The notes under the pieces were generated by a model. It was given only the letters and a program-made list of their open reading frames with translations, was not told the DNA's origin and did no database searches. A stretch of 32,439 nucleotides of DNA from a virus: IMG/VR virus record IMGVR_UViG_3300031999_000125, positions 1 through 32,439 of that record; one strand, given 5' to 3'. Below are positions 1 to 32,439 of the stretch, piece by piece (positions within the stretch are counted from its first letter, which is position 1; each line of letters starts with the position of its first letter). A program made the translations under genes and the position numbers.

Positions 1-3000
1 TCCCTGAGGCCCTTGCGGACCGTAACCCTGCCAGCCTTGCCAGCCCTGTGGACCGGGATTGGTGCCCTGGAATCCCTGGGGTCCCGTGGCGGATATGATA
101 GCCAGACGCTTGTTACTGTAGGTGGTATTGACGTTATTGCCATATCCATAGAGCTGGATCGTGTCCCCGACGTGAGCGTCAATATAGGCGAACGTATCGG
201 CTCCGTCGCTGATCGCGTTGATGGCCGTAGATCCAGCGATGATATTGCCATTAAGATAGACCGCAATCTGTCCAACCTTGTTGCCATTAGCTCTGCCTAC
301 GACGAGGTATGTACCCTCGTAAGCTACCGTGACGTCAGTGCCCGTAAGGGCCTCCCAGACGTCACTTGCCACGATGAGTTGTCCAGCATCGGACGAATTG
401 TATTGGCTCGGAGAGTACGGAGCCAGAGCTCCCTGCCAACCCTGGAATCCCTGGGCTCCCTGATTTCCTTGAGTGCCTTGGGATCCAATATTGCCCTGGA
501 CACCTTGGGCGCCCGTGGTGCCAATATTTCCTACGGCTCCCTGGTTCCCTTGAACACCCTGCGGACCTTGGACACCAGTTCCCTGGAATCCCTGAGCGCC
601 TTGAGGGCCTTGGACTCCCTGAATACCCGTAGCTCCAATATTTCCTACGGCTCCCTGGTTGCCTTGAGCGCCTTGGGCGCCTTGCGGTCCCTGCTCTCCC
701 GGAATTCCCTGGAGTCCGACACCGACAAGACCTTGCCAGCCTTGGGAGCCCTGGGAGCCTTGAGTACCTTGCGGACCTTGCTCTCCCGGAATTCCCTGGA
801 GCCCGACACCGACAAGACCCTGGTATCCTTGCGAACCCTGGACTCCCTGAGGTCCGGGGAGTCCCTGAACCCCTAGGCCGACTAGACCCTGGTTGCCCTG
901 AGATCCTTGCGGACCCGTGGGGGCTTGATAACCCTGAGCGCCTTGAATTCCGTCCTTCCCAAGACCTTGCCAACCTTGGGCACCTTGGACACCGACGTCA
1001 CCCTGATGTCCTTGCGGACCCTGAACTCCGTAGCCTTGCCAACCCTGGGCCCCTTGAATGCCAATATCCCCCTGCCAGCCTTGAGAACCCTGACTCCCGG
1101 CAATGCTGGACCCCGGCCCTTGCCAGCCTTGAGAACCTTGTGGGCCTTGCAGACCCTGCTCTCCGTAACCTTGCCAGCCCTGGACTCCTTGTCGACCCTG
1201 GATCCCGACATTCCCCTGGGGCCCTTGATTGCCTTGAGGACCAACTCCCTGGAACCCCTGGGTACCCTGAGGACCCTGAGATCCCTGGATTCCTCCAAGT
1301 CCTTGCCAACCTTGCCAGCCTTGAGCGCCCTGGAATCCGATCAAACCCTGGGCACCTTGAGCACCCTGGTTTCCTTGAGGTCCTTGTAACCCTTGTTCGC
1401 CGTACCCCTGCCAACCTTGGGCTCCTTGAGGACCTTGTGGGCCTTGTCCACCGCTGCCTTGCCAGCCTTGGGCACCTTGCGGACCTTGGATTCCCTGGAC
1501 TCCGATCAGACCCTGCCAGCCTTGGAATCCTTGTGACCCTTGTGGACCTTGGATACCAGTTCCCTGGAATCCTTGAAACCCCTGACGGCCCTGCCAGCCT
1601 TGCCAACCCTGGATGCCTTGAGTTCCCTGGACTCCCCGCTCTCCTTGCCAACCCTGCCAACCTTGGAATCCTTGACGGCCCTGGAATCCCTGCGGCCCCT
1701 GGACCCCCCGCTCTCCTTGCCATCCTTGGAAACCTTGGAAGCCTTGAGAACCCTGGAATCCCTGGAACCCTTGGGCTCCCAGGACTCCTTGAGGCCCTTC
1801 CAGAACAGTGGCTCCGAAGGTGAGCCAGTCTAAATGTGCATCAGCCGATCCCACGGTCATGTAGACCTGGACCGTGAAGAAGTCCCCGGCCGAGGCTACC
1901 AGGAGAGCAAAACCGGAGAGGCTTCCGGTCATGTTCCCTGATCCTGAGGCATAACGCCGGAGAGTCCCCGGCACATCTTCGGAATCATTCTTCCGGATCT
2001 TCGCGTAGTAATTCCCGATGTTGGTGGCATTGAGGAAGGAATCGTACTGGAACAGGTAGACTCCACCCTCTTTCACCAGGATCTTGGCCGGGTTCGAAGG
2101 AAGATCGTGGTCCAGGATGTCTGGATTGGACTCGACATCGGTAGTGTCGAGAGTCACGTCGGTGAAACTGGTGGTGAAGTCGTAATCCGTCGTCCGACGG
2201 GCTTGGACCACAGCGGATGGTGCTCCATCCGAGGGCCCCTGGTGACCCTGAATCCCCTGGATCCCAAGGTCTCCTTGTATTCCTACGGGTCCTTGAACCC
2301 CGGACCCCTGGTATCCCTGAATCCCCTGGTTTCCCTGGGCTCCTTGCACCCCTATAGAACCTTGGACTCCGTAGCCTTGGAAACCCTGGGCCCCCTGGTC
2401 CCCTACGTTGCCCTGGGAGCCCTGGACGCCGGTGTCCCCGATGTTTCCCTGGTAACCCTGAGCGCCAGCGTCTCCAACGAGGCCCTGGACCCCTTGCCGG
2501 CCTTGGGAACCTTGTGGGCCTTGCGAACCCTGTTCACCGGATCCTTGCCAGCCTTGGGCCCCTTGAGGACCCTGAACGCCCTGGTCGGATTGGAAACCTT
2601 GCCAGCCTTGAGCCCCCTGCTCTCCGGTACCCTGCCAACCTTGCCAGCCTTGAGCACCCTGGAATCCCTGAAAGCCTTGGGTTCCCCTGTTTCCCTGGAA
2701 ACCCTGAGCCCCCTGCAGGCCGATGTCGCCTTGCGGACCCTGGACACCGGGGTTGGTCCCCTGGTATCCCTGCACCCCCACGGGTCCCTGGGTTCCGGGA
2801 GGAGTGTTCCCAAGTTGGCTCAGGGGAACCTGACCGCCCGTGTCCAGCGTGGCCACCCCATCAGGGGCTCCCTTTTCGGAATAAGGGATGACCGTAAGGG
2901 AGTTGTCCGACAGGACCAGCATCTCGGGAGCCAGGCCGAATCTCTTGATGAAAAGGCCGATTCCCTTGAGCCGATAGAGGAGGAAATCCTCCTCGCGTTC

Positions 3001-3078
3001 GGGACCAGAGGGATGGGAGCCGAGTTCCTTGAAGACCAGGATGACTCCGCCGTCCCTATGAAGTCGGACTGGATTCAC
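1..3078 (-). CDS. Giant collagen-like fibre protein with C1q/TNF-like globular modules (3' end beyond window)
   Basis: Open on the minus strand for 1026 codons from a GTG at 3076-3078 to the window edge; I checked for in-frame stops and found none. Order of parts: a non-repetitive N-terminal domain (about residues 1-90) ending in the fibre-type stretch KGAPDGVATLDTGGQVPLSQ; a Gly-X-Gln collagen-like block (about 93-280); a globular domain (about 282-425, 1806-2235) with EGGVYLF and a closing LTFGATVL, resembling C1q/TNF jelly rolls; a second collagen block (about 427-884); a second globular domain (about 885-1003) with GTYLV, VYLNGN and VGDTIQLYG, again C1q-like; then the start of a third collagen block. 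The likely role is a trimeric tail fibre or host-binding appendage. The jelly-roll assignment is by eye; the collagen repeats are certain. The start is uncertain because a 21-codon frame overlaps it as GTGA. Confidence 0.88.
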   Translation of the reverse strand, partial: MNPVRLHRDGGVILVFKELGSHPSGPEREEDFLLYRLKGIGLFIKRFGLAPEMLVLSDNSLTVIPYSEKGAPDGVATLDTGGQVPLSQLGNTPPGTQGPVGVQGYQGTNPGVQGPQGDIGLQGAQGFQGNRGTQGFQGFQGAQGWQGWQGTGEQGAQGWQGFQSDQGVQGPQGAQGWQGSGEQGSQGPQGSQGRQGVQGLVGDAGAQGYQGNIGDTGVQGSQGNVGDQGAQGFQGYGVQGSIGVQGAQGNQGIQGYQGSGVQGPVGIQGDLGIQGIQGHQGPSDGAPSAVVQARRTTDYDFTTSFTDVTLDTTDVESNPDILDHDLPSNPAKILVKEGGVYLFQYDSFLNATNIGNYYAKIRKNDSEDVPGTLRRYASGSGNMTGSLSGFALLVASAGDFFTVQVYMTVGSADAHLDWLTFGATVLEGPQGVLGAQGFQGFQGSQGFQGFQGWQGERGVQGPQGFQGRQGFQGWQGWQGERGVQGTQGIQGWQGWQGRQGFQGFQGTGIQGPQGSQGFQGWQGLIGVQGIQGPQGAQGWQGSGGQGPQGPQGAQGWQGYGEQGLQGPQGNQGAQGAQGLIGFQGAQGWQGWQGLGGIQGSQGPQGTQGFQGVGPQGNQGPQGNVGIQGRQGVQGWQGYGEQGLQGPQGSQGWQGPGSSIAGSQGSQGWQGDIGIQGAQGWQGYGVQGPQGHQGDVGVQGAQGWQGLGKDGIQGAQGYQAPTGPQGSQGNQGLVGLGVQGLPGPQGVQGSQGYQGLVGVGLQGIPGEQGPQGTQGSQGSQGWQGLVGVGLQGIPGEQGPQGAQGAQGNQGAVGNIGATGIQGVQGPQGAQGFQGTGVQGPQGVQGNQGAVGNIGTTGAQGVQGNIGSQGTQGNQGAQGFQGWQGALAPYSPSQYNSSDAGQLIVASDVWEALTGTDVTVAYEGTYLVVGRANGNKVGQIAVYLNGNIIAGSTAINAISDGADTFAYIDAHVGDTIQLYGYGNNVNTTYSNKRLAIISATGPQGFQGTNPGPQGWQGWQGYGPQGPQG
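427..1800 (-). repeat. Collagen-coding nine-base periodic tract (block B)
   Basis: About 1.4 kb of degenerate Gly-X-Gln coding repeat, seen on the plus strand as recurring ccttg/ccctg every nine bases. Four-residue interruptions such as WQGYGEQG break perfect triplets. It lies between two globular modules of the same gene and is a substrate for slipped-strand or homologous length change. Confidence 0.9.
2236..2802 (-). repeat. Collagen-coding nine-base periodic tract (block A)
   Basis: About 190 residues of Gly-X-Y repeat between the N-terminal domain and the first globular module of the same fibre gene. The Y position is mostly Gln. Compared with block B it holds more non-Gln triplets such as GNI, GDT, GDI and GPV. 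Confidence 0.85.
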
Positions 3079-3140
3079 AGATTAATGATGGAGTCTTTGC
3101 AAAGCTCTTTCAAGGGCTTTCGCCGCTCGTTGTCGGTCAT
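3075..3140 (-). CDS. 21-codon leader frame, or detached N-terminus of the downstream fibre gene
   Basis: An ATG three bases after the stop of the upstream fibre gene opens a 21-codon frame (MTDNERRKPLKELCKDSIIN then L). It ends in a TGA that overlaps the GTG of the next fibre gene (GTGA). The peptide reads like an ordinary protein N-terminus, and a -1 slip at the junction would fuse it smoothly to the fibre gene. It may be a translational-coupling leader, a programmed frameshift, or one protein split by a single-base error. No good Shine-Dalgarno is visible for either start. Confidence 0.35.
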   Translation of the reverse strand: MTDNERRKPLKELCKDSIINL

Positions 3141-3143
3141 TGT

Positions 3144-6100
3144 CTAATAACGCGTGATCACCACGATGATCCCGTCCGCGCCATCCCCGCCCTTGCCAGA
3201 GAGAAATCCATCAAGGCATCCACCACCGCCACCACCGGCCCCGCCGTAGAGGCCTCCATGGCCCCCGGCGCCGCCTGCACCATCATCATGACCTCCGCCG
3301 CCTGCACCGGAAATCCCGCAATTCAGGCTTGTAGAATCTGTTCCAGCGGTTCCGGCTCCACCAGCGACCGCTCCACCGCTTACTGTCGTTGTCCCCCAGT
3401 CCGCGTAACCTCCAGCTCCGAATCCTCCACCATAATGGGTATCGGCACTACTGACTGCGCCACCGCCACCGCCGCCTCCGGTACTGCCTTCTCCGAAGCC
3501 ACCGCCCCAAGCCGTGCCCTGCCAATTCGAGAAACCACCATTTCCGCTTGGGAAGGACGACTTGACACCGGCAATGCTGGATCCACCAGCAATTCCACCC
3601 AAGCCGCCGAGTCCTCCGGCTGCAAAGCACTGTTTGCTGCCGGTCGAGAAAGTCGAACTGCCACCCGCACTTCCGGCGTTTCCGTCTGTGCTGTTCACCG
3701 TTTGTCCGGGCCCACCAGTTCCACCAGCACCGACCGAGAGGGATTCGGAAGCAGCGAGATCGGAGGTCCTATAAATCTTGACGGATTTTCCTCCGCCGCT
3801 GCCTCCACCGCCTCCACCTCGTAGGATTGCTGCCGCGTAGCGCCTTCCAGATCCACCGCCACCACCGCCGGCAATGTTCCAGACTTCGGAAGTAACCGGC
3901 GATCCGGCAGGTTTCGTCCAAGTACCAGCTCCCGTCGCCGTGAACACCTGGACGTTAGGAGCCGTCCCAGAAGCTTGCCCGCCCTGGAAGCCTTGCCAGC
4001 CCTGGGCGCCCTGGCGGCCTTGCGGGCCCTGAACTCCTTGGGCTCCACTGCCTTGCCAACCCTGGAACCCTTGGGGACCTTGACGGCCTTGATTGCCTTG
4101 AGCACCCTGCGGACCCTGAACCCCCTGAACTCCCTGCCAACCTTGACATCCCTGGGCACCTTGAAATCCTTGAGGACCTTGGGAACCCTGAATACCTTGC
4201 CAGCCTTGCACTCCCTGATTTCCCTGAGCCCCCTGCAGACCCTGGACTCCTTGAACCCCTTGCCAGCCCTGGAAACCTTGAGGACCTTGATCTCCGTACC
4301 CTTGCCAGCCCTGGGCACCTTGTATACCCTGTATACCTTGAGCCCCCTGTACTCCTTCAGAGGCTTGAGGCCCTTGCGGACCCTGCTCACCATACCCCTG
4401 CCAACCTTGGGCTCCCTGAGGACCTTGCTCGCCAAGTCCTTGCCAACCTTGAGGGCCTTGGGGACCCTGCTCACCATAGCCCTGCCAGCCTTGAGACCCC
4501 TGTGGACCCTGAGGACCTTGGGCTCCTACATCACCTTGCCAGCCTTGGGGACCCTGTGGGCCTTGAGAACCTTGATCACCGTAACCTTGCCAACCTTGAG
4601 AGCCCTGAGTGCCCGCCTCATCGTTGCCCGGACCTTGCCAACCTTGGGCGCCCTGCGCGCCTTGAGGTCCCTGTGGACCTTGCGGGCCCTGGTCTCCGAA
4701 TCCCTGCCAGCCTTGAGCACCTTGAGCACCCTGCTGTCCCTGCCAACCCTGAGGTCCCTGTGGACCCTGGTCGCCGTAACCTTGCCAGCCTTGAGCTCCT
4801 TGTGGGCCTTGGACTCCTTGGTTTCCTTGCGGACCCTGAGGTCCCTGAACTCCTTGGACTCCCTGCCAACCTTGTAAACCCTGCGATCCTTGGGAACCTT
4901 GAACCCCCTGAATACCTTGCCAACCTTGAGATCCCTGTAATCCTTGAGGCCCCTGAACACCCTGCCAGCCTTGAAAACCTTGAGATCCCTGAACTCCTTG
5001 AATACCTTGCCATCCCTGCCAACCTTGAGCTCCCTGTAGACCTTGAGGTCCCTGTTCCCCGAATCCTTGCCAACCTTGTAAGCCCTGAGGCCCCTGTGGG
5101 CCCTGGACCCCCTGCCAACCTTGAGACCCTTGGAAACCTTGAGCACCCTGATCGCCGTAACCTTGCCATCCTTGAGATCCCTGAGGACCTTGCTCCCCGA
5201 GTCCCTGCCACCCCTGTGAACCTTGAGGGCCTTGAACACCCTGCTCTCCAAACCCTTGCCAACCTTGAGACCCCTGAGAGCCTTGGGAGCCCTGATTGCC
5301 GTAACCCTGCCAACCCTGCGGACCTTGAACTCCCTGTTCCCCTTGCCAACCTTGAACACCCTGAGGACCTTGTTCCCCGTAACCCTGCCAACCTTGAGGG
5401 CCTTGAGCACCAGCCGCATCGTTACCCGGACCTTGCCAACCCTGGGCACCTTGGGACCCCTGAGACCCTTGGGGTCCTTGTTCTCCGTAACCCTGCCAGC
5501 CTTGAGGCCCTTGATTTCCTTGCTCTCCAAACCCTTGCCAACCTTGTGAACCTTGGGGACCCTGATCTCCGTAGCCTTGCCAACCTTGAGAGCCCTGGGG
5601 TCCTTGGTCTCCGTAGCCTTGGAAACCCTGGGCACCTTGGGGACCTTGATCACCATATCCCTGGAAACCTTGGACACCCTGGGGACCTTGATCGCCGATA
5701 TCGCCCTGGAAGCCTTGGAACCCAAGATCCCCCTGAGCACCCTGAGGGCCCTGTTCGCCGTAGCCCTGCCAGCCTTGGGATCCCTGCGGTCCTTGACCTC
5801 CGGAGCCTTGCCAGCCCTGAGACCCTTGCAGTCCCTGCTCTCCGTATCCTTGCCAACCTTGAGAGCCCTGGCTTCCTTGCGGGCCTTGCTCGCCGTACCC
5901 TTGCCAACCCTGCACACCTTGTGCCCCGGCCGCATCATTGCCCGGACCTTGCCAGCCCTGCGCACCTTGGGACCCCTGATTTCCTTGTGCACCTTGCCAT
6001 CCCTGGAGACCGACGATTCCCTGGAATCCCTGGGAACCACTACCCCCAAGAAGATGCTCGATTGCATCGTCTCCCATGTAGTACCACAGCCCGTCGTCCT

Positions 6101-6194
6101 TGGGGTAAACCTGGTTTACACCGGACGGAGGAGCGGAGGGAGGACCAGTCAGCTCGAAAAGCCGCTTAACCGATTGGAAATTCTTATCCGCCAT
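3144..6194 (-). CDS. Collagen-like tail fibre with glycine-rich C-terminal tip domain
   Basis: 1016 residues. An N-terminal domain of about 50 residues (MADKNFQSVKRLFELTG..., with YPKDDGLWYYMGDDAIEHLL) leads into about 690 residues of Gly-X-Gln collagen-like repeat rich in GWQ, GPQ and GSQ, interrupted by YGEQ, YGDQ and GNDxAG. The last 270 residues begin with VFTATGAGTWTKPAG and continue into poly-glycine runs (GGGGGG), matching the glycine-rich terminal domains seen in phage adhesins, where glycine-rich layers expose receptor-binding loops. The likely role is a fibre shaft plus receptor-binding tip. The start is supported by GGAG nine bases upstream, and the gene overlaps the preceding glycosyltransferase by 11 bases. 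Receptor specificity cannot be read from the sequence. Confidence 0.9.
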   Translation of the reverse strand: MADKNFQSVKRLFELTGPPSAPPSGVNQVYPKDDGLWYYMGDDAIEHLLGGSGSQGFQGIVGLQGWQGAQGNQGSQGAQGWQGPGNDAAGAQGVQGWQGYGEQGPQGSQGSQGWQGYGEQGLQGSQGWQGSGGQGPQGSQGWQGYGEQGPQGAQGDLGFQGFQGDIGDQGPQGVQGFQGYGDQGPQGAQGFQGYGDQGPQGSQGWQGYGDQGPQGSQGWQGFGEQGNQGPQGWQGYGEQGPQGSQGSQGAQGWQGPGNDAAGAQGPQGWQGYGEQGPQGVQGWQGEQGVQGPQGWQGYGNQGSQGSQGSQGWQGFGEQGVQGPQGSQGWQGLGEQGPQGSQGWQGYGDQGAQGFQGSQGWQGVQGPQGPQGLQGWQGFGEQGPQGLQGAQGWQGWQGIQGVQGSQGFQGWQGVQGPQGLQGSQGWQGIQGVQGSQGSQGLQGWQGVQGVQGPQGPQGNQGVQGPQGAQGWQGYGDQGPQGPQGWQGQQGAQGAQGWQGFGDQGPQGPQGPQGAQGAQGWQGPGNDEAGTQGSQGWQGYGDQGSQGPQGPQGWQGDVGAQGPQGPQGSQGWQGYGEQGPQGPQGWQGLGEQGPQGAQGWQGYGEQGPQGPQASEGVQGAQGIQGIQGAQGWQGYGDQGPQGFQGWQGVQGVQGLQGAQGNQGVQGWQGIQGSQGPQGFQGAQGCQGWQGVQGVQGPQGAQGNQGRQGPQGFQGWQGSGAQGVQGPQGRQGAQGWQGFQGGQASGTAPNVQVFTATGAGTWTKPAGSPVTSEVWNIAGGGGGGSGRRYAAAILRGGGGGGSGGGKSVKIYRTSDLAASESLSVGAGGTGGPGQTVNSTDGNAGSAGGSSTFSTGSKQCFAAGGLGGLGGIAGGSSIAGVKSSFPSGNGGFSNWQGTAWGGGFGEGSTGGGGGGGAVSSADTHYGGGFGAGGYADWGTTTVSGGAVAGGAGTAGTDSTSLNCGISGAGGGGHDDGAGGAGGHGGLYGGAGGGGGGCLDGFLSGKGGDGADGIIVVITRY
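3966..6044 (-). repeat. Collagen-coding nine-base periodic tract, about 2.1 kb
   Basis: Continuous Gly-X-Gln coding repeat forming the shaft of the fibre. A GNDxAG interruption recurs three times, near 4616, 5413 and 5929, each preceded by WQGPG, which suggests larger duplicated units on top of the nine-base period. Confidence 0.9.
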
Positions 6195-6918
6195 GGACAG
6201 TCTCCAGGATTCCCAGGCACTTCTTTACCACAAGGCTCGGCTCGACCTTCAGGAAATCGTCGAAGGACGCCGTCGACTCATAGGCGTACTCCCTGGATTT
6301 GGTCGGTCCGAAGACGACAACCTGGGGCACTCCGACGGAAGCCGCCAGGTGGAAGCTTCCCGAATCGTTCCCCATGTAGAGGTTGCTGTACGTCAGGATC
6401 GCCGCCGTCTGCCTCACGTGGAGCCCCTGGGAGAGAGCCCGATCGGCCTTGAGCTTCGGAGGATTCCCGCCGATTTCGACCGTGGAGATCCCGACCTTCC
6501 TGAGCTCCTGGACGACTTCCTGAAACCGCTCCAGCGGCCAGCGGCGGGCCGGATGCGTGGCATGGTAGTCCAGACAGACGATGGGAGGCTTCATCCCCTG
6601 GAGAACCATCAGCCCGAAGCCCTTCTCATGGTCCGTCAGGAAGATCTCCGGATGGGTGTCCTCGGGAATGAATCCGAAGTTCATGCACATCTGGCGGGGC
6701 ATGTTCCCCAAGGCCGGAGCGTTCTTGTACTTTGGGACTACGCTCCCGATGATCTCTTCTTTCCCGTGGTTCAAATGGGGATTGTGATCCCAGAGGAAGA
6801 CATGCCTGCGGCTGGCGATGGTGATCAACTCTTCCGGCCACCGTCTCTTGAATTCCCTCACGAAGGCGGTGACGGCCAGATGGTCCCCGATCCCGTACTC
6901 CTCGATGTGTATCCGCAT
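6184..6918 (-). CDS. Glycosyltransferase family 9 (heptosyltransferase-like)
   Basis: 244 residues from the ATG at 6918, whose A is shared with the stop of the preceding gene (TGATG). A longer in-frame start at 6984 would overlap that gene by 67 bases and adds unrelated-looking sequence. The N-terminus has the GT9 glycine motif (EEYGIGDHLAVTAFV), and the C-terminal half has the family signature GNDSGSFHLAASVGVP near residue 183, followed by FGPT, which binds the nucleotide-sugar. Family members move heptose or related sugars from a nucleotide donor to lipopolysaccharide core in the cytoplasm; here the acceptor is unknown. As the last of five glycosyltransferases before the fibre genes, it probably acts on a phage protein or host glycan. 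Confidence 0.85.
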   Translation of the reverse strand: MRIHIEEYGIGDHLAVTAFVREFKRRWPEELITIASRRHVFLWDHNPHLNHGKEEIIGSVVPKYKNAPALGNMPRQMCMNFGFIPEDTHPEIFLTDHEKGFGLMVLQGMKPPIVCLDYHATHPARRWPLERFQEVVQELRKVGISTVEIGGNPPKLKADRALSQGLHVRQTAAILTYSNLYMGNDSGSFHLAASVGVPQVVVFGPTKSREYAYESTASFDDFLKVEPSLVVKKCLGILETVHGG

Positions 6919-7655
6919 CAAACGCCTCTGAACTTGTCCAGGTCCAGCGTCAGGTCCTTGGAAATCGCCACCGCGTTGACCCACTGAGCACGATGCTCCG
7001 TCTCCGACTTGCAGAAGCGGTCCACGCAGTACCCCGCCTTCCGGGTGCTCTCGCTCAGGGGACGGCGGTTCTTACGATACCGCCACAGGTCGAAGTCTAT
7101 CATCTCGGCGTGAACAAGGGCGATGTCCGGGCTCCAGGCCACCTCGTAGTTGTCGCTGATGATGTCATGCCTTCCGGGACAGAGATCGATCTTGGCTTCC
7201 GGACGCATGAGGATGGGCTTGGAGTACCTCATGGAACGCCAGCCGAAGGATCTCTGATCCAGGGGAGGCCGGGAAGGATCCAGCCGATCTTCCCAGGGAG
7301 CCTGGACCAAGGAGAATCCGAGCGGGGCCAGGACGTCGCTCTTGGCCGTTTCGACGACTTCCTTCAGGTTTCCGATGATGAACTCGTCACAATCCAGGAG
7401 CAGGATCCAGTCGAACTCGCCCTTGGCTTCGATCTTCGTACTTGTCAGGAGTCCCAGGATAGCAGCCTCATCGTATCCGTCCGTCTCGAACGGGTGGATC
7501 TCGACCTCCTTGAATTCTGCGGCAATCTTCGGGGAGCGGTCGGTGCTCCCATTGTCCCACAGGATGATGCGGTCGCACAGCTTCCGGTAGTGGGAGAGGA
7601 AGTGGGGGAGCAGGATCTCCTCGTTGTAGATCGGGGCGCATCCGAGAATCTTCAT
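6918..7655 (-). CDS. Glycosyltransferase, GT2-like (Glyco_tranf_2_4 type)
   Basis: 245 residues. The N-terminus MKILGCAPIYNEEILLPHFL is the usual GT-A entry, followed by ILWDNGSTDRSP (nucleotide-binding loop) and the metal-binding DCDEF motif within LLLDCDEFIIGNL. A later RHD and the HAEMIDFDLWRYRKNRR region fit families that glycosylate glycans or proteins with an inverting GT-A fold. The start overlaps the upstream gene as ATGA, so translation is probably coupled; no strong Shine-Dalgarno is seen. Sugar and acceptor are unknown. Confidence 0.85.
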   Translation of the reverse strand: MKILGCAPIYNEEILLPHFLSHYRKLCDRIILWDNGSTDRSPKIAAEFKEVEIHPFETDGYDEAAILGLLTSTKIEAKGEFDWILLLDCDEFIIGNLKEVVETAKSDVLAPLGFSLVQAPWEDRLDPSRPPLDQRSFGWRSMRYSKPILMRPEAKIDLCPGRHDIISDNYEVAWSPDIALVHAEMIDFDLWRYRKNRRPLSESTRKAGYCVDRFCKSETEHRAQWVNAVAISKDLTLDLDKFRGV

Positions 7656-8371
7656 TGCACGATCAGCCGGATGGCTTTTCTCCCGTGCTTTGCCACGAAC
7701 TTGCAGCGGTTGATAAAGGCGATCTCCCCAAGGGAGGCTTCCCCCGGTTTCTTTTCCCTGAAGGCCGAGAGGTAGGACTCATGGTCCACGATGACCCGCT
7801 GATAGATGCGGACCTTCATGTCCGCGTCGTTGATCCTGAGGGCGTAATCGGTGTCATCGTAGCCATAGCCGTCGAAGGTTTCGTCGAACGGTCCGACCTT
7901 GGCATAGACGCTCATGGGGATGAGGGCCGCAACCAGCGTGAAGTCCTTGGGGCTGATCTCCGTCATCTCCCAGGGAGCCCCGGCCGAGAAAATCTTGTGT
8001 CCCAGCACGTCCCCCTGGAGGGCCGGAGCCAGGATCCCGGAGTCCTTCAGGCTCTTCGAGGTTCTCACCAGCTCGTCGATCCCGAGCGGAGTGATCAGCC
8101 TCGCATCGTCCTCGAACATGAAGGCGTAAGGCGTCTTTACACAGCTCATCCCGAGATTCCACGCCTTGGACATGACGAACGGTCCCGGATTCGCGATCAC
8201 ATCCAGTCCCATCTCCAGAGCCAGCTTCGCCGTTTCCTCGTTTCCAGCCACGATGACGGCCTTCATCCTGCCGAAATGGGCGTCCTGGATGGACTTGAGG
8301 GATCGCTTCAGGCGCACCGGACGGTGCGTCGGCATCACCACGGTCCATTCGATCTCAGGCTCGGAAGGCAT
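7652..8371 (-). CDS. Glycosyltransferase, GT2-like
   Basis: 239 residues from the ATG at 8371, preferred over one at 8413 because it shortens the overlap with the upstream gene to 17 bases. WTVVMPTHRPVRLKRSLKSI is a GT-A start, and FMFEDDARL supplies an acidic DXD-equivalent. The late FDGYGYDDTDYALR motif is typical of GT2 enzymes that carry a second acidic catalytic site (GxxxED/DD). The stop overlaps the next glycosyltransferase by four bases. Together with its neighbours it forms a sugar-transfer operon; the substrate cannot be inferred. Confidence 0.8.
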   Translation of the reverse strand: MPSEPEIEWTVVMPTHRPVRLKRSLKSIQDAHFGRMKAVIVAGNEETAKLALEMGLDVIANPGPFVMSKAWNLGMSCVKTPYAFMFEDDARLITPLGIDELVRTSKSLKDSGILAPALQGDVLGHKIFSAGAPWEMTEISPKDFTLVAALIPMSVYAKVGPFDETFDGYGYDDTDYALRINDADMKVRIYQRVIVDHESYLSAFREKKPGEASLGEIAFINRCKFVAKHGRKAIRLIVQ

Positions 8372-9035
8372 CGGTTTTCTCGTCTCCAATATGGACTGCC
8401 ACGTTCTCGGCAACCCGGGCCGTCCACTTGCACAGCTCTTTCGCGTTCAAGGCCGCTTCCCTCTCGTTCTTTGCCCCCTGCATGATGAAGTAGAACGTCC
8501 CCAGGGGCAGGATCGACGGAGGATTGAAACAGAAATAGGACTTTCCAAGCTCGAAGAACTCGCCCTGATACTCGCAATCAAGCCACTGGGCCGGGGGAAT
8601 CTCGGGAATCCAGTCCTCCTTGATCCGTGGCTTGTCCACTCCTGAGTTCCACTTGCCCGCCAGCCGGACCCATCCGACATCGGGACGGTCTTCCAGGAGC
8701 GCCAGGATCGCCTCGAACGGAACCGGCCTGAGGAACTCGAAGTCATTCTGGAGGTAAAGGAACAGAGTCTCGGGAGAATATTTCTCGGACAGCCTCCCCG
8801 CCATGTCCAGGGAGGACCGACAGCACCCTTTCGTTTTCAAGTTCCGTATCAACGGCTTCATCCCATACCCTTCGGCCAGCGCCCTCATGCCCTCCTGGTC
8901 TATGGAGGCGTCATCCACATACCAGCCTTCCCACCTGACCTTCCCGAATTGCCGCACGAAGCTCTCCAAAGTCCGCCGGGTGTATTCCGGACGGTTCCTC
9001 ATCAGGAATCCGACCACCAGATCGGGACTATCCAT
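8355..9035 (-). CDS. GT-A-like glycosyltransferase, paralogue 1
   Basis: 226 residues. It begins LVVGFLMRNRPEYTRRTLES, a GT2-like opening, followed by WYVDDASID and LYLQNDFEFLRPVP; QND stands where GT-A enzymes carry the metal-binding DXD. NPPSILPLGTFYF near the C-terminus is shared with the gene immediately upstream, so the pair arose by tandem duplication. GGAG lies six bases before the ATG. The function as a sugar transferase is inferred from fold-level motifs; specificity is unknown, and an inactive homologue is possible given the asparagine in QND. Confidence 0.75.
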   Translation of the reverse strand: MDSPDLVVGFLMRNRPEYTRRTLESFVRQFGKVRWEGWYVDDASIDQEGMRALAEGYGMKPLIRNLKTKGCCRSSLDMAGRLSEKYSPETLFLYLQNDFEFLRPVPFEAILALLEDRPDVGWVRLAGKWNSGVDKPRIKEDWIPEIPPAQWLDCEYQGEFFELGKSYFCFNPPSILPLGTFYFIMQGAKNEREAALNAKELCKWTARVAENVAVHIGDEKTDAFRA

Positions 9036-9744
9036 GCACTTCTCCCTCGGCGGAGACGTTGTCCGAAAACCCCGTGTTCGGCTTGTGCATTCCTTCGTCT
9101 TTCCCGATATGGACCGTCACGGGATTCACCAGCCGTGCGCCTCCTTTTCCAAGATCCAGGGAGGTCATCGCGATCTCCTTCTCCACCTTGCCGTCCTGCC
9201 ACAGCCAGTACAAGGTCCCCAACGGCATGATCGACGGCGGATTGCAGGAGTAGTATTCCCATCCGACCTCGTAGAATTCGCCGTCGCACTCCGTTTCCGT
9301 CCATTGAGGATCGACCCCCGGGATCCACACGGGGTCTTTCTCCACCCAGGGCCAGGCGCGGCTGGCCAGTCGGACCCAGCCCACGCTGTAATACTCTTCT
9401 AGCATGGTCCTGATGCTCTTGAGCGGGACAGGCCTGAGAAACTCGAAGTCGTTCTGGAGGTAAAGGACCAGGGTCTCGGGAGGGTACTTGCCCTTCAGCT
9501 TGCGGATCAGCTCGAAGGAGGTAGGGGTGCATCCCTTCCGCGTCCCGTTGATGATCCCGGGAACCATCCCGAAGGATTCTGCCAGCTTCATCATGCCCGG
9601 CTGATCCTTCGAGGCATCGTCCGCATAACAGCCCTCCCAGCGGATTCCCGAAGCGTGCTTCACGAAGCTCTCCAGGGTCCTCCGGGTGTATTCCGGACGA
9701 TCGCATTGGACGAATCCCACCACCAGTTCCGGGGCGTCAGACAT
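9028..9744 (-). CDS. GT-A-like glycosyltransferase, paralogue 2
   Basis: 238 residues, first gene of the glycosyltransferase series. It shares PEYTRRTLESFV, YLQNDFEFLRPVP, VGWVRLA and NPPSI(M/L)PLGT with the next gene, showing a recent-to-moderate duplication. The N-terminus LVVGFVQCDRPEYT and ADDASKDQPG fit a GT-A nucleotide-binding domain. A strong purine-rich ribosome site (GGGGAGGGGAA) directly precedes the ATG. It overlaps the preceding tail gene by eight bases, which ties the glycosyltransferases to late structural transcription. Confidence 0.75.
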   Translation of the reverse strand: MSDAPELVVGFVQCDRPEYTRRTLESFVKHASGIRWEGCYADDASKDQPGMMKLAESFGMVPGIINGTRKGCTPTSFELIRKLKGKYPPETLVLYLQNDFEFLRPVPLKSIRTMLEEYYSVGWVRLASRAWPWVEKDPVWIPGVDPQWTETECDGEFYEVGWEYYSCNPPSIMPLGTLYWLWQDGKVEKEIAMTSLDLGKGGARLVNPVTVHIGKDEGMHKPNTGFSDNVSAEGEVHG

Positions 9745-10309
9745 TTCCCCTCCCCGAGGAATAGGCCGCGCAGAAATCGGCGATCTCGACGTACTGATCC
9801 GCTCCGGAGCTGGAGTAATCGATCTGGAGCGTGACCATGTCTCCCCTGGCGTAGATCCCGACGGGGGTCAACTGTTTCATGACGAAGGTGTTGATCATGG
9901 CGGGCTTGATGTCCACCCCGTTGATCCCCGAATCGGCCACTCCGTTGCACAGGAGCGTGGCCGTCAGGGAAGGGCCGGAGACGACATTCATGCGGATGAT
10001 GAGACTCAGGGCGTTCGCCGGAAAGCCTCCGAAGTTGTAGGGGACCAGGATCCGGTGCCGAAGCTTGGAGGACAGGGCCCCGCCCAGGAGAGCGGTTGTC
10101 CGGGTCATGATCCTTGAAGTCGGAGGATCCCATTCCTCCTCGTACTGGTGCCCTCCCTCCTGGAAGAAGAGCCAGTTTCCGCCGACGGGGGCGTAATGGA
10201 GGAGCCCCGCGATCCCCGTCGAACCCATCTCCACGCCTGTGGAGGTGTATTTGAAGAGTCCCGCGTGGATCTCTTCAAACCTGTTCAGTCTGAGCGCTTC
10301 GTCAGCCAT
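9737..10309 (-). CDS. Uncharacterised tail or baseplate-associated protein
   Basis: 190 residues, not recognised. The ATG follows the stop of the upstream gene without a gap (TAGATG). The N-terminal third is mixed; the rest alternates hydrophobic and polar residues (LSLIIRMNVV, LTATLLCNG, DMVTLQIDYSSSG), typical of a beta-sandwich. The position after two large tail genes and before glycosyltransferases and fibres suggests a fibre-attachment or carbohydrate-facing structural protein; this is inference from context only. Confidence 0.7.
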   Translation of the reverse strand: MADEALRLNRFEEIHAGLFKYTSTGVEMGSTGIAGLLHYAPVGGNWLFFQEGGHQYEEEWDPPTSRIMTRTTALLGGALSSKLRHRILVPYNFGGFPANALSLIIRMNVVSGPSLTATLLCNGVADSGINGVDIKPAMINTFVMKQLTPVGIYARGDMVTLQIDYSSSGADQYVEIADFCAAYSSGRGNV

Positions 10310-11998
10310 CTACTTCCCCATATCGAGTTCTTTCGTGTGGCTCAGGACCCAGACTTCGACGTTGGCGTCATTGTCAGGATCCAGGGTTCCAAGGTCGCTT
10401 CTCCTCTCAAACCACAGGGAAAACTGCAGGGGGCCTTCATCGAATCCCGTGAAGTACACCGGGAACGCCAGGTATTTTCCCTCGATCCCGTAGGGCGTGT
10501 TCTCGTCCAGGACGATTTGGCGTCCATAGATTCCCGTCTGGTACTGGGGAATCTTGTTCTCGTTGAACGGCATGATCTTGAGATCCATCGAGATGGTCTG
10601 GCCAGCGGAAATCTGGCTCGACACCTTGATGTAGGTGACGATCTTGATGTTCCTGTACCCGCCCGGCTTGAACCATTGCCACTGGGCCGTGTCGTGGGTC
10701 CGTTCATGCCCGGGATCGGGATGCTTGAAGATGTTGACCCTTTGGGAGAAGCCGGGGCTATTCCATCCGGGAAACCCGTTCTGGGCCTGCCGAGCATGGT
10801 TCTCGAAGTGCTCCCCCGTCACGGGCGAGTATTCGCCGTTCTCGTTCAGCTCGTACAGTCCGCCCGTCTCGTAGTCGATGATCCTTCCCCAATCGACTTC
10901 AGCGTCGAGTCCGCTCCCATCTGGATTGTCGAAGACAGAGGACGCCGTGGGGGCGCGGCTACCCTCTCCGACGGCATCCCCGGTAGTTGTCGAGCCCCCT
11001 CCACCTCCGCCACTCCCGCTTCCTTCCTTGGGAGGAGGAACATGGTGCCAGGAATAGTCGGACTTCGTGTCACCGCCGCCGCCCTTGGGAACCCGAACAG
11101 TGCCCAGGATCTTCAAGGAAGGCCGACGCTTGAGACTCGGATTCTGGTTGATCGGCTCGTTAGGCGCATCCTGGCCCAGATCCTTTCCGGGTTCGAGGGA
11201 GAGCCAGAAACGGACACACCGCTTCTCCTCGTAGTTGGAGCCGTCCTTGGATCTGTCGCCATCCAGGACGAACTGGCCGCAAGAGGAGCCGAAGTTGAAG
11301 TGGACGTCACCCCGGAGGGCGGCCTCGCAGAGGACGCTCCGATGATCCTGTTCTCCCTTCTGCCCACCAAAGGGAACGAGGGAGATGATGTGCATGAGCT
11401 GTCCGACCCTGTTCATCTGGTCGGTCAGGTACCCGGCGTTTCCCGCCATGTTGATCGCCAGGGCATTCATGCGCTTCTGACGACCCCGTACCTTTTCCAT
11501 GAGGTCGTTGAGGAAGCCCGAGCCTGAAATCTCGAGCTCGACGTGGCTCACATCGACGCCCATGTCCACAACGGACAGGATGTTCTGGAGCCACGCCCAC
11601 CTCTGCTTCTTGCGGTTGTCGATGACCATCGTGGAGCGATGATCCCGCTCCGTGGTGTAGTTGGAATGGTCAACGATCAAGCGCTGGTCCCAGTAGGCTT
11701 TCTTTCCCTGTCCTTTCTCTTCGAGGAATCTCAGCACCCAGCCATCGGGGTTGAGGACCCGGGCAGCGCAAAGCTCTTTTCTGTTGGAGAAGCCATCGGC
11801 AGGGGTCGTTCTACGCGTCTTCTTGTCGAAATCGACGATGGCCCCGCCTCTTGTCGCATCCCATCTTCCGAGCTTCTTCTCAAGATCGTTCGTTTCCGGA
11901 TTCTCAGAGGTGTCCCAGAAGGCGATCGTCGCCTTCAGGAACCCGTATTCACGGTTCGAGGATGGTGATGTCCCTAATTTTCCTCGTTCAATCGCCAT
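10310..11998 (-). CDS. Large uncharacterised tail structural protein
   Basis: 562 residues, not recognised by family. There are two parts: an N-terminal region of about 320 residues with mixed secondary structure, then a flexible Gly/Ser linker (GSGSGGGGGGSTTTG, about residues 333-347), then a beta-rich C-terminal region (YRNIKIVTYIKVSS, ISMDLKIMPF, LQFSLWFERR). The start overlaps the upstream putative hub gene by 11 bases. The place in the order (after the hub, before the fibres) fits a baseplate or tail-tip component to which fibres attach. Start by ATG with a weak ribosome site, probably coupled. Confidence 0.75.
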   Translation of the reverse strand: MAIERGKLGTSPSSNREYGFLKATIAFWDTSENPETNDLEKKLGRWDATRGGAIVDFDKKTRRTTPADGFSNRKELCAARVLNPDGWVLRFLEEKGQGKKAYWDQRLIVDHSNYTTERDHRSTMVIDNRKKQRWAWLQNILSVVDMGVDVSHVELEISGSGFLNDLMEKVRGRQKRMNALAINMAGNAGYLTDQMNRVGQLMHIISLVPFGGQKGEQDHRSVLCEAALRGDVHFNFGSSCGQFVLDGDRSKDGSNYEEKRCVRFWLSLEPGKDLGQDAPNEPINQNPSLKRRPSLKILGTVRVPKGGGGDTKSDYSWHHVPPPKEGSGSGGGGGGSTTTGDAVGEGSRAPTASSVFDNPDGSGLDAEVDWGRIIDYETGGLYELNENGEYSPVTGEHFENHARQAQNGFPGWNSPGFSQRVNIFKHPDPGHERTHDTAQWQWFKPGGYRNIKIVTYIKVSSQISAGQTISMDLKIMPFNENKIPQYQTGIYGRQIVLDENTPYGIEGKYLAFPVYFTGFDEGPLQFSLWFERRSDLGTLDPDNDANVEVWVLSHTKELDMGK

Positions 11999-14465
11999 AG
12001 CCGAGCATCTTCCTATGAATCTTGTCTGTCACACGAGCCTCGCGATCATCCGGCAATCCGACAAGTCTCGGACGTCCAAGAGGTCCCTGGGCGTTCGGAT
12101 AGTTGATCGCGATGAATGTATGCGCATCGGCCTCTTCACCCGCCATCTTCGTTCCGTCATAACTGTATTGAATGCTTTGGACGCCGGAATCCGGAACCGC
12201 CTTTAGCAGTCCGGAAAACGTGTAGGCATAGCCCGTCAAACCTTTCGTGAAGTTGAAGGCTTCAAAAGCCTTTCCAGTCGCCTCGGTGATGCACTGGGTG
12301 GCATTCATGGAAATGCCGTTCTCATCTTCGTACAACCGCATATTCGGCGATACCAGGGCCAGGGGAGTGATCGCGCTCGGGCAGTTGACCCCGGCACACG
12401 AGACTTCGGGTTCCGCATAGCCCTGTTGCACGACAAACAGCACCGAAGTCCAATCCTCCGGGACGTTCCCATTGAGTTCATGCGCCATCATAACGTGAAC
12501 GCCCCCGTCCGCAATCACCTCGGCAGCATCCCCATCGAGAACGAACGGCTTGTCCATCCCGCAAGCATGCTCGGAGAATTTTATGATTCCCGTACGTTCA
12601 TCAATCTCGTAGGCTGCCTGCTCGCAGACGCCGTACGGAAGGTTGACCTTAGCCTGGATTCCACCGATCCTCTCGAGGTTCTTTTTCTGCTTCTCGTAGA
12701 TTTTATCCCACTTGTTTATGATCTCCTGCTGTTCCATTTGCCTTCTCATCACTTCGCCAAGTTCGGTCTCCAACTCCTTCACGTAATCGGAAACATCTGC
12801 CTTGTACAGGGCTTCCAGTCCTTCGAGCTTCTCCTTATGCAGAAGAACCTTCGACCCACCAAGAGTAAGAGTCTCATCGAGACCAAGCGTAATATTTTTG
12901 AAGGTGCTGAGCATCTTTATGGCTTTGGCGGAATCAAAAGCCTGGTCAAGGTACATATTCGCATTTTTAAGAATGTTCCCTTTGTCCTGGATTTTCTTCC
13001 GGATATCGGAGGCGTCTTCCCCCAACTGAATATAGGTTTCGACCGCATTCCTTTTCAGGAGGCCGTAATAGCTGGCGACCTCCGAAAAGTCGTTGAAGAA
13101 CCCCTGTCCGACGCGGTAGGCCCACACGAAAGGCGGATTGAGGCTGAAGGGCTCCCTATCACCCTTCGTGGAATTGGAATATTTACGCTTGTAGACCCCC
13201 ATTTCGCTCTCATAGAGCGGGACATCCTGAAACGGAACGAATTCGAACTTCTTGATCTGGGCATCGGTGAATCCCATCGGGATCTGATTGATCACCTCGT
13301 CTTCCGCGAAGTACCGGGCCGGGGCATACCACTTGTAGGCCTGTGCCCTCAAGGCTTGACTCCGAAGCCATCCTTTCCTCGTACCGAGGGGAGGAACATC
13401 CATGAAATTCTTCTCATGACCCGCGAAGACCTGCTTTTTTACCTTTTCGAGAGGGTAGCTGAAAACAACGTCCACGTTCTCCAGCATGTGGTAGCAGCCG
13501 TCTTCGGGGTCCTGGAAGATAGGAACATAAGTCAGGTGGGCACGGCGAATCCTTCTCTTTCCCAGAACGGAGATCGCTGTGCTCCGGTTCGTGACATAGA
13601 ACGTCTTTCTCTCTTCGTGGAGGTATTTTCCAGTCCCGGACTTGTTCACTTCGACGGCGAAGTTTCCGTGCGAGAACGGGGCCGCTCCGACCTTCTCAAC
13701 GATGTAGTTCCCGTCCGGAAGCATCCGGGCAACGAGCCCGAAGTAAGAGAGAACCTGGGAGATCCTGGAAACGACCGAGTCCCCGTCGCCCAGGATATCC
13801 GAAGGAGGCTCGATATCTTTCGCGATTTTCCAGAAATCGCATCCGCTGTCGATGAGGGGGGTTCCTGGAAGCTGGCTGAAAAGCCAGGGAAGGACATCAA
13901 TGATCTTCCAGGGTTCCCCTTTCTTCGGATTCTCTATCGTCTGGCCATCAAATCCGCCTCCTTTAAGCCTGACGTTGACGGAAGACAGGAGGTATCCGTG
14001 CCTCGAGTAGAATTGACGAATATCCGTAAGATGAACTCTGACCGTCCCCGTGTTGTGCGACAGGATGTCGGCTCTGCGGACATCCAGTTCTTCGATTCCA
14101 CTTTCCGAAATATAGATGTCCCTGAACACCTGGGACTCACTGAGCGGTTTTCCTTCATCGAAGCTTTGCAGCACCAGATCCCCATAAGGAGCGAATCCGG
14201 CGGCCTTTGGGACGCGGCCTTTCGGAGTCGACACCGACTGCTCGGATTTCTGGTCCTTCCAAATCTTGAGCGATACCGGTCCCGGCCACACGAATCCGTT
14301 GACGCCTCTCCACAGAACATCGTCCGTCTCTATCGAAATTTGCCCGAAATCTTCAAGGTTCAAGTCCACGTAGCCGTATTCGGGGCTAAAACCTTCCGAG
14401 CGGCGGAACGCGCACCGCTTGGCTTCCTTGCCCTGGTAGGTGACTTTGTGCGTCAAGATGCCCAT
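11988..14465 (-). CDS. Putative tail-tip/baseplate hub protein
   Basis: 825 residues from the ATG at 14465, four bases after the upstream stop; a longer start at 14492 adds nine residues and cannot be excluded, since neither has a good ribosome site. The N-terminal 300 residues look beta-rich and hub-like (LSYFGLVARMLPDGNYIVEK). A long charged helical section (about residues 470-610, with YVKELETELGEVMRRQMEQQ) predicts a coiled coil. The C-terminus returns to beta structure. It is the largest non-repetitive tail gene here and sits where siphophages encode the tail-associated hub or lysin that begins host contact; no lytic domain is evident. Confidence 0.65.
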   Translation of the reverse strand: MGILTHKVTYQGKEAKRCAFRRSEGFSPEYGYVDLNLEDFGQISIETDDVLWRGVNGFVWPGPVSLKIWKDQKSEQSVSTPKGRVPKAAGFAPYGDLVLQSFDEGKPLSESQVFRDIYISESGIEELDVRRADILSHNTGTVRVHLTDIRQFYSRHGYLLSSVNVRLKGGGFDGQTIENPKKGEPWKIIDVLPWLFSQLPGTPLIDSGCDFWKIAKDIEPPSDILGDGDSVVSRISQVLSYFGLVARMLPDGNYIVEKVGAAPFSHGNFAVEVNKSGTGKYLHEERKTFYVTNRSTAISVLGKRRIRRAHLTYVPIFQDPEDGCYHMLENVDVVFSYPLEKVKKQVFAGHEKNFMDVPPLGTRKGWLRSQALRAQAYKWYAPARYFAEDEVINQIPMGFTDAQIKKFEFVPFQDVPLYESEMGVYKRKYSNSTKGDREPFSLNPPFVWAYRVGQGFFNDFSEVASYYGLLKRNAVETYIQLGEDASDIRKKIQDKGNILKNANMYLDQAFDSAKAIKMLSTFKNITLGLDETLTLGGSKVLLHKEKLEGLEALYKADVSDYVKELETELGEVMRRQMEQQEIINKWDKIYEKQKKNLERIGGIQAKVNLPYGVCEQAAYEIDERTGIIKFSEHACGMDKPFVLDGDAAEVIADGGVHVMMAHELNGNVPEDWTSVLFVVQQGYAEPEVSCAGVNCPSAITPLALVSPNMRLYEDENGISMNATQCITEATGKAFEAFNFTKGLTGYAYTFSGLLKAVPDSGVQSIQYSYDGTKMAGEEADAHTFIAINYPNAQGPLGRPRLVGLPDDREARVTDKIHRKMLGYGD

Positions 14466-14469
14466 AGCG

Positions 14470-15510
14470 TTAAATCGTCGGAATAGTCCCATCCGCAGGA
14501 GGAGATATCACGATGACGTTGGCATGGTCCCCGTGATTCGGATTTCCGATGGGACCGTTGGAAATCCACACTTCCTCGTAAGGCAGAATATAGACACCAC
14601 GCTCCACGGGAGGCTCCAGGATCGGGAATGATCTCCTCTCCATCGGCCTCTGCCGCTTCATGTTGATGGTCTCCGTGAAGTGCGCGGACGGGGGGGTCAA
14701 CGAAGACGTATATCCCCTAACTCTTCCGCGAAGACGAACGATGGTTTCTCCCTGTGCGGCCAGATGGAAGATCGGAGGTCTTGGGCCTTTCGCCTGTCCA
14801 GCCTGGATGTCGACCAAATACCCGTTTCCCTCTCCGATGACCTCGATGGGGTCTTCCTCGATGGAGATGATGGACGCGCTGCGCCGGGCATCCCACGTCC
14901 AGCACACGGAACAGGTGTTCGTTCCGTATTGACGATCAATGGCGAATCTTACGTTCTTTTCCGACGGCTTGAAGCCCATGGCCGCGCTGTAGGCCGCCGC
15001 GAAGTTCGATCCCTTCGCCACAACCCTCCATTGCTTCTTTTGAGGATAGCCGTTCTCCCGCTCTTCCTGGATGGAAGCCTCCAGATTTTGAAGGTCGCTC
15101 GTATTCCCGAGATTTCCTCCCTGGAGGATGTAAATGCCGAGAGCATAGCGCCAGTGGGAATGCCCGGTGCCGTCCTCCGAGATCGTTTTCATGTAGTTGA
15201 TCTTCGGAGTTCCGGCGCATTCGGCGGGCTTGAAGTCCCTCCAGACCGTGCCGTCGAGAATAATGCGCACCCGACGCGGGGTAAACTTCAGGATTTCCTT
15301 GAATCGATCGTCGATCCCTGAGGCAACAAGCGCTGGAGTTGTTTTTCTGATCTCTCCTTCGACTTCGAGGAACCATTCGACTCCGGCTGTCCTTCCGTTG
15401 TCCAGGTCTTGCGTACGCGCCTGAAGATCGAATCTTCCCGGAGTTCCGGAGGTCGGTTCGATGATGGTGAACTCGTCCGCTCCTTCGCCGATCTTTATTT
15501 CCCAGCCCAT
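14470..15510 (-). CDS. Uncharacterised tail protein, distal-tail position
   Basis: 346 residues, not recognised. The N-terminus MGWEIKIGEGADEFTIIEPT and the following short strands suggest a beta-barrel start. A CSVCWTWDARR segment near the middle carries two cysteines, and the C-terminus is proline-rich (SFPILEPPVERGVYILPYEE). It lies between the short tape-measure-like gene and the putative hub, the usual slot for a distal tail protein. That assignment is from gene order only. Confidence 0.7.
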   Translation of the reverse strand: MGWEIKIGEGADEFTIIEPTSGTPGRFDLQARTQDLDNGRTAGVEWFLEVEGEIRKTTPALVASGIDDRFKEILKFTPRRVRIILDGTVWRDFKPAECAGTPKINYMKTISEDGTGHSHWRYALGIYILQGGNLGNTSDLQNLEASIQEERENGYPQKKQWRVVAKGSNFAAAYSAAMGFKPSEKNVRFAIDRQYGTNTCSVCWTWDARRSASIISIEEDPIEVIGEGNGYLVDIQAGQAKGPRPPIFHLAAQGETIVRLRGRVRGYTSSLTPPSAHFTETINMKRQRPMERRSFPILEPPVERGVYILPYEEVWISNGPIGNPNHGDHANVIVISPPADGTIPTI

Positions 15511-15518
15511 TGATGCAC

Positions 15519-16073
15519 CTATTCGATGTACTGAGATACGTTGTACACGTCTTCATCTACCTTCTTCAATTCTTCCGCCACTCCCTTTCTGAAACGTTCT
15601 TCCTGCTCGTCAAAACGCTTCGACCATTCTTCGTCGAATTTTCTAAACCACTCCACGCGTTCTTCCACGGCCTTGATCTCTGCGGACTTGATCCTCTTGA
15701 GCTCATCGGCATGGGACTTCACGATACTGACCACTTCCGCGACGGTCTGCATCACGACGGTCACAATGGCAACAGTCGGCCCTCCCATAACCAGTCCGGT
15801 GATGGCGGACGTTCCAAGGCGACCCAAGAGCGTCCCTTCGAGCCCGAGGTACTCGCTGATCTCTCCAACAGCATAGCCGGCACCAAATCGGACGGCGGCT
15901 CTCGTCAGACGCCGGGTGAGCCTTCTTTCGAGTCGGCTCAGTTCGTTCATGGTGACGGTCATGCGCCCAACCGCTTGGCTCGCCTCTGCTTCGGCCCGGG
16001 ATGCGCCCACACCGGCATCGCTGACCTGCTCCGGGGTAATCTTGAGCCGAATGTTGAGCTCGTCGTCGGCCAT
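15519..16073 (-). CDS. Short tape-measure-like tail protein
   Basis: 184 residues. The N-terminal part is helical and alanine-rich (SRAEAEASQAVGRMTVTMNE) and resembles tape-measure N-termini (NIRLKITPEQV). The centre has a hydrophobic stretch suited to membrane insertion (AITGLVMGGPTVAIVTVVMQ, about residues 90-110). The C-terminal 70 residues are a charged coiled coil (VEERVEWFRKFDEEWSKRF). The position between the tube region and the distal-tail/hub genes is that of the tape measure, but siphophage tape measures usually exceed 600 residues. Either the tail is very short or this is a minor inner-tail protein. An AAGGAA site lies before the ATG. Confidence 0.6.
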   Translation of the reverse strand: MADDELNIRLKITPEQVSDAGVGASRAEAEASQAVGRMTVTMNELSRLERRLTRRLTRAAVRFGAGYAVGEISEYLGLEGTLLGRLGTSAITGLVMGGPTVAIVTVVMQTVAEVVSIVKSHADELKRIKSAEIKAVEERVEWFRKFDEEWSKRFDEQEERFRKGVAEELKKVDEDVYNVSQYIE

Positions 16074-16076
16074 CGG

Positions 16077-16460
16077 CTATTCCTTCTTCTCCATCAGGGA
16101 GCTCTGAATCTTGGATGCCATCTGGAGCAGTTCCTCCGCCTGGAAGCCCTTGGAAAGGCCGGGAGGATCGAAGAATCCGTCGATCCCCGAAGCCGACGAC
16201 TGGAACAGGGCTTCGGCTTCATCCGCGGCATCCACCAGTTCCGTCAGGTTCTCCATCGCTCCACGATAGGTGGCCTGTCCGGAAGCGAAGGATTGGATGG
16301 CCATCTTGAGGGTACGGAAGACCAGTGCGGCCTTCATGAGGCGGACGGAGAACTCGATGACTTCCAGCCTCTTGATGTCCTCGGAGAGTTTATAGTCGGC
16401 GGTCTTTCCCTCTGGGGAGGTCACCGACAAGACGCCCTCCGGCTTCCATGTCCACTTCAT
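16077..16460 (-). CDS. Small helical protein in the tail-assembly-chaperone position
   Basis: 127 residues, mostly helical, starting MKWTWKPEGVLSVTSPEGKT, with GGAGG five bases before the ATG. It lies between the 398-residue structural gene and the tape-measure-like gene, where tailed phages encode tail assembly chaperones. No slippery heptamer was found near its end, so the classical frameshifted second chaperone is not supported. The function is a positional guess. Confidence 0.65.
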   Translation of the reverse strand: MKWTWKPEGVLSVTSPEGKTADYKLSEDIKRLEVIEFSVRLMKAALVFRTLKMAIQSFASGQATYRGAMENLTELVDAADEAEALFQSSASGIDGFFDPPGLSKGFQAEELLQMASKIQSSLMEKKE

Positions 16461-16472
16461 GCGTCCTCCGAA

Positions 16473-17669
16473 TCATGTCATAGTGACCGAAGCGGCGTAG
16501 CTGTCGTCAATCGTCTGCCCGGGATTGACCACGCTGTTGAGACTGACCCGATACCGATGGGCGATCTTCGTGGCGAAATTTCCAGCCTCACTGTTCGTGA
16601 TGGTGAGGGTCCACTGGTCCCCGATCCTGGGAGAACAGATGTCCAGCATCATGTCGGAAGTGTTCCCCTGAACCGGAAGCGCCGTATTCGCTGTCGTCTT
16701 ATTGATGGTGAGGTTCACCTGCATCCCCGAGCTTCCTGTCATGGAGACCACCTCCGATCCGGAGGTCCCGTCGAACTGCGCGAGTGCTATGCGGTCGGTG
16801 TGCCCGGAATCAAGGAACCATTCAAGCTGCCAGATCGGGGCCGCCCCCATGCGAGTCAGGCGGAGGTAGACCTTTCCCTTGTCCGAATCGGAATCGTAGG
16901 GATTGACGACGGACTCCGCCGAAGACAGGGAATCGGGGTCCGTGACAGAGATGGTGTCCAGATCGAGTTGGAGCAGGCTGATCCCGAGGTTCCCGTCCTG
17001 GAAGGTCCGTCCCAGGGTGATCGGGTTGTCCCCTTGCAGGTAGGACGTAGTCATGCCCATGGGAAGCAGGGTAGGCGTATGGATGATCGAGAACCCCACG
17101 GCCTCGACGGCATCGGACACGCATGCAATGGTGATGACCCCTGCGAGACAGTGGTCCTCTCCCGTAAAGGAGGTCTTGACACACTTCCCGAGGTTCGTGC
17201 CCTTGGCCGTGAGCGATCCCTCAGCCACCACGTTCGCCCTGATGGTCTCCGAATCCGCGATCATCGCCGCACGGAGAGCGCCAAGACGCCCCTGGCGCTC
17301 CAGAATGGCGATCTGACCATTGGTGAGAGAACTATCGTAGACGTACCGAATGGCTCCCACGGACTTGTCGTTCTCGTTCGTCGTCAGCTCGGCGTCCAGG
17401 ACGGGGAAGAAATACCCCTCGAATTTGGTCAGAGCCGTTCCATGGAGCCCAGAGACCCCAGGAGTAACCTCATCCTCCTGCACCTGTCCAGCGCTGTCCT
17501 TGGCGATCTTTTCCTCTGTCACGGAAGAGGAATAAACAGCGTCCGTAAGGCGCTTGGAGTAGGTGGCGTCCGTTGCCAGGTGGGAGTGCTCCCACAGAAC
17601 CTCCAGCTTGCGAAGGTTCTTCAGTTCCGCTCCAAGCTGCTTGAACGTGTTGGTATAGTCGATGGCCAT
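16473..17669 (-). CDS. Uncharacterised structural protein, 398 residues
   Basis: Not recognised. The first 100 residues are helical (FKQLGAELKNLRKLEVLWEH), and the remainder is rich in Thr/Ser/Gly beta strands (GSSGMQVNLTINKTTANTA, DQWTLTITNSEAGNF). Two neighbouring cysteines (KCVKTSF, HCLAG) lie in the middle. A GGGAGG ribosome site eight bases from the ATG predicts high expression, in keeping with a major structural protein. It follows the putative tube gene; it could be a second tube, a tail decoration or a neck protein. Confidence 0.7.
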   Translation of the reverse strand: MAIDYTNTFKQLGAELKNLRKLEVLWEHSHLATDATYSKRLTDAVYSSSVTEEKIAKDSAGQVQEDEVTPGVSGLHGTALTKFEGYFFPVLDAELTTNENDKSVGAIRYVYDSSLTNGQIAILERQGRLGALRAAMIADSETIRANVVAEGSLTAKGTNLGKCVKTSFTGEDHCLAGVITIACVSDAVEAVGFSIIHTPTLLPMGMTTSYLQGDNPITLGRTFQDGNLGISLLQLDLDTISVTDPDSLSSAESVVNPYDSDSDKGKVYLRLTRMGAAPIWQLEWFLDSGHTDRIALAQFDGTSGSEVVSMTGSSGMQVNLTINKTTANTALPVQGNTSDMMLDICSPRIGDQWTLTITNSEAGNFATKIAHRYRVSLNSVVNPGQTIDDSYAASVTMT

Positions 17670-17684
17670 GACACAACCTCCCTA

Positions 17685-18740
17685 TCAGGAAAGCGACAAG
17701 TCCACAAATTTATCATCGGACGCACGCACCAGCGCACGACCGTTGCACCTGAAAGCAATCCATCCCCTCGCATCATGACCGATGGGATCAGCCGCGAAGT
17801 CGGCACAGTAGATCTCCGCCGTGAAGACTGAAGACGGACTTCCGGGAGCCGTCATCGTGAGACGCAGCCTTCTCTTCGTGTCCGCCCTGGCATCATTGAG
17901 AACCTGCCAAGTCTCCAGATTCACGACGCCGCCAAATAGGATATTCACATGGGTAAGGCCGCCCTTGTAGACCTCCCATTTGTCGCTCATATACCAGCTG
18001 GAAACAGCCTTTTGGTCGATCTCCAGTACCAGATCGGTGTAGTTGATGCTGAGGGCCATTCCGGTCGGATCGAGGATGAGATCCGAATGGCGGACGTTGA
18101 ACACCCTCTGGTCGGTCGGAGGCGTATGGGCCGCCGGAAGGACCACCTCCACGGGAAGGTTGTTCAGGGGATCGACCTTGACCCGTCCCGCCCCGTAATT
18201 CACCTGGATGAGGACCCGCCCCTCCGCCCTCCTGGAGACGATCCGTATGTTGTGGGGGTAGCAGTTCCAGATCCGGACCAGGTTCTGGACGCTGCCTGGC
18301 ACCCCCAACTCCTCCACCCAGGCCAGGGTGCCCCAGGCCGGGGTACAAGGCTCCAGGGTGAAGGTCCCGCTTCCATAGGCTCCCCAGTTGGACCGAAGCA
18401 GAAGCCTCAATGCTTCCGGGGTTGCAAGCATGGTCAGTCTGCCTTTGGGCCGCTCGGGGAGCGGATACCTGGAAGTCTCGTCTTCCGAGTATGGCGTCGT
18501 CATCCAGGGCCCGGGAAGGCTCTTTTGGACACTCAGGTCCACGGGAGCCTGCGAGGTCCACAGCCTCATGCAGTCCGCCCCGAGCGTGAAATCGCTGACG
18601 ATGGAGTTTTCCGCGCTCTGGAGGGCGAAGAACAGGGCTGCCGGACGACGGCGTCGGCGATAGTCTATGCTTCGGGCGGCGCTTTCCAGCGTCTCCGTGA
18701 ACGTCCTCTGGACTCTGGACTGGGAAAGGAGATCTACCAC
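17685..18740 (-). CDS. Putative major tail (tube) protein
   Basis: 351 residues from the GTG at 18738-18740, chosen because GGAG lies five bases upstream and the overlap with the previous gene is only seven bases; a GTG at 18794 gives a longer form without that support. Two beta-rich halves (GTFTLEPCTPAWGTLAWVEE; LRLTMTAPGSPSSVFTAEIY) end in ARGWIAFRCNGRALVRA, resembling duplicated tube-fold proteins that stack as rings. It is directly downstream of the tail-terminator-like gene, as usual for tube proteins. The family call is by pattern only. Confidence 0.55.
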   Translation of the reverse strand: MVDLLSQSRVQRTFTETLESAARSIDYRRRRRPAALFFALQSAENSIVSDFTLGADCMRLWTSQAPVDLSVQKSLPGPWMTTPYSEDETSRYPLPERPKGRLTMLATPEALRLLLRSNWGAYGSGTFTLEPCTPAWGTLAWVEELGVPGSVQNLVRIWNCYPHNIRIVSRRAEGRVLIQVNYGAGRVKVDPLNNLPVEVVLPAAHTPPTDQRVFNVRHSDLILDPTGMALSINYTDLVLEIDQKAVSSWYMSDKWEVYKGGLTHVNILFGGVVNLETWQVLNDARADTKRRLRLTMTAPGSPSSVFTAEIYCADFAADPIGHDARGWIAFRCNGRALVRASDDKFVDLSLS

Positions 18741-19234
18741 TTGTTCTCCACCGCCTCGGCCACCAGCGTAAGACGGGCATGCCAGACGTTGCACTCGCCG
18801 ATCTCGAAGCGATCAATACCCTCGATGGGGATCACGGGAGATGCCTTCTCCGTGTTTGAGAAAACACCGTAGTTCAGTCTCAAGGCGTCGCAAATCCCCT
18901 CCACCTGATCCTGGAAGTCCTTCTCTGTCTTGCCCGAGTCCTGGATGCCGAAGTACCCGAACATCCGGAACCGATGGAGGCGGTAGAAACGGAACCATTC
19001 ATCCGCCTCCACTTCGTTCGTGGAAACGCGAGTGACCATCCAGCCATTCAGGAAATCCGTCCACCCCGCATCCGTCCTGCGGAACAGGCTCTTGAACTTC
19101 GCCGCATCACGCCAGAACCTTCTATAGTCGTGGACGACAGAGGCCACAAGCGTCGGATTGGAAGGACACAGGACCGTCTTGATGGACGAGACGATCTCGG
19201 ATCGGATGGCATCAACCGTCGGGGATGCAGGCAT
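18734..19234 (-). CDS. Putative tail terminator / head-tail joining protein
   Basis: 166 residues, MPASPTVDAIRSEIVSSIKT. A mix of amphipathic helix first and short strands later (VWHARLTLVAEAVENKW at the end) matches the size and fold pattern of tail terminator proteins, which cap the tube at the neck. The order (tail completion, this gene, tube) agrees. The ATG is one base past the upstream stop. Aromatic-rich middle (FRFYRLHRFRMFGYFG). Moderate confidence in role, high in coding. Confidence 0.6.
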   Translation of the reverse strand: MPASPTVDAIRSEIVSSIKTVLCPSNPTLVASVVHDYRRFWRDAAKFKSLFRRTDAGWTDFLNGWMVTRVSTNEVEADEWFRFYRLHRFRMFGYFGIQDSGKTEKDFQDQVEGICDALRLNYGVFSNTEKASPVIPIEGIDRFEIGECNVWHARLTLVAEAVENKW

Positions 19235-19235
19235 C

Positions 19236-19601
19236 CTACGTTTCCTTCAGAATCAGAGCGTCTGAAATCTCTACCTGACCTGCATAGGCGTCCCTGGGAG
19301 GACGGGTCAGGGGATCCCCGGAATCCCACCAGCGGAGGACTGCCGGGAACGTTCCCGCAAGACCCAGCTTGCCCGTGAAATCTACGGAAAAGACTCCGGA
19401 AAGCGCCGTCACGATCACTCCGACGAGGTCGAACAGGGCTTTGACATCCGCATCTTCGATATCCCGTTTCACGACGAGGTAGAGGGTCTTCCCCGTGATG
19501 TCGACGGCGGTTTCCGCCCTGTCCACAAGCTGGAACTGGATAGTCGGCGTCGTCCCCTGAACGAGGTTGATGAGGAATCCTGGAGAGATCATCTGAGGCA
19601 T
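19236..19601 (-). CDS. Small beta-rich structural protein
   Basis: 121 residues. The pattern LVQGTTPTIQFQLVDRAETA followed by VDITGKTLYLVVKRD is like the N-terminal domain of baseplate upper (BppU-like) proteins and other phage beta-sandwich attachment domains. AAGGAG precedes the ATG. Lying within the neck genes it may be a neck-attached decoration or adaptor protein. The BppU resemblance is only motif-level. Confidence 0.6.
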   Translation of the reverse strand: MPQMISPGFLINLVQGTTPTIQFQLVDRAETAVDITGKTLYLVVKRDIEDADVKALFDLVGVIVTALSGVFSVDFTGKLGLAGTFPAVLRWWDSGDPLTRPPRDAYAGQVEISDALILKET

Positions 19602-19603
19602 TC

Positions 19604-20095
19604 CTAAACTCCTTCGAGTTCGGTCGTCAGAGAATCCTTAACGATCTGGACGTGTTCCCTGGACGCCGAGAAGTCTTCCATCGTCCGTTCAAACATCCGC
19701 CCAAGATTGTCCTGGTTCGGGATTGTCAGGCCCTCCCGGGCGATCTTTCTGGCGATCATGAAGGCCACGCCTCTTGCTTCTTTGCCTGTGATGCCGAGCT
19801 TTCCATGCACCCATTCCTCGATGGGTCCAGGAGGAGGCCAACTCGATCTCGTTCCTCCGCTTTCGTGCGTCTTGGCGTAGGGGCTGTCATTGTAGATGAC
19901 CTGGGTCTTGCCCCCGTCTTCTTCCCTGATCTTGGTGTTCTCCCTCAACGTTCCTTTCCACACGGGCGTCATCTCGACTACCCTGTCGAAGACTGGACGG
20001 ATGGCGCTCCGTGCGGCATTGGCCGCCGCCTCTTCCAGCTTTTGCTGGAATCGCCCAAGCTCGGAACTCGAAATCTCTACTTCTATGTCTCCCAT
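19604..20095 (-). CDS. HK97 gp10-like head-tail joining / tail completion protein
   Basis: 163 residues. A helical N-terminus (FQQKLEEAAANAARSAIRPV) leads to VVEMTPVWKGTLRENTKI and YNDSPYAKTHESGGTR. The pattern of a TPVxTGxLR segment followed by a YAxxxExG segment is characteristic of the HK97 gp10 family. These proteins sit at the head-tail interface. It starts three bases past the connector stop (TAGCCGATG), with GGGATGGG upstream. Good agreement of family pattern, length and position. Confidence 0.8.
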   Translation of the reverse strand: MGDIEVEISSSELGRFQQKLEEAAANAARSAIRPVFDRVVEMTPVWKGTLRENTKIREEDGGKTQVIYNDSPYAKTHESGGTRSSWPPPGPIEEWVHGKLGITGKEARGVAFMIARKIAREGLTIPNQDNLGRMFERTMEDFSASREHVQIVKDSLTTELEGV

Positions 20096-20098
20096 CGG

Positions 20099-20749
20099 CT
20101 AGGCCCATCCCTTGAAGTAGTAGCAGGGCTCCGACTGCTTCTGGAAGTCCACTTCGTCACGGATCAGTTCGTCGTTGATCTTCTTCATCAGGGCATCCGC
20201 CACGCCACGCCACTCCTGCTCCTTGGTGCGGTAGTTCACGCTGTCGATGTTCGAAGCCACCGTCTGGGCATAGTAAGCGGCCATGGCGAGTGCCGCATAA
20301 GCCGCCGCCAGACGTCCGACAACGCCTTCATGAGAAGAAGGGATGGTGTCGTAACCGTCCAGCATCCCGTTGAGAACATGAGGAGCCGTGTAGGTGAGGC
20401 GGAAGGATCCGCTCGGATTGGAGTCCATTTTGTAGAAGAGTCCGGTCTCCTTCCGATAGAGCCTGAAACACTTGGGGCTGTAGTAGGTCGGAGGCGAATT
20501 GTCGATGGGGTATTCGAGGGCGACGAACCTTGATCCCGCCGCCCATGAAGAGGGTGCCGGATAGGTTCCCGTGGTGATGGTTGTCACCAGATCGGTCTGA
20601 AGGTTCGGAATGCGGCGATTGTACTCGGCAATGGCACTCAGGATGGATTTGTCGCGTACATCGGTCGATGCCGTAATCTGCTCGACCAGCCCGGCCTTGT
20701 CCTGGAGTGCGAGATTGTACTGGAGATTAAGATTGGCAAGAGTGACCAT
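20099..20749 (-). CDS. Head-tail connector (adaptor) protein
   Basis: 216 residues, first gene after the capsid protein. The N-terminal and C-terminal parts are helical (LVEQITASTDVRDKSILSAI; RGVADALMKKINDELIRDEV), with a short beta segment between them (SGSFRLTYTAPHVL), a layout common in gp6/gp15-type adaptors that dock onto the portal. A strong AAAGGAG at 20759-20765 lies nine bases before the ATG. The family is not certain; function by position and fold pattern. Confidence 0.65.
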   Translation of the reverse strand: MVTLANLNLQYNLALQDKAGLVEQITASTDVRDKSILSAIAEYNRRIPNLQTDLVTTITTGTYPAPSSWAAGSRFVALEYPIDNSPPTYYSPKCFRLYRKETGLFYKMDSNPSGSFRLTYTAPHVLNGMLDGYDTIPSSHEGVVGRLAAAYAALAMAAYYAQTVASNIDSVNYRTKEQEWRGVADALMKKINDELIRDEVDFQKQSEPCYYFKGWA

Positions 20750-20752
20750 CGG

Positions 20753-20783
20753 ATCGCGCTCCTTTCACCACGCGGGACGTGGT
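20753..20783 (-). promoter_or_regulatory. Shine-Dalgarno of the connector gene with adjacent upstream hairpin
   Basis: AAAGGAG (20759-20765) precedes the connector start. Directly upstream an inverted repeat ACCACG/CGTGGT with a five-base loop (20767-20783) can form a hairpin abutting the ribosome site, which could protect or restrict translation of the first post-capsid gene. Confidence 0.5.
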
Positions 20784-21106
20784 CCGGGGCCGCTCGCGTC
20801 ATCCGCGATCACGCACCCGGACTCTTAAACCGTTGCCCGCTATGCGCCGGGCGTCCGACCGGAGGGCTCCCGTTTCCAGAAGCCCTCCTTCGTCGGTCGT
20901 CAAGCGACCGTTTCATTTCCGGGAGCCAAAGGGATCACGTGAAGTGGGTTCATGTCCCTTTGGGCTCCCCACAGGCCCCCCTGATTTTCTACCATTGACA
21001 CCGATCCAGCCTTCCTAGCATCTTCCTTGGCTCCCTATCAGAGGGCTCCCGTCTCCCGTTGGGAGCCCTCTTTCATAGAGTGCCAAAGCACTCTAAACTA
21101 CCCCGA
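20784..21106 (-). other. Non-coding intergenic region with serial hairpins
   Basis: No credible gene on either strand. Inverted repeats seen: GCCCG/CGGGC at 20835-20852; CCGAC..GGAGGGCT paired with AGCCCTCC..GTCGG at 20855-20897; CGGTCG/CGACCG at 20894-20910; GGGAGCCAAAGGGA paired with TCCCTTTGGGCTCCC at 20921-20969 with one bulge; GAGGGCTCCC/GGGAGCCCTC at 21041-21070; AGAGTGC/GCACTCT at 21077-21094. The GGGCTCCC core recurs in several. Likely functions are transcript attenuation after the capsid gene, mRNA stabilisation, or a structured RNA. Confidence 0.7.
21041..21094 (-). terminator. Tandem hairpins after the capsid gene (attenuator or terminator)
   Basis: Thirteen bases past the capsid stop codon a perfect 7-bp hairpin (AGAGTGC/GCACTCT, CTTTG-type loop) is followed by a perfect 10-bp hairpin (GAGGGCTCCC/GGGAGCCCTC). 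On the minus strand neither is followed by a uridine run, so complete intrinsic termination is doubtful. Partial attenuation or protection of the abundant capsid mRNA from 3' decay is more likely. Confidence 0.5.
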
Positions 21107-22564
21107 TTAGGCGATCCCCGCCTTGACGTTCTGGATGTAGCCCTGGGCCTTCGGGAAGTAGGGCTTCAGAACGCTCTGCCAATAGATGCCGAACTCGTAC
21201 TTCCTCTGCGTGAGGGCCCACTCATATTGTGTGTATTCCTGGAGCGTCTCGATCTCCCAGACGTTCGGGACCTGGTTGTTGGGGTACGGGAGACGCATGA
21301 CCGGGAGCAGGATCGTCCCGGCGGGCATGTAGGGGTGGGTGAAGATGGGGACCTCGTTCGGGATGCCCTCCGCGAAGGAGGACGCGAACTTGTTGAGGTA
21401 GCTCCCCACGAAGATCCCGCCGACCACGTTCTTCTGCCCGTCCTGGAGGACGATGCGGTACGCGAGGTTGCTCGAACCACCGATCAGCTTGGTGATGTCC
21501 GCAGCCTGCTGGCTGTTGACCAGGATCATGTCCGGCCCGAGCCGGTACGTGTCCCACATCGCCTGCATCACGTTGTCCAGTTCCGTGATGCCGCCCGCGT
21601 TGTCCTTGGTGAGGATCACGTTGTTCTGGTTGACGTACAGGCCGGTCGTGGCTGCCGCCGCGATGCTGCCGATCATGCCCGTGTAGACGGTGGCGTCGCC
21701 CGTCTCATCGGTGGCGTTGGCGTCCGCGCCCGCAGTGACCGCCGTAACCGTCGTCCCGTTCGCATAGACGGTCTGGTTGTACTTGTAGGCGTCGCCGTCC
21801 TTCTTGATGAACACGTTGTAGGCCGCAGCGCCCTTCACGGCGGCCCAGACGGCAGTGATCTTGTCGTCGCTGCCACCGCCCGCGATCGTGACGAGAATCG
21901 AAGCCGTTCCAGCGGATTCGCCTTCCGCCGTGGCCGTGCCCGCAGCCTTCTGGGCCTTGAACACGCCGTCGAGGGTGAGTGCGGAGACCTTGAGGTAGTA
22001 GGCCCCGTCCACCAGGGACCCGCCCGAAGCCACTAGCGAGGGAGTGACCGTGGCGGGAGCGCCGATGTCCGTCGCCTGACCGCCGAGGATCACGCGCTCC
22101 TCGCCCATCATGCAGGCGTACAACAGGTTGACGGCGGCCGTGGCACGGATGTCCTCGAAGCTCTTGGACCGGGCCAGAGCCTCGAAACCCACGTAGTCAT
22201 CGAATCCCATCGAGACGAACGTGGAGTACTTCGACTCGGTGCCGGTTGTCAGCGCCGGGTTGCGAGTGTTCTCCGTGGCCCCGGGAGACAGATTCGCGGT
22301 GTTGATCCCGTTGATCTGCCTCCAGTTGGTCGCCGACGCGCCCACCGGGGCCGGAATGCGGGGAATCCTGTTGCGCAGGGGGCTGTAGACCGGGAACAGC
22401 TTCTTGGAGGGGGCTTCGAGCAGGTACCCCTCAAGCCCCTGGGCGATATTGTAACCGGCCTTCTGGAGAGGCATGGCCGACGGCATCATGCCCTTGGAGA
22501 AAGCCTGACGCGCGAGTTGGAGGGTTTCCTCCGTTACTTGCGCGGACGGAAACATGGCGTTCAT
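21107..22564 (-). CDS. Major capsid protein (HK97-fold) with inserted Ig-like domain
   Basis: 485 residues. The N-terminal ~170 residues (AGYNIAQGLEGYLLEAPSKK, then a GTESKYSTFVSMGFDDYVGF region) and the C-terminal ~190 residues (GPDMILVNSQQAADITKLIG; QKNVVGGIFVGSYLNKF; WEIETLQEYTQYEWALTQRK) read as the A and P domains of an HK97-type capsid protein of a metagenomic phage group. Residues about 170-285 form an inserted beta-sandwich: DGAYYLKVSALTLDG and ITAVWAAVKGAAAYNVFIKK is the FN3/Ig-like signature. The ATG at 22564 has GGAAGG seven bases upstream. The gene follows the protease and precedes the connectors, as expected. Shell formation and possible surface display are inferred. Confidence 0.88.
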   Translation of the reverse strand: MNAMFPSAQVTEETLQLARQAFSKGMMPSAMPLQKAGYNIAQGLEGYLLEAPSKKLFPVYSPLRNRIPRIPAPVGASATNWRQINGINTANLSPGATENTRNPALTTGTESKYSTFVSMGFDDYVGFEALARSKSFEDIRATAAVNLLYACMMGEERVILGGQATDIGAPATVTPSLVASGGSLVDGAYYLKVSALTLDGVFKAQKAAGTATAEGESAGTASILVTIAGGGSDDKITAVWAAVKGAAAYNVFIKKDGDAYKYNQTVYANGTTVTAVTAGADANATDETGDATVYTGMIGSIAAAATTGLYVNQNNVILTKDNAGGITELDNVMQAMWDTYRLGPDMILVNSQQAADITKLIGGSSNLAYRIVLQDGQKNVVGGIFVGSYLNKFASSFAEGIPNEVPIFTHPYMPAGTILLPVMRLPYPNNQVPNVWEIETLQEYTQYEWALTQRKYEFGIYWQSVLKPYFPKAQGYIQNVKAGIA

Positions 22565-22597
22565 GGTGCATCCTTCCTAACGTTCCTTCGTCCATCC

Positions 22598-22617
22598 ACC
22601 CTCATTTCGGAGAGGGT
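22598..22617 (-). other. Small hairpin between protease and capsid genes
   Basis: Inverted repeat ACCCTC/GAGGGT with an eight-base loop in the 69-base gap upstream of the capsid ribosome site. It may be an mRNA processing or stabilising element giving the capsid transcript a protected 5' end. Confidence 0.4.
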
Positions 22618-22633
22618 ACGTCCCGACGCCCTC

Positions 22634-24247
22634 CTAGGCGTTCCTCTTGGCAATGCCTCCGAGATAGGCGCACTTCGCAAGCTCTCTCTGGACCAAATCG
22701 CGGGTGAACGGATCCCTCGTCTCCGTTGCGATCTTCTCCAGAGCCGCGACAGCCGCTCCAGCATCGGAGAAACCCGCACCCGCCGCCTTGTCCACGAGCA
22801 TCACTCCCTGAGGGAGTTCCGTCCGGGCAGGGCCTCCGGGGATGGGGGTCTTTTCGATCTTATCCAGACGTGCGGCGAGTTCGCCGTTCGCCTTGGTCAA
22901 GGTCTCGATGGTGGTCGTCAGCTTGTCAAACTTGGCCTTCATCAAGCCCTCGGCCTGGACCGTCTTGAGGCTCATGCTCACTGCCTGGCCACCAGATGCT
23001 TCAGCATCCTTCGGCGTGGAGCAGGCTTCCAGTTCCTCCGGCTTCGCAGGCGGAGGCGGGGGCGGCGGCTGCACGGGCGGATGCAAAGGAGGTTCCACAA
23101 GCCCTTTGGACACTCCTTCCTTCGCAGCACAGGCCGCGTGGTACGGAACGCCCGCTTCCGCCTCCGCCAGCTTCGTTCCGCACACGGCACAGAAAGCATA
23201 CTTGTTGGCGGGAGCCGCAGAAGGCTGGGGCTCCAGGGACTCATCGTGCGGATAGGTGTCCACGTGGGGAGGATCGGAAGGGCCAGTCGCCAGAGGCACG
23301 TCGGCGGCGGCTGCCGCCTTCGTGGGAGCCTTCGATGCCCCACCCTGGCCGTCCGGAACCTTCACCTCGGTTCCGCCGCTCAGGTTCTTCCCGGCAGGGG
23401 ACCCCAGGGGGACTACCCCTCCCACCCCGTCGCCCTTGGGCCCTTCCTTGACCTTCGGGATCTCGGGCCCCGGCGGAGCCGTGTCCGCGATCTGATGGAT
23501 CTGGACCTTATTCGATCCCTGATCACTTCCCTCGGTAACGGCGGTGGTGGCGGTTTTCTTCGACATCTTCATCCCCTCCGAAGTTTTCTTTTCAACAATT
23601 ATACCCTTGTTCATCAGCCAGACCCGGCCTGCCCCATCCACAAAGGCGTTGGCCTCGAGACCTTGGAAGTCTTTTCCGCAGGGCTCGGCATCCTCAGGCA
23701 TAAGATCCAGGGCATTCTTGCAGAGGACCTCGCCCGCGGCGGATGCCAGCTTGAACTCCTTGATAAAGGCGTCTGGACAGGCGGGATTGTCTACCAAGGA
23801 GAGTTCCCCGAGGATGTAATCGAATACGCGGTTGACCAATTTGCCTTTGTAGTAGTCCGGCCTCTTGGCGCACTGGGGGGCTCCGATGCTGAAGCCGTTG
23901 AGGACGCGATCCTGGACGTCGTTCCAGGCAGCCTCCCCTTCCGGGCTCTTGGAAAGGCGGGCTCCGACCCAGACCTGGCGGTTTTCATCGTCGAACTTCA
24001 CCGAGAGGATCTTCCCCACCGGATTCAACTGGTGCATCGACCGGAGATTCCCAAGCGTCTCTCCATTGCTGTTCTTGGAGAAAAGCTGGGACCATTCGGT
24101 AAAGGCCTTTTTGGAGGCTTCGTAGTCTACGATCTCGTTCTGGGTGTCCAGAGCCTCGGATGTGGCAATGCCCCAGATTTCGCGACGGGCATCGTCGATC
24201 TTGCGGATCGCAAACCCAAACCGCCTCTGGAGGCCTGATGTCTCCAT
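22634..24247 (-). CDS. XkdF-type prohead protease fused to scaffold-like C-terminus
   Basis: 537 residues. The first ~165 residues match the XkdF/prohead-protease pattern: WGIATSEALDTQNEIVDYEA, SMHQLNPVGK with candidate catalytic His72, VLNGFSIGAP with candidate Ser120, and YILGELSLVDNPACPDAFI closing the domain. The rest is low-complexity: a Lys/Thr/Pro-rich linker, a C2HC-like cluster (Cys353, Cys356, His370, Cys373), an eight-proline run near 393-400, and a coiled coil (about 428-466). The C-terminal part probably acts as the internal scaffold cleaved during maturation. No separate scaffold gene is seen nearby. The start at 24247 lies within the plus-strand cassette, whose first ATG it overlaps antiparallel. 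Confidence 0.85.
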   Translation of the reverse strand: METSGLQRRFGFAIRKIDDARREIWGIATSEALDTQNEIVDYEASKKAFTEWSQLFSKNSNGETLGNLRSMHQLNPVGKILSVKFDDENRQVWVGARLSKSPEGEAAWNDVQDRVLNGFSIGAPQCAKRPDYYKGKLVNRVFDYILGELSLVDNPACPDAFIKEFKLASAAGEVLCKNALDLMPEDAEPCGKDFQGLEANAFVDGAGRVWLMNKGIIVEKKTSEGMKMSKKTATTAVTEGSDQGSNKVQIHQIADTAPPGPEIPKVKEGPKGDGVGGVVPLGSPAGKNLSGGTEVKVPDGQGGASKAPTKAAAAADVPLATGPSDPPHVDTYPHDESLEPQPSAAPANKYAFCAVCGTKLAEAEAGVPYHAACAAKEGVSKGLVEPPLHPPVQPPPPPPPAKPEELEACSTPKDAEASGGQAVSMSLKTVQAEGLMKAKFDKLTTTIETLTKANGELAARLDKIEKTPIPGGPARTELPQGVMLVDKAAGAGFSDAGAAVAALEKIATETRDPFTRDLVQRELAKCAYLGGIAKRNA

Positions 24248-24369
24248 ATGGGAACTATGGCCTCTCCAGAAAGCTCGCGCAAGAGGAATTCGATATCCGA
24301 CTGCACGGTATGCAGTTGGTCCTTGTAAGGGAAAATCCAGGGTGGTACACTCTGATGAGAGAGCTATGA
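24238..24369 (+). CDS. Small plus-strand gene, 43 residues, unknown function
   Basis: ATG at 24238 with a strong GGAGG five bases upstream. The product (MSPYGNYGLSRKLAQEEFDI..., ending WYTLMREL) ends in a TGA overlapping the next plus-strand start as ATGA. It overlaps the 5' end of the protease gene, which runs the other way. The product has no recognisable domain. Its pairing with a coupled second gene and a terminator makes it more credible than its length alone. Confidence 0.55.
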   Translation: MSPYGNYGLSRKLAQEEFDIRLHGMQLVLVRENPGWYTLMREL

Positions 24370-24575
24370 CGAAAGAAAACGCCGAAGATCAGCCTGCATC
24401 TCCGGATCCCTCAAAGGATCAGGCCTCTTCCGGATTCTGGTCTCTTTCAGAGGAAGAGATCAAGAAATCGGTGCAGATCCAGAAGGAGGACATCCCTTTC
24501 AGGATCCCCAAGGACAGGATAGATCGCTGGAATATAGAAAAGATGCTCTGGGAGACCCAGGAAAAGGGTTCTTGA
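24366..24575 (+). CDS. Small plus-strand gene, 69 residues, acidic helical protein
   Basis: ATG at 24366 overlapping the previous stop by four bases, so probably translationally coupled. The N-terminal third is a disordered Pro/Asp/Ser-rich stretch, followed by a charged helical part (SLSEEEIKKSVQIQKEDIPF, then RIPKDRIDRWNIEKMLWE). It is followed 24 bases later by an intrinsic terminator on the same strand. Not recognised. A small regulator or host-modifying peptide is possible; nothing in the sequence proves it. Confidence 0.65.
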   Translation: MTKENAEDQPASPDPSKDQASSGFWSLSEEEIKKSVQIQKEDIPFRIPKDRIDRWNIEKMLWETQEKGS

Positions 24576-24599
24576 CAAAAACTCCTATCCTCTCTTCTA

Positions 24600-24637
24600 C
24601 CCCGGCCAAAGAGGATTCTCTTAGGTCGGGGTTTTTT
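24600..24637 (+). terminator. Rho-independent terminator of the plus-strand cassette
   Basis: CCCCGGCC pairs with GGTCGGGG (one G-U), then an A/A mismatch, then AAGAG pairs with CTCTT around a GATT loop, followed directly by TTTTTT (24632-24637). It lies just past the 69-residue gene. The stop codon of the minus-strand gene at 24636 falls in the T run, so the two units converge exactly here. Confidence 0.9.
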
Positions 24638-25001
24638 ATCCCAGGCCTTCGATCAGCTCTCCCGATTCTGTGATCCGGTACCCCTTCCGAACCTTCCCGT
24701 TGTCCCATCCGATCAGGTAGAAGAGGCAGACGGCGGGGCCTCCGATGTCCTGTCTCATTCTTCTCCCCCAGATCAGGTTCCGGGCGGAGCCGGGGAACGG
24801 GTCAGACATGGGACGATCATTCACAGAAAAGACCCCGGTCTGGAGATCCAGCCGAATATTGGTCCGGGAGGGCTCAAGGAAGCATCCAAAGGAATCCAGG
24901 AGAATGCCAATCTGGGAAACTGGATCGCTTAGCAACCCCTTGCCTTCGAAGAGGATAGGACCGGTTCTGGCCCACCAGGAAGGGGTCCAGGACCAGTCCA
25001 T
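24636..25001 (-). CDS. Uncharacterised head-region protein, 121 residues
   Basis: Start at the ATG at 25001, with GAGG five bases upstream, following the stop of the previous gene by eight bases; a longer in-frame start at 25091 would overlap that gene extensively. The sequence begins MDWSWTPSWWARTGPILFEG and contains LIGWDNGKVRKGYRITESGE near the end. Short beta strands predominate. Not recognised. Position between portal-proximal genes and the protease suggests a head or packaging accessory. Confidence 0.65.
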   Translation of the reverse strand: MDWSWTPSWWARTGPILFEGKGLLSDPVSQIGILLDSFGCFLEPSRTNIRLDLQTGVFSVNDRPMSDPFPGSARNLIWGRRMRQDIGGPAVCLFYLIGWDNGKVRKGYRITESGELIEGLG

Positions 25002-25009
25002 GGAGGCCT

Positions 25010-25510
25010 CTATGCCTCGTCGTATTCGAACGTGATCGTCTTGACGTCCGTGTTCCCGGCCTCCATGGCAAGGGCACACTGGAGCTGGCACTTGAGGTAG
25101 TCCGAATAGCCGGGAGCGGTCAGGATCCCCACCAAGGAGCCGCCGATCCCCAAGTTCGGACCGGAAGGTTCCACGGTCGGGAAAGGGAGACCCGTGATGG
25201 CCGCCCGGCCTGGCATGGCATAGGCCGGAGCCGCATACCCGGAAGTCCTCAGGGAGCAGAGAATAGCCTCCCCAGTCTTGAACAGGCCGTATGAGACCCA
25301 GACCTTCAGACTCGAGATCCGGTTTGACGTGCCCAGGCTCACCAGACGAAGCCTCCAGTACTTTCCGAAGGAATTGCTTCCGGCTGGAACCGGAGAGGAG
25401 GCCGGATTAAGGTTCGGGGCATCCACGATCCCGAAGTTCCCGTTCGTGATCCCATTCGTCACGGTCTGGCCAACCCCGTTCGATTCGCTGATTTCAAGCG
25501 TGGCCGCCAT
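25010..25510 (-). CDS. Uncharacterised beta-rich head-region protein
   Basis: 166 residues starting MAATLEISESNGVGQTVTNG, three bases past the portal stop, with AAAGGGG six bases before the ATG. It is rich in Gly, Ser, Ala and small strands (YWRLRLVSLG, KVWVSYGLF, VKTITFEYDEA), typical of capsid decoration or beta-sandwich virion proteins. Role inferred only from position and composition. Confidence 0.65.
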   Translation of the reverse strand: MAATLEISESNGVGQTVTNGITNGNFGIVDAPNLNPASSPVPAGSNSFGKYWRLRLVSLGTSNRISSLKVWVSYGLFKTGEAILCSLRTSGYAAPAYAMPGRAAITGLPFPTVEPSGPNLGIGGSLVGILTAPGYSDYLKCQLQCALAMEAGNTDVKTITFEYDEA

Positions 25511-25513
25511 GTC

Positions 25514-27229
25514 TTACCCCTTTCTCCCCGGGGCGACTTCTTTCCCGCCATTCCGGCGTGATTGGAAGGTTCTCCTGATCCGATCACGTACGACGTTTTC
25601 CATATCCTGGTCCAGATCATCTTCGTCTTCCCAGTTGAGCTCCTGTTCGATCCCTTCTACTTCGTCCTCGCTAAGGAATTCGGGCTTGAAACCGCGCCTG
25701 GGCTTCTTCTCCTCCCCCCTTTTCAAGGCCCAGCGCTCGTACTTGTCCAGCTCGATGTCCCGCATCCTCTTCAGAGCCGTCGCCGATCTGGCGAGAACCG
25801 GAGGCATCGCTACCGTCCCACCCTCGGCCACAGGCTGCTGGACCTGAGGCTCCAACAGGACTTCCTCGGGCTTTTTCGGGAAGAGGACGTATCCCGAAGG
25901 CGTCGGGTACCCCGGTGGGAGCCCCAGAGGCTTCTTGCCCTCCTCGATCCTCCATTCATCCACCTGCATGACGCCGCACATGACTTTCGCCTTGTTCGAC
26001 TCCACGATCTTCGCCTGGGTGCGGCCCCTGTCCGTGATCCAGTTCCAGCTCAGCCAGGGCTTCCTCATGTACTTCTTGATGATCTTGTTCATCACCCGCT
26101 CGATGTACATCTTGAGGGCCGCCGCTCCACCTTCCGCCTCGACATCCCCCAACTCTTCGGCCACGGAACGGTTGGTCATGCTGATGAACGGAATCGGGCT
26201 CACTCCGTAGGCAAAGCAACAGACTCGGGCTACCCATTCATCGAACTTGTTGTGGAGGTTGTAGCTCTCTTCCTCCTTGAATTTCTGGAGCGAGGATCCC
26301 TCGGGAGCCCAGAAGATCTTGCTTCGCTGCTGGGCGTTGCCCCGAAGGAGCTCGTCGAAGTACTCCGCAAACTGCTTGATCTTCTCCAGCCCCCACTCCT
26401 TCGGCAGGGTGGCGATCCCCGCCGGGGTGTTCCCGTCCGTCCAGGCCGCCAGATTGTACAGCTCGCGCCGGATCCCCTGGTTGATCGTAATGACAAGCTG
26501 CTCGGTCGGGGAAAATCCGTAGAACTTGTTAACCCGACGGTTGCCGGGGAGATACATCAGCTCCTCCTGGGTGTACCACGTCTTCGGCACCCCGTAGAGG
26601 AACTGTTGATAGGCGGGGTAGGGAGGCATCGGGAGGAAGCCCCGGGTGTCACACAGGACCTTGATGCTCGATCCGTCGATCAGGTCCAGAGAAGCCAGCT
26701 TCCCTCCGTAGGTCATGCGCGGATAGATCGTCACGGCATCCGTAACCAGCCGCTCCTCGACCACCTCGTTGAGCCATTCGATCCATTCGTGCTCCCCGTC
26801 AGGTTTCTCCAGGAATCTCTTGACCTCGGTAATGTCGGCCTCGTAGCTGTTCCCATCCTCCCTGTTCGTGGACACGATGTCCCATTCGTGCGCCTGAAGA
26901 GAGGTCTTGAGGTGCTCGATGATCACCCGGACGATGGTGTACTCGGCCAGCCCCCGAAGCTGGGCGAAGTTGATCGCCTCGGTGCTTCGGGGCGAGATCT
27001 GGATGTTGAACCCGGGCGGATACTGCCAGCGACGGGGAGGCGTCCCATCCGGATCCTTCGGAGTGAGAGGCAGGCCACCGGAGAGCCAAGGGTCCTGGCC
27101 GACGAAGACCTCCTGGTGCCCCGGCTTCTCCACAGCTCCGACGGGACTAAAGTTATTCGGAGACCGTGGTCGCTGGAGAGCCTGCGTCATGCGCCCCAGG
27201 GCGTTACCGATGGATTCCATCAGAGTCAT
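25514..27229 (-). CDS. Portal protein
   Basis: 571 residues. Recognised by the early helical/crown region YTIVRVIIEHLKTSLQAHEW, the wing VVEERLVTDAVTIYPRMTYG, the FYGFSPTEQLVITINQGIRR helix, and the downstream KFKEEESYNLHNKFDEW stem region, in line with HK97/PBSX-type portals. The C-terminus is long and acidic (NWEDEDDLDQDMENVVRDRI). Portals form the dodecameric ring through which DNA is packaged. The start overlaps the terminase stop by four bases (ATGA), so the two are translationally coupled. Confidence 0.88.
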   Translation of the reverse strand: MTLMESIGNALGRMTQALQRPRSPNNFSPVGAVEKPGHQEVFVGQDPWLSGGLPLTPKDPDGTPPRRWQYPPGFNIQISPRSTEAINFAQLRGLAEYTIVRVIIEHLKTSLQAHEWDIVSTNREDGNSYEADITEVKRFLEKPDGEHEWIEWLNEVVEERLVTDAVTIYPRMTYGGKLASLDLIDGSSIKVLCDTRGFLPMPPYPAYQQFLYGVPKTWYTQEELMYLPGNRRVNKFYGFSPTEQLVITINQGIRRELYNLAAWTDGNTPAGIATLPKEWGLEKIKQFAEYFDELLRGNAQQRSKIFWAPEGSSLQKFKEEESYNLHNKFDEWVARVCCFAYGVSPIPFISMTNRSVAEELGDVEAEGGAAALKMYIERVMNKIIKKYMRKPWLSWNWITDRGRTQAKIVESNKAKVMCGVMQVDEWRIEEGKKPLGLPPGYPTPSGYVLFPKKPEEVLLEPQVQQPVAEGGTVAMPPVLARSATALKRMRDIELDKYERWALKRGEEKKPRRGFKPEFLSEDEVEGIEQELNWEDEDDLDQDMENVVRDRIRRTFQSRRNGGKEVAPGRKG

Positions 27230-30200
27230 CGCGTCACCTCAGTCAACGGCGTTTTCACCACGGCCTCGGAAAGCTTTCCTGGAGACCGCCCTGCCACGGA
27301 AATCTCTTCCCGATTCTTACGAGCAAGCTGGCCGACGTACTCGAACAGGCCCGCTCCCGGCTCCCCGGAGGATTCCAATCCGAAGGCCATCCCATCCTCC
27401 ATGGCCGCCAGGGCCAAGGCGTCTGCCCGGTCGGGGGAATATCCCAGGCGTTCCCGGGTTCGGCTCTTCTCCTCCAGTTGGATCTGGCCCTTGGAGGTCA
27501 TCCTGCTCTTCAGAACCGAAAGGTCCCTGGCCAGCCGGGAATCTTGGGGGCTGATCTTGATACGACCCTCCCGGAACCGTTCCCGAAGGCCCCAGAACAT
27601 CTCGGTTCGGGCGTTGAAGAGGGTCTCCGGGTCCGTGGACCTCTTCCCGAAGTTGATAGCCACGATCTCATGTTTCAATTCGCGGAGACGGTCAGAAACA
27701 CCACCGTTGTGCGTCCATAGGATTCTACCACTCTTCAGCCTGCAAAAGATGAGCCGCGATGGCGAATTCACAGACAGGTAATAGACATCCCCGATTCTTC
27801 TGATGATCTTTTCGAGAGGGAGCGTCCTGGAACATCCATGCCATTCGGCTACGCGCCAGTTGTCAGCCTTCCGTGTGATGATCCTTCCGTCGATCTTCCC
27901 GGTGCTTCCTTGCGCACAATGGAGGCGGATGGTTCCATAATGCCCAGTCTTGAAGAGCAACAGTTGAAGGTCATCCCTGAGGAACACACTCGATGTCGAA
28001 TAGTTCCTAGCACCCTTGTGAAGCAATCCATCCCCCTTCAGGAACTCGTTGAGGAAGATGTTTATCATTTCTGGGGTCGCCAGATGTACTACCTGTGGAG
28101 CCCTCTTCCTGTAGACCCCACGCCCATCTCCGGGCGAATAGCAGTTCTCCTTGAGCCAACATACCAACGGCATATTCCAGACCTTGTAGCAGTATTCCCT
28201 GCCACCGCTCAGGGTACGATTGAACCTCAGCCCGCATTCCAACAAGGCGGACTCGATGTCTTCATTCCACCGCGAATCCTTCGACTGGGAGATCCCGATG
28301 TACTCCTGTCTTCCACTCGTTGCAACAAATCCTTCCGACAGGAACCAGCCCAGGAAACGCATCAATCCGGCCCCAGACATCTTCTGTTCAGGATACGCCT
28401 CCTTAACGCCTCCATGCGGCATCTTGATCCGACGGGCTGGAAATAGAAGCTCGGGATGCCTGCCTTCCCATGGAAATTCCACGTCCAGATAGCATTCTCT
28501 TCTCGATATGACAGTACACCACGAATTCAATTGCCAGGGCTGTTCCGGACGCGCCTTGTGCGGCACAAGATGGGTGGCGCTGAACTCGTAGCCCCCACTC
28601 TCTAGAATCTCCACGCCTTCGCGTTTGTCAACAGAGGCTACGGTCCCCAAGGCAACCTTTCCACGCTCATCCTTCGAGTATATGAGATCGCCCTTCTTGA
28701 TATCTTCGACTTTCTTCCACCCCGACTCACAAAGCACTTCCGTTCCGGGCACCAGACACCCGAGTCCGGTGTCGTCGATCCTCACCCGCCGGGCCGGGAT
28801 GCCGCCGTTAATGCGCTTAGCGATCTCCCCCACCGTCTGCATCAGATCCTGGCCTTGGACATCGTGGACGCATCGGAAAACGTCTCCCGTACCCTGGTAG
28901 AAGACCGTGTGGTCTCCTCCCTGCCGGGCGATATCACACCCCAGCGTGTTGTTGGAAACTTCGTTGGAAGTCTCATCGGCCTTGAAGGCCTCCTGAGCCC
29001 GTTCGATCCATCCCAGGGGGATCAGGGTATCCGCGACGTCCGTGGGGAAGATCCCTTCCACGCGGGCCTGCCACATCGGAGAACCCTCGCTGTAGGTCTG
29101 ACGGATGTCCTCGATGTACTCTTTCGAGCAGTAGGAGCTCTTCCGGCTGTCCAGCGTGAAGTTCGCGTATTGCCCCCGCTGGGAGGTGAAGGCAGCGTAG
29201 AACGGGCTCTCCGGGACAAAGATGGCGTTGCCGATCAACAGGAGCTTGGCGTTCGGAGCCGACAGGAGGGATTCGATGCCGGGCCATATCCTAGGATCGA
29301 TGCCCTGGGCCTCGGTGACCACGACCAGCACATTCTCGGAGTGAAGACCCTGGAAGCTCGAATCGTCCCTGGCCGTGAACCCGATCATGTAGTTCTTCTC
29401 ATCCTCGGGATCACGGAGCATGGATTCGACCGGCAGGAGCTGGCCTCCCAGGGGACACCGGGCCTTACGATAGGCCGCCCTGATCTCCCCCCATACGATG
29501 TGCTGAACCTGCCGGTCGGTCGGACCCGTCGTCACCACGATCGAGGGCTGATGGACGATCTTGTACCAGAGGGCCAGCCGGGCAGCCAGGAAGTCCTTTC
29601 CGCTATTGCGGAGGACCATGAAATCGGCACCGAGGATGCGATGATTGCCGTCCACGGTGAAGCCGTAGTAGTCGCCTTCGCCGAGGTTTTCGATGCTCTT
29701 GATCCCTACGTGGGAGGGATTGTGATTCACGAGAACAGATCTCTTGGTCGTCGCCTTCCTCTTGACGTGACAGGGGATCTCGGGAACTCCGCTGATGTAG
29801 ACACGCCAGTACGTCCCTTCTACATGATGCCCCGTTTTGAAAGTCGTCGAAACGAATTTCGGTCTCATCGTAGCCCGGCCACCCAAGGAACGCACAAGCG
29901 TCATGATCTGCTCGCTCAGGGATTTCCGTTTCTGGACCAGATCGTACGCCCCGCTACAACTGGCGCTTCCATCCGTATCGAGCAATCCGGCCAGAAGCTC
30001 CAAACGCTGCCCCCGAGATGACGTCATGTAGTCCCTGGGAATATGCTTGTTCTTGAACACACCGAGGGATCTCAGGAGAGCCAGCCACGGATTTGGAAAG
30101 TGACTTCCCACCCCGCGCAAACGGCCATTCGTCATCAGCCAGTTGCGTCCATTCTTCATGGGACGGAACTCGCACCCGATGGAATCGGCGTAACGGCTCA

Positions 30201-30804
30201 ACTCGCCGATGATCTCCGGTTCGGTAGCGGCGAAATCCGAGGTGCTCTCACATCCGTCGCCGAGCCATACGCCGAGGAGGTACGGCGGGATGGGCAGATA
30301 TTTCTTCGAGTACTCGACGCCCACCCTGAAGCCTCCGTGCCTCCGACGCTTCTCCCTGCACCAGGCCATGAAATCCCGTACCGAAATCTCCGCGACGTCA
30401 CCCGTCTTGTAGACATAGTGACTGGCCATGGCCACCAGGCACAGGACGTGGGATTCATTGTGAACGTACTGAGTGCCGTCGGTGTAGGTGATTCGGTACA
30501 TGGTCTCGCGGCCCCTGGTCAGACCGTGGACCGTGCGGGGCTTGCCGTCGTCCCCCATCAGGACGTCGCCGCCCCTGATCTCCTCCACGGATTTCTCGGT
30601 TCCATCGTACATGAGGAAGCGGGTCCCGAGCCCGAAGCAGGCGTGACCGCTTTTCACGGCAATCTTGCGGTGATAGGGGAACTCCTCGACAAGGGGAATC
30701 TGTTGGGCGTCCAGCGTCTCCCCCAGTATCTCCTCGATGAAGTACCGGGGGGAAGCTGTCACCTGACGGATGATGGCCAGGTCTTCCGGCTTGGGCTCGT
30801 TCAC
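27226..30804 (-). CDS. terL: Terminase large subunit interrupted by two inteins
   Basis: 1192 residues encoded, of which 496 are extein. The GTG start overlaps the upstream stop as GTGA. Extein landmarks: a Walker A loop SGHA|SGKD split by intein 1 after residue 55; VVVTEAQGID as Walker B (Thr497-Glu498, with Thr in place of the usual Asp); LGCDIARQGGDH with nuclease Asp624; RIDDTGLG with Asp677/678; and SPDRADALALA with Asp1125 and Asp1128. The protein is the ATP-driven packaging motor and headful or cos nuclease. Intein 2 lies between residues 682 and 1034. After removal of both inteins the length is normal for the family. Both splice sites depart from consensus at the C-terminal end (see inteins). 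Confidence 0.93.
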   Translation of the reverse strand: MNEPKPEDLAIIRQVTASPRYFIEEILGETLDAQQIPLVEEFPYHRKIAVKSGHACFGLGTRFLMYDGTEKSVEEIRGGDVLMGDDGKPRTVHGLTRGRETMYRITYTDGTQYVHNESHVLCLVAMASHYVYKTGDVAEISVRDFMAWCREKRRRHGGFRVGVEYSKKYLPIPPYLLGVWLGDGCESTSDFAATEPEIIGELSRYADSIGCEFRPMKNGRNWLMTNGRLRGVGSHFPNPWLALLRSLGVFKNKHIPRDYMTSSRGQRLELLAGLLDTDGSASCSGAYDLVQKRKSLSEQIMTLVRSLGGRATMRPKFVSTTFKTGHHVEGTYWRVYISGVPEIPCHVKRKATTKRSVLVNHNPSHVGIKSIENLGEGDYYGFTVDGNHRILGADFMVLRNSGKDFLAARLALWYKIVHQPSIVVTTGPTDRQVQHIVWGEIRAAYRKARCPLGGQLLPVESMLRDPEDEKNYMIGFTARDDSSFQGLHSENVLVVVTEAQGIDPRIWPGIESLLSAPNAKLLLIGNAIFVPESPFYAAFTSQRGQYANFTLDSRKSSYCSKEYIEDIRQTYSEGSPMWQARVEGIFPTDVADTLIPLGWIERAQEAFKADETSNEVSNNTLGCDIARQGGDHTVFYQGTGDVFRCVHDVQGQDLMQTVGEIAKRINGGIPARRVRIDDTGLGCLVPGTEVLCESGWKKVEDIKKGDLIYSKDERGKVALGTVASVDKREGVEILESGGYEFSATHLVPHKARPEQPWQLNSWCTVISRRECYLDVEFPWEGRHPELLFPARRIKMPHGGVKEAYPEQKMSGAGLMRFLGWFLSEGFVATSGRQEYIGISQSKDSRWNEDIESALLECGLRFNRTLSGGREYCYKVWNMPLVCWLKENCYSPGDGRGVYRKRAPQVVHLATPEMINIFLNEFLKGDGLLHKGARNYSTSSVFLRDDLQLLLFKTGHYGTIRLHCAQGSTGKIDGRIITRKADNWRVAEWHGCSRTLPLEKIIRRIGDVYYLSVNSPSRLIFCRLKSGRILWTHNGGVSDRLRELKHEIVAINFGKRSTDPETLFNARTEMFWGLRERFREGRIKISPQDSRLARDLSVLKSRMTSKGQIQLEEKSRTRERLGYSPDRADALALAAMEDGMAFGLESSGEPGAGLFEYVGQLARKNREEISVAGRSPGKLSEAVVKTPLTEVTR
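27706..28758 (-). other. Intein 2 (351 residues) inside the nuclease domain, with LAGLIDADG-type endonuclease
   Basis: Residues 683-1033. It starts Cys683 (CLVPGTEVLCESGWKKVEDI) and contains the block B-like SATHLVP. The endonuclease motifs are FLGWFLSEG (about 817-825) and NEFLKGDGLL (about 919-928). It ends with VYYLSVNSP (block F-like) and ILWTHN. The normal His-Asn end is present, but the next residue is Gly1034, not the Cys, Ser or Thr needed for ordinary splicing. Joining the flanks gives DDTGLG-GGVSDRL, an intact terminase nuclease motif. Confidence 0.88.
29605..30639 (-). other. Intein 1 (345 residues) inside the ATPase P-loop, with LAGLIDADG endonuclease
   Basis: Residues 56-400 of the precursor. 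It starts with Cys56 (CFGLGTRFLM, block A) and has a block B-like NESHVLCLV. The two endonuclease motifs are YLLGVWLGDGC (about 175-185) and LELLAGLLDTDGS (about 268-280). It ends GNHRILGADFMVLRN with Asn400, followed by extein Ser401. The penultimate residue is Arg (codon CGC) where His is normal. Removal restores GHASGKD, the Walker A loop. The homing endonuclease appears intact by motif. Confidence 0.9.
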
Positions 30805-31109
30805 GGAACTACAATCCTCCCCTCGGAAGACGCACCGATCTGTTGCGCCTGGAGCTTATCCCTCATCTGGCGACCCTGCTCGACGCAGAACGGGCAGAGA
30901 GCCAGGAAGTTGGGGCCCTGCCGCTTCACCACGCAGGCGATGAGAGATCCCCGGGACGAATGAAGCGGGCAGACGATGAAGATCCGGCTCGATCCTAGGA
31001 AACCTGGGCCTGTTCGCTGATTCCGGGAGCCTCCGGAGATTCCAAAACCACCAGGGGTTCCTTCGGTACCGGGTCTTCTCTCTTGGGACTCTCCTTCCGA
31101 CCCTGCCAT
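30801..31109 (-). CDS. Zinc-ribbon protein overlapping the small terminase gene
   Basis: 102 residues from an ATG with GGAGG eight bases upstream, which is the reason for choosing a start that lies 115 bases inside the terminase small subunit gene in another frame. The first ~40 residues are low-complexity Gly/Arg/Ser, as expected for a frame forced by the overlap. The folded part has CPLH, then a single Cys, then CPFC (FIVCPLHSSRG...LALCPFCVEQG), a probable zinc site. The stop overlaps the terminase GTG start. Not assigned to a family; proximity suggests a packaging accessory. Confidence 0.65.
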   Translation of the reverse strand: MAGSEGESQERRPGTEGTPGGFGISGGSRNQRTGPGFLGSSRIFIVCPLHSSRGSLIACVVKRQGPNFLALCPFCVEQGRQMRDKLQAQQIGASSEGRIVVP

Positions 31110-31591
31110 TCCTGAACCCTCCGAGCTATGTCCATCAGCGTCTGTTCCATCCGGTCGTCGTGCTTCTCCACCGGAAGCTGGAACAGGCCTTCGATCTTCG
31201 CCAGCCGCTCCAGTTGCTTCCCCGCCGTTTCCAGGGCCAGGGAAATCACCCTGGGATTCACCTTGTCTTTGATGGCCATCAGCTCCTGGATATGCTCCAG
31301 GGCCTTGTCCTTCAGCTCGATGATCTCCTGGTAGGTCTTGTTGGCGTGGGCCTTTCGGTCGACCTGGGATTCCAGGATCATGTCCCGGACGTAGGGATCC
31401 CTCAGGAGGAGGCTGCCACGCTTCCCGGCACTGGTGGGGGAATATCCGGCATCCCGGGCCGCCTTCGAGGCGTTGCCGTGCACCAGGTAGGAGTCTACGA
31501 ACCGCTTCTTCCGAAGCACCATGGGAAGGGTGACATACTTCCGCTTGAGACCCGGGGGCTTCTGCTCTTCTGGAGGCCTATTCTCGCCCAT
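30995..31591 (-). CDS. terS: Terminase small subunit
   Basis: 198 residues from the ATG at 31591; a TTG six bases upstream is possible. The DNA-binding helix-turn-helix region reads RFVDSYLVHGNASKAARDAG followed by YSPTSAGKRGSLLLRDPYVR, a strong match to the Terminase_2 pattern. A helical oligomerisation section follows (QEIIELKDKALEHIQELMAI), then a proline-rich tail. It recognises the packaging start and loads the large subunit encoded downstream. The C-terminal coding region is shared with the start of the zinc-ribbon gene in another frame. Confidence 0.88.
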   Translation of the reverse strand: MGENRPPEEQKPPGLKRKYVTLPMVLRKKRFVDSYLVHGNASKAARDAGYSPTSAGKRGSLLLRDPYVRDMILESQVDRKAHANKTYQEIIELKDKALEHIQELMAIKDKVNPRVISLALETAGKQLERLAKIEGLFQLPVEKHDDRMEQTLMDIARRVQEWQGRKESPKREDPVPKEPLVVLESPEAPGISEQAQVS

Positions 31592-31623
31592 AAACAAGAG
31601 TATGCAGTCTTAGAGGAGCTGAA

Positions 31624-31851
31624 TCAAGAAGCTCGGGTCTTCTTCCTGGAGGGCTTGTGGCGGGGCTTTCTCCGACTCGGCTCTTCCTGACGTGGCGGGA
31701 GATCCCCCAGGCGGGCTTCCCGGGCAGGAGGACAGCTGCCCTCATGCTTCGTTCCGCAGTCCTTCTGGGCGTAATCAAAACAGACGGAACGAAGACAATA
31801 GGGGCAGAGGGATATCGTGGACCCCCCACAGACGATGCATCGTTCAGGCAT
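31624..31851 (-). CDS. Small zinc-finger-like protein
   Basis: 75 residues with a GGAGG four bases from the ATG. It starts MPERCIVCGGSTISLCPYCL and continues with further Cys and a His (SVCFDYAQKDCGTKHEGSC), giving at least two metal-binding Cys/His clusters, then a basic tail (RRKPRHKPSRKKTRAS). It overlaps the preceding gene by eight bases. The basic tail suggests nucleic-acid binding. No family recognised. Confidence 0.75.
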   Translation of the reverse strand: MPERCIVCGGSTISLCPYCLRSVCFDYAQKDCGTKHEGSCPPAREARLGDLPPRQEEPSRRKPRHKPSRKKTRAS

Positions 31852-32194
31852 CAGACCTCCGTTTCCTCCGGATCTCCCCGGCCACTTTCTCCATCTCCTT
31901 CTTCAACCGGGCCATCTTCTGTATCAGGAAGCCGACTTTCTGGTCATGGTGCCGCCGGATATGCCAGGTCCTCCCGGACTTGGACATGCATTTCTTGCCG
32001 CACAGGAGACAAGGGAAGACCACCGGGGAAACTGTCAGGGGGGCTCTCGAGACTACTTCCCCGTTTCTTATCACCGACAGGAAGCATTCTCCACAGTTTC
32101 CGCACTGAAGCCGCTGGATTCCCGGATCCGACGCCAGTAGAAAAGTCCGAACAGAGCTACATTTCGGACAGCCTTCTCTCCCACTTCCTACCAA
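31844..32194 (-). CDS. Two-zinc-finger protein with C-terminal helix
   Basis: 116 residues from a TTG start at 32194 with AAGGAG six bases upstream. The first cluster is CPKC...CGNC, a zinc ribbon; the second is FPCLLCGKKCMSKSGRTWHI followed by RRHH, a C2H2-like finger with extra Cys and His. The C-terminal 40 residues are basic and helical (FLIQKMARLKKEMEKVAGEI). Possibly DNA-binding. The rare TTG start is supported by the ribosome site, since no ATG or GTG lies ahead of the first Cys. Confidence 0.75.
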   Translation of the reverse strand: MVGSGREGCPKCSSVRTFLLASDPGIQRLQCGNCGECFLSVIRNGEVVSRAPLTVSPVVFPCLLCGKKCMSKSGRTWHIRRHHDQKVGFLIQKMARLKKEMEKVAGEIRRKRRSDA

Positions 32195-32210
32195 GCCCTC
32201 TCCTTCAAAA

Positions 32211-32405
32211 CTACGTGGTCAGGGGTTTCCTCCTGTTCCATTCTTCAACCGCTTCCAGGGAGAATCTCGCCATGGGTCCCGAGGCCGTACAGCCCTTGCA
32301 ATGGACCCAGTGGATTTGGACGTATTCCATGTACCTGTCCTTCCCCGTCTCGTGGACCATCTCCAGCTCCTGAGAGCCGCAGAAGGGGCAGGGTTTCAGA
32401 TCCAT
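32211..32405 (-). CDS. Lar-like restriction alleviation / zinc-ribbon protein
   Basis: 64 residues. LKPCPFCG at the N-terminus, then WVHCKGCTASGP and the ending EAVEEWNRR match the Lar family (CPFCG ... CxxC ... WNxR), small zinc-ribbon proteins first known from phages and prophages that relieve type I restriction. Many family members have no proven role. AAGG and a longer GGAG element precede the ATG. Gene order places it as the first complete gene of this run. Confidence 0.8.
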   Translation of the reverse strand: MDLKPCPFCGSQELEMVHETGKDRYMEYVQIHWVHCKGCTASGPMARFSLEAVEEWNRRKPLTT

Positions 32406-32437
32406 TTCTGCCTTCGCCCCAGGATCTCCTTCAGACC
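32396..32437 (-). CDS. C-terminal end of an upstream gene, cut by the window edge
   Basis: The last 13 codons (GLKEILGRRQKWI) and a TGA overlap the start of the Lar-like gene in another frame. The composition is gene-like, and overlapping stops are the rule in this operon. Too short to identify. Confidence 0.3.
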   Translation of the reverse strand, partial: GLKEILGRRQKWI

Positions 32438-32439
32438 AC

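Follow-up and report, generated by a model that had tools for sequence, protein, structure and literature searches.

The interrupted terminase gene and its insertion site

The sequence studied here (hereafter the window) comes from IMG/VR, where it is a virus record 32,439 bases long. Its terminase large subunit (TerL) gene occupies 27226..30804 on the minus strand, and encodes a precursor of 1192 amino acids, with a GTG start, matches to PHROG terminase large subunits, and two inteins. No stop codon falls in the TerL frame across all 1192 codons, and because the gene adjoins those for the portal protein (25514-27229), which comes next, and the small terminase (30995-31597), which comes before, we regard it as a genuine packaging gene. 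Intein 1 (29605..30639, minus strand; 345 amino acids) lies in the Walker A motif of the ATPase domain, matches the Pfam families Hom_end_hint and LAGLIDADG_3, and is bounded by KSGHA/CFGLGTRF and VLRN/SGKD, with an ordinary +1 Ser; an Arg takes the place of the His that would precede its final Asn. The middle extein (28759..29604, minus strand) supplies the remaining ATPase domain and the first half of the nuclease domain, ending in RIDDTGLG, and the C-extein (27226..27705, minus strand) supplies the second nuclease half, starting with GGVSDRL. Between these lies intein 2 (27706..28758, minus strand), which comprises 351 codons, CLVPGTEV...ILWTHN, and is followed by Gly1034. The initial annotation had read the codon at 27705-27703 as GGT and the +1 residue as this glycine, and was correct in both coordinates and residue number (27703..27705, minus strand). 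Of the two inteins in this TerL, then, only the first is followed by a conventional +1 residue.

In intein 2 a LAGLIDADG endonuclease is inserted into a HINT splicing domain. Reading along the minus strand, we located Cys1 (28756..28758), the block B His, His63 (28570..28572), the two LAGLIDADG motifs FLGWFLSEG (28330..28356) and FLNEFLKGDG (28027..28056), Tyr327 at block F position 4 (F:4; 27778..27780), and the block G end His350-Asn351 (27706..27711). HINT and LAGLIDADG matches are weak by sequence profile, as is the match to Pfam Hint_2, and the top match of the HINT part in a PDB profile search was the Clostridium thermocellum BIL domain 2lwy (C. thermocellum BIL, E 0.009). An AlphaFold model built from 16 homologues (pLDDT 87.4) was matched best by Foldseek to the LAGLIDADG-bearing inteins TliVMA (7qsu), PhoVMA (7qss) and PI-SceI, and BIL domains were matched too. 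With its HINT fold and blocks A, B, F and G, intein 2 is a complete HINT and LAGLIDADG intein by fold, anatomy and, as described below, mobility.

The insertion splits the terminase nuclease loop D-x-x-G-x-G/G-G. In L107, the closest relative with no intein here (identity approximately 58% in the nuclease domain), the junction region reads RVRIDDTGLGGGVTDRLREL, and this continuity establishes that the boundary is right and the insertion precise, as had been proposed from the intact flanks RIDDTGLG and GGVSDRL. The insert is in frame, and the site is empty in L107 and 69 other homologues. Their motif is D-x-x-G-x-G-[G/A]-G. At the +1 position, 46 of these 70 terminases have Gly, 23 have Ala and one has Ser, although the Gly share is inflated because a preference for GGG was built into one of the two search patterns. 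As 69 of the 70 intein-free proteins carry Gly or Ala here, glycine is the native residue. The one exception (L142, IGSG) indicates that Ser has been tolerated at least once. L107 itself carries a different intein in its TerL frame (874 amino acids), at a third TerL site, with the junctions VVVTGP/CFDDKTEIL and WSGN/TDRQV and a +1 Thr.

The counterpart in Sf6 gp2 of the first Asp of DDTGLG, Asp677 (28774..28776, minus strand), is by alignment the Asp of DGDGVGAG, at chain residue 316. If the tag is 20 residues long, this is presumably D296 in gene numbering, which we take to be a catalytic acid of the nuclease active site. Modelled without the intein, the nuclease domain (pLDDT 93.7) finds structural matches in the terminase nucleases of E217, Sf6 and G20c; the first Asp closes a strand in this model, and the next helix begins at the junction. 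The active site of the G20c terminase is built from several loops, L0-L3 (PMC5389553), of which L1 may be the equivalent of the intein 2 junction.

A mobile intein clade with an invariant +1 glycine

Homologous inteins were sought chiefly among the uncultivated phages of IMG/VR, the database scanned at depth. Two DNA patterns applied to viral contigs recovered nine TerL inteins at this site, seven through a pattern that required +1 Gly, and is therefore biased, and two through an N-terminal pattern that is blind to +1. An alignment-based scan keyed to the endonuclease motif, and likewise blind to +1, returned 15 clade loci with profile scores >370 bits, seven of them new, and every one of the 15 has +1 Gly. 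The inteins at the site number 17 in total, including that of the window and one partial copy (the near-identical inteins of L037 and L038 are both counted), and all have +1 Gly. They are 32-40% identical to the window intein, and GGT, GGC, GGA and GGG are all represented among their +1 codons. To judge from these sequences, the sharing of both a His-Asn end and a +1 Gly by 16 further inteins is far more than chance would produce. One TerL frame (L034, 1155 amino acids) apparently contains two inteins, one of them of this clade, as two profile matches fall in a single frame; another locus (L031:1697-1702) is the sole member with a +2 Ala (HN/GAV), and still has Asp at F:4.

Sensitivity depended on the query: a single-protein scan of viral contigs with the window intein gave no matches, and an alignment query was needed. 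A pattern for the Ala version of the site (HN/AG) gave 12 matches, none of them a TerL intein. Isolated phages yielded no clade member, only distant inteins elsewhere, for example in Gordonia phage GMA6, a Lak phage and an uncultured 484 kb phage, and one scan of prokaryote genome contigs yielded just six distant matches at 22-30% identity. The next relatives in the +1-blind scan (<170 bits) occupy other sites, and the 17 for which boundaries were taken have +1 Ser (13), Cys (3) or Thr (1). Distant relatives (L044-L089) form a large set of phage inteins that end W-S-G-N before Ser or Cys, at many sites in TerL and other proteins, and in which Gly replaces the usual penultimate His.

When 15 Gly and 17 Ser/Cys/Thr inteins are placed in a maximum-likelihood tree, the two groups are split with 100/100 support, so that +1 is Gly in 15/15 of a monophyletic clade versus Ser, Cys or Thr in all 17 relatives. 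Two further positions divide along the same line. The penultimate residue (G:6) is His throughout the clade (15/15) versus Gly or Ser in 17/17 relatives, and the Asp or Cys found at F:4 in 16/17 of the +1-nucleophile relatives persists in only 1/15 clade members, having been lost in the other 14 (F:4 residues in the clade are N, Y, E, S, D and F). The association of +1 Gly, F:4 and G:6 lies on a single branch of the tree, and counts statistically as one event. Three residues, P66, R70 and W80, are jointly invariant in the Gly clade only. Cys1 is present in every full-length member, the block B His and terminal His-Asn are invariant, and all members carry the LAGLIDADG endonuclease, with FLGW[FY]xSEG and FLxxFxxGDG conserved. 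A search of blocks A, B, F and G for an alternative nucleophile found none: Cys1 is the only Cys, Ser or Thr in these blocks that every member shares.

The clade has moved recently. The inteins of L029 and L030 are 97.7% identical in DNA sequence, and identity drops abruptly to 88% and 85% in the flanks; synonymous divergence (dS) is 0.04-0.12 in the intein versus 0.92 in the extein, with an intein dN/dS of approximately 0.16. Such a pattern marks a Gly+1 intein that has recently homed from one host to another. Both HINT and endonuclease parts are under purifying selection, and the G+C content of the intein is usually below that of its host gene. The motifs of the LAGLIDADG domain are intact and transfer is horizontal into a fixed site, as in homing inteins, with endonuclease activity predicted from the motifs. 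No second, uninterrupted terL nuclease was found in the seven records checked, which are fragments and may be incomplete.

A putative amine route and its rivals

Splicing of classes 1, 2 and 3 proceeds in every case through a branched intermediate on the side chain of a +1 Cys, Ser or Thr, which glycine cannot form. The initial annotation was thus right that ordinary splicing is impossible here, as the class 1 attack by a +1 side chain has no counterpart with Gly. Of the outcomes it then offered, a variant mechanism has become the better supported, and cleavage at the intein ends stands as the chief rival, though not the favoured reading. The clade probably rejoins its host protein by a different chemical step. 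Specifically, we consider it somewhat more probable than its alternatives combined that these mobile inteins, having entered the TerL nuclease at a catalytic loop whose own +1 residue is Gly or Ala, adapted to the site by splicing through an amine route that requires no +1 nucleophile. Cys1, assisted by the block B His, would convert the Gly(-1)-Cys1 peptide bond into a thioester; cyclisation of Asn351, aided by His350, would then release the C-extein with an unhindered Gly as its new N-terminus; and, with the nuclease halves held together by co-folding, the alpha-amine of that Gly would attack the thioester directly. An uninterrupted DDTGLG-GGV loop would be regenerated in one step, with no branched intermediate. 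We infer the ligation itself, and the order of these steps, from sequence.

All of the catalytic residues needed for such a route (Cys1, the block B His and His-Asn) are clade-invariant, and the changes at F:4 and G:6 make chemical sense in the same light. In class 1 inteins, Asp F:4 has been proposed to take the proton from the +1 nucleophile (PMC4031507), and His G:6 is one of the residues proposed to aid Asn cyclisation; the presence of this His in 15/15 members together with the loss of F:4 is as expected if Asn cyclises without a branched intermediate. There is also a precedent in type A BILs, which lack a +1 nucleophile, and for which ligation has been proposed to occur via the free amine of the C-terminal fragment acting on the N-terminal thioester (PMC4031507). 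Because cleavage products predominate when type A BILs act (PMC4031507, PMC7664689), the amine route may be inefficient. In one BIL, a nucleophile placed at +1 is reported to raise splicing sharply. The TerL clade may be tuned for amine chemistry, given that the active-site loop of an essential enzyme must be restored, and that the Gly amine would be unhindered and held in place by the co-folding halves.

The same BIL behaviour lends itself to a second reading, in which the intein is cut out and no ligation follows. Hydrolysis of the thioester, together with cyclisation of Asn, would release it and leave one chain bearing the ATPase and half of the nuclease, and a separate C-terminal half-nuclease, which would associate as a non-covalent split TerL. 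BIL domains without a +1 nucleophile mainly cleave (PMC7664689), and cleavage at both ends would require precisely the residues present, Cys1 and His-Asn. The cut would, however, fall within the catalytic loop, some six residues past the active-site Asp, where the junction GxG/GG is as conserved as in intein-free proteins even as its codons vary, and seamless repair is favoured by the fact that the element has been kept, and has spread, in a gene that packaging cannot do without. We therefore hold cleavage alone to be unlikely, albeit a serious contender. Further behind is a class 3-like prospect, in which an internal residue of the intein would take over the acyl group as a second carrier and then pass it on to the Gly amine. 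Class 3 inteins prove that block F residues can take over such a role (PMC7664689, PMC7765530), and the clade-specific invariance of P66, R70 and W80 could be read in its favour; yet Cys1 is invariant, which makes class 3 inapplicable, F:4 is variable and not Cys, and the HINT blocks offer no other invariant nucleophile, leaving this reading improbable. That the intein is dead or decaying, and TerL non-functional in these genomes, might be supposed because class 1 splicing should stop when the +1 nucleophile is missing, but the 17 stop-free frames, the evidence of purifying selection, the intact LAGLIDADG motifs and the recent passage from host to host render it very improbable indeed. Lastly, the suspicion that a sequence error, assembly error or population variant at 27703-27705 had altered a codon one base away from Ser or Cys is refuted by the +1 Gly of every homologous intein, in independent assemblies and with four codons, and by the Gly or Ala of empty sites; homologues with a normal +1 residue, named beforehand as evidence for such an error, were searched for among the inteins of the site and did not appear (16 of 16 have Gly).

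Other interpretations of the locus were considered and rejected. A shifted boundary that recruits a downstream Ser or Thr finds no conserved nucleophile, as +4 is Ser or Thr in some members and Ile, Val or Leu in others. An RNA intron is incompatible with an insert that is a single open frame with HINT blocks in every member.

A conserved and mobile clade with +1 Gly carries one of two implications: either splicing can be seamless in the absence of a nucleophilic side chain, or the nuclease of a phage terminase functions after being cut in two, and either would be notable. For a direct test of which holds, nature offers at least 15 diverse sequences in this clade. Should a Gly+1 intein ligate well, it may find use in protein engineering, since the joint would leave only Gly, and no Cys or Ser.

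Comparison with known inteins and BIL domains

No published description of +1 Gly inteins was found in the open-access literature. TerL inteins have been reported in the Mic1 cyanophage, in phiCbK and in the crAss-like Delta group, and Mic1 resembles the window in carrying one in the ATPase domain and one in the nuclease domain. The extein boundaries of Mic1 are Thr and Cys and that of phiCbK is Ser, and +1 Gly is reported for none of the three. The class 1 LAGLIDADG inteins, such as TliVMA (7qsu) and PI-SceI, share with the clade a HINT domain with an inserted LAGLIDADG endonuclease, Cys1, the block B His, a His-Asn end, precise insertion in a conserved active-site motif, and mobility. The clade has the Cys1 or Ser1 expected of class 1, but in place of a +1 Cys, Ser or Thr has Gly in the window and 16 homologues, and has lost the F:4 Asp or Cys, such that the transesterification step is unavailable to it. 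A class 2 mechanism (Ala1 with a +1 Cys) is likewise rejected, as intein 2 has Cys1 and +1 Gly. Class 3 inteins are similar in their phage origin and variant splicing chemistry, but lack Cys1 or Ser1 and rely on Cys F:4 within a Trp-Cys-Thr motif, whereas the clade retains Cys1 and its F:4 is not Cys; a class 3 mechanism is rejected on these grounds.

Outside the canonical classes, the HINT domain of Tetrahymena BUBL1 BIL2 (6y75), which is also a fold match, joins its N-terminal flank to an amine rather than to a +1 side chain (PMC8616854), but does so through an isopeptide bond to Lys, at a eukaryotic ubiquitin-like locus, and has no endonuclease. Type A BILs, represented by the C. thermocellum BIL (2lwy), are like the clade in having no +1 nucleophile and a His-Asn end. 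They differ in residing in variable regions of non-conserved bacterial proteins (PMC7765530) and in mainly cleaving, whereas the clade is confined to a single position in the TerL nuclease, keeps its LAGLIDADG motifs intact and shows signs of homing. By analogy, the clade may work like a type A BIL, with ligation as we propose, while differing from BILs in setting and mobility. Lacking the +1 nucleophile of class 1 and the features of classes 2 and 3, and distinct from BILs, it belongs to no named class. We give about even weight to the broader proposal that these elements could constitute a fourth mechanistic kind: true homing inteins that would splice efficiently within an essential phage enzyme, with Asn cyclisation preceding ligation by the backbone amine of a glycine.
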